Source: Sediminispirochaeta bajacaliforniensis DSM 16054
GTDB lineage: Bacteria; Spirochaetota; Spirochaetia; DSM-16054; Sediminispirochaetaceae
Assembly: GCF_000378205.1 (NCBI RefSeq)
Contig: NZ_KB899406.1
Coordinates: 62,001 to 126,000 of the forward strand
Direction: 5' to 3'
Length of the DNA stretch: 64,000 bases
Below the pieces are notes generated by a model. The model was not told the DNA's origin. It was given only the letters and a program-made list of their open reading frames with translations, and made no database searches. The stretch's first letter is position 1. The number at the start of each line of letters is the position of its first letter. Below, piece after piece: positions 1 through 64,000 of this stretch. The position numbers were made by a program, and so were the translations under genes.

Positions 1-1
1 A

Positions 2-730
2 GGAAAGGGTGGGTCTGCGGTTACCCAGCTTTCGAGCTATCTCTACAACTTCGGTGGGCTCTACCTTGATAATAACGTGGCGGTCTTCGATACACCCGAG
101 GCGATCGAGGCCTTCCGCTATTACGGCAGGCTTTTGGGAACATACGGACCTCAGGGGGTAACCTCGATGTCCTGGGAGAATCTGATGCCGGTGTTCCAGG
201 CCGGAAAGCTTGCGATGTGGACCGATGCATCGGTTTTTTACGGTCAGGTTGTCGACCCCACGAAGACGCAGGTTCCTGCCGAAGATGTCGGTATAGCGAA
301 ACTCCCCGCAGGACCGCGCGGCGACAGTCCCTTTATCGTGGTTTCCTGGGGAATGAGCATTTCGAGCAAGACAAAAAACCCCGAAGCAGCGATGAAATTC
401 CTCGATTGGGCCACCAGCAAGGAGCTTGCCATCAAAGGTATGCTTTCCAACATCACCATGGCCCGCAATTCCGCCTGGCAGGACAGCGAGGTCAGGGAAA
501 AGATGAACCCCGGTTTGATCGAAACCCAGGCCCATGCGGCGCAGAATGGTTATCCCTTCGATCGTCCCTTCATGAGTTCCGTCGGGAAGGCCAGGGATCT
601 CATCGGTGAGGTTATCATCGAATCTATCGATACAAAGGGAACATCACCCAGGCTCGAGGCCCTGGCTGCGGAAAAGACCGAGGCTGTTAACGAGTTGCTG
701 AAAGCCGACGGAGAATACGGCGGAAATTAG
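2..730 (+). CDS. Sugar ABC transporter, extracellular solute-binding protein (C-terminal part)
   Basis: The gene is cut by the window start; the frame is open from base 2 with no start codon that must be used. About 242 residues of the C-terminal lobe of a family 1 extracellular solute-binding protein remain. The text resembles maltose/multiple-sugar binding proteins: a stretch of the type FQAGKLAMWTDAS, then VSWGMSISSKTKNPEAA and the helix-rich C-terminus. It would capture a sugar or sugar derivative outside the inner membrane and deliver it to the two permeases that follow at 818 and 1706. No ATPase is encoded in the visible part, so the transporter probably shares an MsmK-type ATPase encoded elsewhere. 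The substrate is unknown; the downstream LarA-like and Gnd genes hint at an aldonate or related sugar. Signal peptide and lipobox lie outside the window. Confidence 0.85.
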   Translation, partial: GKGGSAVTQLSSYLYNFGGLYLDNNVAVFDTPEAIEAFRYYGRLLGTYGPQGVTSMSWENLMPVFQAGKLAMWTDASVFYGQVVDPTKTQVPAEDVGIAKLPAGPRGDSPFIVVSWGMSISSKTKNPEAAMKFLDWATSKELAIKGMLSNITMARNSAWQDSEVREKMNPGLIETQAHAAQNGYPFDRPFMSSVGKARDLIGEVIIESIDTKGTSPRLEALAAEKTEAVNELLKADGEYGGN

Positions 731-750
731 GCCTTGCGTATCAAGTATCC

Positions 751-780
751 CGGGGACAATATGTAATCATGTTGTCCCCG
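751..780 (+). promoter_or_regulatory. Intercistronic stem-loop between binding-protein and permease genes
   Basis: A 9-bp perfect stem (CGGGGACAA at 751-759 with TTGTCCCCG at 772-780) and a 12-nt loop lie between the binding-protein stop and the permease RBS, followed by CTTTCCTTTT. Such structures usually lower expression of permeases relative to the binding protein, by partial termination or by protecting the upstream mRNA 3' end. The T-rich tail is interrupted by C residues, so it is at best a leaky terminator. Confidence 0.6.
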
Positions 781-817
781 CTTTCCTTTTGTCACATACT
801 TGAAAGGAGTTGTTGCA

Positions 818-1696
818 ATGATCAAAAGCGGTTTTTTCGAGCGTAACCTCAGATATATATTCCCCCTCCCCGCGCTTTTCTTTGTTCTGCTGCTTATGGT
901 CTTCCCCGTGGCCTATACCCTCGTCATCAGTTTTACCGATTGGGCCCTTACCTCGGGCAGGCCCATGAAGTTCGTCGGTTTTTCCAGCTATCTCGGGGTC
1001 CTCAAGGAACCGCGTTTTATCGATGCCTTCGGCCGTACCTTCTCCTTTACCATCGGTGCCGTCGTTCTCGAAGCCGTTATTGGGACCGTACTGGCGCTTG
1101 TTCTCAATCGCGAATTTGTGGGGAAAAATGGGATTAAATTCATCCTGCTGCTGCCGCTGGTCTCCACCCCTGTGGCCATCGGTATTGTCTGGAACCTTTT
1201 CTATGATCCTACCATCGGATTTCTCAACTATTGTCTGAGTATACTCGGACTACCCCAGAGCGGGTGGGTAACCGACGCATCAACGGTTCTTCCCTCGCTG
1301 ATCATGGTCGATGTATGGCAGTGGACACCGATGATTGCCCTCATCGTCCTTGCCGGACTTGCAGGACTATCGTCGGAGCCCTATGAATCGGCGAGGGTCG
1401 ACGGCGCGAATTCCACCCAGATTTTCTGTTTCATTACCCTTCCGATGATCATGCCGACGATCCTGACGGCTGTTATCCTACGGGCCATCGATGCGTTGAA
1501 AACCTTCGATATCATCTATGCAATGACCGGGGGAGGTCCCGGCTATGCTTCCGAGACCATCAACATCATGGCATACAAATACAGCTTCGAGTATTTCGAC
1601 CTCGGCTCGGCATCGGCCATGCTTGTCTTCCTTTTTGTTTTGGTTCTTGCGGCAAGCCTCGGCGTGATGCGGCTTCGAAAACGATTCGAGGCATAG
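818..1696 (+). CDS. Sugar ABC transporter permease (MalF/UgpA type)
   Basis: Inner-membrane permease of a carbohydrate ABC importer, with about six hydrophobic segments spread along 292 residues. The EAA loop that contacts the ATPase is visible as YESARVDGANSTQIFCFITL, a standard form for MalF/UgpA proteins, and the C-terminal part has the typical FDIIYAMTGGGPGYASETI. The start was set at the ATG at 818 because AAGGAG lies 8 nt upstream; an in-frame TTG at 800 would place that RBS inside the gene. It follows the binding-protein gene after a stem-loop and is 9 bp from the second permease, so the three form one operon. Substrate unknown. Confidence 0.92.
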   Translation: MIKSGFFERNLRYIFPLPALFFVLLLMVFPVAYTLVISFTDWALTSGRPMKFVGFSSYLGVLKEPRFIDAFGRTFSFTIGAVVLEAVIGTVLALVLNREFVGKNGIKFILLLPLVSTPVAIGIVWNLFYDPTIGFLNYCLSILGLPQSGWVTDASTVLPSLIMVDVWQWTPMIALIVLAGLAGLSSEPYESARVDGANSTQIFCFITLPMIMPTILTAVILRAIDALKTFDIIYAMTGGGPGYASETINIMAYKYSFEYFDLGSASAMLVFLFVLVLAASLGVMRLRKRFEA

Positions 1697-1705
1697 GGGG
1701 TAGCC

Positions 1706-2521
1706 ATGAAACAGTCACCGGTTTTTCGTATCTTTTTTCCCATTCTTCTGGTGCTCATTATCGTACCGACCCTCTTCCCATTCCTCTGGATGCTCCTCTC
1801 TTCGATCAAGAGTCAGGTTGATATCATCTCCTGGCCGCCGAAATTTGTTTTTGATCCGACCATGATCAATTTCTACAAGGTCTTTAGGGAACAGGATTTC
1901 CTGAAGTACCTCATCAATTCAAGCATCGTCGGAGTCTCATCGGTTGCCCTTTCTCTTTTGATGGGGCTTCCTGCCGCCTATTCGATTGCACGGTTCGGAC
2001 AAAAACGTCTTGCGGTCTTTATCCTTATCGCCCGGCTTATGCCGGGGATCTCCTTTTTGATGCCCTGGTATATCGTTTTTTCCCGGCTTGGTTTGATGGA
2101 CAGCTATACAGCTTTGATTCTTTCCCATATCCTTATTGCCATGCCGGTTGTTGTCTGGGTCATGTCCGCCTATTTTGAGGGTGTCCCCAGGGAGCTTGAA
2201 GAATCGGCAATGATAGATGGGGCGACCCAGCAGTTTGCCTTTTTAAGGATCGTTCTTCCCCTCTCTGTTCCCGGGGTGGTGACGGCGACAACCTTGAGTT
2301 TTATCTTTTCCTGGAACAACTTTATGTTCTCTCAGGTTCTGAGCATGGAAAAGACGAAAACCCTTCCCATTGCCGTGTATAACTTTATGTCCTATGCGGA
2401 GGTTGACTGGGGCGGGGTGATGGCGGCTGCCGTTGCCATCATGGCCCCTGCGATTGTGTTGACCATGATTTTTCAGAAATATGTGGTAAAGGGGCTGACC
2501 ATGGGGGCTGTAAAGGGGTGA
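1706..2521 (+). CDS. Sugar ABC transporter permease (MalG/UgpE type)
   Basis: Second inner-membrane permease of the importer, 271 residues and about six membrane segments. The EAA loop reads ELEESAMIDGATQQFAFLRI, the usual MalG-family form. It would pair with the permease at 818 to build the transmembrane channel. It starts 9 bp after the first permease and stops 1 bp before the LarA-like gene, so transport and catabolic genes are very probably co-transcribed. No ATPase gene is linked. Confidence 0.92.
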   Translation: MKQSPVFRIFFPILLVLIIVPTLFPFLWMLLSSIKSQVDIISWPPKFVFDPTMINFYKVFREQDFLKYLINSSIVGVSSVALSLLMGLPAAYSIARFGQKRLAVFILIARLMPGISFLMPWYIVFSRLGLMDSYTALILSHILIAMPVVVWVMSAYFEGVPRELEESAMIDGATQQFAFLRIVLPLSVPGVVTATTLSFIFSWNNFMFSQVLSMEKTKTLPIAVYNFMSYAEVDWGGVMAAAVAIMAPAIVLTMIFQKYVVKGLTMGAVKG

Positions 2522-2522
2522 T

Positions 2523-3797
2523 ATGATCCACGCAGAACTGATCGACAGGTCGGGGATAGCTCCCGACCATATGAAAGAGGAATTTTTCCGCGCCCTCGGG
2601 CGCTTTTCCGATCGCCGCCGTATTCTTCTTCTGCCGCCGGACATCACGAGGATGCACGGACTGGCAGGGCTTTTGACCTGCTGGGCGGTTGAGTTCTTCG
2701 GCCCTGCTGTAACTGCGATCATGCCTGCCCTGGGTACGCATGCCCCCATGACCGATCGGGAGATCAACCTTATGTTTCCCGGTATCGACCATCGCCTTTT
2801 CCTTGTTCACGACTGGCGCCATGACGTTGTTTCCCTCGGGACCGTTCCTGCCGAAGTGATTGAGGTGCTGTCCGAGGGACGCCTCTCCTGGAGCTGGGAA
2901 GCTGAAGTTAATCGCCGTATCGCCTTCGGGGAGCACGACCTCATTCTTTCTCTGGGCCAGGTGGTCCCCCATGAGGTAATCGGCATGGCAAACTATAACA
3001 AGAATATATTTATCGGTACCGGTGGAAGTGACGGGATCAATAAGAGCCACTATCTCGGGGCCGTATACGGCATGGAACGGATCATGGGAAGGATCGACTC
3101 CCCTGTGCGAAGTCTGCTCGATTATGCACAGGAGCATTTCGCCGGGGACATCCCTTTGGAGTACGCCCTCACCGTTATTGCCCGGACCGGGGAGGGGAAC
3201 AAGCCGGTAGGGGTGTTCCTGGGAGATGACCGTCGCTGTTTCGAGGCTGCGGGCCGCCTTTCGGCGGAGCTTAACATCTGTCGTCTTGAGCATGCCCCCG
3301 AACGTGTTGTTGTTTATCTTGATCCCGCCGAATATCGATCGACCTGGCTTGGGAATAAAAGTATCTATCGAAGTCGGATGGCCATTGCCGACGGTGGAGA
3401 GCTTATCGTTCTTGCCCCGGGGGTGGAGCGCTTCGGCGAGGATGAAGAGATCGATCGTCTCATCCGTCGTTACGGCTATGCCGGAACCGATCGAATCCTC
3501 GAAGCGGTCGGGCAGGGGGGCGGCCTTTCGTCCAACCTTGCTGCGGCGGCACACCTTATCCACGGATCGAGCGAGGGCCGATTTTCCATCCGTTATTGTC
3601 CCGGTGCTTTGAGCAGGGAAGAGGTTGAGAAGGTCGGTTATCGATATGATGACTTTGATATGATGATGAAGCGCTATCGTCCCGATACCCTTCGGGATGG
3701 TTGGAACGAGGGAGGCGACGGAGATCCGTTTTTCTTTATCTCCAATCCGGCCTCGGGGCTTTGGATCTGCGATAAGATAATGCAAAAAGGAGCATGA
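2523..3797 (+). CDS. LarA-family (DUF2088) nickel-pincer racemase/epimerase homologue
   Basis: A 424-residue protein of the lactate racemase (LarA) superfamily, which uses a nickel-pincer nucleotide cofactor to racemise or epimerise 2-hydroxy acids. Expected landmarks are present: PPDITRMHG near residues 38-46 (the DxTRP-like cofactor region), THAPMT with His73, VVPHE with His150 and a candidate cofactor lysine at Lys160 (NYNKN). The family includes lactate, malate and phenyllactate racemases and a gluconate 2-epimerase. Because the gene is translationally coupled (ATGATG overlap at 3794) to 6-phosphogluconate dehydrogenase and follows a sugar transporter, an aldonate such as gluconate or mannonate is a more likely substrate than lactate. 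The cofactor-building genes larB, larC and larE are not in this window. Confidence 0.82.
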   Translation: MIHAELIDRSGIAPDHMKEEFFRALGRFSDRRRILLLPPDITRMHGLAGLLTCWAVEFFGPAVTAIMPALGTHAPMTDREINLMFPGIDHRLFLVHDWRHDVVSLGTVPAEVIEVLSEGRLSWSWEAEVNRRIAFGEHDLILSLGQVVPHEVIGMANYNKNIFIGTGGSDGINKSHYLGAVYGMERIMGRIDSPVRSLLDYAQEHFAGDIPLEYALTVIARTGEGNKPVGVFLGDDRRCFEAAGRLSAELNICRLEHAPERVVVYLDPAEYRSTWLGNKSIYRSRMAIADGGELIVLAPGVERFGEDEEIDRLIRRYGYAGTDRILEAVGQGGGLSSNLAAAAHLIHGSSEGRFSIRYCPGALSREEVEKVGYRYDDFDMMMKRYRPDTLRDGWNEGGDGDPFFFISNPASGLWICDKIMQKGA

Positions 3798-5263
3798 TGA
3801 TGGAAAGAAGGGCCGATATCGGATTAATCGGGCTTGCGGTCATGGGACAGAATTTAGTACTGAACATGAATGATCACGGCTATTCGGTCGCGGTCTATAA
3901 CAGAACGACCAGTAAGGTGGACGAATTTCTCGGCGATGCAGCTGCCGGACGGGATACGATTATCGGGACCCGTTCTCTTCGGGAGCTTGTCTCCTCCCTT
4001 TCCTCGCCGCGAAAGGTGATGCTGATGGTAAAGGCCGGCGAGGTGGTCGATATCTTTATCGAAAAGCTGCTTCCCCTCCTTTCACCCGGGGATCTTATTA
4101 TCGACGGAGGAAACTCACACTATCCCGATACCAGCAGGCGAAGCCGTGAACTGGCTGCAAAGGGGATTCTTTTTATCGGCACGGGAATCTCCGGCGGAGA
4201 AGAGGGGGCCCGGCGGGGACCTTCCATCATGCCTGGAGGCAATCCAAAGGCCTGGCCCCTGGTTAAGCAGCTTTTTCAAGCCATTGCGGCAAAAAGTGAG
4301 GATGGAGCTCCATGCTGTGAATGGGTAGGGGAAGAGGGCTCCGGACACTACGTAAAAATGGTTCACAACGGTATCGAATACGGCGATATGCAGATGATCT
4401 GTGAGGCCTACGATCTGCTCTACCGGGGGCTCGGGCTTTCCCACGAGGAGATGTACGAGGTCTTTACCGAGTGGAACAAGGGTGAGCTTGAAAGCTACCT
4501 CATCGAAATTACCAGAGACATCATGAAGGTGAAGGATACGGACGACTTGCCCCTTGTCACCAAGATTGTCGACAAGGCGGGACAAAAGGGAACGGGCAAA
4601 TGGACTGGCATCGATTCCCTCAACCTGGCGGTACCGGTAACCGTCATCGCCGAGGCGGTCTATGCACGCTGCCTTTCGGCCCGTAAGGAAGAACGAAAGG
4701 AGGCCGCCGGTTTTATTGGCGAGGCCCCACACGGAAGGCTGTCTGACGATGAACGAAAAGAGGTGATCGAGGATATCAGGAAGGCCCTCTTCGCATCGAA
4801 GATCATCTCCTATACCCAGGGTTTTATGCTCTTGCGGGAGGCAGCCGATTCCTTCGGGTGGAAACTAAACTACGGCGAAATCGCCCTCATGTGGAGGGGG
4901 GGGTGCATCATTCGCAGCAGCTTCCTCGGCAAAATCAAAGAGGCCTTCGATGGAAACGGTGCTCTTAAAAGCCTGCTCCTCGATCCCTATTTCATGAACA
5001 TCGTAAACAACTGCCAGGATGGCTGGCGGCGGACCGTAAGCCGGGCCGCCCTTGCCGGAATCCCGAGCCCGGCCATTGCCTCGGCCCTCTCCTTCTTCGA
5101 CGGCTACCGAAGCGGGCAGCTCCCCGCCAACCTCCTTCAGGCCCAGCGGGATTACTTTGGAGCACACACCTACGAGCGGACCGACCGGCCCGAAGGGGAA
5201 TACTTCCACACCAACTGGACGGGAACCGGCGGGAATGTCTCTTCCTCTACGTATCAGGCGTAG
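3794..5263 (+). CDS. gnd: 6-phosphogluconate dehydrogenase, decarboxylating
   Basis: Oxidises 6-phosphogluconate to ribulose 5-phosphate and CO2 with NAD(P)+ in the cytosolic pentose phosphate pathway. The 489-residue length fits the long (about 470-480) family. The N-terminal dinucleotide fold has GLAVMGQNLVLN and YNRTTSKVDEF. The substrate region shows SGGEEGARRGPSIMPGG, the catalytic KMVHNGIEYGDMQ and KGTGKWT. The C-terminus has the expected aromatic/His tail (HTNWTGTGGNVSSSTY). Three consecutive in-frame ATGs (3794, 3797, 3800) follow the RBS AAAAGGAG; the first overlaps the LarA stop. Co-expression with an uptake system and a LarA homologue suggests dedicated aldonate catabolism, although no gluconokinase is visible here. 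Confidence 0.95.
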   Translation: MMMERRADIGLIGLAVMGQNLVLNMNDHGYSVAVYNRTTSKVDEFLGDAAAGRDTIIGTRSLRELVSSLSSPRKVMLMVKAGEVVDIFIEKLLPLLSPGDLIIDGGNSHYPDTSRRSRELAAKGILFIGTGISGGEEGARRGPSIMPGGNPKAWPLVKQLFQAIAAKSEDGAPCCEWVGEEGSGHYVKMVHNGIEYGDMQMICEAYDLLYRGLGLSHEEMYEVFTEWNKGELESYLIEITRDIMKVKDTDDLPLVTKIVDKAGQKGTGKWTGIDSLNLAVPVTVIAEAVYARCLSARKEERKEAAGFIGEAPHGRLSDDERKEVIEDIRKALFASKIISYTQGFMLLREAADSFGWKLNYGEIALMWRGGCIIRSSFLGKIKEAFDGNGALKSLLLDPYFMNIVNNCQDGWRRTVSRAALAGIPSPAIASALSFFDGYRSGQLPANLLQAQRDYFGAHTYERTDRPEGEYFHTNWTGTGGNVSSSTYQA

Positions 5264-5326
5264 GGGGTATTACTGATCCAGCGGGGGAATGAGTGGAATG
5301 GCTATGTCTCATGCGAATGCCTTTCC

Positions 5327-5887
5327 TCAGTCACGGTCCCTGAAGTGATTGGATCCAAAAAAGCCGTCGAAGTGATGGTCGAATCGACTTGGCCTGTTTG
5401 GGCCTCGTCTTGAGCTAAAGCGGTCCGTAAATCTATCAGCTTCATCTCTGTCCAGGCTTTTCTCGAGCTCGTTGATAAGGCGATCCAGGAATTCGTCGAA
5501 TTGATTCTGTTCATCCTCGGAAAGGCAGTTAAAGAATGCCTCTTGTTCGCCGGTATCTTCAGAGGCTTTTGCCGCTTCCGCTCCCTCCTTTGTCAGTCGG
5601 ACAAGCATCACTCGTCGGTCCTGTTCCGAGGGCATTCTGACGATGTACCCCTGCCTCTCCAGCTTGACAAGGAGCTCGCCCAGCGATTGAGGTCGGATAT
5701 CCAGGATTCGCGACAATTCTCTTTGACTGATCTCCGGTTTTAAGGCAAGAATGGCGAGGATTCGTCCCTGGCCTCTATAGGGAGTCCCCATGGGACCGTG
5801 ATCCCTGTAGTGCTTCATTTGCTGAATTCTGAGCAGCCAGCTCATATGCATCAGTTTTTCAAGAAGCTCATTGGTATTATTGATCAT
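5327..5887 (-). CDS. MarR-family transcriptional regulator of the adjacent ABC exporter
   Basis: A 186-residue winged-helix protein. The central part reads GRILAILALKPEISQRELSRILDIRP, then SLGELLVKLERQGYIVR and the wing PSEQDRRVMLVRLTKEG, a typical MarR domain at about residues 35-130. The C-terminus has a low-complexity tail rich in Arg, Asp, Phe and Ser that is not part of the usual fold. It is the last gene of a three-gene operon with an ABC ATPase and permease. The 14-bp palindrome in front of that operon (7706-7739) is the obvious candidate operator, which would make the regulator autoregulated. It converges with gnd. Confidence 0.88.
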   Translation of the reverse strand: MINNTNELLEKLMHMSWLLRIQQMKHYRDHGPMGTPYRGQGRILAILALKPEISQRELSRILDIRPQSLGELLVKLERQGYIVRMPSEQDRRVMLVRLTKEGAEAAKASEDTGEQEAFFNCLSEDEQNQFDEFLDRLINELEKSLDRDEADRFTDRFSSRRGPNRPSRFDHHFDGFFGSNHFRDRD

Positions 5888-5917
5888 GTAACCCTCCCTA
5901 ATTTGATATCGTTTTAT

Positions 5918-6745
5918 TTATCTGCGATGCACCTTAGCAACCTTGACACTTGAGAAGTCGGCAGTATTGAACTTCTGTACACATAGCATGAAAAAAACAA
6001 TTCCGATGATAATGATAACGCAAAAACCCATAAACGGCGTGAGCATAAAGCCATGGATGTCAAATGCCACGCCCTGCTTAGCCAGCTCGGGCAGGGGAAG
6101 GCTTTCCATTCTAAGGGTGATGTACCTAAATATCGAAGTGATATATGTCAGCGGATTAACATACACTAGAGGCATGAGAAACTTCGGCATAAGCGTGGTC
6201 GGAATATATGCACCGGAGAGAAACGTAAACGGCATGATAATCATGGTACTTACAATCTGAAACGAAGAAGAATTTCGGGATATCGTGGCAAGGAACAATC
6301 CGATGGAACCGAAGGTCCCTCCAGCGACTATCATAACGACGATCATCGCACTAAAATGAACAAGATCCAGTTGCAGTCCCATAAACATGGCAACAATCAC
6401 TATTAGAAGTCCTTGTAGTACGGCGATCACGGTACTCGAAAGTATATGGCCGATTGATATTTGAGCTCTGGTGATGGGCGCCACAAGAACCTCTTTCATG
6501 AACCCGCTTGCGATATCCGACAGAATATCGGTCGAGTTATTCAGGCTCGACTGGAATACCGTCATGATAATGACGCCGGAAATCAGATAATTCATCGGCT
6601 GTGCGGGGCCGCTTGTCGGCGATTTCATGACAAAGGAAAAGATAAATAAGAAGAACAACGACATGATTATCCCGCCGAACAATCTTCCCCTGTCCCGAAT
6701 GAAATTCAATAAATTCCGCTGCAATATGGCTCCAATGGTATTCAT
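5918..6745 (-). CDS. ABC-2 type exporter permease
   Basis: Membrane subunit of a drug-type ABC-2 exporter, 275 residues with six hydrophobic segments. It starts with the cytoplasmic NFIRDRGRLFGGI stretch and has the typical TFLSGAYIPTTLMPKFL segment near residues 190-205, as in DrrB/NodJ permeases. Its start codon overlaps the stop of the ATPase gene by one base, so the two are translationally coupled. Together they would export a hydrophobic compound or lipid; the substrate is unknown. The gene is visibly more AT-rich than gnd or the ECF genes on either side. Confidence 0.88.
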   Translation of the reverse strand: MNTIGAILQRNLLNFIRDRGRLFGGIIMSLFFLFIFSFVMKSPTSGPAQPMNYLISGVIIMTVFQSSLNNSTDILSDIASGFMKEVLVAPITRAQISIGHILSSTVIAVLQGLLIVIVAMFMGLQLDLVHFSAMIVVMIVAGGTFGSIGLFLATISRNSSSFQIVSTMIIMPFTFLSGAYIPTTLMPKFLMPLVYVNPLTYITSIFRYITLRMESLPLPELAKQGVAFDIHGFMLTPFMGFCVIIIIGIVFFMLCVQKFNTADFSSVKVAKVHRR

Positions 6746-7665
6746 TAGTTTCTTATCTCCTTACCTGTGATTGCTAAAAAAACTTCATTCAGCGTACCCT
6801 TTCGTACCTCAAAATCAGAAATGTTTTCTTTACAGTAAGAAAGTAACTCGAGCGCTTTGGATGGATCCTGAGTACGTATGGTAAAATATTCGTTATTCCG
6901 TTCGTAGGAAATCTCCCGTTTTATAAGACGGAAAAAGTTCTCGATTTTTTCCGGATTCCGACTTTCAATCTGTATTCGGATATCGGTAAACTGTTTTTTG
7001 AGATTTTCAGGTGTATCAAAGGCAATAATCTTACCGTGATCCATAATCGCGATATCCGAGCATATTTCCGCTTCATCCATATAATGAGTGGTGAGAAATA
7101 TCGTGATATGCTTCTCTTTTTGTAGTTTTTGAATATACTCCCAGACATTCGCCCGCGTCTGCGGATCAAGGCCTGCGGTGGGCTCGTCGAGGAACAATAC
7201 TTTTGGAAAGTGGACAAGAGCGCGAGCGATTTCCACTCGTCTTTTCATCCCCCCGGACAACGAAGCAACCTTTGCCGTTTTTCGATTTCCCAGTTCCACG
7301 AGATCGAGAACAAAATTGATGCGTTCGGAAATGTTCTCTTTCGGTACTTTATAAAAATCACAATGGAATCGAAGATTTTCTTCGACCGTAAGCCTCTCAT
7401 CAAGAGTCGATTCCTGAAACACAATGCCGATATCCTTTCGTACCAAATCCTTCTGTTCTGATACGTCATGGCCGTTTATGGTCATTTCCCCAGCAGTTTT
7501 TTCCAGGATCGTACACAAAGTGTTGATAGTTGTACTTTTTCCCGCACCGTTTGGACCGAGAAATGCAAAGATAGTGCCCTCTTTTACCCCAAACGAGATA
7601 TCGTTTACTGCTGTGAAATCCCCGTATTCTTTCGTAAAGTTATGTACTTCTATGATATTCTTCAT
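6745..7665 (-). CDS. ABC exporter ATPase (DrrA-like)
   Basis: Nucleotide-binding subunit of the exporter, 306 residues. It shows Walker A GPNGAGKST, Q-loop VFQESTLDERLTV, signature LSGGMKRRVEIARAL, Walker B VLFLDEPTAGLDPQ and switch His in LTTHYMDEAE, plus the extra C-terminal domain of DrrA-type ATPases. The ATG at 7665 is preferred because GAGGTG lies about 6 nt upstream; a GTG at 7674 would put the RBS inside the gene. It is the first gene of the ATPase-permease-MarR operon. Codon use is AT-leaning compared with flanking genes, consistent with horizontal gain. Confidence 0.9.
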   Translation of the reverse strand: MKNIIEVHNFTKEYGDFTAVNDISFGVKEGTIFAFLGPNGAGKSTTINTLCTILEKTAGEMTINGHDVSEQKDLVRKDIGIVFQESTLDERLTVEENLRFHCDFYKVPKENISERINFVLDLVELGNRKTAKVASLSGGMKRRVEIARALVHFPKVLFLDEPTAGLDPQTRANVWEYIQKLQKEKHITIFLTTHYMDEAEICSDIAIMDHGKIIAFDTPENLKKQFTDIRIQIESRNPEKIENFFRLIKREISYERNNEYFTIRTQDPSKALELLSYCKENISDFEVRKGTLNEVFLAITGKEIRN

Positions 7666-7705
7666 CGATATCACCTCATATGCATCTGAATTCTAATATT
7701 GTTAG

Positions 7706-7739
7706 TAAGGTACCTTTATAATAATATAAAGGTACCTTA
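7706..7739. promoter_or_regulatory. 14-bp inverted-repeat operator upstream of the ABC-MarR operon
   Basis: TAAGGTACCTTTAT (7706-7719), spacer AATAAT, then ATAAAGGTACCTTA (7726-7739) form a perfect 14-bp inverted repeat. Each arm also contains the 10-bp palindrome AAGGTACCTT, with centres 22 bp apart, about two helical turns. It lies 41 bp upstream of the ATPase start. Position and symmetry fit a binding site for two dimers of the MarR protein encoded at the operon's end. Confidence 0.75.
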
Positions 7740-7769
7740 TGATTAAGTCAACATATATGTGATATGTAG

Positions 7770-7912
7770 TGTTCCGAATCCTGGTGGTTTACCTGTCTTT
7801 TTACCGGTAAAATACTTGCTTTTATGCCTGTGTGTACTTTTTTTCATAGTTTTGCTTGTATCTGACTACAGGAAAAGAAGTTGAGCTCTTTCAACCACCA
7901 GGATTCGGAACA
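7770..7912. repeat. Small element bounded by 20-bp inverted repeats
   Basis: TGTTCCGAATCCTGGTGGTT (7770-7789) recurs as a perfect reverse complement at 7893-7912, bounding about 143 bp of AT-rich sequence with no gene. A second copy of the arms is found at 14779-14836 and a decayed arm near 15699. The shape resembles a miniature inverted-repeat element. No transposase and no clear target-site duplication was seen. Confidence 0.65.
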
Positions 7913-7935
7913 GTAGGTTATGATTCTTTCTTCCC

Positions 7936-8076
7936 GCGGCAGGGATTGGAGCGGAAACCCTGGAGCCCCGCGGGGACGAGGAGGGCGATCGGGAGTGAGC
8001 CCGTGCCCGAGTCCCGGAGACGCGGGGCGAAGCGTTGGAGCGCAAAGCCCGGTCCGAGCGATAGCGAGGAGCCGCC
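7936..8076. repeat. GC-rich tandem hairpin block in the 3' region of the ECF operon
   Basis: About 140 bp without a credible gene, made of successive short GC stems: CAGGG/CCCTG (7940-7962), CCCCGCGGGG (7966-7975), GGGC/GCCC (7983-8002) and GGGC/GCCC (8025-8050). The core GGAGCGGAAA/GGAGCGCAAA recurs. It lies directly downstream of the ecfT stop, so it would be transcribed as a structured 3' UTR. Composition is unlike the AT-rich DNA beside it. It looks like a dispersed intergenic repeat; function unknown. Confidence 0.5.
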
Positions 8077-8087
8077 CAATGGCCCTT

Positions 8088-8927
8088 TTAAAAGGGGTAC
8101 CAGAACATGGTCCCGAGGTTGCGTTTCATCCAGACGGCGAAGATGAGGAAAAGCGCCATGGCGGTAAAGACTATGGCGTCCCCTTTTGCGAGGGGGCGGG
8201 CGTTGTACCATGTCCGCTTTTTTTCCGTGCCGAAGCCCCGCAGACTCATGGCGTTGCTGATCACCTCGGCCTTGTCCAGGCTGGAGAGGAGGAGGGGAAT
8301 CAGCACCCGGGTAACGTTGGTGATCCGCTGCTTTAGCGGGACATTTTTCGAGATATCCACGCCCCTGGCCTGCTGGCTTTGCATGATGTTGACAAAGTCC
8401 TTGGTGATCTCCGGCAGATAGCGGAGGGTGAGGCTTACCGAATAGGCGACCTTGTAGGGGACACCGATCCTGTTCAGGCTCGAAGCAAATTCCGTGGGAT
8501 GGGTGGTAAAGACAAAGAGCAGGGCCATGGGAAAGATCGAAAAGTGTTTGACGGCGATCACCAGAAGGTAAAAGAGGGTTTCCCGCGTCACGGTGTAACG
8601 CTCGGTGATGACGAACAATACGGTTTTCGATCCCATGTACTCGACGCCCTGCATGGGGGCGAAGAGAAACATAAAGAGGCTGTTCATGATGAGGATATAG
8701 ATCATGAATAAAAGGAAGGGGCGGTAGATGCGAAAGGGCACCCGTGAGAGCACTATGAGAAGGAGGCCGAAGAAGAGCATTCCTGCAAGGATCCTTAGAT
8801 CGAAGGTGGTGAGCACCACGGTGATCCAGTAGATGAACAGGGCGAATTTCGTCACGCCCGAAAGCCTGTGGAGGGGGGAGGCCGTATCTATGTAGTTGAG
8901 GCCGAAGCGGATTTTTGACTGGTCCAT
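8088..8927 (-). CDS. ecfT: ECF transporter transmembrane component (EcfT)
   Basis: Integral membrane scaffold of an energy-coupling-factor vitamin-type importer, 279 residues. It has N-terminal hydrophobic helices and the two cytoplasmic coupling motifs typical of EcfT: QQARGV near residue 180 and SLRGFG near residue 230. These dock onto the ATPases. The start overlaps the end of the ATPase gene by 40 bp; no better start is seen. It is the last gene of an operon encoding SAM hydroxide adenosyltransferase-like proteins, an S component and a fused ATPase. A short palindrome (CCCTTTTAAAAGGG) spans its stop codon, followed by the hairpin block. Confidence 0.9.
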   Translation of the reverse strand: MDQSKIRFGLNYIDTASPLHRLSGVTKFALFIYWITVVLTTFDLRILAGMLFFGLLLIVLSRVPFRIYRPFLLFMIYILIMNSLFMFLFAPMQGVEYMGSKTVLFVITERYTVTRETLFYLLVIAVKHFSIFPMALLFVFTTHPTEFASSLNRIGVPYKVAYSVSLTLRYLPEITKDFVNIMQSQQARGVDISKNVPLKQRITNVTRVLIPLLLSSLDKAEVISNAMSLRGFGTEKKRTWYNARPLAKGDAIVFTAMALFLIFAVWMKRNLGTMFWYPF

Positions 8928-10630
8928 GTGCGTTGCCTTTGCTCCTCTTCAATGAAACGGTCGATGAACCGGTCGACTTCTCCGATTCCCAGCTTGTTGG
9001 CCAGCTCGTAGAGACTGGTCGGCTTCAGGTTGGCCGTTTCGATGATCCCGGGGTTACTGAAAATCCTGGACATGGAATCGTCTCCGATCATCTTGCCGTC
9101 GGTCAGCACGATCGATCTGGCGGTGTATTCCAGGGCCAGATGCATGTCGTGGGTGATGAATACAATCGTCAGGCCCGTTTCATCGTTGAGCCTGCGGAGA
9201 AATTCCATGATATCGGTGTAGTGACGGTAATCCTGACCCGCCGTGGGCTCGTCCAGGATCAGGAGCTTGGGCTCCATTACCAAGATCGAGGCGATGGTTA
9301 CCCGTTTTTTCTGGCCGTAGCTGAGGGAGCCGATGGGCCAGTTCCTGAAGCGGTAGAGGCCGCAGAGTTTCAGTGCCTCGTCGATTCGCCGTTCGATCTC
9401 ATCTTCCGGCATCTGCCGCAGCTTCGGGCCGAAACCGACCTCTTCCCGGATCATGTGGTGGCTGATCATGTGGTTGGGGTTTTGCATCACAAAGCCGATC
9501 TCGCGGCTTCTGTCGGCAATCGTCGTCTTGGAGATTTCTTCGTCGCGAAAAAAGAGCTTTCCGGAATCCTGTTTGATAAGCCCGGTAATGATGGCGGCCA
9601 GGGTCGATTTTCCGGCTCCGTTTTTTCCGAGGATGGAAACCATCTCTCCCTCTCTGATATCGAAGCTGATCTCCTCCAGCGCCTTTCGCTCACCCGTGTA
9701 GGAGTAGCTTACCGATTCGAGGCGAAGCAGCGAGGGGCCCTTTGCCTCCGGCCGGGGGAGCTGTCGCTCCCTGAACCACTTCAGGATCTTCTCACGGTGC
9801 TTCTCCAGGCGGATGGTATCGATGGATGCGGCCCTGTCCTCTTCGGAAAGTGTGCAGCCTGCGAATTTCATGGCCGCGATATAAAGGGGCTCCCTGATTC
9901 CTTTTTCAGCGAGAAGGGAGCCTGCAAGCAGCTTGTCGGGCTTCTCGTCGGCGATGATTCGTCCCTGCTCCATGAGCAGAATCCGGTCGACCGGCCGGTG
10001 GAGGACATCTTCGAGACGATGCTCGATGATGATGACGGTTTTCCCTGTTTTTCGGTGGATCTCATCGATGAGTTCGATGGCGACCTTTCCCGTCTTCGGA
10101 TCGAGGTTCGCCAGAGGCTCGTCGAAAAGGAGAAGGTCCACGTCGTCCACCAGAATCCCAGCCAGGGAGACCCGCTGTTTTTGTCCTCCGGACAGCTCAA
10201 AGGGTGAGCGTGCGAGGAATTCCTCCATCCCCACCATGGCCGAGGCCTTCTTCACCTGGTCGATCATTTCCGGTCGGCCTACCGCCGCGTTTTCCAGGAC
10301 AAAGGCAATGTCCTCGGCCACCGAAAGGCCGACGAACTGGCTGTCGGTGTCCTGCAGCACCGTTCCCACCAGCTCGCCCCGTTCATGGAGATCGGCGTCT
10401 TTACTCTCCTTACCTTCGAGCCTGAAGCTTCCGCTTATCGACCCCTCGAAAGAGAAGGGGATCAGCCCGTTGATGCATGAGCCGAGGGTCGTTTTCCCGC
10501 TTCCCGAGGGGCCGACAATGAGTATCTTTTCTCCGGCTTCCACCCTGAGGGATATCTCCTTCAGGGTGGGGGCCTTCTGGCTTTTATACCGAAAGGAGAA
10601 CGTTTCGAAGGAAAGGAGCGCCTGGCTCAT
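8888..10630 (-). CDS. ECF transporter ATPase, two fused nucleotide-binding domains
   Basis: A 580-residue fusion of the two EcfA-type ATPases that energise ECF importers. Domain 1 (about 1-240) has [19 protein letters not shown] and [12 protein letters not shown]; domain 2 (about 300-540) has [19 protein letters not shown] and [12 protein letters not shown]. Both signature and Walker motifs look intact, although the second signature is LSYGQ rather than LSGGQ. The start overlaps the S-component stop by 4 bp (ATGA). A fused EcfA is a known variant; it fixes a 1:1 pairing of the two domains, as in dedicated group I systems. Confidence 0.93.
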
Positions 10631-11181
10631 TCTTCCTCGGAAAGCTCGCTGCCCTGTCGGTTCCGCTTTGCAATCAGGGCCATGATGATCGATCCGATGA
10701 TTGCAATGATGACCGTGTTGGTGCTGGCGATGATCAGCTGCTGGGCGATAACCTTGCTGGCGGGTTCGGCGTAGAGGACATAATCGAGAAAGGCCGAAAT
10801 GCTGTAGCCTACGAAGTTGCCGATAAAGGCCAGGATAATGAAGATGATGATCTCTTTGGCTGCGAATATTCCTTCATCCACCTTGTCCTTTGTGATGATG
10901 GGAAAGAGACCGATGACGATTCCGACGATACCGGAACCGAGGACCCAGGTCATCCAGACGCCCCAGCCGGCGAAAAGATCGGTGATCCAGTGGCCGAGAA
11001 ACCCGACGAGGAATCCGACCACAGGTCCGTAGAGGGCGGCAAAGATCGCCAGGATTGCCATGGCCGGTTTCAGGGTGGTCTCTGCAAAGATCGGAATACC
11101 GAAGATCGGCAGGCCCCCGATTCCATAGAGGGCGGCGCCGATGGCAATAATAACCACCGTTTTGGGAGAGAGCTTTTTCAT
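10627..11181 (-). CDS. ECF transporter substrate-specific (S) component, UPF0397-like
   Basis: A 184-residue membrane protein with about five hydrophobic segments. The opening ([20 protein letters not shown]), then [20 protein letters not shown] and [20 protein letters not shown], resembles the UPF0397 family of ECF S components. The ATG at 11181 was chosen because AAAAGGAG lies about 8 nt upstream; the longer frame would overlap the preceding gene. The ligand of this family is not firmly established. Its position directly after two SAM hydroxide adenosyltransferase genes suggests a nucleoside, methionine-related or other SAM-derived ligand, but this is inference from context only. Confidence 0.8.
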
Positions 11182-11198
11182 AGACGCAACTCCTTTTA

Positions 11199-12044
11199 TT
11201 ATGCGATCTCGAACCGGATTTTCCACTCCGGTCCGGATTGGATGCCATGCTTTTCGGCGAAACTTCCCTGATTGGTGGAGAGGGAGACAAAGAGGAGCTC
11301 GTTATTGTAGATAAGATCCTCTCCTTGCTCTGCTGCCGAGAAAAAGTCGAGGTAGGGCAGGGTTTCCTGGAAGAGCGTTTCGCCGCTTCGGGTAATGGTG
11401 ACAAGGGCCTTGCACCCGGAGCTAAAACCTGCCGAGTCGAAGAGCTTTTTGGGAATGTTCGTCCAGACATTTCCGTAACGGATATCAAGGATCTCGATCA
11501 TGCCGGTAAGCGACCCCCTTTCCGTTTCGGGTTCCAAAAGGGGGAGGGTAACGATGCTCTTCGGATCGAGTCCTGGCCCGACTTCGTTAAAGGTGATGGT
11601 TCCCGAAGCAAGACGTGCACCGGTATAGCCGTAGACATCCCTGCCGTGGAATGTGTGGCTCTCTCCGCTTCCCGGGGCCCTGTTTGTTCTCTCGTCTATC
11701 TCCCGCAAAGCGTTAAGCCCCACATGCTTTGCAATATGGGTAAGGCTTCCGTTGTCCGGGGTGACGATATAGTGATCCTGTGAGGTTTTCGCAACCACCG
11801 ATCTTCTGCTCGAGCCGACTCCTGGATCAACCACCGAGACGGCCACCGTCTCCTTCGGCCACCAGGGTAGGGCCTGCATGAGGCGATAACTGGCCTCCCA
11901 GATATTGAACTGGGGGATGTAGTGGGTAATCTCATGGATTTTGAGGCCCTGATCGACCCCAAGGGCCACCCCGTACATCTCCGCCACCGTTCCTTCGAGT
12001 CTGCCGAAATCGGTTTGAAAAAGCAGTAGTTTATGTCGATCCAT
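11199..12044 (-). CDS. SAM hydroxide adenosyltransferase family protein (DUF62), copy 1
   Basis: Member of the fluorinase/chlorinase/SAM hydroxide adenosyltransferase family, which splits S-adenosylmethionine with water to adenosine and methionine, or with halide in specialised members. The family triad is visible: Asp73 in VDPGVG, Arg80/Arg81 just after it, and His133 in FHGRD. The N-terminus (LLFQTDFG) and [10 protein letters not shown] are also conserved. At 281 residues it has normal length. It is followed 17 bp later by the ECF S component and preceded 29 bp upstream by a paralogue, so hydrolase and transporter are probably one operon. Halide specificity is not suggested by anything I can see. 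Confidence 0.88.
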
Positions 12045-12073
12045 AGCTTACCTCTTGTATTATTATTTTTGCG

Positions 12074-12922
12074 TTAATCACCCTTGGACAGACGGACCAC
12101 CCAGCCCCGCCCTGACTCGATGTTGTGGGCCCTGGAGAAGTTTCCCTGATTCACGGCAATACCCACGTTCAGCAGTGAATTGATGTAGACCAGCGACTGG
12201 CCGATTGCCGCGTCGCTGAAGGATTTTCCGAAGATAAGCCGGTTCCCGTATACGGTGTTGCCGTATTTGCTTATCTCCACCAGTACCGTATGGCCGTATT
12301 CGACTCCGAGCTCTTCGAACATGGTCCGGGGAACATTGGTCCAGAGGCTTCCGTAACGGGCGTCGAGAATATCGATGCTTGCGGTAATAATCCCATCTCG
12401 TAATTCCGCAGGCTGATGAGCGATGGTGACAGGTTCCGGCGCAAGCTCAGGTCCAATCTGTTCAAAGGTGATCACTCCCGAGGCAAGTCTGGCCCCGGTA
12501 TAGGCGTAGATATCCCGGCCGTGAAAGGTGTAGCTCTTTTCGCTGCCGCCGAGGCGGTTGATGCTCTCTTCTATCTCGCGCATGGCGGTGATTCCGATGG
12601 ATTCGGATATATGCGTCAGGGTTCCGTTGTCGGGCGTAACGATGTAGTGGCCGCTTTGTGCCAGGGCCACCACGCTTTTCCTGCTGGTACCGACCCCGGG
12701 ATCGACTACCGACACAAAGACCGTTCCCGGCCGCCAATATTCGATGGTCTGAATCAGACGGTAACTGGCCTCCCAGATGTTGAACTGCGGAATCTCATGG
12801 GTAAGATCGTACAATTTTAGATTATCGCTAACCGCTTCCGCCACACCGTACATGGCGCTAACCGCACCGTCGATGGTTCCGAAGTCGCTTTGAAACACAA
12901 GGCTGCCGTTTGTCTTTCTCAT
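12074..12922 (-). CDS. SAM hydroxide adenosyltransferase family protein (DUF62), copy 2
   Basis: A 282-residue paralogue of the next gene, clearly related along its whole length and differing mainly in surface positions. The triad is present as Asp74 (VDPGVG), Arg81 and His134 (FHGRD). It is the first gene of the ECF operon. There is no Shine-Dalgarno; instead TTGCAA-N17-TATCAT ends 6 nt before the ATG, predicting a leaderless transcript. The family crystallises as trimers, so two paralogues could form mixed trimers or use different substrates; this is inference. Confidence 0.88.
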   Translation of the reverse strand: MRKTNGSLVFQSDFGTIDGAVSAMYGVAEAVSDNLKLYDLTHEIPQFNIWEASYRLIQTIEYWRPGTVFVSVVDPGVGTSRKSVVALAQSGHYIVTPDNGTLTHISESIGITAMREIEESINRLGGSEKSYTFHGRDIYAYTGARLASGVITFEQIGPELAPEPVTIAHQPAELRDGIITASIDILDARYGSLWTNVPRTMFEELGVEYGHTVLVEISKYGNTVYGNRLIFGKSFSDAAIGQSLVYINSLLNVGIAVNQGNFSRAHNIESGRGWVVRLSKGD

Positions 12923-12928
12923 GCATGA

Positions 12929-12957
12929 ATGATACGCAAGATAAGGTGATGTTGCAA
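12929..12957 (-). promoter_or_regulatory. Predicted leaderless promoter of the ECF/SAM-hydrolase operon
   Basis: Reading the minus strand: TTGCAA (12957-12952), a 17-nt spacer, TATCAT (12934-12929), then six bases and the ATG at 12922. Transcription starting 7 nt after the -10 hexamer would begin at the A of the start codon. No purine-rich RBS lies between. Confidence 0.55.
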
Positions 12958-13038
12958 GATTGATACGAAGGAATGGCTATCGGGAGATGATCGGTATAGT
13001 TGCCGAAATCTTGTTGATAGCAACAGACATGATCGAAC

Positions 13039-13067
13039 TTGTTTGAAATAGGCTTTGCGAGTATGCT
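13039..13067 (+). promoter_or_regulatory. Predicted leaderless promoter of the KDPG aldolase gene
   Basis: TTGTTT (13039-13044), 17-nt spacer, TATGCT (13062-13067), six bases, then the ATG at 13074. There is no Shine-Dalgarno. The -35 is weak (TTGTTT). It is divergent from the promoter at 12929-12957, so both may share control of the 151-bp intergenic region. Confidence 0.45.
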
Positions 13068-13073
13068 CTATAT

Positions 13074-13706
13074 ATGAACAGTGATCAATTTCTACGGGCC
13101 ATACGGCCCTACGGGCTTATTCCTGTTATCAAACTGGAACATCTTGAAGATGCTCGGCATATTGGAAGGGGATTGTGTGATGGTGGGCTTCCTATTGCTG
13201 AGATTACCTTTCGTTCGGAATATGCCGAGGCGGGAATAGCGCTCCTTTGCAAAGAATTCCCGGAACTTTTAGTCGGAGCGGGAACTGTTCTTACCCCGTC
13301 CCAGGCCGATGCCGCACGTTCGGCAGGTGCTCGGTTTATTGTGTCTCCCGGTTTCAATCCAAGACTTGTTGATCATGTTCTTCGTACCGGAACCATAATG
13401 ATTCCGGGAGTTTCCAACCCAAGTCAGATCGAGTGGGCTCTTGAAAAGGGTTTGTCGGTTTTGAAGTTCTTCCCTGCCGAGGTTTCGGGAGGCGTGCGAT
13501 TTCTCAAGGCCGTTGCCCCTGTGTATCCTCAGGTACACTTTTTACCCTCAGGCGGTATCGGCCTTGAGAATGTAAGGGAGTACCTTGCTCTTCCCATGGT
13601 ATCGGCCTGCGGCGGCAGCTGGCTCACCAAGGCCGGTACGGCCGAAGGCATTGCGGCGGAGGTCAGAAAGAGTCTGAACCTTGTGCGGGGAGTTGCGGAT
13701 GTTTGA
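13074..13706 (+). CDS. eda: 2-keto-3-deoxy-6-phosphogluconate / 4-hydroxy-2-oxoglutarate aldolase
   Basis: Class I aldolase that splits KDPG to pyruvate and glyceraldehyde 3-phosphate, the last step of Entner-Doudoroff and hexuronate catabolism. At 210 residues it has normal length. Expected residues are seen: Glu in AEITFRS, GAGTV, and the Schiff-base lysine in LKFFPAE. GIGLENVREYL and CGGSWL form the phosphate end of the barrel. It is followed by an overlapping KDG kinase (ATG inside its stop region), so the pair converts 2-keto-3-deoxygluconate to triose phosphate and pyruvate. The KDG source (uronate or aldonate dehydratase) is not in this window. Confidence 0.93.
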   Translation: MNSDQFLRAIRPYGLIPVIKLEHLEDARHIGRGLCDGGLPIAEITFRSEYAEAGIALLCKEFPELLVGAGTVLTPSQADAARSAGARFIVSPGFNPRLVDHVLRTGTIMIPGVSNPSQIEWALEKGLSVLKFFPAEVSGGVRFLKAVAPVYPQVHFLPSGGIGLENVREYLALPMVSACGGSWLTKAGTAEGIAAEVRKSLNLVRGVADV

Positions 13707-14757
13707 TCAAAAAGCGACTTCGACAGCCGATGCCAGGGTCGTTACCCTGGGTGAAATCATGCTGCGACTTACCAGTCCCGGCCACACAAGGCTTTTGCAA
13801 ACGCCCTTTCTTGAGGCGAGTTTCGGCGGAGGAGAGGCCAATGTCGCCGTTTCTCTTGCCTCTTTCGGCCTTGATGCGGCATTTTTCACCGCACTGCCCG
13901 AGGGCCCCCTGGGGGATGCCGCAGTGGGAGAGTTGCGTCGACGAGGCGTCGATACCTCTGCGATTATACGGCAGGGTGAGCGCATTGGCATCTATTTTCT
14001 TGAGACCGGTGCCAACCAGCGGGCCAGCAACGTGCTCTACGATCGTTCCGGTTCTGCAATAGCTCTGCTTCGGCGGGAAGAGGTTGATCTCAGCGCCCTT
14101 TTTGCGGGAGCTAGCTGGTTTCATATCACCGGCATTACCCCTGCGATATCGGAAACGGCGGCCGCACTCAGTATCGCGGCGGTTCGGACTGCAAAGGAGA
14201 TGGGGCTTACCGTTTCCTGCGATCTTAATTTCCGCAAAAAGCTGTGGAAATACGGGAAAAGTGCCCCACAGGTGATGGGGGAGCTTCTCCCGTATGTCGA
14301 TATTGCCGTCGCCAATGAGGAGGACTGCCAGCACTCTTTGGGCATCGGCCTGGATATCGATGTTTCTTCCGGTGGCCTTGAAGTCGACCGCTATCGGGAT
14401 CTTGCCTCCCTTGTGCTCGGTCGTTATCCCAATCTTTCCAAACTGGCCATCACCTTACGTGAGGCCAGGAGCGCCGATTCCAATGGTTGGTCGGCTTTGC
14501 TTGCCACTCGCGGCGATATCTATATGAGCCGCAGATATGAGATCCGCGATATCGTTGATCGTGTAGGAGGTGGCGATGCCTTTGCCGCCGGGCTTATTTA
14601 TGGTCTCTTGTGTTTTGATGATGAGCAAGAGGCACTGGAATTTGCCGTTGCCGCGGGCTGTCTGAAACATTCAGTCTCCGGTGACCTCAACCTTGTCTCC
14701 AGACAGGAGGTGCTTCGGCTTATGTCGGGAGACGGCTCGGGCAGGGTTCGCCGATAG
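13699..14757 (+). CDS. kdgK: 2-keto-3-deoxygluconate kinase (PfkB family)
   Basis: Ribokinase-like ATP-dependent kinase of about 352 residues. Family signs are the opening GEIMLRL, the FGGGEANVAVSLASFG substrate loop, and the C-terminal DRVGGGDAFAAGLIYGL that carries the catalytic Asp; DRVGGGD is the usual form in KDG kinases. The ATG at 13699 overlaps the eda stop and has GGGGAG 7 nt upstream; a TTG at 13681 in the same frame is less likely. It makes KDPG for the coupled aldolase. A T-run at about 14764-14771 follows, without a convincing stem. Confidence 0.9.
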   Translation: MFDQKATSTADARVVTLGEIMLRLTSPGHTRLLQTPFLEASFGGGEANVAVSLASFGLDAAFFTALPEGPLGDAAVGELRRRGVDTSAIIRQGERIGIYFLETGANQRASNVLYDRSGSAIALLRREEVDLSALFAGASWFHITGITPAISETAAALSIAAVRTAKEMGLTVSCDLNFRKKLWKYGKSAPQVMGELLPYVDIAVANEEDCQHSLGIGLDIDVSSGGLEVDRYRDLASLVLGRYPNLSKLAITLREARSADSNGWSALLATRGDIYMSRRYEIRDIVDRVGGGDAFAAGLIYGLLCFDDEQEALEFAVAAGCLKHSVSGDLNLVSRQEVLRLMSGDGSGRVRR

Positions 14758-14778
14758 CTGGGGCTTTTTTTTATCTAC

Positions 14779-14836
14779 TGTTCCGAATCGTGGTGCTTGA
14801 AGAGTCACAATTCCATCACCACCAGAATTCGGAACA
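14779..14836. repeat. Second copy of the TGTTCCGAAT inverted-repeat element (short form)
   Basis: TGTTCCGAATCGTGGTG (14779-14795) faces CACCACCAGAATTCGGAACA (14817-14836). The arms match the 7770-7912 element, but only about 20 bp lies between them. It sits between the convergent kdgK and SDR genes. No T-run follows on either strand, so it is not a normal intrinsic terminator. Confidence 0.6.
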
Positions 14837-14854
14837 CTAAAAATGCAATATGCC

Positions 14855-15625
14855 TTAGCTAAGCAGATAGCCCCCGTCGATAACGAGTAGTTGCCCAGTG
14901 ATGTTGCCTGAGGCCCTTGAGACAAGGAATAACACCCCTGCTCCAATATCTTCGGGGAGTGATAGGCGTCCCAAAGGGCTTCTTCGGACTACAGACTCCA
15001 CAAGTTCGGGAGCGCGTTTTCTCAGCTGTGGTGAATCGATAAGTCCGGGAGCGACTGCGTTCACTCGTATCCCCGCAGGGCCGAGTTCGGCCGCCAAGCT
15101 GCGAGTGTAGGCTGCAACGGCTCCCTTTGTGGCATCGTAATGGGCACTTTTGCCGAAACCGGGGTGAATGGCATTGATGCTTGCCACGTTGACGATGGCA
15201 GATCCCGGATGCATGCTCTTCGCTGCCTCCCTGCAGCAAAGAAAGACTCCCCGGGCATTTATACCGAATATTCGGTCCCATTCGGCCACCGACAACTCGC
15301 TCTGCTCCGATAAAGATAGGACTCCGCTGTTGTTCACCAGGATATCAAGCGCACCCTCTTTTTTCATGATCTCTCCGAAAAGAGCCTCTACCGCTGTCTC
15401 GTTCGAGACATCGACGTGGAAAGCTTCGGCAGCCCCTCCCTTGTCGTTAATTTCCTGAACGGTTTTTTCGGCCGCCGAGGATGATGAATGATAGGCGACA
15501 TATACCTTAGCGCCTGCTTCGGCAAGGGCCAGGCTAATCCCCCGTCCGATGTTGACACCGCCGCCTGTTACGAGGGCGACTTTGCCTTCAAGCGAAAAAA
15601 GGAGTGGGGTTTGTACGTTTTGCAT
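14855..15625 (-). CDS. Short-chain dehydrogenase/reductase (SDR)
   Basis: NAD(P)-dependent oxidoreductase of about 256 residues with a Rossmann fold. The cofactor loop is TGGGVNIGRG, followed by NNSGVLS, the catalytic Ser region NVASINAI and the YxxxK motif as HYDATKGA. The C-terminus (PEDIGAGVLFLVSRASGNITGQLLVIDGG) is typical of gluconate 5-dehydrogenase/3-oxoacyl-ACP reductase-like SDRs. The ATG at 15625 is preferred because GGAGGT lies 7 nt upstream. It follows the AEC permease and LsrR genes on the same strand with a 91-bp gap, so it may be part of that operon. Substrate unknown; a sugar or polyol is likely from context. Confidence 0.85.
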   Translation of the reverse strand: MQNVQTPLLFSLEGKVALVTGGGVNIGRGISLALAEAGAKVYVAYHSSSSAAEKTVQEINDKGGAAEAFHVDVSNETAVEALFGEIMKKEGALDILVNNSGVLSLSEQSELSVAEWDRIFGINARGVFLCCREAAKSMHPGSAIVNVASINAIHPGFGKSAHYDATKGAVAAYTRSLAAELGPAGIRVNAVAPGLIDSPQLRKRAPELVESVVRRSPLGRLSLPEDIGAGVLFLVSRASGNITGQLLVIDGGYLLS

Positions 15626-15698
15626 GTGGCGAACCTCCATTGGCTGGGGTTGCTATATTGTGATGGGAATGGTGAATCCTGTCCAGGCTTGTTTTGTT

Positions 15699-15720
15699 CC
15701 ACCACGATTCCTGACACTAC
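15699..15720. repeat. Possible decayed arm of the inverted-repeat element
   Basis: A 22-bp stretch (CCACCACGATTC...ACACTAC) resembles the right arm at 7893-7916 with several substitutions. It ends at the stop codon of the AEC permease. No matching left arm was found, so this is a weak call. Confidence 0.3.
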
Positions 15721-16667
15721 TGAAGATCAACAATCACCACAAAGAGGCAGAAAGCTGCAACAGTCAACAGTGTATACCCCATCAGAACCCCATTGATCTG
15801 AGGAATCTCCCCCTCTCTTTTTTGGGGAAGGAAAAGCGGAATGACAAAGGGCGGTGGAAGGATGATCAGGGTGATGACGGCATAAAGAAAAAAGCGATCA
15901 AGATGGAGGACCGGCCCCATAATAAAAATGATGAAAAGTAGTGCAAGGGGGCCCATGATGATGATTCTTTGCAGAAAAATCATGGCTGCTTGTTTCATGT
16001 AGCGTGGTTTGAAATCCATGTTGTAGCCTATGATGATCAGAATTAAGGGAACCAGGGCGGGGCTTAGGTTTTTTAGGGTCGATATCAGAAGGCGGGCGGG
16101 AAGGGTATCTTCTCCCCACCTTGGAAAACCGCTTATGTTAAGAACGAGGCCGGCAAATATAGCGACGAGGGCCGGGTTGGTCACAAAGCTTTTGATCACT
16201 TTCGTTGTATCTGAGCGGGAGCCGGTAAGCCCGCTTAGCGACGGGACCATGACAAACCAGACGAAGAACTCCTGGCCGAGCCCTATGATGGCAATCTTCC
16301 CAAGCTGTTGCTGCCCGAAGGCTGCGACAAAAAGGGTGATGCCCATCATCCCGAATTCAAAAGAGCTCATGAGGTAGCGAAAGGCTGGAGGTTCATGAAA
16401 CTTCTTCCTCATAGCGAAACCGTAGGCATAGGTTACCACACAAAGAAAAAAGGCAAAGAGGGGCAGCAGAATATAATTGCCTTGCAGGCGCATATCGAGG
16501 AAGGTCAAAAAAAGGGCGGAAGGAAGGATCACTTTGAGGACCAAAATCTGGAGCCCTTGAACATGCGTTGGGTCTATGACGTGCATGGTCCGTAACAGCA
16601 TGCCGCTGATAAGCAGAATGAGAATCGGGCCGATGGTGATTATAATCGATAGAAACTGCTCTTTCAT
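15717..16667 (-). CDS. AEC-family (auxin efflux carrier-like) permease
   Basis: A 316-residue membrane protein with about ten hydrophobic segments, of the AEC/MleP type that moves organic anions or related small molecules. Features include GPILILLISGMLLRTMHVID at the N-terminus and a repeat with SALFLTFLDMRLQ and PSLSGLTGS in the centre. Its ATG overlaps the stop of the LsrR-like regulator by one base (TAATG), so the two are translationally coupled. AEC permeases are not part of classical lsr operons. Coupling to the AI-2 regulator suggests transport of an AI-2-derived acid or another signal-linked compound, as inference. Confidence 0.82.
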   Translation of the reverse strand: MKEQFLSIIITIGPILILLISGMLLRTMHVIDPTHVQGLQILVLKVILPSALFLTFLDMRLQGNYILLPLFAFFLCVVTYAYGFAMRKKFHEPPAFRYLMSSFEFGMMGITLFVAAFGQQQLGKIAIIGLGQEFFVWFVMVPSLSGLTGSRSDTTKVIKSFVTNPALVAIFAGLVLNISGFPRWGEDTLPARLLISTLKNLSPALVPLILIIIGYNMDFKPRYMKQAAMIFLQRIIIMGPLALLFIIFIMGPVLHLDRFFLYAVITLIILPPPFVIPLFLPQKREGEIPQINGVLMGYTLLTVAAFCLFVVIVDLQ

Positions 16668-17650
16668 TATGCTTTCTTCTTTCTTTTTTCGTCTATCTTT
16701 ATAAGGGCTATCGCAGTCGCACTGTCGGTGATCAGTACATTGAGATACCCTCCCTTCAGGGCGCCGTAGAGGGCCGGTGCCTTGACACTGTTTCCCGAGA
16801 CCCCGACAACCGTATCGATCTGCCTAAGATCCTCTAAACTGATTCCTATGGTCCTGCGGTCGAAGTCCGTGTCGAGATAATTGCCTTCTATATCGAAGTG
16901 GCGGGCACAAATATCACCGATCGCGCCTTCTTTTATAAGTTTGCGCAGCTCATCCTTTGTTATGTATCCGGTTCGAAGGAGACTGTAGTTATCAATGTCT
17001 TCGGTATAGCCGATTCCCACGAAGGTGATATTAGCCTTCCTCGCATTGGCAAGGGTGTTGTGGATTCTGATATCCTGTAAAAGAGCGTTGCGTACCGATT
17101 CGCTTTCGACCACCAGGGGAACATGAAGATAAAAGCTGGAGCAGCTTAGTCTTTCGGCGAGCATCTGGGCGTAGCGGGGGCCGTCGGTGGTGACAATTTC
17201 CGACCCTGATGCGCCGATGAGCTGGATGACCTTGGCATCTGGAAGTTCTCTTTGTTCGATGCAGCGAAGCATCTCCCGTAAGGCTTTTCCCCAGGAAATT
17301 CCGATGATTGAATCCGGACGGACAACACTGTTGAAGTAGTCCGCTGCAACCCTTCCCAGGTCGGCCATGCTGCAGTCGGTCTCTTCATTTTGGCAGACGA
17401 TGATTCTGGCCTCTTTCAGACCAAACCTTTGTATGATCTCCGTTTCAAGACTTTGCGAGGTCCAGGGATGCTTAACCCGAATCTCGACGATATGAGTTTC
17501 TCTGGCTTCATTCAGCATTTTTGAGATGATGGGACGGGCAATCCCCACCTCCGTTGATATTTCCTGCTGGTTCTTGCCTTCGTTGTAGTACAAATAGGCA
17601 ATCTTTGCCAAAAGGGCCTTTCGATACTCCTCTTTTTCGATGGTAATCAT
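16667..17650 (-). CDS. lsrR: LsrR-like SorC/DeoR-family sugar-binding regulator
   Basis: Probable repressor of the divergent lsr operon, 327 residues from the ATG at 17650 (GAGG about 8 nt upstream). The longer frame begins with an unlikely hydrophobic extension. The N-terminal helix-turn-helix reads IAYLYYNEGKNQQEISTEVG followed by ARPIISKMLNEAR. The rest is the sugar-phosphate effector domain, with GISWGKALREML, SGSEIVTTDGPRYA, GIGYTED, RTGYI and GDICARHFD, and GGYLNVLITD at the end, all paralleling E. coli LsrR. The expected inducer is phospho-AI-2 made by LsrK. It is encoded divergently from lsrF across a 213-bp AT-rich control region. Confidence 0.88.
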   Translation of the reverse strand: MITIEKEEYRKALLAKIAYLYYNEGKNQQEISTEVGIARPIISKMLNEARETHIVEIRVKHPWTSQSLETEIIQRFGLKEARIIVCQNEETDCSMADLGRVAADYFNSVVRPDSIIGISWGKALREMLRCIEQRELPDAKVIQLIGASGSEIVTTDGPRYAQMLAERLSCSSFYLHVPLVVESESVRNALLQDIRIHNTLANARKANITFVGIGYTEDIDNYSLLRTGYITKDELRKLIKEGAIGDICARHFDIEGNYLDTDFDRRTIGISLEDLRQIDTVVGVSGNSVKAPALYGALKGGYLNVLITDSATAIALIKIDEKRKKKA

Positions 17651-17711
17651 ACCTGCGTCCTCGTTGTGCTTGATTTCTACCTTACCTGTAGTTTCGTAAA
17701 AATTCAATAAA

Positions 17712-17740
17712 AGTATACATGATGAAAAAACAAATGTAAA
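17712..17740 (-). promoter_or_regulatory. Promoter of the lsrR-AEC operon
   Basis: On the minus strand TTTACA (17740-17735), a 17-nt spacer and TATACT (17717-17712) make a near-consensus promoter about 60 bp upstream of the lsrR start. The -35 lies within the first of two direct AACAAATGTAA repeats, which fits autorepression. Confidence 0.65.
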
Positions 17741-17845
17741 TAACAAATGTAACAATTAAAAATGATAATTTGTGTAAAACAAAATGTTGACAAATAAAAT
17801 ATCATATGTTTAAATTAATTTGTAACAAATAATCTTGTAATACAA
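17729..17845. promoter_or_regulatory. lsrR-lsrF control region with repeated TTTGT/ACAAA operators
   Basis: This AT-rich region holds direct repeats AACAAATGTAA at 17729-17739 and 17742-17752, and the dyads TTTGT-N5-ACAAA (17769-17783), ATTTGTAACAAAT (17818-17830) and TTGTAATACAA (17835-17845). The related half-sites fit a SorC-family regulator that binds several sites and may loop the DNA. The lsrF promoter lies between them. Confidence 0.6.
17787..17815 (+). promoter_or_regulatory. Promoter of the lsr operon
   Basis: A consensus TTGACA at 17787-17792 is followed by a 17-nt spacer and TTAAAT at 17810-17815. The palindrome ATTTGTAACAAAT begins 2 nt downstream, so a bound repressor would cover the start site. 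The lsrF RBS is AGGAGAG before the ATG at 17864. Confidence 0.6.
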
Positions 17846-17863
17846 CTACAAATAGGAGAGCTT

Positions 17864-18730
17864 ATGTTTGACAATATCTCTTGGGGAAAAAAACGTCGTC
17901 TTTCTCAGATTGTGAAGGGTGATGGCAGGGCCTTGATGCTTGCCATCGATCATGGCTATTTCATGGGGTCGACCACCGGCATGGAGGTTCCGTCGAAGGC
18001 CATTGAGAAGTTACTTCCGTATACCGATTCCCTGATGCTCAGCCCAGGTGTCCTGACAAGTAGCATAGATCCCGATTTTGGCAAGGGCTGTGTTTTGCGG
18101 GCCTCCGGCGGTAATACCATCTTAGATAAGGATATCGATGATGAAGGGCTTATCCTCACCGCAGAAGAAGCGGTCAGGCTCAATGCCTCCGCCGTTGCCG
18201 TTTCCATTTTTGTCGGTGCCGAACACTCTCATCAGACTATTCTCAATCTAAGTACGATGATCAGCGATGCGGCACGCTTTGATCTGCCGGTCCTCGGCGT
18301 GACTGCGGTAGGAAAGGCGCTGAAAGATAAAAAGGAGAAGCGCTACCTTGCTCACGCTTCGCGGATTGCGGCCGAGTTGGGAGCCGATATCGTCAAGACC
18401 TACTATTGTGACGGTTTTGAAGAGGTCGTGACGAAGACCCCTGTTCCCATCGTGGTCGCCGGAGGGCCGAAGCTTGATACCTACGAGGATGTACTGACCC
18501 TTTGTTACCGATCGATCCAGGAAGGAGCCATCGGCGTGGATATGGGGAGAAACATCTGGCAGTCCGAGTATCCCTCTGCGATTATCCAGGGTGTTCAGAA
18601 AATCATCCATGAAAACTTTTCTGTGAAACAGGCCCTCGAGTATACCAACGATCTTTGTAATGAAGAGACAAAGCGTGTTGAACTGTTCAAGGTAACAGCC
18701 CGGGATATCGAAGAGAGCAAGCTTCACTAA
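17864..18730 (+). CDS. lsrF: LsrF: 3-hydroxy-5-phosphooxypentane-2,4-dione thiolase
   Basis: DeoC/FbaB-type barrel enzyme that ends AI-2 degradation by transferring an acetyl group from the phosphorylated dione to CoA, giving dihydroxyacetone phosphate and acetyl-CoA. It follows E. coli LsrF closely: SWGKKRRLSQI, MLAIDHGYFMGSTTG, VLRASGGNTIL, TYYCDGFE with the expected Lys in DIVKTYY, PIVVAGGPKL and GVDMGRNIWQS. At 288 residues it is close to the family's 291. It is the first gene of the operon, 17 bp before lsrA. It is normally used together with LsrG, which is not present here. Confidence 0.93.
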   Translation: MFDNISWGKKRRLSQIVKGDGRALMLAIDHGYFMGSTTGMEVPSKAIEKLLPYTDSLMLSPGVLTSSIDPDFGKGCVLRASGGNTILDKDIDDEGLILTAEEAVRLNASAVAVSIFVGAEHSHQTILNLSTMISDAARFDLPVLGVTAVGKALKDKKEKRYLAHASRIAAELGADIVKTYYCDGFEEVVTKTPVPIVVAGGPKLDTYEDVLTLCYRSIQEGAIGVDMGRNIWQSEYPSAIIQGVQKIIHENFSVKQALEYTNDLCNEETKRVELFKVTARDIEESKLH

Positions 18731-18747
18731 AACGGAATCGAGGTCAT

Positions 18748-20256
18748 ATGGAAACTGCGGAAGAGAAGCAAAAAGAGGAAATCTTGGTGCTCTCAAATAT
18801 CTGGAAATCCTTCAGCGGTGTTTCTGTTCTCAAAGGGGTCAATATGACCCTTCGGGAGGGGGAGATTCACGCTTTACTCGGGGGAAACGGCTCGGGAAAG
18901 TCGACCCTCATGAAGATCGTTTCCGGGATCTACGGTCGTGATGCCGGGACGATCCTTGTGGACGGAGAAGAGGTGGTATTCCAAAACCCCTCGCAGGCCC
19001 ATCTGGGGCACATCTATCTGGTTCCACAGGAGCCTCAGATCTTTCCCCACCTCAGTATCGAAGAGAATGTCATCTTGGGAACGGGGTGTAAGGTCGGTGA
19101 TATGACCAGGGAGATTGTTCGAATAGGAGAAGCCCTTGGCTTTTGCGAGGATCTCTCAGAGCTTGCAGGGGCTTTGAGCATAGCACAACAGCAGCTGCTC
19201 GAAATCATTCGCGGTCTTATCCGCAAGGCCAGAGTGCTTATTCTGGACGAGCCTACATCGACCCTCACCTTTAAAGAGGTGAACTCCCTTTTCGAACGGT
19301 TGAAGGTTCTTAAATCCCAGGGGATAGGCATCTTTTTCATCTCCCACAGGCTTAATGAAATACTTGAGATTTCGGACCGGGTGAGCGTACTTCGGGATGG
19401 GAACATGGTGCTTTGTAAAGCGACTTCTAAACTTGATCACATCAAGTTGGTCAAAGCCATGTTACCTGAAGGAAAGGCGGGCAGGGAGGAACCTTGCGAA
19501 GAGAAGCGGCAATCCATCGGTGATGAGACCGTTTTTGAACTGCATGATTTTAGTTCCGAGGATTTCAAAGATATTTCTCTCAATGTCAAAAGCGGGGAGA
19601 TTGTGGGGCTTGCCGGTGTCGTGGGTGCGGGACGGACGGAACTTGCAGAAGCGGTCATGGGAATCACCGGAGGAAGCGAGGGAAGAGTATGTGTTTCCGA
19701 TAAAGAACTTGCGGTCCGGACCCCCGGCCGCTGTCAGGAATCCGGGCTTGTCTATGTGCCGGAAGATCGTGCGGCTCACGGAATTTTTCTCGGACAGCCT
19801 AATTACTTTACCACGACTTCCAGCATCCTTCGCCGTTTCGGAAAGGTATTCATGTCGTCGGGAAAGGAATACGGCATTGCCAAACGCTTCATCGAGCAAT
19901 TCAGAATAAAGGTGGCTGGCCCCGATCAGGTCGCATCGACCCTTTCGGGCGGGAATCAGCAAAAGGTGGTACTTTCACGGGTGATTGCCTGTGATCCCAG
20001 CGTGATCATCCTTGACGAACCGACAAGGGGTGTCGATGCCGAAGCCCGTCTTGACGTGTACAAAATCATCAGGTCGCTGACGGCTCAGGGGGTCGGCGTC
20101 TTACTTATCTCCTCCGACCTCGAAGAAATTCTCGAACTGAGCGACCGTATTTACATTATGTACCACGGTCAGATCACCGGTGAGTATGCACGAAGCGAAT
20201 GCGACATCGAAACCGTTACGGCGGGAGCCTTTGGAGTGCAGGGTAGCCATGTTTAG
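18748..20256 (+). CDS. lsrA: LsrA: AI-2 ABC importer ATPase, two tandem NBDs
   Basis: ATPase of the RbsA/LsrA type, 502 residues. Domain 1 has Walker A GGNGSGKST, Walker B VLILDEPTSTLT and a degenerate signature LSIAQQQ, as in other LsrA proteins. Domain 2 has the usual degenerate Walker A GVVGAGRTEL, signature LSGGNQQKVVLSR and Walker B VIILDEPTRGVD. It energises AI-2 uptake through the LsrC and LsrD permeases. Gene order lsrF-A-C-D-B-K differs from E. coli (lsrK-lsrR / lsrACDBFG). The 3' end overlaps lsrC by 8 bp. Confidence 0.92.
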   Translation: METAEEKQKEEILVLSNIWKSFSGVSVLKGVNMTLREGEIHALLGGNGSGKSTLMKIVSGIYGRDAGTILVDGEEVVFQNPSQAHLGHIYLVPQEPQIFPHLSIEENVILGTGCKVGDMTREIVRIGEALGFCEDLSELAGALSIAQQQLLEIIRGLIRKARVLILDEPTSTLTFKEVNSLFERLKVLKSQGIGIFFISHRLNEILEISDRVSVLRDGNMVLCKATSKLDHIKLVKAMLPEGKAGREEPCEEKRQSIGDETVFELHDFSSEDFKDISLNVKSGEIVGLAGVVGAGRTELAEAVMGITGGSEGRVCVSDKELAVRTPGRCQESGLVYVPEDRAAHGIFLGQPNYFTTTSSILRRFGKVFMSSGKEYGIAKRFIEQFRIKVAGPDQVASTLSGGNQQKVVLSRVIACDPSVIILDEPTRGVDAEARLDVYKIIRSLTAQGVGVLLISSDLEEILELSDRIYIMYHGQITGEYARSECDIETVTAGAFGVQGSHV

Positions 20257-21253
20257 CGTATTAATAAGAAAACGGGCATTTCTGGTCTTTCTGATTCAGA
20301 TTGTGCTCATTATCGTCGTTGGGATCATCAATCCCCTTTTTGTCAGGATCTCGACACTATCGGGAATCATAGATTCCTCACTTATTATCGTATTGATCGC
20401 CTTAGGCGAGATGTTTGTCCTGCTTACCGGCGGTATCGATGTTTCGGTCGGTGCCATTACCGGTCTGAGCGCCGTTGCTGTGGGGCTTTCCCTAAATGCG
20501 GGGATCTCCATCCCCATGAGCATGATCCTGGGACTCCTGGCGGGATTTACAGCGGGAGCTGTCAATGGCATAGGGGTCGGACTCATAGGCGTTCCTCCCA
20601 TCATCATGACCCTCGGTACCATGGGGGTGTTCCGAGGCACCATGTACATCCTCACCGGCGGTAGCTGGATCGACCATGTGGTCACATCCTACAAGCGTAT
20701 TTCCGGTATCGACCTCTTCGGCATCAGTGCCCTTGCCTGGATTGTTCTCCTTCTCGGGATCATCAGTGCTCTTATCATCCAGAAAACAAGGGCCGGACGT
20801 ATCTTCCACTATGTCGGAGACAACCGGGAAGGTGCCTTTTTCATGGGAATTCATGTAAAGGCGGGAGTCTTTTGGGCTCATGTTTTTGCCGGTCTTTTTG
20901 CCGGCCTGGCCGGTCTGGTTTTTGTGTCGCAGATCGGTTTTATTCCGATGCAGACGGGTTCCGGTCAGGAGATGAGGGCCGTCGCCGCCTGCGTTCTCGG
21001 CGGGGTAAGCCTTTCCGGCGGGGTAGGCGGCCCCATGGGGGCGCTGGTCGGAGGCCTGTTTCTTACCACCATCGATTCCATCCTTGTTTTCCTGAAGGTT
21101 CCTGCATTCTGGAACGACGCGATTGCCGGGGCCATTCTGCTTTCGGTCGTCTTGCTTGATTTCAGATTCAGAAAGGCCTTCGAGGCTCAGCTGAAAAGCA
21201 GACGGGCCCAGCTTGTACTTGAAGAGTCCGCACTTGAGGAGGGGGCCGTATGA
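20249..21253 (+). CDS. lsrC: LsrC: AI-2 ABC importer permease
   Basis: RbsC-type permease, about 334 residues with eight to ten membrane segments. Family motifs are LTGGIDVSVGAITGLSAV near the start and the GGVSLSGGVGGPMGALVGG segment towards the end. The start at 20249 was chosen because it overlaps the lsrA stop and starts directly before the first hydrophobic helix; the frame extends upstream without support. It pairs with LsrD in the inner membrane. Assignment as LsrC rather than LsrD rests on gene order. Confidence 0.88.
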   Translation: MFSVLIRKRAFLVFLIQIVLIIVVGIINPLFVRISTLSGIIDSSLIIVLIALGEMFVLLTGGIDVSVGAITGLSAVAVGLSLNAGISIPMSMILGLLAGFTAGAVNGIGVGLIGVPPIIMTLGTMGVFRGTMYILTGGSWIDHVVTSYKRISGIDLFGISALAWIVLLLGIISALIIQKTRAGRIFHYVGDNREGAFFMGIHVKAGVFWAHVFAGLFAGLAGLVFVSQIGFIPMQTGSGQEMRAVAACVLGGVSLSGGVGGPMGALVGGLFLTTIDSILVFLKVPAFWNDAIAGAILLSVVLLDFRFRKAFEAQLKSRRAQLVLEESALEEGAV

Positions 21254-22257
21254 AACTCGTAGGCAACGTTTCCTTTAAACGATGGGAATACTTTATCCTT
21301 CTTGCACTTTTTCTGGAGATTGCTGTTTTCGGCCTGATCAATTCGTCGTTCTTCAACTTTTCGAATTTGCTCTATACGACGAGTGATTTTGCCCACATCC
21401 TGCTGGTTGCCGTGCCGCTTACCCTGGTGGTTATTACCGGAGGAATCGATATCTCCATCGCCTCGATGATGGGACTTACCTCCATCGTAACAGGTTTTTC
21501 CTGGCAGATGGGCCTGCCCATCGGAGTAGCGATCCTTGCCGGTTTTCTGGCAGGTCTTTTGGCCGGATTGTTTAATGGTCTCCTCGTTTCCTCTACAGAT
21601 ATCCCGGCCATTGTTATTACCCTGGGGACGATGTTTCTCTATTCGGGACTGGCAACCGGGATTGCCGGGAGCCTTGGAGCTTCCGGTTACAACGGAATCG
21701 GGGGATTTCCCGAAGGCTTTGTTTCCCTTGCCTACGGAGGCCTCGGAGCTGTTCCGAACAGCCTTATCATCGTTCTGCTTTTCTCCCTCGTTTTAAGTCT
21801 TTTCCTGAAAAAGAACAGGGTCGGGCGTTCCCTCTATCTGATCGGCGACAACATGGAAGCGGCTCGCTACAGCGGTATCAAAATCAGAAAGACCCTGATG
21901 ATCACCTATTCGCTCACCGGCATCGGTGCCGCCATCGCCGGTATCCTCCTTACCTCCTATTTTACCTCGGCGCGATCGGATCTCGGATCGGAAGCGCTGC
22001 TTCCCGCCCTTACCGCCGTTGTCTTGGGAGGAACGGACATCCAGGGAGGAAAAGGGAGTGTGGCAGGCACCTTGATCGCGGGGATCTTTCTCGGTGTTTT
22101 GAAGCAGGGATTGATGTCCATGGGGGTCACCAACGATGTATCCCAGGTGGTAACCGGTTTTATTCTGATCGCCACCGTTGTCGGGAAGGTCGGGTACTCC
22201 TTTTTCAAACAGCAGCGTCTCAATCGGAGGGCACTGCGTATCGGGCTCCAGGCCTAA
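21250..22257 (+). CDS. lsrD: LsrD: AI-2 ABC importer permease
   Basis: Second RbsC-type permease, 335 residues, ATGA-overlapped with lsrC. It has VITGGIDISIASMMGLTSI, a segment also rich in small residues near residues 120-150, and TAVVLGGTDIQGGKGSVAGT near residue 260. With LsrC it forms the heterodimeric channel for the AI-2 furanosyl compound. It is followed by a 74-bp gap with a small hairpin, then lsrB. Confidence 0.88.
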   Translation: MKLVGNVSFKRWEYFILLALFLEIAVFGLINSSFFNFSNLLYTTSDFAHILLVAVPLTLVVITGGIDISIASMMGLTSIVTGFSWQMGLPIGVAILAGFLAGLLAGLFNGLLVSSTDIPAIVITLGTMFLYSGLATGIAGSLGASGYNGIGGFPEGFVSLAYGGLGAVPNSLIIVLLFSLVLSLFLKKNRVGRSLYLIGDNMEAARYSGIKIRKTLMITYSLTGIGAAIAGILLTSYFTSARSDLGSEALLPALTAVVLGGTDIQGGKGSVAGTLIAGIFLGVLKQGLMSMGVTNDVSQVVTGFILIATVVGKVGYSFFKQQRLNRRALRIGLQA

Positions 22258-22258
22258 T

Positions 22259-22291
22259 AGGCGGGGGCGGTTTATGTGGTTCTTGCCGCCT
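22259..22291 (+). promoter_or_regulatory. Weak hairpin between lsrD and lsrB
   Basis: AGGCGG (22259-22264) can pair with CCGCCT (22286-22291) just after the lsrD stop. There is no T-run. It may slow 3' decay or mark a boundary that lets the binding protein be expressed more strongly. The lsrB RBS GGAGGTG follows at 22322-22328. Confidence 0.35.
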
Positions 22292-22331
22292 CGTTTAGAG
22301 GTGGAAGCATAATAATTCTCACGGAGGTGTA

Positions 22332-23375
22332 ATGATGAGAAGCATGATGAGAATGGCGGGCATGATAGTACTTTTAAGCCTGCTTATCGTTTCCTTTTCC
22401 TTCGCCGGCGGGCAGGGCGAAGCAGGAGGAACACGTGTTGCGTTCATTCCGAAGATTACCGGTAACGGCTTTTTTGAATCAGGCGGCAAAGGCGCCGTGG
22501 AGATGGGCAAGGAGTTGGGAATTTCCGTCAAATACGATGGTCCCAGCGAGGCCAGTGTCAGCGCGCAGATCGAATATATCAACAACTTTGTAAACCAGGG
22601 ATACGATGCGATTGCCGTTTCCGCCCTTTCTCCCGACGGGCTCAACCAGGCACTGAAGCGGGCGATGGACAAGGGGGTCAAGGTTTTGACCTGGGACTCC
22701 GATGTCGATCCACGCTACCGCTCCTACTACATCAATCAAGGGACCCCTCAGCAACTTGGAAAGCTTCTCGTAAAGATGGTTGCCGATCAGGTGGGGGGAA
22801 AGGCCGCCAAGGTTGCATTTTTCTATTCCAGCCCGGAGGTTACCGACCAAAACCAGTGGGTAAATGTGGCAAAGGAGACCATAGCAAGCGAGCACGGCAA
22901 TTGGGAGGTCGTTACCACCCAATACGGTTATCAGGATCCCCAGAAATCCCTCCAGACCGCCACCGATATTTTCACAACCTATCCGGAACTTGATGCGATT
23001 CTGTGTCCCGATTCCACCGCTCTCCCTGCCGCGGCACAGGCTGCAGAGAACATGGGTATTGGCGGGAAGGTCATCATTGTCGGCTTTTCCACACCGAATG
23101 CCATGAAGCAGTACGTAAAGTCCGGTACGGTGAACCGCTTTGCCCTCTGGGATGTTGTTGTCCAGGGCAAACTGGCTGTTTATGTTGCCAACCAACTTGC
23201 AAACGGCACGGTGTATAACGTCGGCGACTCCTTTGATGTACCCGGGGTCGGAACGGTCAAGGTTTCCCCGAACTCGGTTCAGGGCTACGACTATGAAGCG
23301 GACGGAAACGGCATCATCTTGCTTCCCGAACGAACCGTTTTTAACGCAGAAAATATCGATAACTACGATTTCTAA
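22332..23375 (+). CDS. lsrB: LsrB: AI-2 (autoinducer-2) binding protein
   Basis: Periplasmic receptor for AI-2, 347 residues with a signal peptide of about 25 residues (no lipobox Cys seen). Similarity to E. coli LsrB is very high, for example [58 protein letters not shown] and the terminal NYDF. The six residues known to contact AI-2 (K35, D116, D166, Q167, P220, A222, E. coli numbering) map to K41, D122, D172, Q173, P226 and S228. Five are kept; the last is Ala to Ser. Several clostridial receptors are reported to vary at this site, so AI-2 binding is still likely. It lies upstream of lsrK in the operon. Confidence 0.94.
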
Positions 23376-23386
23376 ACTATCACCAT

Positions 23387-23406
23387 GGGGTCGTTTCGGC
23401 GGCCCC
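23387..23406 (+). promoter_or_regulatory. Hairpin after lsrB
   Basis: A 7-bp stem with one G-T pair (GGGGTCG at 23387-23393 with CGGCCCC at 23400-23406) and a 6-nt loop closes the lsrB mRNA, 12 bp after the stop. There is no T-run, so read-through into lsrK is expected. It parallels the hairpin after the binding-protein gene at 751-780. Confidence 0.5.
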
Positions 23407-23432
23407 GCTTCAAAAGCTGAGAGGGTAGAGGA

Positions 23433-24989
23433 ATGAAACATCTGTTGGCACTGGATGCGGGTACCGGAAGCGGTCGAGCAGTCATATTTGATGAAACCGG
23501 TAGACAAATAGCGGCGGTGGGCCGTGAATGGAGCCATCCCGAAGAGGAAGGGGTTCCCGGTTCCATGAGATTTGACTGGGAACGAAATTGGGAATTGCTT
23601 GAGAACTGCCTGAAAGAGGCGCTCTCACAGGTTTCCGATCTCGATCTTGCAGGGATCGCTGCAACCAGCATGCGGGAAGCAATTGTTCTGTTCGATCATC
23701 AGGGCAACGAGATATGGGCCTGTTCAAATGTCGATGCCAGGTCCGTCGAGCAGGTGATTGCCCTTAGAAAAGATCATCCGGAGCTTGAAGAACAGGTCTA
23801 CAAGGCCTCGGGCCAGACCTATTCCCTGGCAGCCATTGCCAGGCTGCTTTGGGTCAAGGAGCGCAGACCCGATATCTATGAAAAAGCTGCATCGGTGGCA
23901 ATGCTCAGCGACTGGATCGCTCATAAACTCGGTGCCCCTTTGAGCATCGATCCTTCCAACGGCGGTACCACCGGCCTGTTTAACCTTGAAACCCGCGCTT
24001 GGGACCCTGCTCTTGCCAGGGCCTGCGGTATCAAAGAAGAGCTTCTTTCCGCTGCGGTCCATGAGTCCGGCGAGGTGATCGGAGCCGTCGGCAGTGAAGC
24101 CTCTCTCCGCACTGGCTTGCCGAAGGGGCTCCCCATCGTCACCGGAGGCGGGGATGCCCAGCTCGGCAGCATCGGGGTAGGTGCCGTGCAGGCGGGGGAT
24201 TGTGCGGTGTTCGGAGGCAGTTTCTGGCAGCAGGAACTGAACATGAACAGGCCCTTTGAGGATGCAAGTCGCCGGGTCCGCATCAATTTCCATGCCGTTC
24301 CCGAGCTCTGGCAGGCGGAGACCATCGTCTTTTATCCCGGCATTGTGATGCGCTGGTTTCGGGACGCCATCTGCCCCGATCTGAAGCCGACGGCTGCGGC
24401 GCGAAAGATGTCCACCTACGCCCTGATTTCGGAAATGGCGGCCCAGGTCCCCGCGGGATCAAAGGGTATCATTCCCATCTTTTCGGGCCCGATGAACTAT
24501 TCGAAGTGGTATCATGCCGCTCCATCGTTTTTAAACCTCAATGTGGAAGGTGATATTTCCACCCGGGCGGCCATGGGCCGTTCCATCCTCGAAAACGCCG
24601 CGATCGTGACAAAGGCAAATCTTCTGCGCATCAGGGACTTTACCGGTACCTTTCCCGAAAAGGTGATCTTTGCCGGCGGAGGATCTGTCGATCCCTTCTG
24701 GTGCCAGATCCTTGCCGATGTGCTTCAGGTCCCGGTGGAGACCCGTAAGGTAAAGGAGGCCACGGCCCTGGGAGCCGCAATCTGCGCAGGAAAGGGCACC
24801 GGCCTTTACGGAAGTTTTTCCGACGGGGTGGCGGCTGTCGTTCGAAAGGAGCGACTCTTCGAACCTGATCGTGGCAACGCCTCGGTGTATCAGGAAACCT
24901 ATGACCGTTGGCTAAAGGCATATACGCAGCAACTTACCCTGGTGGATGCCGGTATTACGACATCAATGTGGAAAGCGCCGGGCGAATGA
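23433..24989 (+). CDS. lsrK: LsrK: autoinducer-2 kinase
   Basis: FGGY-family kinase that phosphorylates imported AI-2, trapping it and making the LsrR inducer. It has 518 residues (E. coli 530). Near-identical stretches to E. coli LsrK include LALDAGTGSGRAVIFD, PGSMRFDWERNW, NVDARS, IDPSNGGTTGL, VTGGGDAQLGS, GGSFWQQ, MRWFRDA, WYHAAPSFLNL and the last residues TTSMWKAPG. The FGGY C-terminal lobe has FAGGGS and KEATALGAAICAG. RBS AGAGG precedes the ATG. Together with lsrB and lsrF this makes the Lsr assignment secure. Confidence 0.95.
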   Translation: MKHLLALDAGTGSGRAVIFDETGRQIAAVGREWSHPEEEGVPGSMRFDWERNWELLENCLKEALSQVSDLDLAGIAATSMREAIVLFDHQGNEIWACSNVDARSVEQVIALRKDHPELEEQVYKASGQTYSLAAIARLLWVKERRPDIYEKAASVAMLSDWIAHKLGAPLSIDPSNGGTTGLFNLETRAWDPALARACGIKEELLSAAVHESGEVIGAVGSEASLRTGLPKGLPIVTGGGDAQLGSIGVGAVQAGDCAVFGGSFWQQELNMNRPFEDASRRVRINFHAVPELWQAETIVFYPGIVMRWFRDAICPDLKPTAAARKMSTYALISEMAAQVPAGSKGIIPIFSGPMNYSKWYHAAPSFLNLNVEGDISTRAAMGRSILENAAIVTKANLLRIRDFTGTFPEKVIFAGGGSVDPFWCQILADVLQVPVETRKVKEATALGAAICAGKGTGLYGSFSDGVAAVVRKERLFEPDRGNASVYQETYDRWLKAYTQQLTLVDAGITTSMWKAPGE

Positions 24990-25018
24990 GCCCGCAATTA
25001 TAGCATGGAGGAAGAATT

Positions 25019-25378
25019 TTGACGTACAAGATGATCAACGAAAAGGAAGTAGCCTACCGATTCGACGGCATATCCGGTCCGAAATACCTTTTACGGGGAC
25101 CACATGTCGATATCGGCATGGTTGTTATCATGCCCGGTGAGGACTTTACCTGTCATTATCATGAACGGATCGAGGAGGATTTTTTCACCCTCGAAGGAAG
25201 TGTTGAGATCTATGTGGATGAACAGAAGATCGTGCTGAACGAGGGAGACCTCATTCATGTGCCCCCGAAAAGCAACCACTATCTGAAAAATGTCGGGGAT
25301 AAGCCCTGGAAAGCGATGTTTGTGAAGGCTCCCTATGACCCGAAAGATAAGGTTGATGTGGACTGGGTTCCCGCCTGA
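25019..25378 (+). CDS. Small cupin-domain protein in the lsr operon
   Basis: A single-domain cupin of 119 residues. The metal-binding motifs are clear: G(D)FTCHYHERIEEDFFTLEG (motif 1 with two His and a Glu) and GDLIHVPPKSNHYLKNVG (motif 2 with His). TTG start at 25019 with GGAGGAAG about 6 nt upstream. It lies 29 bp after lsrK and 14 bp before a HAD gene. It does not resemble LsrG, which is an antibiotic-monooxygenase-fold isomerase. A metal-dependent isomerase acting on phospho-AI-2 or its products, replacing LsrG, is possible but unproven. Confidence 0.8.
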   Translation: MTYKMINEKEVAYRFDGISGPKYLLRGPHVDIGMVVIMPGEDFTCHYHERIEEDFFTLEGSVEIYVDEQKIVLNEGDLIHVPPKSNHYLKNVGDKPWKAMFVKAPYDPKDKVDVDWVPA

Positions 25379-25392
25379 TCCTGGTTCCCACG

Positions 25393-25992
25393 TTGACCCT
25401 TTCTATCGACCCTGCCGCCAGGGCTCTCATCTTTGATATCGATGGGACCCTGGTGGACACCCTCGCTATTCACTATCGGGCATGGAAAACGACGCTTCTG
25501 GAGCTTGATAACTATAGCCTTTCGCCCCAGCAGTTTAAGGCGATTATCGGGTATGGAAAGAACGACATGGTCGAACGGCTTTCTTTGCTTCTTGCAAGGC
25601 CCCTTGATTTTCGATTGCATGTGGAGCGACAGGAGGCTCATTACACCTCCGGCCTCGTTTTTGCGCGGCCGATAGAGCCTGTTGTCGCGCTTCTTACCGA
25701 CTATTTCGGAAGGCTTCCCGTCTGCCTCGCCACTTCGGAACACCGTCGGATAGCCGAGCTGAATATCAAGGCCGCAGGACTTGCCGGACGTTTCGATTTT
25801 CTGCTTGCTGCGGAGGATGTGGATCGCCCGAAACCCGATCCGGAGATCTATCTGGAGGCTTCGCGCCTTATGGGCCGGGCCCCGGAGCTTTGCCAGGTCT
25901 TTGAGGATAGCCCCGTCGGCATCCGGGCGGCTCGTTCCGCCGGCATGATGGTCACCGATGTTTCGGCATGTACTTCCGACGTTCTTTTTTGA
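25393..25992 (+). CDS. HAD-superfamily sugar-phosphatase / beta-phosphoglucomutase-like protein
   Basis: A 199-residue HAD protein of the YqaB/beta-phosphoglucomutase group. Motif I is FDIDGTLVDT, motif II LATSEH, motif III lysine in RPKPDPEIYLEA, and motif IV VFEDSPVGIRAARSAGM. The small size and helical cap fit fructose-1-phosphate/6-phosphogluconate phosphatase-like enzymes. It is the last gene of the lsr operon and probably starts at the TTG at 25393; no good RBS is seen, so coupling to the cupin gene is likely. It may dephosphorylate a sugar phosphate made in AI-2 breakdown. Confidence 0.8.
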   Translation: MTLSIDPAARALIFDIDGTLVDTLAIHYRAWKTTLLELDNYSLSPQQFKAIIGYGKNDMVERLSLLLARPLDFRLHVERQEAHYTSGLVFARPIEPVVALLTDYFGRLPVCLATSEHRRIAELNIKAAGLAGRFDFLLAAEDVDRPKPDPEIYLEASRLMGRAPELCQVFEDSPVGIRAARSAGMMVTDVSACTSDVLF

Positions 25993-26057
25993 TGTCGGGA
26001 TCGTCTTCCTAACGCCATTCTGACGAATCGGACTTTCCTGGACCCTGGCTTCCGTTG

Positions 26058-26063
26058 TATGGT
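26058..26063 (+). promoter_or_regulatory. -10 element of a predicted leaderless lnt mRNA
   Basis: TATGGT at 26058-26063, then GACAAC and the ATG at 26070. No Shine-Dalgarno is present. The -35 region (about 26035-26040, TTCCTG) is poor, so the call rests on the -10 and its exact 6-nt spacing to the ATG. Confidence 0.35.
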
Positions 26064-26069
26064 GACAAC

Positions 26070-28238
26070 ATGCAACGGAGAAGCGCTTTTGGCTGGCCAT
26101 TCGAACAGTGGTTCCCGGCCTTTGCCATCGTGGGATTGGCAGTTCCTCTTACCCACCTTATTAAGGGACCTGTAGGCATGGCCTCCGGTGGCGGCCTGGG
26201 CGAAGATATTGCCCTGGCCCTGCTGCTTTCCCTTCACCTTCTGTGGCTCCTTTCCGTAAGGATGGGGAAAACAAGGGGCCGTCTCGGCACCAGAATACGG
26301 CTCAGACGCCTTTCCGTTGGCAGTGAACTTCTGCTCGTTCCCTCGCTTCTTTTTCTGCTTTTTTCGTTGATTTTTGCTGCCAATGCCAATATGAGTTATG
26401 CTCAGTGGTTTGCCGAGACAAAGGGGAACCTCAGACTTGCCCCCGATTCATCCATCCAGCGGCTCAACAGCCTGATCCGCTATCTTCCCCTTGTATTGCT
26501 CGATGGTGTCGGCTACGTTGCCGCTCGCATCGGACGACGAGGACGGCTGGCTGCGGAAGGCGGCAGAGGCTTGGATCTGTTTCTTTGGCGTTGGTCGACA
26601 CTTCTCGCCCTTGCTTCGGCCGTGCTTGTAAGCCTTTCGTTTTCCACACCTTTGGCGGTAAAGGGGATCGGCTGGATAGGCTATATCGCACCGATTCCCC
26701 TGCTTTTGGTGCTGTCGTATACCTCGCCTGTCAGGGCCTTTTTCGCCGGCGTATCCTACGGGACACTTCAGGCGCTTCTCGGTAACTACTGGCTTGGTAC
26801 CTACGATCTGCTTTCCCTCCATTTTGTTACCGATTTTCACATTGTGATCTACTGCCTCTATATTCCCCTGCTTTTATTGCTCTCAAGGGCCGTTCCGGGT
26901 TCCCTGGGGCGGCGTCTTCGGCTGCCTCTGATGGCGTTGATATGGGTCGCCTTTGATTTTATTCGTTCCGGGGGCTTTCTCGGCTACCCCTGGGGGATTC
27001 TCGGCACCAGCCAGTACCGCTATCCGGTGGTGATCCAGATTGCCTCCCTTTTCGGCGTGTGGGGTGTCAATCTCTTTCTCTGGCTCTTTGCCGCCCTCGT
27101 TGCTTCCCTTATAGAAGGATTTTCTCAGGGCGGGAAACAACTTGGAAGGAAACCCGTGCGCTGTTGCGAGGCGCTGCTCCTTGTTGTCATGACCCTCTCC
27201 GTAATGGTCTACGGTGTTGTTGCTCTCGACAAATGGGAAGCCCGTGAAGCGAAAAGCGAAATAACCGTGGCCCTTATTCAGCAGAACACCGATCCCCGTA
27301 AAAACGACTACGCATCGACCCTTGATGTTTTGGAATCCTTAACCCGTGCTGCCCTCTCGTCGCCGTCAAGCTCTCTGTCTGATACACTTCCTGATGATGT
27401 GGTCGCGTTAAAAAGAAGCGGGAAACCGGTCGACCTTGTCGCCTGGTCTGAAACGGCCTTTGTACCGAATCTCCGGAAGTGGGGCGCCATGGATCCTTCC
27501 TCGCATCCCAATGCGGCCCTTGCCAACCGGCTTCTGCATTTTCAGCGACAACTCCGCACCTGGCTTTTGACCGGCAATGATGACTACGACGAGGTGATCG
27601 GTGATGACGGCGGGAACATAAGAAACCACTACAACGCCTCGGTTTTGTTCTCGGATACCGGGAAGCGTATCGCCACCTATCGAAAGATGCATATGGTTCC
27701 CTTCTCCGAGTACTTTCCCTATGAAAAGCAATTTCCCCTTTTCTATAAAATTCTGACCGACTTCGACGCCACCTTGTGGGAGGCCGGAAGCAATTCGGTG
27801 ATCTTTTCCCACCCCAGAGCCGATTTTATCACCCCCATCTGTTTTGAGGACAGTTTCCCCGGTGAGGTGGCGGCACATGTGGTACCCGGAGTCGATATGA
27901 TTCTCAATATTTCCAATGATTTTTGGAGTAGAACCGAAACCGAAGGACAGCAACACGCCGCAAACGCCCTCTTTCGGGCTGTTGAAAATCGTCGCCCCCT
28001 GCTTCGTTCGACGGCAAGCGGGCTTACCTGCATCATCTCGCCTGTCGGGAAAATCCGCGTGGAACTGCCCCACTACCATCCCGGTTATATCGTTGCCGAT
28101 GTACCATTGTACGGGAGACCTGAAACCTTTTATCAGCGGCATATCGACCTGCTTCCCCGACTGATCCTTTTGTTCCTTCCACTGTTTCTCGTTTCCGGAC
28201 TCATACTGCGGTTGTGCCGGGTCATCCGATACCGCTGA
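26070..28238 (+). CDS. lnt: Apolipoprotein N-acyltransferase (long form)
   Basis: Inner-membrane enzyme that N-acylates the lipid-modified cysteine of lipoproteins. At 722 residues it is longer than the E. coli enzyme (512). An N-terminal region of about 190 residues with several extra hydrophobic segments precedes the standard membrane part (LLVLSYTSPVRAFFAG onward). The nitrilase domain (about 390-680) contains the catalytic Glu in WSETAFVPN, Lys in YRKMHMVPFSEYFP and Cys in PICFEDSFPGEV. The ATG at 26070 is preferred over a TTG at 26055. Spirochaetes are rich in lipoproteins, so the gene is expected; the extension is the unusual part. Confidence 0.9.
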   Translation: MQRRSAFGWPFEQWFPAFAIVGLAVPLTHLIKGPVGMASGGGLGEDIALALLLSLHLLWLLSVRMGKTRGRLGTRIRLRRLSVGSELLLVPSLLFLLFSLIFAANANMSYAQWFAETKGNLRLAPDSSIQRLNSLIRYLPLVLLDGVGYVAARIGRRGRLAAEGGRGLDLFLWRWSTLLALASAVLVSLSFSTPLAVKGIGWIGYIAPIPLLLVLSYTSPVRAFFAGVSYGTLQALLGNYWLGTYDLLSLHFVTDFHIVIYCLYIPLLLLLSRAVPGSLGRRLRLPLMALIWVAFDFIRSGGFLGYPWGILGTSQYRYPVVIQIASLFGVWGVNLFLWLFAALVASLIEGFSQGGKQLGRKPVRCCEALLLVVMTLSVMVYGVVALDKWEAREAKSEITVALIQQNTDPRKNDYASTLDVLESLTRAALSSPSSSLSDTLPDDVVALKRSGKPVDLVAWSETAFVPNLRKWGAMDPSSHPNAALANRLLHFQRQLRTWLLTGNDDYDEVIGDDGGNIRNHYNASVLFSDTGKRIATYRKMHMVPFSEYFPYEKQFPLFYKILTDFDATLWEAGSNSVIFSHPRADFITPICFEDSFPGEVAAHVVPGVDMILNISNDFWSRTETEGQQHAANALFRAVENRRPLLRSTASGLTCIISPVGKIRVELPHYHPGYIVADVPLYGRPETFYQRHIDLLPRLILLFLPLFLVSGLILRLCRVIRYR

Positions 28239-28314
28239 TAAAGGCCTTGACCAACGCCTGTCGTCGAGCTATCATTATTATAACAAATCTTATGCACAAT
28301 GGTGCGGAAAGGAA

Positions 28315-28411
28315 GTGTATATGAAAACCAGGAACGCTATCTCGGTGAGTATCCCCGGAATGGGGGAGTGAGGTAGGTACTTTTTCATATACACTCATTC
28401 CATTCCGGGGA
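28315..28411 (+). promoter_or_regulatory. Interleaved inverted repeats (possible RNA switch) upstream of rsgA
   Basis: GTGTATATGAAAA (28315-28327) is the exact reverse complement of 28382-28394, and TCCCCGGAATGG (28352-28363) of 28400-28411. The order is A, B, A', B', so the two stems interleave as in a pseudoknot. The B arms also have weaker flanking complementarity that would overlap A'. The whole lies in a 234-bp gene-free stretch between lnt and rsgA. No T-run was seen. Confidence 0.5.
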
Positions 28412-28472
28412 GATTCTGACCGTTAGGCGGTATGCCTTTCGTATATGAACCTCTTTCTACGGATGGAAACCA

Positions 28473-29564
28473 TTGCATTATTCCGACAATATATATCGTC
28501 TCGAGCAATATGGCTGGAATAGTCGTTTTGCCGAAAATTTCGAACCCTATCGATGTCAGGGATTGATACCTGCCAGAGTCGTCCGTGACGGCAGAGAGCG
28601 CTATCGGGGGATCCATCCCGGTGGTGAAGCAGCGTTGACCCTTTCCGGGAGCTTCCGTTATCTCCTTGATCTCGGCGTACAGCCTATGCCGGTGATAGGA
28701 GACTGGTGTGCCCTCTCCTCCACCGACGATCCCGCTCATTTCCGTATTGAGGGAATCCTGCCCCGTGCCACGGTTCTGCATCGCCGCAGCTGCGGCGACG
28801 AGGATCTGAGTGCGGCAAACGTTGATGTGATAGGAATTGTTTCATCCATCGCGAAAGGCCTCAACCTTCGCCGGATCGAGCGTTTCCTTGCCAATGTTCA
28901 AAGCGGGGGGGCTCAGGGGGCCCTGATTCTTACAAAGATCGATCTTGTCGATGAGCCGGAGACCTACAGGCGACGGGCTGCCGCCCGTTTCGGAGAACTT
29001 CCCATCTATCTTGTGGACTCGATCTCCGGAGCGGGAGCCGGGGAGCTTAACGATCTTTTTCTTCCTGGAAGAAGTATCGCCCTGACCGGCATCAGCGGAG
29101 CGGGAAAATCCACCCTTATCAATCTCCTTCTCGGAAGCTCGATGGCAAGGACCTCAGCGGTTCGCGACAGCGACGGACGGGGAAGACACACCACCACGGA
29201 ACGGGTACTTTTCCGCATTCCTTCCGGCGCTTTGGTCATCGATACGCCGGGGGTCCGGTCGGTAGGCATTACCGGCAGCGAGGCATCGACAGAGGCTTCC
29301 TTCGATGATATTGCACGTTTGGCCGAAGCGTGTCGTTTTTCGGACTGTACCCATCGCAATGAACCGGGCTGTGCGGTAAGAAAAGCGCTTTTAGCCGGAG
29401 AGATCGAACAGGATCGTTATCTCAACTATCTGCAGCTTTTGCATGAGGCCTCTGCCGGAGAGGTCGATGAGCGTGAAAGGCGGCGGGAGAAGGATCGCCG
29501 CTTCGGCAGGCTTCGCTATACCATGCGGAAAGAGGGACGGAGGGGAGGCTTCGATGGCCGCTGA
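28473..29564 (+). CDS. rsgA: Ribosome small subunit-dependent GTPase RsgA (YjeQ)
   Basis: Circularly permuted GTPase that helps mature the 30S subunit. Motifs occur in the permuted order: G4 ILTKIDLVDE (about residue 150), G1 GISGAGKSTLINLLLG (about 208), G3 VIDTPGVRSVG (about 255). An N-terminal OB-like domain with YRGIHPGGEAALTLSG precedes it, and the C-terminal zinc knuckle CRFSDCTHRNEPGC follows. The 363-residue length is normal. It starts at a TTG at 28473 with GGATGG upstream, which suggests weak translation. A gene for an RNHCP protein overlaps its end by 11 bp. Confidence 0.93.
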   Translation: MHYSDNIYRLEQYGWNSRFAENFEPYRCQGLIPARVVRDGRERYRGIHPGGEAALTLSGSFRYLLDLGVQPMPVIGDWCALSSTDDPAHFRIEGILPRATVLHRRSCGDEDLSAANVDVIGIVSSIAKGLNLRRIERFLANVQSGGAQGALILTKIDLVDEPETYRRRAAARFGELPIYLVDSISGAGAGELNDLFLPGRSIALTGISGAGKSTLINLLLGSSMARTSAVRDSDGRGRHTTTERVLFRIPSGALVIDTPGVRSVGITGSEASTEASFDDIARLAEACRFSDCTHRNEPGCAVRKALLAGEIEQDRYLNYLQLLHEASAGEVDERERRREKDRRFGRLRYTMRKEGRRGGFDGR

Positions 29565-29883
29565 TGTAGCTTCCGGCTTTCGGTGCATTCACTGCGGAGC
29601 GCCCGTTCCTGCCTATTCCTGGGGAACCAGACACCGAAACCACTGCCCCTTCTGCCTCTGGAGCCGGCATGTCGATATTCGTCCGGGGGACCGGGCAAGC
29701 CTCTGCGGCGGTGCCATGGAACCCATTGCAATCTGGAGCAAGAGCGACGGGGAGATAATGGTGCTTCACCGCTGTAGCGTCTGCGGGACCATAAAAGCGA
29801 ATCGCTGTGCCGGGGACGACGACGAAACGATTCTTTGTGCTCTTGCTTCCAGGATAGCCGATGCCGTCGGCCTAAGGAAATAG
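29554..29883 (+). CDS. RNHCP-domain zinc-ribbon protein
   Basis: A 109-residue cysteine-rich protein. FRCIHCG, then the name-giving RNHCPFCLWSRHVD, GDRASLCGGAMEPI and HRCSVCG show at least six Cys and several His in pairs, as expected for one or two zinc sites. The ATG at 29554 with GGGAGG upstream was chosen; it overlaps the rsgA stop by 11 bp, so translation is coupled. The family (RNHCP) often sits beside rsgA and its function is unknown; a link to RNA or ribosome assembly is inference. Confidence 0.82.
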   Translation: MAADVASGFRCIHCGAPVPAYSWGTRHRNHCPFCLWSRHVDIRPGDRASLCGGAMEPIAIWSKSDGEIMVLHRCSVCGTIKANRCAGDDDETILCALASRIADAVGLRK

Positions 29884-29941
29884 TGCTTGCTGGGCATTAC
29901 CCTTGTCTCTCTTTCCTTCGGACTTGGAGATTCGGGGATGC

Positions 29942-30949
29942 TCAGCTTTTGAGGCGATCCTTGAGTGCCAACTCCAGCAAAGCGGCATAGACCCGCCAGG
30001 ATTCAGGGCTATAGCCCCCTGCCATAAGATATGCGGCGGGAATCCTGCGTTCTTTCAAAAAATCATAGACAAGGCGATCCCGTTCGGCCATCTGTTCGAG
30101 CGTCAACTGTAACTTCGCCGAGGAGGGGAGGGTATCCTTTTCGTAAGGATCGGAACCCGAGACCACGATGGCAAGATCCGGCTTCATGAATGCGGCGAGT
30201 TTTTCCAGCCCCTCGGCAAGGGCACGGTTGTAAAGGTGCTCCTCCCCCTCGAAGACAGGGATATCGATATCGCTGGGAATAAAGGAGGGATGCTGTGTAC
30301 CGTCCGGGCCGAATTCGAGTCTGTCCAGAGGCCATCCTGCGCCCATATGGATGCTCAGGGTTCTGATTGATGGATCGGAATGTGCAATTGCAGCGCTTCC
30401 GTCACCTTTGTGGGCATCCACATCGATCACCCAAACACTTTCGACACGCTTTTCCGCCATGAGCCGTCTTGCGGTAATCATTATATCGTTTATCAGGCAG
30501 AATCCGTGACCGAAGTCGGGATGAGCGTGGTGGAATCCTCCGCCGAAGTAAAAGCAGAAACCCGATTCCAGGGCACTTTTTGCGCACTGATAGGTTCCGG
30601 CCGTTTTCACAAGGAGTGTGTCGAAGAGTTCTTTAAGGGGACGTTTGGCCTTTGACGGATCGTAGCGGTTATAGTTTCCCTTCTCGTCAAGAAGTTCGAA
30701 GGCTTCAATAAGAGTGCTCTCCCGTTCTTCCTCGAAGATCCGCTTCACGTAGTTCGGTGTATGGACTCTTGTTACATCCGTGCGGCTGATGCTCTCCTCG
30801 TGTTCTTTGCAGATTAATGCCGCAAGATGGGGACGGATTTCCGGCAGACCGGAAAGATATTCAATGCATTTGGGTGCCCGAATGTCTGAAACAGGGATCC
30901 CGATACCGAAATCCGAGAGCGGTGCTATGTCCTGATAATATATTATCAT
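29942..30949 (-). CDS. Histone deacetylase / acetoin-utilisation (AcuC) superfamily protein
   Basis: Zinc deacetylase of the arginase-deacetylase fold, about 335 residues. Active-site elements are GGGFHHAHPDFGHGFC (His-His pair), WVIDVDAHKGDG (metal Asp and His) and VSGSDPYEKD (metal Asp), with GGYSP near the end. Bacterial members remove acetyl or similar groups from proteins, polyamines or small molecules. The start at 30949 (MIIYYQD) is favoured: TATACT lies 6 nt before this ATG and the two upstream ATGs (30967, 30985) have no RBS and lie at or before the -10. It is divergent from the thioredoxin-like gene. Substrate unknown. Confidence 0.88.
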   Translation of the reverse strand: MIIYYQDIAPLSDFGIGIPVSDIRAPKCIEYLSGLPEIRPHLAALICKEHEESISRTDVTRVHTPNYVKRIFEEERESTLIEAFELLDEKGNYNRYDPSKAKRPLKELFDTLLVKTAGTYQCAKSALESGFCFYFGGGFHHAHPDFGHGFCLINDIMITARRLMAEKRVESVWVIDVDAHKGDGSAAIAHSDPSIRTLSIHMGAGWPLDRLEFGPDGTQHPSFIPSDIDIPVFEGEEHLYNRALAEGLEKLAAFMKPDLAIVVSGSDPYEKDTLPSSAKLQLTLEQMAERDRLVYDFLKERRIPAAYLMAGGYSPESWRVYAALLELALKDRLKS

Positions 30950-30955
30950 ACGTAT

Positions 30956-30984
30956 AGTATAACGCATGGGCGTTGCTTTGCCCA
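30956..30984 (-). promoter_or_regulatory. Predicted leaderless promoter of the HDAC-like gene
   Basis: On the minus strand TGGGCA (30984-30979), 17-nt spacer, TATACT (30961-30956), six bases, then the ATG at 30949. A CATGGGC/GCCCATG stem (30965-30971 with 30980-30986) overlaps the -35 and spacer. Confidence 0.5.
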
Positions 30985-30991
30985 TGACCCA

Positions 30992-31021
30992 TTGACAATT
31001 ATATATATAAAATTATATATT
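30992..31021 (+). promoter_or_regulatory. Promoter of the thioredoxin-like gene
   Basis: TTGACA (30992-30997), 18-nt AT-only spacer, TATATT (31016-31021). The RBS GGAGG follows before the ATG at 31049. It is divergent from the HDAC promoter and partly shares its DNA. Confidence 0.65.
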
Positions 31022-31048
31022 AAGTAAAACTAATTTTGGAGGTTCGCT

Positions 31049-31441
31049 ATGAATCTACTAATCGGTGTTCTGATTGCGATTGGATTCTTCTTTGTTCTTC
31101 AATATGGAATGGTATTGAAAATGAGGATGAAAAAGGGAAAACAGGCTCCGGAGTTAAGCGGTAAGTATGATCGGGCTTTGAAAAACGGAGGAGCTGCTCT
31201 CTTTTATTTTTATAGCGACGGATGTGGCGCCTGCAAACCTATGACCCCCCTATTTGATGAATTTTCTTCTACAAGAAAAAATGTCTTTAAAGTAAATATT
31301 TCAAACGACATGGCTACGGCCCGAAAATTCGGTGTAATGGGAACCCCCTCGACCGTACTTGTCCGAGATGGCAAGATAGCCGAATTCCTTGTCGGTCCCC
31401 AGCCTAGGGAACGGATAGAAGCGCTTCTCCCCGGCCGGTGA
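31049..31441 (+). CDS. Membrane-anchored thioredoxin-like protein
   Basis: A 130-residue protein with one N-terminal membrane segment (about residues 3-20) and a thioredoxin fold. The active site is CGAC (Cys59-Cys62) in YSDGCGACKPM, followed by the cis-Pro region GVMGTPSTVLVRDG. CGAC instead of CGPC suggests a different redox potential. It probably reduces or relays disulfides at the inner membrane. The downstream GGDEF gene begins 80 bp later and may be co-transcribed. Confidence 0.87.
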   Translation: MNLLIGVLIAIGFFFVLQYGMVLKMRMKKGKQAPELSGKYDRALKNGGAALFYFYSDGCGACKPMTPLFDEFSSTRKNVFKVNISNDMATARKFGVMGTPSTVLVRDGKIAEFLVGPQPRERIEALLPGR

Positions 31442-31521
31442 GGTGCTTGACACTACGCTATAATCCATTAATCTTACCATATGGAAAAAATAGGCAATGT
31501 AGGGAGAACCGCAGGGATTCT

Positions 31522-33366
31522 ATGATGCTGAGCAGGTTGACTGCCGAATGTCGAATACTGTTGTCTCCCTATTCTCAACACCGGAGGGATTTTGTTGCCT
31601 ACAATCGTGAGACAAATGCACATTCTCTTTTCCATTTTTCCATCCTTTTACACCTTTCCGTTTTAATCTGGATTATTTTTTGCCTGTTCGACGGCAGCAC
31701 CGTGATATTTTATCTTCCGGTCCTTTTCCTATCTATCATGATGGCCTTGGGTTCCGGCTTCATCATTTTTCACTCTCCCTGTCATGCCGCGAAGTGGGGA
31801 CATACGCTCCTCCATGTTTCGATTCTTCTTCTTTTTACCTGGGTGATCTTATTTTGCCACTACTCAGGGCTTTCTCTCTTTTCTTCGGTTTTGTTCATGA
31901 GCTGTTATCTGCTGGTCTCTTCGATCTTCTTACTCCACCCGTTTTTTATCATTCCCGTATATCTGGCAGGTGCTCTTATCTTTTATGCTTCAGATCAGTT
32001 TGCCGACCTGAATCGGGCTCTTTGGGTCGCTTTGGGCCTCATGGGACTGATGGCTTCGGCTATGCGTTGGATACTTAGCTTCCATCGATTTCGGGATGTG
32101 CTTGATATCAAAAAGAAGAGAGAAAAAATAAACCTTGCCATGGAGGGAGCAGGCCTCGGCTTCTGGAGCTGGGATATCGGAACGGATTGTCTTGAGGCCG
32201 ACGATCGTTGGTTTTCTATGCTCAATCGGAAGCCTGTATCGGCACTCCGCTTTGAGGAGCTTTTGGCGATGATGCACCGTGCCGATCGTCACATTGCGGC
32301 CCAAAAGATAAAAGAAGCCCTTCAACCGGGAAAGGAGAGCTACGAGCAGATATTTCGTCTTGAAACCGATGACGGCAGCTATCGCTGGATCAGCTCGAAG
32401 GGCATGGTCACCAGAAGGGGGTGTGACGGCTCTCCCCTGGAGATGCACGGAATCCATCAGGATGTTCATGCAAGAATGCTTCAGCAGCAGAAACTCATCC
32501 AAAGCGAGAGTCGTTTCCGGGCCTATGCGGAACACAGCCCCGTGGCGGTCTTTGTTTTTTATGGCAGGGCCATCAGCTATGCTAACCCCCAGGCCTCTTC
32601 GCTTACCGGATATTCACTGGAAGAGCTCCTCTCGTTTCCCGATTTCTTTGTTCTTGTTGCCGGAAGTGAACGAGTGCGGCTGAAGGCGAGGCTTGCCCTG
32701 TTCCGTACCTTTAATGTCGATGATCCCCGCATAGTCTTTCAGCTGCTTACCCGAACTGGCAAGCGGTTATGGGTGGAAGGTTATGCCTCAATGGTCGAAG
32801 AGTCGGGGGAGGTTCTTTTTTCGCTTGTCGATGTTACCCTTCGTCACCAGGCCCAGATGCGGCTCTCCGAGTATGCAACCTACGATGAATTAACCGGGGT
32901 CTACAACCGTCGGGTCGGTCTGGCAATGCTTGAGAAAGAGCTGCATCGTTCAAAGCGGGAGCGGCTTCCTCTTACGGTCGGTTTTGCCGATATCGACAGA
33001 CTCAAGTTGGTTAATGATACCCTTGGTCATGAGGCAGGGGACCGCCTTATTACGAGGATTACCGCGGTAATGAAACGGATTCTTCGAAGCGGGGATGTTA
33101 TTTGTCGTCTTGGCGGCGATGAGTTTTTACTCATCCATCCCAACTGTACAACGGATGCGGCAAAGCAGCTTCGTATAAGAATCGATGAGGAACTCGCACG
33201 GGAGGCGGTAATCTCGGAAGGGATTCCTCTTAGTGTCAGCATAGGCTATAGTTCCTTTGAACCCGCCTCCACACAATATGAGCTTGAGATAGAGGTTTTG
33301 GTGGATCAGCTGGTCAATTGCGCCGATCAGCGGATGTATCGTCATAAGCGGGATAAGAAAAGCTGA
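31522..33366 (+). CDS. Membrane PAS-PAS-GGDEF diguanylate cyclase
   Basis: About 614 residues from the ATG at 31522 (AGGGA upstream); a GTG at 31438 opens the same frame but lacks an RBS. Layout: four to six hydrophobic segments (about 35-190), two PAS domains (about 200-320 and 325-440; FWSWDIGTDCLEADDRW and YANPQASSLTGYSLEEL) and a C-terminal GGDEF domain. The active site GGDEF is intact, and the RxxD I-site (RSGD) lies five residues before it, so it is probably an active, product-inhibited cyclase making c-di-GMP. No EAL domain follows. Its 3' end overlaps the convergent arsC by 25 bp. Confidence 0.9.
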   Translation: MMLSRLTAECRILLSPYSQHRRDFVAYNRETNAHSLFHFSILLHLSVLIWIIFCLFDGSTVIFYLPVLFLSIMMALGSGFIIFHSPCHAAKWGHTLLHVSILLLFTWVILFCHYSGLSLFSSVLFMSCYLLVSSIFLLHPFFIIPVYLAGALIFYASDQFADLNRALWVALGLMGLMASAMRWILSFHRFRDVLDIKKKREKINLAMEGAGLGFWSWDIGTDCLEADDRWFSMLNRKPVSALRFEELLAMMHRADRHIAAQKIKEALQPGKESYEQIFRLETDDGSYRWISSKGMVTRRGCDGSPLEMHGIHQDVHARMLQQQKLIQSESRFRAYAEHSPVAVFVFYGRAISYANPQASSLTGYSLEELLSFPDFFVLVAGSERVRLKARLALFRTFNVDDPRIVFQLLTRTGKRLWVEGYASMVEESGEVLFSLVDVTLRHQAQMRLSEYATYDELTGVYNRRVGLAMLEKELHRSKRERLPLTVGFADIDRLKLVNDTLGHEAGDRLITRITAVMKRILRSGDVICRLGGDEFLLIHPNCTTDAAKQLRIRIDEELAREAVISEGIPLSVSIGYSSFEPASTQYELEIEVLVDQLVNCADQRMYRHKRDKKS

Positions 33367-33776
33367 ACTCCTTCTTTTATCTCATCCCTGATTTTTCTCG
33401 TGTAGGCCAGCTTTTCCTCTTCAGTGCCCTGAAAACTTGAAGGGTCTCCAAAGGGCCAGTGAAGTCGCTTCCCTGCTCCGGGAAAGATGGGACACCGTTC
33501 CTCCGCCTCTTTGTCGCAGACCGCTATAACGTAATCGTAACGACGCCCTTCCTTGCGGAAATCGAAAACACTCTTCGTAGTGTTGCCTGAAATGTCGTAA
33601 CCATCTTCCTGCATCGCCCGTACCACTATGGGGTTAAGCTTCCCCGGCTCCAATCCCGCGCTCTTGGCTTCGACCTTTCCATGGCCCATGGCGTTTAGAT
33701 AGGTTTCTGCCATTTGGCTGCGTGCGCTATTATGGATGCAGACGACAAGTACCCGCACCGTTTCCCCGTTTCCCAT
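33342..33776 (-). CDS. arsC: Thioredoxin-coupled arsenate reductase (ArsC)
   Basis: A 144-residue enzyme of the low-molecular-weight phosphatase fold that reduces arsenate to arsenite. The P-loop VVCIHNSARSQMAE carries the nucleophile Cys13. The relay pair is spaced as in the S. aureus enzyme (VCDKEAEERC, eight residues apart), which separates it from plain tyrosine phosphatases. It is a single gene here, with no arsB or arsR. TATAAT lies 10 nt before the ATG; the AGGAAG between them would be upstream of a start site 7 nt after the -10, so the leader is very short. Confidence 0.88.
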   Translation of the reverse strand: MGNGETVRVLVVCIHNSARSQMAETYLNAMGHGKVEAKSAGLEPGKLNPIVVRAMQEDGYDISGNTTKSVFDFRKEGRRYDYVIAVCDKEAEERCPIFPGAGKRLHWPFGDPSSFQGTEEEKLAYTRKIRDEIKEGVQLFLSRL

Positions 33777-33883
33777 ACTACTTCCTATTATAGGAGTATG
33801 CCCAAGGTCAATTCTCTGCGTGATGATGAGAAGAATTTTAACAAAAAACTCATATCCGGCCGGAAGAAGAAATGGATATTGAC

Positions 33884-33909
33884 AAAAAAACCGCCTCTGA
33901 CAGGCGGTT
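33884..33909 (-). terminator. Intrinsic terminator of tRNA-Asp
   Basis: On the minus strand AACCGCCT (33909-33902) pairs with AGGCGGTT (33896-33889) around a 5-nt loop, followed by TTTTTTT. An 8-bp stem with a clean T-run just after the tRNA is a textbook terminator. Confidence 0.85.
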
Positions 33910-33926
33910 CATCCATCGTAATCTTT

Positions 33927-34000
33927 CGGGAGCGACGGGGCTTGAACCCGCGATCTCCGGCTTGACAGGCCGGCGCGATAACCAACTTCGCCACGCCCCC
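33927..34000 (-). tRNA. tRNA-Asp (anticodon GTC)
   Basis: The minus strand folds as a cloverleaf. The acceptor stem is GGGGGCG with CGCTCCC (one G-T pair), the discriminator is G, and the anticodon stem-loop CCGGC-CTGTCAA-GCCGG gives GTC. The T arm contains GGTTCAAGCC. The 74 nt include the discriminator; AAA follows, so CCA is not encoded and must be added by the CCA-adding enzyme. Confidence 0.95.
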
Positions 34001-34010
34001 ACATCGGTAA

Positions 34011-34039
34011 CGTGAAAATGAGGATGCATGATTTTCACG
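34011..34039 (-). promoter_or_regulatory. 9-bp hairpin between the AOR-like gene and tRNA-Asp
   Basis: CGTGAAAAT (34011-34019) and ATTTTCACG (34031-34039) form a perfect 9-bp stem 1 bp after the AOR-like stop. There is no T-run. It could end the AOR mRNA or be a processing signal upstream of the tRNA. A TTGACA overlapping the AOR stop could be the tRNA -35, but its -10 (CATCCT) is poor. Confidence 0.45.
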
Positions 34040-34040
34040 C

Positions 34041-35747
34041 TTATGTCAAGAGAAGTTTATCAACGGGTTCGCCGACAAAGGAGAGGAGTCCGGCTATCCG
34101 CTCATCTTCGACCTTGATAGGCGGTAGTGGAAAGAGTTCTTTTCGCCTTTCCATGATGCGATTTCCCATTTCCAGATAGCCCTTGGGCGTTCGCTCCAGG
34201 CCTGTGAATGCATTAAGCAGGGAGAAAAGCGGGAAATGTTTTTCGCTTATCAGCCGGGCCTGATGACAGATTCCCGCAGCGACAAGCAGATGGTTCCGCT
34301 GTGCAACGGCAATGGCGATAGTGGCCTTCTCCCTTTCAACCCAAAAGTCCTCCTTTTTGTGATACAACATGGCGGGTCTTGGAAGTCCTTTGATCTGTTT
34401 CCACCACGTACCGATCTGATATTCGGCGAGGGTAAAGGGGACGTTTCGATCCCGTATGGTGTCTATATGGGGTGTTAATGCGGCCAAAGGGTCGAAGGAA
34501 AAGGGAAAGAGATTAGGATGGTCCGGAACGTGATGTTCCGACGGCTTATCAAGGAATTCCAAAAAGGCATCGATGTCACCAGGGCGGATACTTTTCTCTT
34601 CTATGAGGTGAAACAATCCTTTTGCCGCAGAGGCGGGATCCATGCCCCTTCTTCTTGCGTGTTCGACGAACTGGAGGGCGTCGGCGGTATGACGGATGCC
34701 GAGCAGGGAGATCGGAACGGCCAGGTCGACGTAACCTGGCATGCTCATCTCTCCGTATCTTCCTTCGATCCGTAGCTGCCCGCTACAGGGAAAGGGGCAG
34801 CCCTTACAACCGCCGGTGGTCATTTTTCGAAAGAGGAGAGCCTCCTTTCTGTGCATTTTCCCTTCCTCTTTCCCTTCGGGGATGAGCCCGGCCGCAAGGG
34901 CAGGGGCAAGCAGCCCCACGGTTCCGAGCCCTTCGACAAAGGGCAGGAGCATGCGGTCGTCGATCCTCGGCCGAATGGGGAGGTATCCGGCCATCCGTAC
35001 CAGAAGGAGCCCCCTGGCTCCTGTGGGCATAAAAGCCGTAACTCCTTTTCGTGTGACGAGCTCCCGGATGGTGGCTTCACTTGTCTCGGCAAGGTTCTCA
35101 AACCCTTCCTTCTCGGCAGGAAGACGTTGCTGTTCTCCCCTTTCGATCGTTATGGCCGTAAGCTTCAATGAACCAAAAAAGAGCCCTGTCCCGCCTCCGG
35201 CGGGAAGCGTCCTCCCCTCGTGAACAAGGGCCGCTGCCGGATCCCCTTCCCGTGCCGCCTTTCCGATACAGAGCACAGCCCCCTCTTTCCCCTTCCCTGC
35301 CATATCTTCGAGGAGTCTCTGCTCGAGTTCGATGGGATCATTCAAATCGCTGTCTAAGGGCGTTGAGAAAAAACGGACTTTGTTCGGGCTAATGTGGAGG
35401 ATTGTGCTTTCCGGGGAGATGCCGTGAAATAAAAGACCGTCCAAGCCGCAGCTTGCGATACTTTTCCCGAAACTCCCTTGGCCAAAGGTTTCAAGAAGCA
35501 TGGGCCGGGAGCCATCCTTTTTCGCGAGCATTACGACGCTCCATCCGCCGGAAAAGGGGAGAGAGCTACCCGTCAGTAATCCCGGAGCGATAAAAAGGTT
35601 TGCGCTCGGAAATAGTGAAAAGAGTTCTGCGGCTATGCCGCTTCCTCCAAGGAAATGCTCAAAAAGTTCTTCCGGAAGCCCTTCGTCTTCAAAACGCCGA
35701 TCGGAAAGAAATATGTGTCGTATGGTATGTATGGAGCCTCTGTTCAT
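34041..35747 (-). CDS. Aldehyde:ferredoxin oxidoreductase-like protein (divergent AOR family)
   Basis: A 568-residue relative of tungsten AOR enzymes, which oxidise aldehydes to acids using ferredoxin. The N-terminal pterin domain shows FLGGSGIAAEL and the Gly-rich PFSGG and GFGS-like GQGSFGKS. The [4Fe-4S] ligands are CKGCPFPC (three Cys near residue 320) and a later Cys in AAGICHQA. Overall identity to classic AORs looks low. No ferredoxin, MoaD or pterin-synthesis gene is beside it; it is alone, followed by the tRNA. TACTAT lies 7 nt before the ATG, with no RBS, so a very short or absent leader is likely. Substrate unknown. Confidence 0.8.
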   Translation of the reverse strand: MNRGSIHTIRHIFLSDRRFEDEGLPEELFEHFLGGSGIAAELFSLFPSANLFIAPGLLTGSSLPFSGGWSVVMLAKKDGSRPMLLETFGQGSFGKSIASCGLDGLLFHGISPESTILHISPNKVRFFSTPLDSDLNDPIELEQRLLEDMAGKGKEGAVLCIGKAAREGDPAAALVHEGRTLPAGGGTGLFFGSLKLTAITIERGEQQRLPAEKEGFENLAETSEATIRELVTRKGVTAFMPTGARGLLLVRMAGYLPIRPRIDDRMLLPFVEGLGTVGLLAPALAAGLIPEGKEEGKMHRKEALLFRKMTTGGCKGCPFPCSGQLRIEGRYGEMSMPGYVDLAVPISLLGIRHTADALQFVEHARRRGMDPASAAKGLFHLIEEKSIRPGDIDAFLEFLDKPSEHHVPDHPNLFPFSFDPLAALTPHIDTIRDRNVPFTLAEYQIGTWWKQIKGLPRPAMLYHKKEDFWVEREKATIAIAVAQRNHLLVAAGICHQARLISEKHFPLFSLLNAFTGLERTPKGYLEMGNRIMERRKELFPLPPIKVEDERIAGLLSFVGEPVDKLLLT

Positions 35748-35754
35748 AACGCTT

Positions 35755-35760
35755 ATAGTA
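35755..35760 (-). promoter_or_regulatory. -10 element of the AOR-like gene (near-leaderless)
   Basis: On the minus strand TACTAT (35760-35755) lies 7 nt before the ATG at 35747, with no Shine-Dalgarno. CTGAAA 17 nt upstream is a possible -35. The overlapping TATAAG is an alternative -10. Confidence 0.4.
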
Positions 35761-35803
35761 CAGTGTTACCTGCTTTTTTTCAGCCGCATCCCTGAGATCT
35801 TTC

Positions 35804-35832
35804 TTGACGGCAGGGAGAAAAGCCTCTATACT
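35804..35832 (+). promoter_or_regulatory. Promoter of the ROK operon
   Basis: TTGACG (35804-35809), 17-nt spacer, TATACT (35827-35832): near-consensus. The start site would fall at about 35839, inside the dyad at 35835-35863. Confidence 0.7.
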
Positions 35833-35834
35833 TC

Positions 35835-35863
35835 TATTAGTTCACTCATTGAGGAAACTAATA
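35835..35863 (+). promoter_or_regulatory. Operator dyad of the ROK operon
   Basis: TATTAGTT (35835-35842) and AACTAATA (35856-35863) are exact reverse complements separated by 13 bp. The dyad covers the predicted transcription start and ends 4 bp before the ROK gene, a typical autorepressor position. Confidence 0.65.
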
Positions 35864-35867
35864 ACGG

Positions 35868-36854
35868 ATGTACCAGCAAGATCGAAAGGCACAGACAATC
35901 CTCCGTATTATCGGCGAATTGCAAAAGCGTGGCTTTGCCAGTCGCAGCGCTCTTGCCACCGCTCTTTCACTTTACACCTCGACGGTCAGCATCAGGATGA
36001 AAGAGCTTCTTGACTGGGGCATTATCCGGGAAGTCGGCAGGGGAGAAAGCGGCAGTTCCGGGGGAAGGAAGGCAACCCTTGTGGAACTCGATCCCGGTTA
36101 CGGGAGTTTCGGTGGCATCTATCTTGCCCATGATCGGGTGACCGCATCGCTTTTTACTCCGGGCTTACAGGAATCCGACCGCCGGACACTCTCCCTGGCG
36201 GGAATGGGCGAAGCGGATGTTCTGACCGAGCTGGCGGATGTTGCACGGTGGCTTGGCTCCGCATCTTCCACCATACCCCTTCGGGGGATCGGCTTCGCAG
36301 CCTCTTCGGTGGTCTCCGGTGGAGGACGAGTCGGTTCCTCCTCCCATTTTCCCTGGAACCTCGGGGAGGTCCCGGGGCTTCTGGCCGAACAGGCACACTG
36401 TTCGCTTATCTGTTCCGACAATGATGCGAATGCCGCCGCCCTGGCCGATGCCTCTTTGCTCGATAGTGAGCGTCCGAACCTGCTTCATCTTCTTGTCTAC
36501 GGCAATGTTCCCACCATCGGAAGTGGTATCTTTCTCGACGGAAAGCTTTACCGTGGTTCGGAGGGCGGGGCCGGTGAGCTGGATGAAGGGCTGTGGCCGC
36601 TGGAGGGGGATATCGCCCTCCAGGTGCTGCGGCTCGGCAGGCTTTTGGGTCGCTTTCTGGATGTTGACGCAATATTCATCTCCGGTGTTCTCGACGAGGA
36701 GGCGAAAAGGAGATTGGAGCGTTCTGGGGATGCGGAAGCGCCGAAGGGGTCGGTTCGTTTTGTCGACGATCCTTGCTGGGTAGAGAAGGGGGCTGCACTC
36801 ATGGCCCTCCACGAACATATCGAAATCATTACGGGAGTAAAACATGAAGGGTAA
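35868..36854 (+). CDS. ROK-family transcriptional regulator (NagC/XylR type)
   Basis: A 328-residue protein with an N-terminal winged helix (KAQTILRIIGELQKRGFAS, then SALATALSLYTSTVSIRMKEL) and a ROK sugar-binding domain. The ROK part has CSDNDANAAALADASLL and YRGSEGGAGELDEG, but the zinc Cys motif (CxCGxxGC) of ROK kinases is missing, which fits a regulator, not a kinase. It heads an operon of a PFK, an SIS protein, a deacetylase and an aldose epimerase. The dyad just upstream suggests it represses its own operon until a sugar or amino-sugar binds. Confidence 0.88.
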   Translation: MYQQDRKAQTILRIIGELQKRGFASRSALATALSLYTSTVSIRMKELLDWGIIREVGRGESGSSGGRKATLVELDPGYGSFGGIYLAHDRVTASLFTPGLQESDRRTLSLAGMGEADVLTELADVARWLGSASSTIPLRGIGFAASSVVSGGGRVGSSSHFPWNLGEVPGLLAEQAHCSLICSDNDANAAALADASLLDSERPNLLHLLVYGNVPTIGSGIFLDGKLYRGSEGGAGELDEGLWPLEGDIALQVLRLGRLLGRFLDVDAIFISGVLDEEAKRRLERSGDAEAPKGSVRFVDDPCWVEKGAALMALHEHIEIITGVKHEG

Positions 36855-38025
36855 TATTCTTATCGGACAATCGGGCGGCCCAACCTCAGTCATCAACGCT
36901 TCCCTTGCGGGAGCGGTGGAGGGCGTGCTTGAGGCCGGAGCGAGGGGCAAGATATTCGGCATGCAATTCGGTATCGAGGGCTTTCTGGAGGATCGTCTCA
37001 TCGACCTTGGGGCTCTGTCTTCCGATGAACGGAAATTGCTGGCGCTCACCCCCTCTTCCGCCCTCGGATCCTGCCGCTACAAATTAAAAGACGATGATCT
37101 GCCGGTTATTCTCGAGCGACTAAAAAAACAGGATATACGCTATCTTTTTCTTGCCGGTGGGAACGACACCATGGACACCATCCACAGAATAGAGGCCTTT
37201 GCCCGTAAAGAGGGGTATGAACTCTACGGAGTCGGCATCCCGAAGACCGTGGATAATGATCTTTTTGGTACGGATCACACCCCCGGCTACGGCTCTGCTG
37301 CCAGATACACCGCCCTTTCTCTCCTTCAGTCGGGGCAGCTTGCCAGGGACATGCAGCGGGTCGATCGCTTTGTGATCCACCAGACCGTCGGACGGGAAGC
37401 GGGATGGCTTGCCGCATCGTCGATAATGGCGAAGCAAGGTGAGGGAGATGCTCCCCATCTTATCTATCTGCCGGAACGGCCCTTGTCCAGGGAGCAGGTT
37501 TTGAAAGATGTACAAGAATGCATCAAGGCCTACGGATTTTGTTCGATCGTCTGCGGAGAGGGCATCATCTGGCGTGACGGGACCCCTGTTTCGGCCTCTG
37601 CCGCGAAGGACGGGTTTTCAAATATCGAGTTTGGGGCCATGGGCGGTACCAGCGCTGCTATCTCGCTTCATCAGCTGATCCATGAGGAGACCGGCTACCG
37701 GGGAGAGTTCCAGATCACCGAAAGCCTTTCCATGTGTGCCGATGACCGGGCAAGTGCCACCGATCGAAGCGAGGCCTTTTCCTGTGGGCTTGAGGCTGCA
37801 AGGCTTGCGGCCTCCGGCGGAAGCGGAAGCATGATTTGCATGGAGCGCCTTGCCGGGGATTATGCCGTCCGATACGGTACTGTCCCCTTATCCGAGGTCG
37901 CTGTACGGGCAAAGCCCATGCCGGATTACTATATCAATGAGTCGGGAAACGGGGTCACCGATGCCTTTCTCGACTACCTTCGCCCCCTTGTGGGCGATAT
38001 GCCGAAGTATCAGCGATTGTGGTAG
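36844..38025 (+). CDS. pfkA: 6-phosphofructokinase, probably PPi-dependent
   Basis: A 393-residue PFK. The N-terminal GQSGGPTSVINASLAG is standard. The phosphoryl-donor residues are Asp in AGGNDT (ATP enzymes have Gly here) and Lys in PKTVDNDL (ATP enzymes have Gly: PGTIDND). This pair marks pyrophosphate-dependent enzymes, so it may use PPi and run reversibly. Spirochaetes commonly have PPi-PFKs. Its ATG lies inside the ROK gene end (11-bp overlap). It would convert fructose 6-phosphate made by the next genes. Confidence 0.88.
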   Translation: MKGNILIGQSGGPTSVINASLAGAVEGVLEAGARGKIFGMQFGIEGFLEDRLIDLGALSSDERKLLALTPSSALGSCRYKLKDDDLPVILERLKKQDIRYLFLAGGNDTMDTIHRIEAFARKEGYELYGVGIPKTVDNDLFGTDHTPGYGSAARYTALSLLQSGQLARDMQRVDRFVIHQTVGREAGWLAASSIMAKQGEGDAPHLIYLPERPLSREQVLKDVQECIKAYGFCSIVCGEGIIWRDGTPVSASAAKDGFSNIEFGAMGGTSAAISLHQLIHEETGYRGEFQITESLSMCADDRASATDRSEAFSCGLEAARLAASGGSGSMICMERLAGDYAVRYGTVPLSEVAVRAKPMPDYYINESGNGVTDAFLDYLRPLVGDMPKYQRLW

Positions 38026-38073
38026 TGAGCCACAAGCATAGCATACAATCATCAGATAGAAAAGGAGCATGGT

Positions 38074-39093
38074 ATGAACGGAACGGATGCACGATATGCC
38101 GATTTTTCTCTTGTTAAGGAGATGCTGGAGAGCCCCGATGTGATTCGTCGAATGGACGTTGAGGCGGTAAAAAAGTTGGCTGGGGAGCTTACAGGGATAA
38201 AGGGGCCCTTTCTCCTCTCCGGAGAAGGTTCTTCCCGGATCTTTCCGGCCAAGCGGGCGAGAATCGAGGCCCTGCGCAGAGGTTCTGCCCTTCTTCCTGT
38301 GGTGGAAGGGGCAACCCAGGCGCTGGAATATCCCCTGGCCGGCGGCGTTGCCTTTGTGGCCAGTAATTCCGGCAAAACGAAGGAAGGCCTTCGCCTGGTC
38401 CGCAGCGCCAAAAAACGGGGAATAAAGAGCGTCGGTATTGTTGCCAACGCGGGAACCCCAATCGCCGACGAGGCTGATCACGCCATCGTCCTCTCCTGCG
38501 GTCCGGAAGCGGCTGTTGCGGCAACCAAAAGTGTGATCGAACAGGCCCTTGTCTACCACACCATCTTTGCCGAACGTGCCGGTTTTCCTGTTCCCGACAG
38601 GGAAAAGCTTGCGTCCGCTCTTGATGCGGTTCTGCATGCCGCCCCTGCAAAAGAGATCGTCGATGCGGTGACCAAGGCCAAGACCCTCTTTTGGGCGGGA
38701 AGGAACGACGGGGTTGCCGAAGAATTGACCCTCAAGACCAACGAAATTTCCCGCAAGCGTTCGGATTTTCTCGAAGGAACCTATGCCGTTCACGGGATCG
38801 AAGAGGTAATGACACCGGATGATGTGGTGATCCTTGTGAATCCCTTCCCCGAGGAAGAGGTAAAGCTGAAACAAACTCTTGCGGATGGGGTGGGGCTTAC
38901 GGTCGTGGCCATTGCCTCCAGGCAGACCTCTTTCCCGACCTTTGTGGTTCCTGCTCTTGAAGGGGCCGATGAATATCTGCAGCTTGCAGCCGGCTGGAAC
39001 CTCCTTGTAGAGGTAGGTATCAACTGTGGCGTTAAGCTTGATCAGACCACCCGGGCACGGAAGGTCGGAAACGAAATGGAGACATCGAAATGA
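38074..39093 (+). CDS. SIS-domain sugar-phosphate isomerase/deaminase (GlmS isomerase-like)
   Basis: A 339-residue protein with two SIS domains, resembling the isomerase half of GlmS, and AgaS/FrlB-like enzymes. The first SIS has LLSGEGSSRIF and FVASNSGKTKEGLRL; CGPEAAVAATKS is the GlmS-type motif at the domain junction. The glutaminase domain of GlmS is absent, so it is more likely to deaminate or deglycate a 6-phospho-amino sugar than to make one. With the overlapping PIG-L deacetylase it would turn an N-acetylated sugar phosphate into a ketose 6-phosphate for the PFK. Confidence 0.85.
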   Translation: MNGTDARYADFSLVKEMLESPDVIRRMDVEAVKKLAGELTGIKGPFLLSGEGSSRIFPAKRARIEALRRGSALLPVVEGATQALEYPLAGGVAFVASNSGKTKEGLRLVRSAKKRGIKSVGIVANAGTPIADEADHAIVLSCGPEAAVAATKSVIEQALVYHTIFAERAGFPVPDREKLASALDAVLHAAPAKEIVDAVTKAKTLFWAGRNDGVAEELTLKTNEISRKRSDFLEGTYAVHGIEEVMTPDDVVILVNPFPEEEVKLKQTLADGVGLTVVAIASRQTSFPTFVVPALEGADEYLQLAAGWNLLVEVGINCGVKLDQTTRARKVGNEMETSK

Positions 39094-39866
39094 GCTTTTC
39101 CTGGCACGCCCGTCATGGGGTGGCGGAGTTTGGGGCTAAGGCTGGAGAAACATGGCTTTTCGTCGTTCCCCACGATGATGATGCGGTCATCGGTGCAGGT
39201 CTTGCCGTTGCAGCGGGTGTACAAGCCCGTTGCAATGTGACGGTAGCCATTACCACCGACGGTCGTTTGGGGTACTGCGACGATCATGAGCGGAAGAACA
39301 TCGCCGAAATTCGTGAGGCGGAGACCAGAGAGGCCCTTAACGCCCTCGGCAATCCCGACTGTCGGTTTCTCTCCTTTCCCGATGGAGACCTTTTTACCCG
39401 GCGGGGCCGATCCCTCTCCTCAGATGCGCCGAATGGAGGACTTCAGGGCGCCTATACGGCTCTGCTTCGGGAGGTGCGCCCCGATCGCCTCTTCCTGTGC
39501 AGCAACTCGGACCTCCATCCCGATCATAAGATTGTCTATGAAGAGCTCATTATTTCCCTTTTCCATGCCACAGGGGATATCTGGCCGGAGCTCGGCAAAA
39601 CCCTTGCCGAGGTCCCTCAGATTTTTGAATATCCCATCTACTGTGCCCTTTCCGGCGAGCCCGATTACTGTCTTGCCGCCGACAAGGAGGGGTTTGGGGC
39701 AAAGCTCGCCGCTATTGCCGCTTACCAGAGTCAGCGACAGATATCGGCCCTGCTCGATAAGGTTAGAAGCGGCGGCGGATATGAATTCTTTCGAAGGATC
39801 CGTTTCGATCTATACGATCCTCACGATTATCTGGCCCTTTTCCCGGGGATAGGAGATTCCAGATGA
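39090..39866 (+). CDS. PIG-L/LmbE-family N-acetyl-sugar deacetylase
   Basis: A 258-residue zinc hydrolase. The metal motifs are PHDDD (about residue 27) and DLHPDHKIVYEE (about 150). Family members deacetylate GlcNAc-containing compounds (MshB, BshB, chitobiose deacetylases). Overlaps of 4 bp with both neighbours mean tight coupling. Substrate is inferred to be an N-acetyl hexosamine or its phosphate from the SIS and PFK neighbours. Confidence 0.87.
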   Translation: MSFSWHARHGVAEFGAKAGETWLFVVPHDDDAVIGAGLAVAAGVQARCNVTVAITTDGRLGYCDDHERKNIAEIREAETREALNALGNPDCRFLSFPDGDLFTRRGRSLSSDAPNGGLQGAYTALLREVRPDRLFLCSNSDLHPDHKIVYEELIISLFHATGDIWPELGKTLAEVPQIFEYPIYCALSGEPDYCLAADKEGFGAKLAAIAAYQSQRQISALLDKVRSGGGYEFFRRIRFDLYDPHDYLALFPGIGDSR

Positions 39867-40831
39867 CCTCTCCCGCTTCAGCGGCACGCCCCGTGATCCT
39901 GAGCCTTGGGGGGGCGGAGATGGAGCTCTACCCTCATCTTGGGGGAACGGTCCGGCGGCTTTCTCTTGTTCCTGGACAGGGAGGTGATGCTGTCGATCTC
40001 CTTGCAGGCGATGAAGAGCATGAGCTCGAAGAGAACCCCTGGTTTCGCGGCCGGCTGCTTTTCCCCTTTTGCGATCGAATCCCCGGAGGAGGCTATCGTT
40101 TTGAAGGAAAGGAGTTTTGCCTGCCTGCGAACCAGGAAGATGGCTCCGCCATCCACGGGCTGCTCTACAAGATGCCCGGCCGGCTTGTCTCCAAAAGCAC
40201 AAGTCCGTCGGCCAGGCGGGTCGACCTCAGCTGGCTTTTAGGTGAGGATGCGGGATATCCCTTCCGTCTGGCTCTCTCGGTAAGCTATCGGCTTTTTCGT
40301 TCCGGAAGCGGGATTGCCGCTTCCATTGCCTTCCGTGCCGTCAACCGGGGCGAAGGCCCGGCTCCTGTCGGTTTCGGCTGGCATCCCTATTTCCATCTTC
40401 CGGGTCTTGCTGCCGATGATATGAAGATCTCCATCCCCTGCGAGCATTACGTGGAGGTTAGAGAGGATCTCATGCCGACCGGCCGCCTCGTCCCGGTGGA
40501 GGAGGGGAAAGCCTCTGCCGGCTTCTATGATTTTCGCCGCAGCCGGCCTCTCGGCAAGGGGGTATACGATATCGCCTATCCCATAGAAAAAGAGAAGGGC
40601 GAAAGCGGGCGTACCGTAGAACTGTCGTCCGATACCATATCGCTGGCTATGAACACGCAAGGAGCCTTCTCCTTTTTTCAGCTTTTTACCCCTCCCAACC
40701 GTTCGGCTGTAGCCCTGGAGCCCCTTTCTAATGTTACCGATGCCTTCAACCGGGACGACATGGGAGCGCTGACGCTTCTTCCCGGAAAGTCTTTTTCCGG
40801 TTCGATCACTCTTTCTCTTCGGCGCCTTTGA
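39863..40831 (+). CDS. Aldose 1-epimerase (mutarotase) family protein
   Basis: A 322-residue galactose-mutarotase-like protein. Catalytic elements seen are GWHPYFHL (His) and a preceding DGSAIHGLLYK (His), with Glu near the C-terminus (ALEPLSNV). It interconverts alpha and beta anomers of a sugar, or has a related epimerase role. Last gene of the ROK operon. A 12-bp hairpin encloses its stop codon. Confidence 0.85.
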   Translation: MTSPASAARPVILSLGGAEMELYPHLGGTVRRLSLVPGQGGDAVDLLAGDEEHELEENPWFRGRLLFPFCDRIPGGGYRFEGKEFCLPANQEDGSAIHGLLYKMPGRLVSKSTSPSARRVDLSWLLGEDAGYPFRLALSVSYRLFRSGSGIAASIAFRAVNRGEGPAPVGFGWHPYFHLPGLAADDMKISIPCEHYVEVREDLMPTGRLVPVEEGKASAGFYDFRRSRPLGKGVYDIAYPIEKEKGESGRTVELSSDTISLAMNTQGAFSFFQLFTPPNRSAVALEPLSNVTDAFNRDDMGALTLLPGKSFSGSITLSLRRL

Positions 40832-40848
40832 TGGCTCCGAAGAGAAAG
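40811..40848 (+). promoter_or_regulatory. 12-bp hairpin over the end of the ROK operon
   Basis: CTTTCTCTTCGG (40811-40822) pairs perfectly with CCGAAGAGAAAG (40837-40848); the stop codon of the epimerase gene lies in the 14-nt loop. No T-run follows on either strand, so it is more likely a 3'-end stabiliser or Rho-linked structure than an intrinsic terminator. Confidence 0.6.
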
Positions 40849-40898
40849 AAATCACCATAACTCATTTATATGTAAAAAGATAGATTCTTCCATATTTC

Positions 40899-40929
40899 CT
40901 GCCAAATAGGACTTTGGCAGTAACTGCCA
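40899..40929 (+). promoter_or_regulatory. Triple TGCCA operator upstream of the PTS operon
   Basis: CTGCCAAA-TAGGAC-TTTGGCAG (40899-40920) is a perfect 8-bp dyad, followed by TAA and a further CTGCCA (40924-40929), which makes a second dyad TGGCAG-TAA-CTGCCA. Three alternating half-sites lie 76 bp upstream of the EIICB gene. They are the natural target of the operon's PRD regulator (47196) or of a global sugar regulator. No clear -35/-10 was fixed. Confidence 0.6.
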
Positions 40930-41004
40930 TCTTTGTGGTGCTTATTGTTGCCCGATTGCGAAAACCCCATGTAGCATAAAAAGGAAATCACACAGGAGGT
41001 TGTT

Positions 41005-42387
41005 ATGGAAGGTGCTGCAATTGGGGCCCGCTCGCGGATACAACGATTCGGGCGTTTCTTGAGCGGAATGGTCATGCCGAATATCGGGGCGTTTATCGCC
41101 TGGGGTTTGATTACCGCTTTCTTTATTGCTACGGGATGGACCCCCAACGAGAGGCTGGCAACTCTGGTCGGGCCGATGATCAGTTATATGCTTCCGCTGC
41201 TGATCGGCTTCACCGGAGGACGTATGATCTGGAACATCCGGGGAGGTGTCGTCGGAGCTGTTGCCACCATGGGAGTTATTGTCGGGGCGGATATACCGAT
41301 GTTCATTGGTGCCATGATCATGGGACCTGTCGGCGGTATCATTATCAAGAAGTTCGACCAGGCCGTCGAACCACACATTCCGGTCGGATTTGAGATGCTT
41401 ATCAATAACTTTTCCGCCGGAATCATCGGAATGCTTTTGGCGCTCTTTTCGTTCCTGCTGATCAACCCCGTTGTGTTGGGTATAACCCATGCCCTTCAGG
41501 CAGGCGTCGGGGCGATTATTCAAATGGGACTTTTGCCCCTGGTTTCACTCTTTGTAGAACCTGCGAAAATCCTTTTTCTCAACAACGCCATTAATCACGG
41601 TATTTTTTCTCCCCTGGGAATAGCCCAGGTCCAGGAAACCGGACGTTCGATCTACTTCCTGCTTGAGACCAATCCCGGCCCGGGGCTTGGTGTTCTTTTG
41701 GCCTATCTGCTCTTTTCCAAGGGCGCGGTCAAAGACTCTACCCCAGGTGCCATTATCATCCACTTCTTCGGCGGTATCCATGAGATCTATTTCCCCTACG
41801 TTTTGATGAACCCCATTCTCCTGCTTGCCGTCATCGCCGGCGGAGCCTCCGGTGTTGCGGTCTTCAGCCTTTTCGGGGCCGGAGAAGTTGCCACCCCCTC
41901 TCCCGGCAGCATTTTTGCGCTCATGGCTGTATCCCCCAAGGGCGGTCAGCTCCCTATTCTCTTAGGAGTTATTATCTCTACGGCTGTCAGTTTCGTTGTT
42001 GCAATGCCCTTTGTCCGCCGCTTCGCTTTACGCCAGGAAAATGCAGATGCTTCCCTTGCTCAGGCCAAGAGCCAGGTGCAGAACATCAAGAACCTCGGCA
42101 AGGTCCGCAAGATTGTGTTTGCCTGCGATGCGGGAATGGGATCAAGTGCCATGGGGGCAAACCGTCTCAAAAAGAAGCTGAAGGCTGCAGGGGTAGAGGT
42201 CGAAGTACTCCACTCTTCGGTTGATGATATTCCCCAGGATGCACAGCTGGTTATCAGCCATGTCAATTTAAGTGATCGGGCAAAGGAAAGCGCTCCTAAC
42301 GCCCGCCACTTCAGTATCACCAATTTCGTCAATGCTCCCGAATACGATGATATCGTCAAGGAGCTTGCGGGATCGGAAAAAGAATAA
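41005..42387 (+). CDS. mtlA: PTS mannitol-type EIICB
   Basis: Membrane transporter that takes up and phosphorylates a hexitol, 460 residues. The IIC part (about 1-340) has eight to ten hydrophobic segments and the GGIHEIYFPYVLMNP motif with the substrate-binding GIHE. The IIB domain (about 368-460) has the phosphorylated Cys374 in VFACDAGMGSSAMGA. No IIA domain is fused; a separate IIA follows at 42474. Mannitol is the default substrate of this subfamily, but the operon lacks mannitol-1-phosphate dehydrogenase (MtlD), so another polyol may be used. The RBS AGGAGG precedes the ATG. Confidence 0.9.
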   Translation: MEGAAIGARSRIQRFGRFLSGMVMPNIGAFIAWGLITAFFIATGWTPNERLATLVGPMISYMLPLLIGFTGGRMIWNIRGGVVGAVATMGVIVGADIPMFIGAMIMGPVGGIIIKKFDQAVEPHIPVGFEMLINNFSAGIIGMLLALFSFLLINPVVLGITHALQAGVGAIIQMGLLPLVSLFVEPAKILFLNNAINHGIFSPLGIAQVQETGRSIYFLLETNPGPGLGVLLAYLLFSKGAVKDSTPGAIIIHFFGGIHEIYFPYVLMNPILLLAVIAGGASGVAVFSLFGAGEVATPSPGSIFALMAVSPKGGQLPILLGVIISTAVSFVVAMPFVRRFALRQENADASLAQAKSQVQNIKNLGKVRKIVFACDAGMGSSAMGANRLKKKLKAAGVEVEVLHSSVDDIPQDAQLVISHVNLSDRAKESAPNARHFSITNFVNAPEYDDIVKELAGSEKE

Positions 42388-42409
42388 GAGAGATTCCTTA
42401 CACATATGT

Positions 42410-42434
42410 CGGGGGCGCTTGTCGGCGACCCCCG
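42410..42434 (+). promoter_or_regulatory. Hairpin between EIICB and EIIA genes
   Basis: CGGGGG (42410-42415) pairs with CCCCCG (42429-42434) 22 bp after the EIICB stop; the inside can pair partly too. No T-run. It may separate mRNA stability of the membrane gene from that of the soluble genes. Confidence 0.5.
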
Positions 42435-42473
42435 CTTTCATCGTTGTGAAGGGCTTACAGGAGGAATAGTATC

Positions 42474-42959
42474 ATGCCGTCATTTGTTCAGAGACTTGTC
42501 GATGCCGGAACCGTTGCCACCGGTGTTGCTGCAAGAGATTGGGAAGAGGCAATCAGATCGGGAGGGAACATGATGGTCGATGCAGGACTTTGCGAGAGTC
42601 GCTATATCGACGCCATCATCGAAAACCATAAAAACTTTGGCCCCTATTTTATCGTGGCGCCTGGAATTGCCATGCCCCATGCAAAGCCGGAAAACGGCGT
42701 TTTGAAAACAGGGTACGCCTTTGTCATGCTCCATACACCGGTAGCGTTCGGGGATGAGGAGAACGATCCTGTCGATATGTTGATTTTCGCCGGGGCGATA
42801 AATAGGGAAGAGCACAACGAAGAGGTGGTTGCCCAGGTTGCGGAACTCTGCGACAGCGACGAATACATAGGACGACTGCGGGCTTCTTCCAATCGGGACG
42901 AGGTGATTGCCGTTTTAAAAGATTTTGATCGGGCTTTTCAGGCCGGGGAGTTGGAATGA
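42474..42959 (+). CDS. PTS EIIA (Fru/Mtl/Ula type)
   Basis: Cytosolic phosphocarrier of 161 residues that accepts phosphate from HPr. The active His is His69 in IAPGIAMPHAKPENGV-type sequence (VAPGIAMPHA). The text (GDEENDPVDMLIFAGAINREEH) is closer to ascorbate/galactitol-type EIIA (UlaC/SgcA) than to the mannitol EIIA, so EIIA and EIICB come from different PTS classes. It stops 4 bp inside the dehydrogenase start. Confidence 0.85.
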   Translation: MPSFVQRLVDAGTVATGVAARDWEEAIRSGGNMMVDAGLCESRYIDAIIENHKNFGPYFIVAPGIAMPHAKPENGVLKTGYAFVMLHTPVAFGDEENDPVDMLIFAGAINREEHNEEVVAQVAELCDSDEYIGRLRASSNRDEVIAVLKDFDRAFQAGELE

Positions 42960-44230
42960 TGAAAAGTTGGGGAGCGCGTTTGTATGGAAAGATGGATATT
43001 CGGGTAGAGCCTTTTGATCTCCCCGACATCCGGGAGGATGAAATTCTTGCAAAGGTCAGAGCTGATACCCTTTGCATGAGCACCCTGAAAGCGGCCAAGC
43101 TCGGTCCCGAACACAAGCGGGTACCGGCCGATGTGGACAAGCACCCCGTTCTGGTGGGACATGAGTGTGCGGGAGAGCTGGTGCAGGTTGGAAAGCGATG
43201 GGCCGATCGCTACAAGGCAGGGGATCAATTCACGATCCAGCCGGCCCTCAACTACAAGGGAAGCATGGATTCCCCGGGGTATTCCTATGCCTACTGCGGA
43301 GGGGACGCGACCTATGTGATCTTGCCTCCGGAGTTGATGGAGGTGGATTGCCTGCTTGTCCATTCCGTCAAGGAGCAGTTTCGTGCTGCTCTTGCCGAGC
43401 CCTACTCCTGCGTTATCGGTGCCTGCCGCAGTCTTTTTCGCAGCGACAGGCGGTCCCATCACCACTTTATGGGGATTCGTAACGGAGGCAAGATGGCAAT
43501 CATAGGAGGCTGCGGTCCCATGGGGCTGGCTGCTATCGATTACGCCCTTGCAGGCCCCCAGCGTCCTCAGCGCCTTGTCGTTACCGATGCCGATGATGCC
43601 CGAATCACCAGGGCACAGGAAATTTTTCGACACGTTGCGATCGAACGGGGCATTGAGCTTTTCTTTATCAATCCGCTTAAGGAAGAACAGAACGAAGAGC
43701 TGTTAAAAAATCTTTCCGGGGGAAACGGTTTTGATGATATCCTGGTCATGGTGGCAAGTGCTCCGCTTTTGGAACAGGCAAATCGACTGCTTGCCTTTAA
43801 CGGCTGTATCAATTTTTTTGCCGGTCCGACAGATCAGAATTTCTCGGCGGCCTTGAATTATTACGGGGTCCACTACTTTGATCACCATGTGATCGGGACG
43901 ACGGGTGGAACCGCGGATGATGAGCGGGAGGCCTTGGAATTGATGGAGGACGGCTTGATAAGACCAGAGGCCTTGGTCTCCCATGTCGGCGGGCTTCCTG
44001 CCGTCCCCGAGGCGACCCTTGCCCTGGATAAGCTACCCGGCGGAAAGAAACTGATCTACACGGAGTATGATTTCCCACTCTTTGCCCTCGACGAGCTTTC
44101 CGGGGAGGCGGAAAAAAAACCGTGGCTTGCGCCTCTATGTGAGATAGTCGGGAAAAACGGAGGCCTTTGGTCTTTGGAAGCGGAGCAGTGGATTTTTGAA
44201 CATGCTCCGGCTTTGAAGGACGATATGTGA
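42956..44230 (+). CDS. Zinc-type dehydrogenase, SorE-like (L-sorbose-1-phosphate reductase family)
   Basis: A 424-residue medium-chain dehydrogenase. GHECAGELVQVG holds catalytic Zn ligands, IIGGCGPMGLAAIDYAL the NAD(P) fold, and the C-terminal segment is longer than usual (GatD and SorD-type enzymes have about 350). Length and text best fit sorbose-1-phosphate reductases. In this operon it would oxidise the polyol phosphate made by the PTS to a ketose phosphate (or do the reverse), feeding the PfkB kinase that follows with a 4-bp overlap. Confidence 0.8.
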   Translation: MMKSWGARLYGKMDIRVEPFDLPDIREDEILAKVRADTLCMSTLKAAKLGPEHKRVPADVDKHPVLVGHECAGELVQVGKRWADRYKAGDQFTIQPALNYKGSMDSPGYSYAYCGGDATYVILPPELMEVDCLLVHSVKEQFRAALAEPYSCVIGACRSLFRSDRRSHHHFMGIRNGGKMAIIGGCGPMGLAAIDYALAGPQRPQRLVVTDADDARITRAQEIFRHVAIERGIELFFINPLKEEQNEELLKNLSGGNGFDDILVMVASAPLLEQANRLLAFNGCINFFAGPTDQNFSAALNYYGVHYFDHHVIGTTGGTADDEREALELMEDGLIRPEALVSHVGGLPAVPEATLALDKLPGGKKLIYTEYDFPLFALDELSGEAEKKPWLAPLCEIVGKNGGLWSLEAEQWIFEHAPALKDDM

Positions 44231-45180
44231 TGGCCGGACCGAGATTCTTTGCTGTAGGGGTGAGTCCCGCTCTTTCCAGAGTGGTGAGAATCCCCTCCCT
44301 GAGGGCCGAGAGCGTAATCAGGGCGATTGACTATATCGAGGCTGCCGCAGGGAAGGCTGCGAACAGCTGTCGAGTCGCCTCTCAATTGGGGGCCTCTCCC
44401 TTATTGCTTTCTCCCCTCGGGGATGAGAGCCTTGATTACTATAGGCAGATGGCGGAGGCCGATGGAATTCGCCTTGATGCCGTGCCCTACCCGGGAAGGA
44501 CGCGTTGGGCCGTTACCCTGATCGATCAGGAAAAGGTAGAAAAAGGGCAAGAGGCTGCAACTGAACTGATCATTGGTGAAGCGAACCCCGTACCCGCTTG
44601 GCTAGGCAAAGAACTTTTGGAGCGCGGGCTCGGCCACCTTCCCTCAAGTGATCTCTGTTTGATTGCCGGCAGCCGTCCCCGAACTATTGGGCGGCAGGTT
44701 CTGGAGTCTATTGCTCGTCGGGCCGTCACACTCGGTCTTCCCCTTTTCCTCGATATGACCGGTGGCGATATGCTTGCCGTGCTTGGCGCAGTTGCCGAGG
44801 CAACAGAAGAGAGATCCAAGGAAAAAGATTCCCGAGTCGTCGTAAAGGTAAACGGGAAGGAATTTGAAGAAAGCTTCGGCGCCGGGCCCGATGTAAAAGG
44901 TGCTCTTGCCGTTGAGGCACAGCGTCGAGGCTGTTCTTTTGTCGTCACAAGAGGGGCCAAGTCCGTCCTCTACTATGACCTGAGAAAAGAGCGGGGCGGA
45001 GAGCTCCCTGTTGCCACAACCCTGCCTATGAATCCTATTGGGAGCGGAGACACCTTTCTTGCAGCTCTCGCTCTTTCGCTGACGACCGGAGCCGATTTCC
45101 CTTCCGCTGTTGCTCATGCGGCGGAAATGGCGTCGCTCAATACCCGGTTTCTCAGACCGGGCACCATTGTTGCTCCATGA
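44227..45180 (+). CDS. PfkB-family kinase (1-phosphofructokinase / tagatose-6-phosphate kinase type)
   Basis: A 317-residue ribokinase-fold kinase. AAAGKAANSCRVASQLG is a variant of the GGKGxNVA substrate loop, and NPIGSGDTFLAALALS carries the GxGD catalytic Asp. The family phosphorylates fructose 1-phosphate or tagatose 6-phosphate to the bisphosphate. It overlaps the dehydrogenase by 4 bp. No bisphosphate aldolase is in the operon, so a housekeeping aldolase must finish the pathway. Confidence 0.83.
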   Translation: MMAGPRFFAVGVSPALSRVVRIPSLRAESVIRAIDYIEAAAGKAANSCRVASQLGASPLLLSPLGDESLDYYRQMAEADGIRLDAVPYPGRTRWAVTLIDQEKVEKGQEAATELIIGEANPVPAWLGKELLERGLGHLPSSDLCLIAGSRPRTIGRQVLESIARRAVTLGLPLFLDMTGGDMLAVLGAVAEATEERSKEKDSRVVVKVNGKEFEESFGAGPDVKGALAVEAQRRGCSFVVTRGAKSVLYYDLRKERGGELPVATTLPMNPIGSGDTFLAALALSLTTGADFPSAVAHAAEMASLNTRFLRPGTIVAP

Positions 45181-45205
45181 GAGGGGCCGGAACAAGGAGA
45201 TGATC

Positions 45206-45481
45206 ATGTTGGAAGAAACAATAATCGTGAAATCAGAAGAGGGGTTACACACAAGACCCGCCAACAAATTTGTCCAGCTCGTGAGGCAGCTCGGCTGCCA
45301 CGTTACTATCAGAAAGGGTGAAAAAGAGGCACCGGGTACCAGCCTTTTGAAGATCATGAAAATGGGAGTGGTCCGGGGGGATGAGGTACTTTTGATCTGC
45401 GATGGTGAGGATGAAGAAGGTGCACTGGATACACTGAAGCGCTTTCTGATAGAGGGGCCTGCAGGGGAGGGGCAATCATGA
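45206..45481 (+). CDS. HPr phosphocarrier
   Basis: A 91-residue HPr starting at the ATG at 45206 (AAGGAG 7 nt upstream). The phosphorylated His15 (EEGLHTRPAN) and regulatory Ser46 (GTSLLKIM) are both at the canonical positions. It carries phosphate from Enzyme I to EIIA. Encoding within a PTS operon suggests a dedicated phosphate relay; Ser46 leaves open control by an HPr kinase. It overlaps the Enzyme I start by 4 bp. Confidence 0.92.
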   Translation: MLEETIIVKSEEGLHTRPANKFVQLVRQLGCHVTIRKGEKEAPGTSLLKIMKMGVVRGDEVLLICDGEDEEGALDTLKRFLIEGPAGEGQS

Positions 45482-47199
45482 AGGGTGTTCCCGCTTCTCC
45501 AGGGCTCGGAGCCGGTGCTGTGTTTCTTCTCAGGGAACGTGAGGTTCCCATCGCCGGTTGCCTGAGCATAGAGCCCGAGTCGGAGTTGGATCGGCTGGTA
45601 AAGGGAATCGGGATTGCCGCGGCCTATTACAGGAAACTTGCCGATCGTATCCGATTTAAGGTTGGAAAGGAGGATGCGGAGATATTCGAAGGCCATCTTG
45701 AGCTCTTAACCGGGGAAGATCTGGAAGAAGGCGTCCGAACCATCATCCTTTCCGAAGAGATGGCGGCGGAGACGGCTGTGATGCACTTTGCAGAAGAGAC
45801 CGCCGAGGAGTTTCGCCAGCTTGAAAGCGATTACTTCAGGCAACGGGCCGACGATATCCTGGATATCGGAAGGCGTCTTGCCGAAGCCATCTATTATGGG
45901 TCGATCTCCGATCCCGGAGCTCTCCCTGATTCCTGCGTTGTCATTGCCGAACAACTGACTCCCTCCGGGGCCGCACGGCTTGATACCGAGAAGGTTGTGG
46001 CCATCGCTACCGAAAAAGGGGGGCGAACAAGTCATGCCGCCATTCTTGCCCGTTCCCTCTGCATCCCCTGTGTGACAGGGGTTCCCGGACTGGTGGAAGG
46101 GGTTCGCAGCGGCCAGCTTGTCATCGTCGACGGCGATAGAGGTGTAGTCGATACCGATGTGACCGAAGCGAAGATAGAAGAGGCTATGTTACGAAAGGCG
46201 CGTGAACGGCGTACGGAACAAGAGCGTATGGTATGGTCGGCCTCCACGGAAGCAAGGACAGCCGACGGCTCTTCCGTGACCATTGCCGCCAATGTCGGGG
46301 GTAAGCGGGATGCTGAACAGGCAAAACGTTATGGGGCCCAAGGGGTCGGCCTGTTACGCAGCGAATTTATCTTTATGCGTTATTCTGATTTTCCCACTGT
46401 TTCCCAACAGGTAGAGGAGTACCGAGGTGTCTGCTTGGCCGTGGCGCCGGAGCACGTTATTGTAAGGCTCTTGGATTGCGGCGCCGATAAACCCCTGCCC
46501 TATGCAACCGCTCCTGCGGAAGACAATCCCTTTCTCGGGCTTCGCGGTATCAGGTACCAGAGAGCCAGAAGCGGCTCGCTTGATGATCAGCTAATCGCCA
46601 TTGCCAAGGTTACATCAGAAGGATTTCCCATTAAGGTGATGATTCCCATGGTGATCTCCGTCGAAGAGGTTAAGATGGTCCGCTCGAGGCTTAAGGACCT
46701 TGCGCCCCAGGACGAAACCATGCCGAGGATCGGCATCATGGTGGAGACCCCGGCATCCGTCATGACCATTGAGCGACTGGCCCACGAAATCGATTTCGTC
46801 AGTATCGGTACGAACGACCTTGTTCAATATACCCTTGCCGTTGATCGCGGCAATCCCGCCGTTGCCCATTTGTATCAGGAGCTTCATCCAGCGGTCCTTC
46901 ATGCCATCGATCGGGTTGTGAAGGTCTGCCACGAGCTTGCGATTCCCGTCGGGGTTTGCGGAGATATGGCAAGCCATCCGGAAACTGCCATTGCCCTGCT
47001 TGCCCTCGGTGTTGATGAGCTTAGTGCAAGCATCAATGCCATCCCCGAGTTAAAAGCGGCTTGTGCGGCAGTTTCTCGGAAACAGCTTGGTGAATTACAC
47101 GGGCAGCTCCTATCCTGCGAATCCGCCGATCAAGCGAGGGCTTTTATTACCCCCCTCCTTGCCTCTTCGTATCGACGGTGGTTGGAGGTCTATGGGTGA
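45478..47199 (+). CDS. ptsI: PTS Enzyme I
   Basis: Phosphoenolpyruvate-protein phosphotransferase of 573 residues, normal length. The active His is His186 in KGGRTSHAAIL. The C-terminal PEP barrel has GLLRSEFIFM, PEHVIVRLLDCGADKPL, GIMVETPAS, FVSIGTNDLVQYTLAVDR and GVCGDMASHP. It starts the phosphate cascade. HPr, EI and a regulator after the EII genes make the operon self-sufficient. Confidence 0.95.
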   Translation: MKGVPASPGLGAGAVFLLREREVPIAGCLSIEPESELDRLVKGIGIAAAYYRKLADRIRFKVGKEDAEIFEGHLELLTGEDLEEGVRTIILSEEMAAETAVMHFAEETAEEFRQLESDYFRQRADDILDIGRRLAEAIYYGSISDPGALPDSCVVIAEQLTPSGAARLDTEKVVAIATEKGGRTSHAAILARSLCIPCVTGVPGLVEGVRSGQLVIVDGDRGVVDTDVTEAKIEEAMLRKARERRTEQERMVWSASTEARTADGSSVTIAANVGGKRDAEQAKRYGAQGVGLLRSEFIFMRYSDFPTVSQQVEEYRGVCLAVAPEHVIVRLLDCGADKPLPYATAPAEDNPFLGLRGIRYQRARSGSLDDQLIAIAKVTSEGFPIKVMIPMVISVEEVKMVRSRLKDLAPQDETMPRIGIMVETPASVMTIERLAHEIDFVSIGTNDLVQYTLAVDRGNPAVAHLYQELHPAVLHAIDRVVKVCHELAIPVGVCGDMASHPETAIALLALGVDELSASINAIPELKAACAAVSRKQLGELHGQLLSCESADQARAFITPLLASSYRRWLEVYG

Positions 47200-49253
47200 A
47201 ACAACGAGTCGGCACCATTTTAAAGCTCCTCACTGCCAATCACGATTGGGTGACGATCGATAAGATTGCAGAGGAGTCGGGGGCCGGGGTCAGGACGATT
47301 CACCGAGATCTGCAACGATTGGAACACCTCTTGGCCCTGCGGGGGATTCCCTTGGAACGGAAACGAGGGGTTGGGGTGAGAATTTCATCTCCTCTATCGG
47401 GGCGGCTGGATGCCGATGATCTCTATGCTGGGCTGCGCCTTGAGGTCGAATCCGAGAAGCGACCGATTATGATTCTCCTTTATCTCATTACCGGAGGGCG
47501 CTGGATCAAATACGGAGAACTGTCCCATACCTTTTTCGTCAGTGACTCTTCGGTGGGAAATGATCTTGATCAGATCGAATTATTTCTGCCTCGTTCAAGC
47601 TACCTTGAGCGCCGGAAAGGGGTGGGCGTTCGCCTTTGTGGAGATGAATGGGCGCTTCGCAAGCTTTTCACCCGTCTTTTTCCCAGTTTGTTGCCTCGGG
47701 AAGGCATGGGGTTCTTTTATCCCTCAGCTAGCAAACAGGAATCTCATGCACCTCGAAAGCTTCTTGGCATCCTCGGCATCGACCAGCTTGCCAGGGGCCT
47801 GCGGGATGCCCTTGGCAAAGCCGAGGATGTATTGGGCGCGAAATTCTCTCCCCCCAGTTTAATGATTCTCTTTTGCTATCTTTTCGTCTCGCATCGCCGA
47901 ATTTCCGAAGGCGGTATTCTCCGAGACCCGCTGGATGTCCCGTCCCGGATGCCTCATCTGCCTGGTATCTACATAAAAGCGGCACGGTCCTGCGGTGATT
48001 TGGCGTTTCACCGTTTATTTGGAGAGACCCTTCCCCAGGGCGAACTTGTTCAGCTTGCGCGTATCCTCGCCTCAGGAGAGATCGTTCAGCTTTCCACGCC
48101 TTCCCCGTCACTGTTGCTTACCGATCTTTTCGATGCTGTCGATCGTATCGTAGAGAGAACCCTTACCACTATTGAAGAGGAGCAGGGAGTATGGCTTCAC
48201 GAGGATAACGAATTGCTTTCCCATCTTAAGTTGATGATTGCCGCTGCAATCAGACGCATCGTTTTTGGCGTACCTTCTTGGCGCCCGGAGGGACATCAGG
48301 CAAAAGAAGATGTCGGAGATCCCTATTCCCTGACCCTGGTACGGGAGTTCGGCCTTGAGCTTTCCGCCTTCCTTTCTATTCCCGATTTTGCACGACTTTT
48401 GTCCGAGCTTCGGAATGCAGCTGTCACCCTCTCCGCAGGGGTCGAACGGGTGATATGCCGCCGTTATGGTGGTATCCGTGTGAGGGTTGTTTGCTTCGAA
48501 GGCATTGGTATGTCCCGATATATTGAAAGCCTCGTACGTGAGTTGTTGCCTCCCGGGGGGATGGTTGATGCAGCCTGGTGTGATCCCGCACAGGCAGCCG
48601 GACTTGGAAAGGCTGAACCTTCCTGGGATTTGGTGATCTCTACCTATCCCATACGCGGATTTTCCGGTCGCTTGTTGCAGATATCCGGGGATGAAAGCGC
48701 TGATATTATCCGCGATCGCCTGCGCCGTACCATTGCGGAAATCCCCCTTTCTACGCATGCGACAAACCTTTCCGAAGAGTGCAGCAGGGATTCTTCGGTC
48801 GACTTTTCATCCCTTCTTCGGATTCTCGACGGCTTTTTTCTTACCGTATATGAAGAAAATGACGATCGGCATCTTGTCGAAGCCGCCGTTGATGCGGTAG
48901 CCGATGTCTGTCTGAATAGGCGACAGCTGGAAACGGATTTTTTGCGAAGGGAATCCTATGGTTCGTTGCGATTTGAAGATCAGGGAATCAGGGTTCTCCA
49001 TTGCCGCTCGGCCGGGGTCCGTGAAGCAAAGGCCGGTATTCTCCGGCCTCGTGATGCAAGGGGGGGAGAAGTGTTGCTGGTACTTGTTGCTCCTGCCCAT
49101 GCCGAGCAGCGGCAGACGAAAGCCCTATCGGAATTGGTTATTCTGACTGCCGATTCAGAAGATTTTTGCCGCTTGCTCAAAGGCGGTGAACGATCCGAAA
49201 TCCAATCCTATCTCCTGCGGCGCTTTAGTGATTTTCACGAAAGGTGGGTGTAG
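47196..49253 (+). CDS. PRD-containing transcriptional activator (BglG/MtlR type)
   Basis: About 685 residues. Order: N-terminal HTH (VGTILKLLTANHDWVTIDKI, then RTIHRDLQRL), a second winged helix (about 95-150), PRD modules (about 170-400), a BglG-type EIIB domain with Cys in VVCFEGIGMSRYI (about 440), and a C-terminal EIIA-like domain with His in VLHCRSAG (about 600). The GTG at 47196 (GGAGG 6-7 nt upstream) overlaps the ptsI stop (GTGA). Phosphorylation by HPr and EIIB-type domains would activate the protein when the substrate is present. It ends 19 bp inside the convergent mntP. Confidence 0.86.
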   Translation: MKQRVGTILKLLTANHDWVTIDKIAEESGAGVRTIHRDLQRLEHLLALRGIPLERKRGVGVRISSPLSGRLDADDLYAGLRLEVESEKRPIMILLYLITGGRWIKYGELSHTFFVSDSSVGNDLDQIELFLPRSSYLERRKGVGVRLCGDEWALRKLFTRLFPSLLPREGMGFFYPSASKQESHAPRKLLGILGIDQLARGLRDALGKAEDVLGAKFSPPSLMILFCYLFVSHRRISEGGILRDPLDVPSRMPHLPGIYIKAARSCGDLAFHRLFGETLPQGELVQLARILASGEIVQLSTPSPSLLLTDLFDAVDRIVERTLTTIEEEQGVWLHEDNELLSHLKLMIAAAIRRIVFGVPSWRPEGHQAKEDVGDPYSLTLVREFGLELSAFLSIPDFARLLSELRNAAVTLSAGVERVICRRYGGIRVRVVCFEGIGMSRYIESLVRELLPPGGMVDAAWCDPAQAAGLGKAEPSWDLVISTYPIRGFSGRLLQISGDESADIIRDRLRRTIAEIPLSTHATNLSEECSRDSSVDFSSLLRILDGFFLTVYEENDDRHLVEAAVDAVADVCLNRRQLETDFLRRESYGSLRFEDQGIRVLHCRSAGVREAKAGILRPRDARGGEVLLVLVAPAHAEQRQTKALSELVILTADSEDFCRLLKGGERSEIQSYLLRRFSDFHERWV

Positions 49254-49810
49254 AGAATTTCCATGCCGATGGCAATGAGGATGATACCTCCGGCGTATTC
49301 AGCCTTGGCTTCAAGAAGATGATAGAGTTTTCCCCCCGCCTTCACCCCGAGAGCCGAAAGAAGGAAGGTGACGATTCCGATTACAATTGCTGCAGGAAAG
49401 ATGGAGTAACCGGCCAAGGAAAATGAGAGGCCTACTGCCAGGGCATCGATACTCGTTGCGATAGAAAGAAGGAGAAGTCTTGTTGGACGCAGGATCTCCT
49501 TTGCCGGACGTATCTCCGGGTCTTCACAATATGCTGTGCTTTTATACCCTTCAAGAAACATATGGACCCCAATGATCGTTAGCAGCCCGAAGGCGGCCCA
49601 GTGGTCCCATGCTTCTATTTGCTTGCGGAACATGGCTCCCCCGTACCACCCCGCTATCGGCATTGCGGCCTGGAAAAGGCCGAAAGATGCTGCAACGATA
49701 ATGACATGACGTGGTTTTGCGTCCGGCATTCCGCATCCGCTGGAAAGACTTACGGCAAAGGCGTCCATAGAAAGGCCTATGGCTATGCCGATGATCAATA
49801 ATGACGACAT
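49235..49810 (-). CDS. mntP: Manganese efflux pump MntP
   Basis: A 191-residue inner-membrane exporter made of two three-helix repeats. The repeats' acidic motifs are SMDAFAVSLSSGC and SIDALAVGLSFSL, each with the conserved Asp. The ATG at 49810 is favoured: TACAAT ends 6 nt before it and no RBS exists for it or the GTG at 49834. It overlaps the PRD regulator's end by 19 bp. No yybP-ykoY riboswitch sequence was seen upstream. Confidence 0.9.
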   Translation of the reverse strand: MSSLLIIGIAIGLSMDAFAVSLSSGCGMPDAKPRHVIIVAASFGLFQAAMPIAGWYGGAMFRKQIEAWDHWAAFGLLTIIGVHMFLEGYKSTAYCEDPEIRPAKEILRPTRLLLLSIATSIDALAVGLSFSLAGYSIFPAAIVIGIVTFLLSALGVKAGGKLYHLLEAKAEYAGGIILIAIGMEILYTHLS

Positions 49811-49816
49811 TGGTTC

Positions 49817-49822
49817 ATTGTA
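49817..49822 (-). promoter_or_regulatory. -10 element of a predicted leaderless mntP mRNA
   Basis: On the minus strand TACAAT (49822-49817), six bases (GAACCA), then the ATG at 49810. The -35 at 17 nt is weak (TTTTCT). Confidence 0.4.
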
Positions 49823-50022
49823 CCGAAAAATCACTTTGGAGAAAATGTCTTTAACAGTTTTTTATCGATTCCATCGTGCGTATCTGGTCTTTCCACGAAC
49901 GTTTTAGGTTTAGATGATATAAGGCCGAAGAGATCAGAATGTCAGTAAGGGGATAAAAACAAAGCCTTGTCTTGTTAATGAAAGGATCAGCGATTTCCCT
50001 GCATCCCCCATTACGTTATTAA

Positions 50023-50051
50023 TTGTACAATGGCTGTTTGTATGGTATGGT
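50023..50051 (+). promoter_or_regulatory. Promoter of the selenium/sulfur cluster
   Basis: TTGTAC (50023-50028), 17-nt spacer, TATGGT (50046-50051). The ATG of the first gene is at 50089 with AAGGTAGG upstream. The rest of the 278-bp gap between mntP and this gene shows no gene or clear structure. Confidence 0.5.
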
Positions 50052-50088
50052 GTGGTAAAACCGAACATTACACATAAGGTAGGAATCT

Positions 50089-51201
50089 ATGAGAGGAGAA
50101 AAGACAACACTCTTTTTCGCATCCCGGACCGGTATTATCGTTACCGGAGCTCTTATCGGTATCATTGCGGCTCTGCTTCAGTTTCTTGGAAATCCGCCGA
50201 ATATGGGCATTTGCGTCGCCTGTTTTGAGCGTGATATCGCCGGTGCCCTCGGGCTTCATCGTGCAGCCGTCGTCCAGTATCTTCGGCCCGAGATCATGGG
50301 CTTTGTTCTTGGTTCCATGGTGGCCGCGCTTTTGTTTGGAGAATTCCGTTCAAGAAGCGGTTCGGCACCGGTGATTCGCTTTTTTCTGGGTGTTTTTGCA
50401 ATGATTGGCGCCCTTGTTTTCCTTGGCTGTCCCTGGCGTGCTTTGCTGCGACTGGCAGCGGGAGATTTGAATGCTGTTACCGGTATTGCCGGACTTACCG
50501 TGGGTATTGCCATTGGAGTGGCTTTCCTGAAGCGGGGGTATAGTCTTGGTCGTTCCCACAAAAGCGGGGCAGTGGTGGGGTGGGTCTTTCCCGCCTTTAT
50601 GGTCTTTCTGCTGATTCTGCGCATTGCTGCGCCGAAATTGGGCGGGGGGGCCGTCTTTTTCAGTGAGAAGGGGCCTGGATCGATGTTTGCTCCCCTGTTT
50701 ATCAGCCTTGCTGCAGGCTTGTTGATTGGTTTTCTGGCACAGCGAACGCGTTTCTGCACCATGGGTTCTATCAGGGATCTTATCATCATGGGGGACAGTC
50801 ACCTGATCAGCGGGGTTGCAGCCCTTGTTGTTGCCGCCTTTCTCATGAATCTCGTTCTTGGACAATTTCATCCGGGGCTTGTCGGCATGCCGGTTGCCCA
50901 TAGTAGTCATCTCTGGAATTTCCTGGGCATGGTGCTTGCCGGCCTTGCCTTTGCCCTTGCCGGCGGTTGCCCGGGACGACAGCTTTTTCTTTCGGGAGAG
51001 GGCGACGGAGATGCTTCTCTCTTTGTTTTGGGGATGATAACAGGGGCTGCTTTCAGCCATAATTTCTCTCTGGCGGGATCTCCCGACTCTATGGCGGACG
51101 GGGTCTTGAAGGTGGGAGGAATCGGCCCTGCGGGTGTGATTGCCGTCTTTATCGGATTGATCTTCTGTTTGTTCGTCGGTTTTCGTATGAGGGAGGAATA
51201 G
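50089..51201 (+). CDS. yedE: YedE/YeeE-family selenium (sulfur) transport membrane protein
   Basis: A 370-residue membrane protein with about ten hydrophobic segments. MGICVACFERDIAGALGLHR near the start is typical of the selenium-linked YedE subgroup, and GCPWRALLRLAAGD carries a second conserved Cys. These proteins import thiosulfate or selenium-containing ions. It is 1 bp before a TusA-like gene and forms the membrane part of a selenium cluster. Confidence 0.87.
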   Translation: MRGEKTTLFFASRTGIIVTGALIGIIAALLQFLGNPPNMGICVACFERDIAGALGLHRAAVVQYLRPEIMGFVLGSMVAALLFGEFRSRSGSAPVIRFFLGVFAMIGALVFLGCPWRALLRLAAGDLNAVTGIAGLTVGIAIGVAFLKRGYSLGRSHKSGAVVGWVFPAFMVFLLILRIAAPKLGGGAVFFSEKGPGSMFAPLFISLAAGLLIGFLAQRTRFCTMGSIRDLIIMGDSHLISGVAALVVAAFLMNLVLGQFHPGLVGMPVAHSSHLWNFLGMVLAGLAFALAGGCPGRQLFLSGEGDGDASLFVLGMITGAAFSHNFSLAGSPDSMADGVLKVGGIGPAGVIAVFIGLIFCLFVGFRMREE

Positions 51202-51202
51202 T

Positions 51203-51421
51203 ATGGAGTTTGAAAAACTGGATGCACGGGGATTAAGCTGTCCCCAACCCGTTATCCTGGTGCGAAAGGCCATCCAGGCGGGGCGTCTTCCGGCTGAGGT
51301 GATGGTCGAGACGGTTACCAGCCGGGAGAATGTAAAGCGTATGGCAACGAAAATGGGTTGCTCGGTTGAGGTCGAAGCGGTAGGTGACGAATTCCGGATG
51401 ATTATATCTCGAAAAGCTTGA
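51203..51421 (+). CDS. TusA/SirA-like sulfur (selenium) carrier, YedF type
   Basis: A 72-residue protein of the TusA fold. The persulfide-carrying Cys lies in ARGLSCPQPVILVRKAI, the CPxP motif. The C-terminal DsrE-like half of full-length YedF is absent. It would carry Se or S from the aminotransferase-type lyase to an acceptor. It overlaps the next gene by 4 bp. Confidence 0.9.
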   Translation: MEFEKLDARGLSCPQPVILVRKAIQAGRLPAEVMVETVTSRENVKRMATKMGCSVEVEAVGDEFRMIISRKA

Positions 51422-52623
51422 TGGACCCTCTCTATCTTGATAACGGTGCAACAAGCTGGCCGAAACCGCCGGAGGTCGCCCGAGCCATGGCCGACTTCCT
51501 CTCCGACGTAGGTGCCAGTCCGGGGCGAGCCGGACACCGTCTTGCCTTGGAGGCGGGACGAATCGTCTACGACACCCGGGAGGCCCTTGCCGAGTTCTTT
51601 GGCCTTAAGGATCCCATGCGGGTGGTTTTTACGTCCAATGTTACCGAAGCCCTTAATCTGGTACTCCGGGGATTGCTTATCCCCGGAGACCGGGTGATTG
51701 TCAGCTCCATGGAGCACAATGCTGTGATGCGGCCCTTACGTTTTCTCGAGCAGCAGGGCGTTATCGTCGAAACCCTCCCCTGCGACGCGGAAGGACGCAC
51801 CGATTCTCGGGAGCTGGAGCTTGCCCTGGAGAAGCCTGCCAAGCTTGTTGTTGTGAACCACGCCTCGAACGTTACCGGCACGGTACAGCCTGTAGGCCGC
51901 TTCGGTGCCGTCGTCCGGCAGAGAAGAAAGGCTCTTGGTATGCAATACCCCCTGTTTCTTGTCGATACGGCCCAGAGTGCCGGTAGCATACCCATCGATA
52001 TGGAACACGATGGGGTGGATATCCTTGCTTTTACGGGACATAAAGGGCTCCTTGGCCCTACCGGCACCGGCGGGGCCTTGTTCGGACCGTACGTACCGGT
52101 GGATACCATCAATCCTTTGATACGGGGAGGCACCGGCAGCCGTTCCGAGCGTGAGACGCAACCGGAATTCCTTCCCGATCGTTTTGAAAGCGGTACGATG
52201 AACAGCGTCGGCCTTGCAGGGCTGCTTGCAGCCCTTACATGGATACGCGGTCGGGGGGTAGTTGAACTCCAGCGCCGGGAAGCGGCTCTCACTATGCGTT
52301 TGTACGAGGCTCTTGCTGAGATGAAGGGGATTCGGCTGTATGGGCCCGATCGAAGGCCCGGTTTCCCCTTGCCGGAAGCAGGATGCTGTACCGGTATACT
52401 CTCTTTTAACATCGATGGAATGCCCTGTTCCGAGGCTGGGATGCGGCTGGACGAAGAATACGGAATTCTCTGTCGGGTCGGACTCCATTGCGCCCCGAGT
52501 GCCCATCGAAGCATCGGAACCTTTCCTGAAGGGACCATCCGGTTCGGTGTGGGGCCTTTTACCAATGATGGAGATATCGATCGTGCCGTGGATGCCGTTT
52601 CTCGGCTTTCGGGAGAGGTGTAG
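51418..52623 (+). CDS. Cysteine desulfurase / selenocysteine lyase-like class V aminotransferase
   Basis: A PLP enzyme of 401 residues. It has LDNGATSWPKPPEVARAM at the start, the PLP lysine in FTGHKGLLGPTGTGG, and the active Cys in RVGLHCAPSAHRSIG. This is the subgroup that co-occurs with YedF and DUF3343. It releases S or Se from cysteine or selenocysteine for the TusA-like carrier. The 3' end overlaps the DUF3343 gene by 1 bp. Confidence 0.9.
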   Translation: MMDPLYLDNGATSWPKPPEVARAMADFLSDVGASPGRAGHRLALEAGRIVYDTREALAEFFGLKDPMRVVFTSNVTEALNLVLRGLLIPGDRVIVSSMEHNAVMRPLRFLEQQGVIVETLPCDAEGRTDSRELELALEKPAKLVVVNHASNVTGTVQPVGRFGAVVRQRRKALGMQYPLFLVDTAQSAGSIPIDMEHDGVDILAFTGHKGLLGPTGTGGALFGPYVPVDTINPLIRGGTGSRSERETQPEFLPDRFESGTMNSVGLAGLLAALTWIRGRGVVELQRREAALTMRLYEALAEMKGIRLYGPDRRPGFPLPEAGCCTGILSFNIDGMPCSEAGMRLDEEYGILCRVGLHCAPSAHRSIGTFPEGTIRFGVGPFTNDGDIDRAVDAVSRLSGEV

Positions 52624-52856
52624 TGAACGAAGAGTACGCAGTGGTGCTTGTCCACTCAACCAGCCATGCCATTCGTGGAGAGAGGCTGCTTAGTGGAGCA
52701 GGGGTTCCCTGCCGCCTGATACCGGTCCCCAGATATCTCAGTTCCGATTGTGGCAGTTGCATCAGAATCAAGAGCGGCGATAGCGAACGGGCGGAAAGCC
52801 TGCTTCGGGATGGCGGCGTCGGCGTTGAGGCGGTAAAACCCTACGGTCCCCTTTGA
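52623..52856 (+). CDS. DUF3343 protein (putative Se/S carrier)
   Basis: A 77-residue protein, VLVHSTSHAIRGERLL at the start and a Cys-Cys motif SSDCGSCIRI in the middle. DUF3343 proteins are found beside selenium-metabolism genes but lack a proven function. Last gene of the cluster; its stop overlaps the -35 of the next promoter. SelD, SelA and SelB are not in this window. Confidence 0.85.
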   Translation: MNEEYAVVLVHSTSHAIRGERLLSGAGVPCRLIPVPRYLSSDCGSCIRIKSGDSERAESLLRDGGVGVEAVKPYGPL

Positions 52857-52881
52857 CAGATTCCCCTATGCAGCATACACT
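52853..52881 (+). promoter_or_regulatory. Promoter of the RibD-like gene
   Basis: TTGACA (52853-52858) overlaps the DUF3343 stop; 17-nt spacer; TACACT (52876-52881). The RBS AGGGGGGA follows before the ATG at 52925. Confidence 0.55.
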
Positions 52882-52924
52882 CTTGATGGGACTGGTATAT
52901 ACATCTGTACAATAGGGGGGACCG

Positions 52925-53860
52925 ATGGAAGAGGAACGCTTTCCAGTCGACCGGCTTCGATTGTCGAGAATCTATACGGGAAGGGAGTGGGAAAGCCTTC
53001 CCGAAACACTTCTTTCCTGTCCAAAGGTGGAAGAAATTTACGGCCCTCTCAAATTTCCTGCCGTTCACGCCGACCGCTGCTACACCTTTGGCTCTTTCGT
53101 TATGTCGATCGACGGTCGTATTGCATTTCCCGCCTCACCCGACGGAACCTTGATTGCCAAAAGCAATAGAATCGACCCCGACGGCGGTCTCTGCGATTAC
53201 TGGATTCTCAACCTCCTGCGGGCTGCAAGCGATGCGGTGATCATGGGTAGTTTGACCATCAAGCGGGAACCGCGTTTGACCGGAAGGATCTTTGATCCCG
53301 CCCTGCTTGAGCAACGTTGTGCGGAACGGAGAATGCCGGTTCCTCTTCATGTCATACTTTCACGCAGCGGTGAGAACCTGCCGCTTGATCATAGAATTTA
53401 TGCAGATGACACTATCCCTGTTGTGACGGTTCTCTCTCCTTCCGGGGGCGCAGCCCTCAAAAAGAGAGCCCCTGATCGGTTTATTCCCTTTTCAGGTGAT
53501 CGGGAAGAGCTTTCGCACTATCTTGGCGGTGAAAAAGAGGGTCTCTGGCACCGCTCCCTCCTGCTTTCCGCGGGAGAAGGAGACCAACTCCTTTCTTCGG
53601 AGGTGGTACGCCTCCTTGCCGGAGCGGGGATCCGGAGGGCCCTTGTGGAGAGCCCCACGTTTCTTGCCTCGCTGCTGGCTTCCGGAGATCTTGATGAGCT
53701 CTTTCTCAATACCTCCGGCATCTTTGTCGGAGGAAAGGCATTAACCATCGGCGAACAGCTATGTTCGTTTACACCGGAAAGCCATCCTCATGCAAGGGTC
53801 TTGACCATGCATGCCCACAGTGATGCCTTTTTCTATACGCGCTATCGTTTTTCCGACTGA
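52925..53860 (+). CDS. RibD C-terminal-type reductase (stand-alone)
   Basis: A 311-residue protein of the bacterial bifunctional deaminase-reductase C-terminal family. SFVMSIDGRIAFPASPDG is the NADPH/substrate opening, followed by LLRAASDAVIMGSLTI and RRALVESPTFLASLLASGD-type text. The N-terminal deaminase domain of RibD is absent, so it acts as a reductase on a pyrimidine or other substrate. No riboflavin genes are beside it. Substrate unknown. Confidence 0.8.
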   Translation: MEEERFPVDRLRLSRIYTGREWESLPETLLSCPKVEEIYGPLKFPAVHADRCYTFGSFVMSIDGRIAFPASPDGTLIAKSNRIDPDGGLCDYWILNLLRAASDAVIMGSLTIKREPRLTGRIFDPALLEQRCAERRMPVPLHVILSRSGENLPLDHRIYADDTIPVVTVLSPSGGAALKKRAPDRFIPFSGDREELSHYLGGEKEGLWHRSLLLSAGEGDQLLSSEVVRLLAGAGIRRALVESPTFLASLLASGDLDELFLNTSGIFVGGKALTIGEQLCSFTPESHPHARVLTMHAHSDAFFYTRYRFSD

Positions 53861-53893
53861 TTTGAGTGACTTCCCGGCTAAAGGCTTGCTCTT

Positions 53894-54364
53894 TTATTGT
53901 CCGGCGGAACGTCTCTCGGCTTCCTGCTTGACGTTCGCCATCATGCCCTCGACAACGCTTTCAATTTCGTTTCCGATGGGGAAATGGAAGAGTTCGTTAA
54001 AGAGCAGATGTGTTGTCCCGTCTTCATTTTCGGAGAGGTTGTGCACGCCGGTATAGTCCTTCCCCTCTCCATTTATCCCGATATAGGCAAGTTGTTTCGG
54101 CTTCTCGTAGTAGATGAACTCTTCATCCACATACCAGGCCTCTCCGGTGGAAGGATCGAAAAGATCCCAGTGACTTTTCATACCGAGACCCTGTTTTATG
54201 TCCGATGTTATGGTGACCTTGCGAACATTCTCCTCGAGCTGTTCAAAGAGTTTGATGTCCTCAATGACTTCGAAAACCGTAAGCATCGGGGCAGAAATAT
54301 CTGCCGTCTTTGTAACAAGGCGATCGGTCGGATGTTTTTTGGCCGGAGCCGCCGGATATCCCAT
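53894..54364 (-). CDS. SRPBCC (START-like) domain protein
   Basis: A 156-residue polyketide-cyclase/START-like protein. KTADISAPMLTVFEVIEDI opens the fold, followed by SHWDLFDPSTGEAWYVDEE and HLLFNELFHFPIG. These proteins bind hydrophobic ligands in a deep pocket. RBS AGAGGT upstream of the ATG. It follows the SorC regulator on the same strand, 70 bp downstream, perhaps in one transcript. Role unknown. Confidence 0.75.
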   Translation of the reverse strand: MGYPAAPAKKHPTDRLVTKTADISAPMLTVFEVIEDIKLFEQLEENVRKVTITSDIKQGLGMKSHWDLFDPSTGEAWYVDEEFIYYEKPKQLAYIGINGEGKDYTGVHNLSENEDGTTHLLFNELFHFPIGNEIESVVEGMMANVKQEAERRSAGQ

Positions 54365-54434
54365 GGCCTACCTCTTAGATGTAAGTTGATTGGTCTATGA
54401 CCATGAACATCATATCAGGCTCTGTTCTGTTTAT

Positions 54435-55418
54435 CTATAGATCGTCCAGGCTGTGACCCATCCGCTGCCATAAGAGATGAGCGGTCGGCTCGTCCACAAT
54501 AAGCTCTTTCACATATCCAGCCCGAAGTGCTGCGTGCAGACCATGGATTTTGGCCCGTCCTGACACCACGCAAATGGCGCGAGGGGCCTTTTTGTAGAGT
54601 TCAAGGGATGGGCCGCTTGCCCGTTGGTTGATGGGGATGTCTTTGTAGGTACCATCTTCACGGAAGAAAACCGTTGCAAGGTCTCCCACAACCCCCTGTT
54701 CTTCCAGGGACTGGATGTCTTCCGGTTCGAGATAACCGCTGGAGTAGATGTGACTGGGAACTCCGGCATCCACGGCCCCTACACTGTAGAGGAGTATATC
54801 GGCATTGTTCTGTGTTTCAATGATTTTCTTGATGCTTCGTTCCCTGAAAAGGGCTTCCTTCGTTTCTCTGTAGTCGAAAAATGTGGGAACGGGAAAAAGA
54901 AGGTAACTCGCTTCGTAGTTTTCGGAAAATTTTTGAAGAATGTTTGCGGCATAGCGGTTGTCGGGGGTATAGGTATTACCCGAACCGTTCATCTGAACGA
55001 TGGTAATGCCCGGCATTCGCTTGGGAATAAGATGTACCGCGATTTCGCTGATGGTGGTTCCCCAGGCGACGGCGAGGGTACAGCCCGGTTCGAGGATTTC
55101 ATTCAGATAGTTGGCCGCATATTGCGCCACATACTCAAGCCAGACCATCTCGCCAAGCAGCTTGGGAACGGGAACGATGTGGACATTTTCAAGCCCGAAG
55201 TGATCTTTAATACTCTGTTCGAGAGGAAGCAGCTTGTTTTCCACATTTACAATGCGAATTTCAACCATGCCGCTTTGACGGGCATGGCTGAGCAACCGCG
55301 ATACCTTCGGCCGGGAAAAATTCATTTCCTTGGCAATAGCCTCGGTGGTCAGGCCGTGATAATAGTATAATGTAGCTACCTGTAAGGCTTCCTGATAAAT
55401 GCTTTCCTGGGATCTCAT
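54435..55418 (-). CDS. SorC/DeoR-family regulator of the glycerol locus
   Basis: About 327 residues from the ATG at 55418 (GGAGA upstream; an upstream frame extension has no RBS). N-terminal HTH YYHGLTTEAIAKEMNFSR followed by PKVSRLLSHARQSG, then the sugar-phosphate domain with VAWGTTISEIA, NGSGNTYTPDNRYA, SSGYL, GDLATVFF and RAGYVKELIVDEPTA. It is the second such regulator here and lies downstream of three glp-type genes. TGAACA/TGTTCA-like sites in the glpA-glpF intergenic DNA are candidate targets; the inducer is probably glycerol phosphate or a triose phosphate. Confidence 0.87.
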   Translation of the reverse strand: MRSQESIYQEALQVATLYYYHGLTTEAIAKEMNFSRPKVSRLLSHARQSGMVEIRIVNVENKLLPLEQSIKDHFGLENVHIVPVPKLLGEMVWLEYVAQYAANYLNEILEPGCTLAVAWGTTISEIAVHLIPKRMPGITIVQMNGSGNTYTPDNRYAANILQKFSENYEASYLLFPVPTFFDYRETKEALFRERSIKKIIETQNNADILLYSVGAVDAGVPSHIYSSGYLEPEDIQSLEEQGVVGDLATVFFREDGTYKDIPINQRASGPSLELYKKAPRAICVVSGRAKIHGLHAALRAGYVKELIVDEPTAHLLWQRMGHSLDDL

Positions 55419-55535
55419 ATTATCTCCGCAGTTTGACAGGGTCCAATTCCGAAGCTTTGCAAAGTACATATGGAGGATAGGTCCTGTACTCCCGACTTTA
55501 AAAAGGCCAAGCTTTCGTTTCTCGTACTTCCCCGC

Positions 55536-55916
55536 CTATGTATTACTCGCTACCTCCCCGCTGGCGACAAGATCTATACCCAGCCCCTTCCAGTTCGACA
55601 GCACAATGTCGCCTACATGCACCGGAGCATCAAGTTCAATGGTCCTGCTCACCGCTGCAAGTTCGAGAAGCATGCCTTTGGGAATTGCCTGTGGAGTCCA
55701 AACAGGTGCAAGGGGCCTTACACCATTACGAACCCTGACCGATGTGGGGAGAATCCTCCGAGGGTCTTCAATCTCCTGTTTGACATATTCCGGGCCCAGT
55801 TTACAATTATTTCCCTCCATTTTCAATATTTCGTGCTTATCATTTAGAACTGTATGGATCTCACATCCCCGGGGACACCGGAGACATATATCGGTTCTCT
55901 GTTCAATATTACTCAT
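55536..55916 (-). CDS. DUF1667 iron-sulfur-type protein of the G3P dehydrogenase trio
   Basis: A 126-residue protein beginning with a Cys-rich motif (CLRCPRGCEI, then NNCKLGPEYVKQE), as in all DUF1667 proteins. These occur beside GlpA-type and FAD oxidoreductase genes and may bind a metal or FeS centre. It overlaps the upstream oxidoreductase by 4 bp. It is probably a third subunit of an anaerobic G3P dehydrogenase-like complex; the exact role is unknown. Confidence 0.87.
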   Translation of the reverse strand: MSNIEQRTDICLRCPRGCEIHTVLNDKHEILKMEGNNCKLGPEYVKQEIEDPRRILPTSVRVRNGVRPLAPVWTPQAIPKGMLLELAAVSRTIELDAPVHVGDIVLSNWKGLGIDLVASGEVASNT

Positions 55917-57190
55917 GATATCACCGCCGTTAGTTCACCTGATTTTATCTCTTCCAAACGTGCCAACTCTTTTTCCTTCAGCTTATGAAACATCATCTCC
56001 GCAGGGCGGGCATATTGCTCCTTGAAGGAGACTACCGTTTCGTCTCCATATTTGAGTTCGACCGTCACCCTATGTTCTATGAGGGCATTCGGCCGCAGGG
56101 TTATCGATGTCCCCGTCTCATCGTCTTTAGTGATCATGATTTTTTGCGGGACAACACTGCCGACATTGCGTCCCGGCTTCAGCCTGATTCCCAGTTGCGA
56201 ATCAATCCGTTCATTCCGTGCATAACGGGCCGCATTGAGACCCGCCAACTCACCCGCCTGACTTACATAATCGACCAGGTCGTAGACAAAGGTGACATTC
56301 CCTGCGGCAAAGATACCGGGAATAGTAGTCATCATATAACTGTCGACGATCGGGCCGTTTGTTCTTCGATCAAGTTTGACACCAGCCTTTCTCGATATCT
56401 CGTTTTCCGGGATCAAGCCCACGGATAGTACAAGGGTATCGCATTCTATGATTTCTTCACTTCCTTCGATTGGGTTGTACTGCTCATCTACTTGAACCGT
56501 TTCAATTGCCTCTACACGGTCGGCTCCCATGATCTTGTTGACCGTGGTGGAGAGGTGAAGGGGAATACCATAATCCTGGAGGCACTGCACATAGTTTCGG
56601 CGCAGGCCGGTAAGAAAGGGCTGCAGCTCCAGCACGCTGAGAACCTTCGCTCCCTCGATGGTGAATCTTCGGGCCATGATCATTCCGATATCGCCGGAAC
56701 CGAGAATGACGATACGTTTTCCCGGCATGTATCCTTCGATGTTGACCAGCCTTTGGGCTGTTCCCGCGGTATAGATTCCCGCTGCCCGTGTCCCCGGCAG
56801 GCGTATCTGCGACCTTGTTCGTTCCCGGCATCCCATTGCCAGGACGATGGCTTTTGACTGCAGATGGAGATAGCCCATTGCCGAATTCATGGCATAGACC
56901 TCTTTCTCGGCACTGATCTCCAGAACCATTGTATCGAGCAAGATTTCTATGTCGTAAGAACGAAGTTTCTTCTCGTACATATAGGCATATTGGGGACCGG
57001 GATAATCTCTGTCGAAATTAACGGCCCCGAAACCGTTATGGATGCATTGAGGAAGGATCCCTCCGAGGCTGTCGTTTCGCTCGATGATGAGAACCTTTCC
57101 TTTCCCCTCTTCATAGGCTTTGATGGCGGCAGCCATTCCCGCCGGCCCCCCGCCTATCACAATTACATCATACTGCTTTGTTGTTTCCAT
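55913..57190 (-). CDS. FAD/NAD(P)-dependent oxidoreductase, GlpA partner
   Basis: A 425-residue flavoprotein with FAD fold VIVIGGGPAGMAAAIKA, a second nucleotide fold RIVILGSGDIGMIMARRF near residue 155, and GIFAAGNVTFVYDLVDYV at the C-terminal FAD site. It lies between GlpA-like and DUF1667 genes with overlaps at both ends (23 and 4 bp). It would pass electrons from G3P dehydrogenase to NAD(P) or another acceptor, in place of GlpB/GlpC; this is inference. Confidence 0.86.
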   Translation of the reverse strand: METTKQYDVIVIGGGPAGMAAAIKAYEEGKGKVLIIERNDSLGGILPQCIHNGFGAVNFDRDYPGPQYAYMYEKKLRSYDIEILLDTMVLEISAEKEVYAMNSAMGYLHLQSKAIVLAMGCRERTRSQIRLPGTRAAGIYTAGTAQRLVNIEGYMPGKRIVILGSGDIGMIMARRFTIEGAKVLSVLELQPFLTGLRRNYVQCLQDYGIPLHLSTTVNKIMGADRVEAIETVQVDEQYNPIEGSEEIIECDTLVLSVGLIPENEISRKAGVKLDRRTNGPIVDSYMMTTIPGIFAAGNVTFVYDLVDYVSQAGELAGLNAARYARNERIDSQLGIRLKPGRNVGSVVPQKIMITKDDETGTSITLRPNALIEHRVTVELKYGDETVVSFKEQYARPAEMMFHKLKEKELARLEEIKSGELTAVIS

Positions 57191-58679
57191 CGGTACCTCC
57201 GGCTTCCACTATCTCTTTTGTTTTGCGGAAAAGAAAAACCGATCCGGGTCCTCTTTTCGTAATTTCCGTCATCGGTATATTGAGCTCCCGGGAAAGAATT
57301 TCCATGGTTCTCGGGTAATCAAAACTCCCCTGACAGCGTCCGGTTCCGAGCCATGTCCTCCGTTTTATGGCATCGTAGGTCATCGCAGGAATCGGCGCAT
57401 GAATTGCCGCAACGATTTCTCCTTCGGTCACCTCTTCGCAGCGACAGACGATACGACCGTATGCCGGATTCTTCCTAATAAGCTCCGCACGTTCGTCATG
57501 GCTTAGTTTGGCAAACCTGACGCGGGGCTGACGGGTCGGCTGGTACTCTTCTTTATCCTCGAAGGTTTCTCCCGCCTCTTCCCGAAGGAGCCGCTCGACC
57601 TCTTCGGCAATTGCCGGTGAGGAGACATAACCCGGTGATTCGATTCCAGCAAGGTTTATGAGTCCTTTGACCCGTTTTGAGATTTCGATAAGAAAGTCAC
57701 GGTGTGAACCATCGGGACAGTAGTTTCCGGTTGCCCGTACACCTGAAAAGGTGGCAATGACATCCTGAGCGCTGATTGTGGGCACTACCTTTTTTGATTG
57801 TTCGAGAATCTCGCTTAATCCGAATTTAGTGACTGCAGTATCCTCTTTTTGTTCGATGGCGTGAGCATTGGGGCCTATGAGGGTATTCCCGTGTGCCGTC
57901 ACCGAAACAAGAATTCCCTTTCCATTTTCCGTCGGCATGGGAAAAATAACGTTGGACACTTTGACCTTTGCCTTGTCGAAGATCATATATTCTCCGCGCC
58001 TGGCCCTTATGACAAAGTCGGGACGATCTCCCACCATATGCATGATCTCATCGCTGTGAATTCCTGCGGCATTGACGAACCAGCGGGCATGAAAATCACC
58101 CCTGTTCGTTTTGACGGTCGTTAATTTCCCCTCTTCCACCACCATATGTTGCACCTCGGTGTTGAAGAAGAATTGCACACCATTCAACGCTGCGTGTTCC
58201 GCCGCCGCAACCACGCCTTCGAAGGGGTCGATGACGCCGGCTGTTGGTGTCCATAATGCCCCTGTACATTCGGGTGAAAGATGGGGTTCTCTGGCAAGGG
58301 TCTGCGCACGGCTCCACATCTCCACCCCCTCGATGCCATTTTCGTTCGAACGCTCGTATAACACCTTAATCTGTTTTTTTTCTTCGGGATTCATGGCCAC
58401 GACCAACGCGCCGGTATCGCAGATTTCGACACCAAGTTCGGGAGCATACTGTTTCCACAACTCGTTGCCGCGTTTGTTCATTTTGGCTTTCATCGTCCCC
58501 GGTTCTGGATCGTGGCCGGAGTGGAGAATTGCGCTGTTTGCCGTACTCTGCCCCATTCCTACATCTACCTCTTTTTCCAATACCGCAACCGATAGCTTAA
58601 ACTTCGATAAGCGTTGGGCCACCATTGAACCGACAATACCGGCTCCGATGATAACCACATCAAAATTCTTGGTCTCCAT
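57168..58679 (-). CDS. glpA: FAD-dependent glycerol-3-phosphate dehydrogenase with BFD-like domain (GlpA type)
   Basis: A 503-residue enzyme that oxidises glycerol 3-phosphate to dihydroxyacetone phosphate. N-terminal DVVIIGAGIVGSMVAQRL (FAD), substrate region AALNGVQFFFNTEVQ and GIHSDEIM, and SGVRATGNYCPDG. The C-terminal part has a BFD-like [2Fe-2S] domain: CRCEEVTEGEIVAAIH, then RTWLGTGRCQGSFDYPRT. First gene of the minus-strand glp operon, divergent from glpF. Combined with GlpF and GlpK it lets the cell use glycerol anaerobically. Confidence 0.9.
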   Translation of the reverse strand: METKNFDVVIIGAGIVGSMVAQRLSKFKLSVAVLEKEVDVGMGQSTANSAILHSGHDPEPGTMKAKMNKRGNELWKQYAPELGVEICDTGALVVAMNPEEKKQIKVLYERSNENGIEGVEMWSRAQTLAREPHLSPECTGALWTPTAGVIDPFEGVVAAAEHAALNGVQFFFNTEVQHMVVEEGKLTTVKTNRGDFHARWFVNAAGIHSDEIMHMVGDRPDFVIRARRGEYMIFDKAKVKVSNVIFPMPTENGKGILVSVTAHGNTLIGPNAHAIEQKEDTAVTKFGLSEILEQSKKVVPTISAQDVIATFSGVRATGNYCPDGSHRDFLIEISKRVKGLINLAGIESPGYVSSPAIAEEVERLLREEAGETFEDKEEYQPTRQPRVRFAKLSHDERAELIRKNPAYGRIVCRCEEVTEGEIVAAIHAPIPAMTYDAIKRRTWLGTGRCQGSFDYPRTMEILSRELNIPMTEITKRGPGSVFLFRKTKEIVEAGGTDGNNKAV

Positions 58680-59139
58680 GAGTTTTATCGTTCCTCCCGT
58701 TTTTATTTGTGTTGTGGGATTTCCCGGACCCTTTTTTAGGGTAGAGCGCTAGTGAACAAATGTCAACTAAAAAATAACATTAGTTCAATTTGGCTCGTCG
58801 TAACGTCAGGCGGACAATGATGAAGTCGTTTCAGAGGAAGCTTTTTCACTACCTCTCGCACTGTCGCTGATTTCTGTATCGGAAAACCGCATAGTGCCTT
58901 CCGGACCTCCCTGAAAAATTTTCGTTGACAAATGAAATGGCCGGGTTTAGCATCTTTTATAGCGATGCATATCAAATGTTCTTTTTTCAGGCACGTTTGT
59001 TCAACTTCTTTAGTCAGTCTTCCTTCCTAACTACATATTGGCTGCATTGCAAGTGCGGTATAGCGGGTTTTCAGCTGAGGCGGGTTTCTCTTCCCGGATG
59101 TTATCCGGGTATAGATAAAAACTTTTTAGGAGGTGGGTA
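58680..59139. promoter_or_regulatory. glpA-glpF divergent control region
   Basis: A 460-bp gene-free stretch. For glpA (minus strand): TTGACA (58766-58761), 17-nt spacer, TACCCT (58743-58738), with TGAACAAATGTCA (58753-58765) across the -35. For glpF: TTGACA (58925-58930), 17-nt spacer, TAGCAT (58948-58953). Further TGTTC-type half-sites occur near 58792, 58977 and 58998. The glpF leader is about 180 nt long and holds no open frame that I would call a gene. Confidence 0.6.
59093..59109 (+). promoter_or_regulatory. Tight hairpin before the glpF RBS
   Basis: CCCGGAT (59093-59099), loop GTT, ATCCGGG (59103-59109): a 7-bp perfect stem ending 20 nt before the RBS AGGAGG. No T-run follows directly. 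It may affect translation or mRNA 5' stability. Confidence 0.5.
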
Positions 59140-59892
59140 ATGGCATTTACCCCGATGCAACAGTACTTTGCGGAGTTTATCGGAACAATGGTGCTGATCC
59201 TCTTGGGAGATGGCGTCTGTGCGAACGTGAGCCTCGCAAAGAACAAAGGAAATTCCAGTGGGTGGATCGTTATCGCTACCGGATGGGGCCTTGCAGTGGC
59301 CTTTGCTGCGTACATTACTGGGTGGGTTTCCGGTGCGCACATCAACCCCGCAGTCACGATCGCTTTTGCAGCAATCGGTGTGTTCCCTTGGGCAATGGTT
59401 CCGGGCTTTATTATTGCTCAGATGCTGGGAGCCTTCGTCGGTGCCGTTCTTGTTTACATTGCGTACAAGGATCATTTTGATGCTACCGATGATGCCGCTG
59501 CTAAGTTAGGGACTTTTGCTACGGGACCGGCAGTCAGAAATCTTGGTAGAAACACTGTCACGGAAATTGTTGGCACAGCAATACTGGTTTTAGGGCTCCT
59601 CGGGATCAGCCATACAATGGGTGGCTCCGGGACAGTGAATGCTGGAATGTCTTCTTTTGTTGCTGGTTTCCTGATTTTTTCGATTGGTCTTTCTCTGGGT
59701 GGACCTACCGGTTATGCTATTAACCCCGCCAGGGACCTCGGCCCACGTATCGCCCATGCTGTACTCCCTATTAAGGGAAAGGGATCAAGTGACTGGTCTT
59801 ATGGTTTGACTGTTCCTATTATCGGCCCCATCATTGGAGGTATTCTTGGTGGCCTTCTTTGGGTAGTGTTTCTCAATGTAACAGGAATCTAA
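59140..59892 (+). CDS. glpF: Glycerol uptake facilitator (aquaglyceroporin)
   Basis: A 250-residue MIP-family channel with six membrane segments. The two NPA boxes are present: SGAHINPAVTIAF and GYAINPARDLGPR; the latter has Asp after NPAR, as in glycerol channels. It lets glycerol cross the inner membrane by diffusion, and the kinase encoded 24 bp downstream traps it. RBS AGGAGG. Confidence 0.94.
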   Translation: MAFTPMQQYFAEFIGTMVLILLGDGVCANVSLAKNKGNSSGWIVIATGWGLAVAFAAYITGWVSGAHINPAVTIAFAAIGVFPWAMVPGFIIAQMLGAFVGAVLVYIAYKDHFDATDDAAAKLGTFATGPAVRNLGRNTVTEIVGTAILVLGLLGISHTMGGSGTVNAGMSSFVAGFLIFSIGLSLGGPTGYAINPARDLGPRIAHAVLPIKGKGSSDWSYGLTVPIIGPIIGGILGGLLWVVFLNVTGI

Positions 59893-59916
59893 AAAGAAAA
59901 GCAGGAGGCAGTTTGT

Positions 59917-61419
59917 ATGGCGAAAAAATATGTGATGGCGTTTGATGCAGGTACGACGAGCAACCGGGCGATACTTTTTGATCACGAGGGTCAAATCGTC
60001 AGCGTCGCTCAGCAGGAGTTTCCGCAGATCTTCCCGAAACCGGGTTGGGTGGAACACAATCCGATGGAGATCTGGGGTACCCAGAGTGGTGTTGCCCGGG
60101 CCGTGCTCAATAAAGCCGGTATCCAGCCAGATGAGGTTGCCGCGATCGGTATCACCAATCAACGTGAGACCGCCATTGTCTGGGAAAAGAAGACAGGCAA
60201 ACCGATCATGAACGGCATCGTTTGGCAGGACCGCCGAACTGCCGGTATCTGCGATAAAATGAAGGCCGCCGGACTTTCCAACTATGTTAAGGATACCACG
60301 GGACTTGTTATCGATGCATACTTTTCAGGAACGAAGGTAAAGTGGATGCTCGATAATGTTCCCGGTGCACGTGAAAAGGCGGACAACGGCGAACTTCTTT
60401 TCGGCACAGTTGATACATGGATCATCTGGAACCTTACCGGTGGAGAGGCCCATGTGACCGATTACTCCAATGCCTCCCGAACGCTGATGTTCAATATCAA
60501 AAAACTTGAGTGGGATGAAAGGATGTTGAAAGAGCTTGGGGTGCCTCGCTCAATGCTCCCTGAAGTTCGCCCTTCCAGTGAGGTTTATGGTTATACTGCC
60601 GAAAAAACCTTCGGTGGAGCAAAGATCCCCGTTGCTGCTGCCATTGGTGATCAGCAGGGTGCTCTTTTCGGGCAGGCCTGTTTTGAGAAAGGTATGGCAA
60701 AGAACACCTATGGTACCGGGAGTTTCGTTTTAATGAATACCGGAACGACACCTATGGCTTCCAATACCGGTCTGGCGACAACAATCGCATGGGGATTAAA
60801 CGGCAAGGTAGACTATGCACTCGAAGGCTCAATTTTCGTAACTGGCGCAGCCGTACAGTGGCTCCGTGACGAATTGAAGATTGTCTCCGATGCGGCTGAT
60901 ACCAACTACTTTGCTCAAAAAGTGAAAGATACAAATGGTGTCTACATGGTTCCTGCGTTTGTCGGACTTGGGGCTCCCTATTGGGATCAGTATGCCCGTG
61001 GCGCGATCGTCGGTCTGACAAGGGGTGCAAACAGGGATCATATTGTCCGTGCGACTCTTGAATCGATTGCCTATCAGACACGAGACGTCGTCGAGTGTCT
61101 TGAAAAGGACTCCGGCATCGAGACCAAAGAACTTAAGGTCGACGGCGGTGCGAGCATGAATAACTTCCTCATGCAGTTTCAGGCCGACATCCTCAATGTC
61201 CCTGTTCTCAGGCCGAAGATCGTGGAAACGACCGCGCGCGGGTCTGCGTTCCTTGCCGGTCTTGCAGTAGGTTTCTGGAAAGATCAGAAGGATCTTCAGA
61301 ATGCATTTGAACTGGATCGAAGATTTGATCCTGCTCTTGGTGAGGCAGATCGGAATCGGCTCTATAAGGGCTGGCAGAAGGCTGTGGAAAAAGCAAAAAA
61401 GTGGGAAGACGAAGCGTAA
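59917..61419 (+). CDS. glpK: Glycerol kinase
   Basis: FGGY-family kinase of 500 residues. [15 protein letters not shown] at the start, [10 protein letters not shown], the catalytic Asp in [24 protein letters not shown], and [22 protein letters not shown]. It phosphorylates glycerol to G3P, the substrate of GlpA. Together glpF and glpK form one operon ending in a bidirectional terminator. Confidence 0.96.
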
Positions 61420-61447
61420 AACACTTCGTGTATCGAAGCTTTCGTGT

Positions 61448-61485
61448 AAAAGGTGTCTCTTCGGCTTTGCCGGAGAGCACCTTTT
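61448..61485. terminator. Bidirectional intrinsic terminator between glpK and the hybrid kinase
   Basis: AAAAGGTG-t-CTCT-t-CGGC pairs with GCCGG-AGAG-c-ACCTTTT, about 16 bp with one bulge and one mismatch. The plus-strand side ends CTTTTATTT. It overlaps the stop codon of the convergent kinase gene. Confidence 0.75.
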
Positions 61486-63382
61486 ATTTCAGCATTGTTT
61501 CCATGACATGAAACAATTGGTGGGTATCCACCGGTTTTGCAAGAAAACCTTTCATTCCGACACTTTTACACTTCGTTTTATATTCATCACTGTCATATGC
61601 TGTTACGGCAACGATGGGAATTTCGGCTGTTTCCTTATTCATGCCGATATTTTTGGCAGCCTCGATTCCGTCCATCACCGGCATACTGAGATCCATCAGA
61701 ATAAGATCAGGTTTATGCTGTATTGCCTGGGTGACGGCTTCCTTTCCATTATTCGCCTCGATCACGATGTGGCCGGCTTTTTTCAATAGAACGGAGAGGA
61801 AAAGCCTGTTGATCATTTCATCTTCCGCAATCAAAATCCTTCGGCCTTCCATGGCATGCTCTGGTTCCTCGGTTTCGCTTTCCTGACGGATGATCTGGAG
61901 CCCTTCGCTCCAGGGCAACTTTACGGTTACTTTGGTTCCCACCCCGTATTCCGATTCCAGCTCGATGGTTCCGCCGAGACTATCGACTTCTTCTTTTACG
62001 ATGGAGAGGCCGATGCCGATGCCTCCGTAGGTTCTTGTTATCGGCTGTTCACACTGATAGAAACGTTCAAATACCTTATCCTGCTCTTCTTTTGGAATTC
62101 CTATACCTTGATCGTTGAGGACTATCACCATCTGTTTTTTTTGTGCGGATACCTTGCACAAAATTTCTCCGCCTTCGCTGAACTTCGATGCGTTGGAAAG
62201 CAGCTGATTGAGAATATGACTGACGGCGTCACCGTCACCCATAAGGCGTTTTAGCCGTTCATCCACTACTACCTTGTACTGAAGTCTTTCGTTACGTCCA
62301 TCCGATTCATACATGCTGACAAGACTTCGAACCAAATGATCTATATTAAAGTGGCGTTGGGTGTCGTCGTTTTTTCGGCGCTCTATCGAGCTGAGGGTAA
62401 GCAGCGATTCGATGATGTCCAAAAGCTTTTCACCGGAATGACGAATCATCTCTAAATATTCCAGCTCGATCGGGTCCTTCACCCTATTTTGCAACAGCGA
62501 GACAAAACCAAGAATACCGTTGAGCGGGGTTCTCAGCTCATGGCTAACATTTGCCATAAGCATCGATTTTTTATTGTTTAACTCTTTTTCTCTCGATATG
62601 TCGACCTCAAGGGCCTGCTGCATTTCTCTTTGAGTGGTAATGTCCTTGAAGACGCAATAGCTGGTCATGCCTGTTTGTTCATGCGGAAATCTGATGCACC
62701 CTTCCATTGCGATGCGTAAAAAGGTTCTGTCTTTTGTTCTTATTTCATATTCGGTTGTTCGTTCATCATATTCTGAATCAGCGGCGATGAACTGGCTGCG
62801 AAAGCGTTCGATGTGCTCTTCCTTTAGAAAGCTTCCGAACCATCTGCCGATTACCTCTTCTTTTGTATAGCCGAGGGTCTTTTCCCAGGCAGGATTTACA
62901 TCGATAATATTCCCCTCCTGGTCAAGGGCCTGATATGGATTGGGAGATTTGTCGTAAAGCATCAGGTATTTTTGGTATTGTTCTTCCAGCTCTTCTCCTT
63001 TCCTTCTTATCTCGGTTTGATCATAGGCGAATTCCATTGCCCCGGTGATTTTTCCTGCCGGGGTTTTTAATGGGAAGGCAACCACCTCCCAGATACCGTT
63101 GGCTCCATGATCTAAGATTGCTTTCTCTATTTTTCCTGTTTTCAGGCTCTTTTGCACAGGGCATGTGGGGCAAATTTCCGATTGCCCTCTCCACAGGTTA
63201 AAGCAAAAAAACTTCTCCCCTTCGAAGGCCCCAAAGGAAAGATTTTTACGTGCTGCCTTATTGGCCCAGACAATATGTTGATCGGTATCTAAATAACAAC
63301 AGATCTCAGGTAAATTCTCAAGAACAAAATTTTGGATCTCTTTCGGAATAAAACGATTGAAAATATCATCATTATTATTCAT
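61484..63382 (-). CDS. Hybrid PAS-PAS histidine kinase with C-terminal receiver
   Basis: A 632-residue cytosolic sensor without membrane segments. Two PAS domains (about 10-120 and 135-265), HisKA with the H-box SHELRTPLNGILGF (about 280), HATPase with GDAVSHILNQLLSNASKF, NDQGIGIP and GGIGIGLSIVKE, and a receiver domain whose phosphorylated Asp lies in LILMDLSMPVMDG (about 560). The first PAS contains a cluster CFNLWRGQSEICPTCPV, three Cys that might bind metal or heme, or sense redox. No output regulator is beside it. Confidence 0.9.
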   Translation of the reverse strand: MNNNDDIFNRFIPKEIQNFVLENLPEICCYLDTDQHIVWANKAARKNLSFGAFEGEKFFCFNLWRGQSEICPTCPVQKSLKTGKIEKAILDHGANGIWEVVAFPLKTPAGKITGAMEFAYDQTEIRRKGEELEEQYQKYLMLYDKSPNPYQALDQEGNIIDVNPAWEKTLGYTKEEVIGRWFGSFLKEEHIERFRSQFIAADSEYDERTTEYEIRTKDRTFLRIAMEGCIRFPHEQTGMTSYCVFKDITTQREMQQALEVDISREKELNNKKSMLMANVSHELRTPLNGILGFVSLLQNRVKDPIELEYLEMIRHSGEKLLDIIESLLTLSSIERRKNDDTQRHFNIDHLVRSLVSMYESDGRNERLQYKVVVDERLKRLMGDGDAVSHILNQLLSNASKFSEGGEILCKVSAQKKQMVIVLNDQGIGIPKEEQDKVFERFYQCEQPITRTYGGIGIGLSIVKEEVDSLGGTIELESEYGVGTKVTVKLPWSEGLQIIRQESETEEPEHAMEGRRILIAEDEMINRLFLSVLLKKAGHIVIEANNGKEAVTQAIQHKPDLILMDLSMPVMDGIEAAKNIGMNKETAEIPIVAVTAYDSDEYKTKCKSVGMKGFLAKPVDTHQLFHVMETMLK

Positions 63383-63422
63383 ACCGAAATAGTAATCGAT
63401 TTATATCATCATTTCAAACAAT

Positions 63423-64000
63423 TTATTGACTGCTGCCAAGTACCTGTCGGGGAATAGTTATCAGAAATTTGGTCCATGGCTCCCTTCGTAGTTCTACCTC
63501 TCCTCCCAGTTGTTCGGTCAGGCTACGGATTAACTGTAATCCGAGTGTTTGGCTGTTATCAAAGTCGATCTCTTTGGGGAAAGATCGTCCGCTGTTTGAA
63601 AGAATCAGCAGAAAATCATCCGAGGCTTCAAGCCTTTTCAGCACGACGGAGAACTCAGCTTTTTCTGAAGGGATGAAACCGTGTTTGACGGCATTTGTGG
63701 CTACTTCGTTAATGATAAGCCCTATGGCTACTCCGGTCTTTGCCGGAATGAGAAGTTCAGGGACATCGATGTGCAATGCCACTTCCATATTTGCAGCCGT
63801 CAAAAAGAGCGGGGTGAGGAGGTCCGTTATATACTCTTTTAGCTTAATATTGAGCGTACTGTTGGAACGGCTCAATTTATCGTGAATGGTCCGGATCGCT
63901 TCAAGCTGGGAACGGATATCCGAAAGATCGCTGTTGGGTCCCATGGAGAACTCTTTAAGGCTGATGAGGGAAGAGACCATTGCAAGATTGTTCTTGATTC
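63423..64000 (-). CDS. Sensor histidine kinase, HisKA_2/HWE-type (C-terminal part)
   Basis: Runs off the window end; the frame is open to base 63998. The visible part reads IKNNLAMVSSLISLKE, the second half of the HisKA_2 H-box, so the His itself lies just outside. It has a HATPase with GLIINEVATNAVKHGF and LGLQLIRSLTEQLGG. This class often phosphorylates single-domain receivers in a general-stress or light response. It is encoded 40 bp upstream of the hybrid kinase on the same strand and probably in the same operon. Confidence 0.85.
   Translation of the reverse strand, partial: IKNNLAMVSSLISLKEFSMGPNSDLSDIRSQLEAIRTIHDKLSRSNSTLNIKLKEYITDLLTPLFLTAANMEVALHIDVPELLIPAKTGVAIGLIINEVATNAVKHGFIPSEKAEFSVVLKRLEASDDFLLILSNSGRSFPKEIDFDNSQTLGLQLIRSLTEQLGGEVELRREPWTKFLITIPRQVLGSSQ

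Follow-up and report, generated by a model that had tools for sequence, protein, structure and literature searches.

Two DUF62 hydroxide adenosyltransferases in one operon with an MtsA-like ECF importer: a possible route for the uptake and breakdown of S-adenosylmethionine

The operon described here lies on the minus strand of the window, the whole 64,000-nucleotide stretch of Sediminispirochaeta bajacaliforniensis DSM 16054 DNA that was analysed, and runs from position 12922 to position 8088 in the order HAT1-HAT2-S-EcfAA-EcfT. HAT1 (12074..12922, 282 aa) and HAT2 (11199..12044, 281 aa) are predicted SAM hydroxide adenosyltransferases (DUF62) of two different clades, A and B respectively. They are followed, on the same strand, by an MtsA-like ECF S component of family PF07155 (10627..11181, 184 aa), a fused EcfA-EcfA ATPase with two ABC_tran stretches and a DUF3744 region (8888..10630, 580 aa), and an EcfT transmembrane component with a match to the CbiQ family (8088..8927, 279 aa). 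This is the gene set proposed in the first-pass annotation, namely twin DUF62 genes with an S component, a fused EcfA and EcfT, and all five reading frames are indeed present and tightly packed. HAT1 and HAT2 are 29 nt apart, the stop of the S gene overlaps the start of EcfAA by 4 nt, and EcfAA overlaps EcfT by 40 nt, a spacing that suggests a single transcript for the five genes. The S gene most likely begins at the ATG at 11181 rather than at the GTG at 11226, since AGGAG, a likely ribosome-binding site, stands upstream (11190..11194, minus strand) and the alignment to model NF010182 begins only at residue 16 of the longer reading frame. A promoter scan returned 6 sites against 3.2 expected and a terminator scan 9 against 5.9 expected; no Rfam match, and hence no recognised riboswitch, lies 5′ of the operon.

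Both HAT1 and HAT2 carry the SAM_HAT_N and SAM_HAT_C domains (PF01887/PF20257) above the Pfam cut-offs, share 50% identity, and are the only two PF01887 matches in the genome. Alignment confirms the intact Asp-Arg-His triads noted earlier in both proteins (D74, R81 and H134 in HAT1), the triad positions being invariant across 16 aligned relatives, and the two proteins are predicted enzymes that probably split SAM. Neither reaches the cut-offs (350 and 470 bits) of the (R)-SAM hydrolase equivalogs NF058624 and NF053629, with scores of 122 and 114 bits for HAT2 and 119 and 90 bits for HAT1, nor that of the fluorinase model TIGR04507 (66 and 74 bits against 400). In a tree of 168 of the 173 HMM matches, from which sequences under 230 aa were left out, the window HATs do not group with the canonical HATs found in the class but lie on a separate branch; their clades were assigned through near-identical counterparts, L056:7911-8759 for HAT1 and L056:8789-9634 for HAT2.

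The twin HATs are an old A+B pair. Such a pair is found in 29 of 29 loci with more than one HAT, a count that includes some close relatives as well as L136 and L192, which by their equal length and ORF positions appear to be one contig. The pairing lends some support to the possibility of mixed A/B trimers. In the wider set the triad Asp and Arg are kept in 157 of 157 HATs, and the His in 83 of 93 clade A, 33 of 33 clade B and 30 of 31 apparently exported proteins. The remaining ten clade A members and one exported member, mostly ECF-linked, have Tyr or Phe in its place, so that SAM hydrolysis is uncertain in these relatives. The clades also differ in the region that in fluorinase binds the methionine part of the substrate: the amino-acid-binding Asp and Ser are kept in 93 of 93 clade A proteins, whereas 29 of 33 clade B proteins have Glu at the position that binds the methionine carboxylate, and HAT2 has Glu at both methionine-binding positions.

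The importer genes form a complete ECF set of S component, two EcfA domains and EcfT. The S component scores 146.7 bits against PF07155, and its AF2 model resembles S components in the PDB; a sequence search of solved structures returned no relative, only weak matches to other proteins. We take it to belong to the same S family as the MtsA of the literature. In the relevant parts of PMC9423846 and PMC4239095, MtsABC is a predicted methionine-regulated ECF transporter for which no ligand is named, and mtsABC is described as a MetJ target in Vibrionales (PMC4239095). Ten loci with Vibrio-like mtsABC genes, an assignment that we infer, encode an S component that by eye closely resembles that of the window. 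A consensus scan upstream of them gave tandem MET-box-like MetJ sites that were clear at three (0–1 of 200 shuffles), marginal at three (5–17 of 200 shuffles) and absent at four. The first-pass annotation had called the ligand of this S family not known; the relevant parts of these two papers likewise name none, and what can now be added is the link to a predicted methionine-regulated transporter.

The association between these HATs and the importer is widespread. We drew up a set of loci from the best 80 of at least 584 confirmed HAT matches, in which proportions are not natural frequencies. ECF genes (S, AA or T) adjoin the HAT at 38 of these 80 loci, all three at 33, and the gap between them is 200 nt or less at 37 of the 38. 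Across the class, this HAT subfamily adjoins S-AA-T genes in 16 of 27 genomes and the genes of an amino-acid-type ABC importer in another seven, whereas canonical DUF62 genes stand beside these ECF genes in none of the 11 class genomes that have them. Recurrence of the arrangement in many genera and across phyla rules out a chance neighbourhood. One condition named in the first-pass annotation as refuting its reading, a linkage that is not conserved, therefore does not hold. Further neighbours are seen at single loci or a few: MetN/MetI-like genes adjoin the HAT at L155, with a similar pattern by eye at L152 and L159, and a PGM/PMM-family mutase lies downstream of the HAT-HAT pair at L058, together with the purine nucleoside phosphorylase DeoD (above cut-off), and again at L069.

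A sister group of HATs appears to be exported. At 31 of the best 80 of at least 584 matches the HAT has a signal-peptide-like N-terminus and no such importer nearby, and all 31 belong to one clade beside the cytosolic HATs, with members in Bacteroidota and other Gram-negatives. These assignments come from a hydrophobicity window rather than a trained predictor; the motif used could not be placed in eight HATs, one of which (L165) was counted as signal-peptide-like by eye. No MtsA was found in 15 of 15 tested genomes with an exported-type HAT.

Control elements upstream of some relatives point to methionine and SAM. Rfam scans covered 34 of the 38 ECF-linked loci and seven of the 11 with a lone HAT, all from the best 80 of at least 584 matches. 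A methionine T-box lies directly upstream at five of the 34 and two of the seven, and the specifier is AUG in nine of nine T-boxes encountered; a SAM riboswitch precedes an S-AA-T-HAT-HAT operon at two of the 34, and 27 of the 34 have no riboswitch directly upstream. Methionine T-boxes sense uncharged tRNA-Met, not SAM, and SAM (S-box) riboswitches normally switch genes on at low SAM. A search with a consensus for the streptococcal MET box 5′ of the HAT gave no clear site at six loci, that at L157 being marginal (10 of 500 shuffles reach it).

These observations are best explained if the ligand taken up by MtsABC is SAM, or an adenosyl-sulfonium close to it, and the HATs split it to methionine and adenosine, a reading to which we give a probability of about one half. 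The S component would bind the extracellular compound and the EcfAA-EcfT module would import it at the expense of ATP; the cytosolic HATs, which may assemble into a mixed A/B trimer, would then let water attack C5′ of the adenosyl group and drive out the thioether. Methionine would pass to protein and SAM synthesis, and adenosine to purine salvage. In Gram-negative relatives that lack MtsABC, the sister branch would supply an exported HAT for the same reaction beyond the inner membrane. We infer what the ligand is and in which direction it is used, that exogenous SAM is the substrate, that the HATs form a mixed trimer, and that the control seen in relatives holds for this genome. Of the two readings offered in the first-pass annotation, import and breakdown of a SAM-related ligand is supported by the conserved linkage, the methionine/SAM control, the adjoining salvage genes and the signal-peptide-like sister branch; a drain on SAM is not. 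The SAM synthetase gene metK next to S-AA-T at L197, a single case, is also in favour of import and breakdown. Counting against it are genomes in which MtsABC and these HATs occur apart from each other, the loss of the triad His in some relatives, and the lack of a riboswitch at most of the scanned ECF-linked loci and 5′ of the window's own operon, as well as of a clear MET box at the six streptococcal loci.

The strongest alternative, though one we consider unlikely, is that Mts imports methionine or another methionine precursor, and that the HAT shares its operon through a common response to methionine starvation, recycling the internal (R,S)-SAM epimer to methionine. Many genomes have Mts without a HAT: 10 of 29 clade-A regions examined in the class come from genomes without a full-length HAT of this kind, and 24 of 28 MtsA genomes in the Aeromonas order have none, so the ligand is usable without the enzyme. 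Conversely, no MtsA was found in seven of seven tested Bacilli with a lone cytosolic HAT, two of which have a methionine T-box before the gene, so the HAT can work without MtsABC. The preference of StDUF62 for (R,S)-SAM, reported in PMC12120602, also fits recycling of the epimer, but the same 2025 study questions whether StDUF62 serves to hydrolyse (R,S)-SAM in the living cell. Further, HATs with signal-peptide-like N-termini would not meet internal SAM, and a second type of importer also adjoins HATs of this kind.

A less probable proposal is that SAM is imported for use as SAM, the HAT merely clearing the useless (R,S) epimer that enters with it. No match to MetK, the SAM synthetase, was obtained in 34 of 394 genomes; a good number of these are fragmentary, and 14 were identified by elimination. 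Three genomes (G069, G132 and G272) lack a full-length MetK yet keep RsmH, which depends on SAM, and each has one HAT, of the A type, next to S-AA-T, as the proposal would have it. The occurrence of Mts without a HAT elsewhere fits it too, as does the single case of L197, in a genome without a HAT, where a gap of 18 nt separates MetK from the S-AA-T genes downstream of it. MetK loss nevertheless fails as a general correlate, since the system is present in only a part of the 34 genomes and G014, G017 and G083 lack both. The HAT of G272 (L178) has Tyr for the triad His, the methionine T-boxes answer to tRNA charging rather than to SAM, and the nucleoside phosphorylase and mutase beside HATs suggest a flow of adenosine.

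It is somewhat more doubtful still that the substrate is another adenosyl compound, such as decarboxylated SAM or a SAM amide or peptide. The clade B Glu at the methionine-carboxyl position and the M20 peptidases (Pfam) that adjoin HATs at L109, L125 and L158 are in keeping with this, but the amino-acid-binding residues are intact in clade A, a member of which almost every locus has, and the known control is by methionine or SAM. A switch that drains SAM from within the cell, as raised in the first-pass annotation, is very improbable: the expected chemistry would have this effect if (S,S)-SAM were attacked, but the two relatives' operons behind a SAM riboswitch would normally be controlled in the opposite sense, and the sister clade appears exported. 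Riboflavin import with HATs adjoining by accident is the least probable of all, as it has in its favour the name of NF010182 ('ECF-type riboflavin transporter'; 223 bits against a cut-off of 99), a model label at odds with the recurrent HAT linkage and the methionine/SAM control, and no FMN riboswitch adjoins the operon at the 34 scanned ECF-linked loci (best 80 of at least 584 matches), those at L157 and L160 preceding separate RibU-like genes.

Returning to SAM import and cleavage, we advance more tentatively a fuller version, in which an ECF SAM importer and an A/B hydrolase pair would be dedicated to scavenging exogenous SAM. The amino-acid pocket of B would have been recast, its activity perhaps being confined to mixed trimers or to adenosyl-sulfonium compounds that are decarboxylated or amidated, and Gram-negatives would export the hydrolase instead; this would account for the role of much of DUF62 and for the MtsA ligand. 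The linkage joins these two questions, and one operon could test both. If true, bacteria would have a dedicated route for SAM uptake and salvage, an enzyme family of doubtful role would gain a purpose, and it would be misleading to label this S clade 'riboflavin'; an exported counterpart would make SAM outside the cell a nutrient for which competition pays.

In the open-licence literature we found no description of a HAT together with this ECF importer, and comparison is with its parts. MtsABC shares the S-AA-T architecture and the methionine-type control of the operon's relatives, but no HAT is named in the relevant parts of its descriptions, whereas the window operon has a HAT pair built in. 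StDUF62 of Salinispora, an (R,S)-SAM hydrolase according to part of PMC12120602, has the family and catalytic triad in common with the window HATs, from which methionine and adenosine are likewise expected; the latter differ in their scores of 90–122 bits, far below the equivalog cut-offs, in their separate branch and in their A+B pairing. Fluorinase FlA and chlorinase SalL are homologous to the window HATs over most of their length, including a 'WTN' motif and the Asp210 and Ser269 equivalents in the C-terminal domain, but are halogenases described in part of a review as lacking the hydrolase triad that the window HATs keep. The QrtT-QueK-QueL queuosine salvage system of C. difficile (part of PMC11477304) is organised on a similar principle: a riboswitch and an ECF S component go together with a hydrolase that cleaves an imported nucleoside compound to release the portion the cell needs. 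Its ligand, its enzymes and its S component are different.

The operon lies on the minus strand, where the two SAM hydroxide adenosyltransferases HAT1 (12922-12074) and HAT2 (12044-11199) are followed by the S component (11181-10627), a fused EcfAA (10630-8888) and EcfT (8927-8088), all supported by Pfam and NCBIfam. The start of the S gene has been corrected; the mechanical ORF call begins at GTG 11226, 45 nt earlier than ATG 11181, which is the likelier start because AGGAG (11194-11190) is found just ahead of it. No further PF01887 match was found in this genome (4.57 Mb, 75 contigs), and the genes flanking the operon are, by eye, apparently unrelated. The AlphaFold2 model of the S component is confident (pLDDT 91.6), and its 23 best PDB matches (E <0.001 in three) are S components by title except 4huq_S, an ECF complex titled only 'a transporter'.

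Within the class Spirochaetia, PF01887 is matched in 38 of the 148 genomes searched, the present one counted, and 40 regions around such matches were taken from the other 37. A close grade of HAT, scoring 161-624 bits with the better window query, occurs in 27 of the 38 genomes, and a canonical, distant grade (58-108 bits) in 11. The S, EcfAA and EcfT genes adjoin HAT in 16 of the 27 close-grade genomes and in none of the 11 canonical-grade genomes. Seven close-grade genomes have amino-acid-type ABC importer genes instead (SBP_bac_3, BPD_transp_1 and an ATPase), called from Pfam for three genes at L069 and one each at L058 and L082 and otherwise by eye, some being cut by contig ends. The remaining four have neither importer beside HAT, two of them on contigs <4 kb. 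The S family (PF07155) itself forms two clades in the class; in clade A, 18 of the 29 regions examined have a linked HAT (19 if one operon apparently broken across contigs is counted), and in clade B 0 of 11.

A scan of named genomes gave at least 584 HAT relatives. Among the best 80 loci, 38 have ECF genes, 33 of them all three, with a median HAT-to-ECF gap of 28 nt (≤200 nt in 37 of the 38); another 31 lack ECF genes and have an N-terminus resembling a signal peptide; 11 have neither trait and none has both. In these 80, the ECF-linked loci belong to Bacillota, Actinomycetota, spirochaetes and Psittacicella, and the signal-peptide-like HATs chiefly to Bacteroidota, Opitutae and Gammaproteobacteria, plus a single Treponema and a single Bacillota MAG. 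All 31 signal-peptide-like proteins fall into a single clade (support 0.96) of a 168-HAT tree, and its sister group consists of 126 cytosolic HATs (support 0.87). At one locus of a Bacteroidales MAG (L130:8935-13915) a signal-peptide-like HAT is followed by a MetH-like ORF, by eye a methionine synthase.

Regulatory elements were sought with Rfam at 34 ECF-linked loci and in seven Bacilli with a lone HAT. T-boxes lie directly upstream of HAT-S-AA-T at five ECF-linked loci (L102, L104, L127, L128, L173), SAM riboswitches directly upstream of S-AA-T-HAT-HAT at two (L155, L159) and neither at 27; two of the seven lone-HAT Bacilli also have a T-box. The only further T-boxes, in L155 and L159, precede MetN-MetI-like genes. 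The specifier is AUG in all nine T-boxes (by covariance-model alignment for six, by sequence pattern for nine), and in these relatives the genes are therefore needed at methionine or SAM shortage. Two streptococcal loci have FMN riboswitches, and these stand before separate genes that by eye look RibU-like, which speaks against riboflavin as a name for the S family. At L108:8190-8987, L111:10035-11729 and L115:11216-12742, proteins that resemble each other at the N-terminus are encoded between HAT and the set's neighbouring genes; Pfam matches one to GNAT and another to GntR/UTRA, and they may be a ligand-sensing regulator. In one spirochaete group a Cache-PAS histidine kinase (L061:6187-8037, Pfam; similar ORFs by eye at L078, L086 and L090) adjoins an A-type HAT and could sense the same compound.

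The partner genes at L058, L155, L197 and L072, each kind seen at one or a few loci, fit an adenosine or methionine product. At L058, HAT-HAT is joined by a mutase of the PGM/PMM family and by DeoD, the latter scoring above its cut-off. At L155 a MetI-like permease scoring 202 bits against a cut-off of 212 accompanies a MetN-like ATPase that carries a NIL domain and scores 282 bits against 500. In a spirochaete without HAT of this subfamily (L197:6362-8146), the SAM synthetase MetK (565 bits, cut-off 309) lies 18 nt upstream of MtsA-AA-T. Upstream at L072 lie two ORFs that by eye look like transketolase halves, together with a member of the Metalloenzyme superfamily that by eye resembles DeoB. 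An M20 peptidase stands beside HAT in unrelated genera (L109:9855-11153, L125:5374-6843 and L158:2933-4273 by Pfam; L074:8484-9956 by eye), perhaps to free the amino acid of a substrate supplied as an amide or peptide. A possible nucleoside importer precedes HAT-S-AA-T in a Treponema MAG (L135:5451-8910): an RbsA-like ATPase with two further ORFs, one of which matches BPD_transp_2 in Pfam.

The window's genome has MetK; 34 of the 394 class genomes gave no match to it. Three of these 34 spirochaetes (G069, G132 and G272; 95-96% complete) keep the SAM-dependent RsmH and have HAT beside S-AA-T; no full-length or archaeal MetK was found in them, G272 giving a weak 55-residue match. They are candidate SAM auxotrophs, the MetK loss being suggestive only because other MetK-less class genomes lack the system.

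Two clades make up the cytosolic HATs: A (n=93, support 0.72), which includes the counterpart of HAT1, and B (n=33, support 0.96), which includes that of HAT2. Both are present at all 29 loci with two or more HATs; single-HAT loci have clade A in 62 cases and clade B in two, one (L175) at a contig end. Asp74 and Arg81 are invariant in A, B and exported HATs (157/157), and the third triad residue, His134, is retained in 83/93, 33/33 and 30/31 respectively. It is replaced by Tyr (L122, L128, L141, L145, L176, L177, L178, L181) or Phe (L198, L199, L200) in 11 relatives, mostly ECF-linked single HATs, the sole HAT of G272 among them. SalL has Tyr at the apparently equivalent alignment site, and the activity of these 11 may differ. 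The sequence of PDB 7ccg chain A, an entry titled 'DNA-directed RNA polymerase subunit delta', marks it as a relative of the DUF62/halogenase family, and the name looks wrong.

Seven columns set clade A apart from B, and two of them contact substrate: Asp18 becomes Glu in 28/33 and Ser249 becomes Glu in 29/33 clade B proteins, the HAT2 counterpart having both. Ser249 and Asp187 align with fluorinase Ser269 and Asp210, and Asp18, judged by its equal distance to the ribose-binding Asp, probably corresponds to Asp21. The fluorinase is described as holding the methionine amino group through Asp21 and Asp210, and the carboxyl group through Ser269 with Arg270 (PMC1282579). Given these changes and an active site reported to sit between trimer protomers (PMC12120602), clade B would either have a remodelled amino-acid pocket or contribute one half of a mixed site, as in a putative A/B trimer.

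The reading that best fits the linkage, the control, the apparent location and the pocket changes is SAM uptake and splitting for methionine. The main alternative is that Mts imports methionine and HAT recycles internal (R,S)-SAM. A printed name is 'Substrate-specific component MtsA of methionine-regulated ECF transporter' (PMC9423846), and mtsABC is given as a MetJ target in Vibrionales (PMC4239095). MtsA is matched in 29 of 247 genomes of the Aeromonas order, strongly in 28; four of these have HAT, adjoining S, and 24 have none. The S proteins of ten of the 24 HAT-less loci, presumably Vibrio-like, closely resemble that of the window by eye. Conversely, MtsA was found in none of the 15 genomes searched with a predicted exported HAT and none of the seven Bacilli with a lone cytosolic HAT, two control genomes being positive; in the L096 genome it is present away from the HAT locus. 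Importer and enzyme thus each occur apart, which is the strongest evidence against SAM uptake and keeps methionine import with (R,S)-SAM recycling alive; a 2025 study questions whether StDUF62 serves physiologically to hydrolyse (R,S)-SAM (PMC12120602).

No description of HAT combined with this ECF importer was found in the literature searched. Both belong to known families, and what differs here is their combination.
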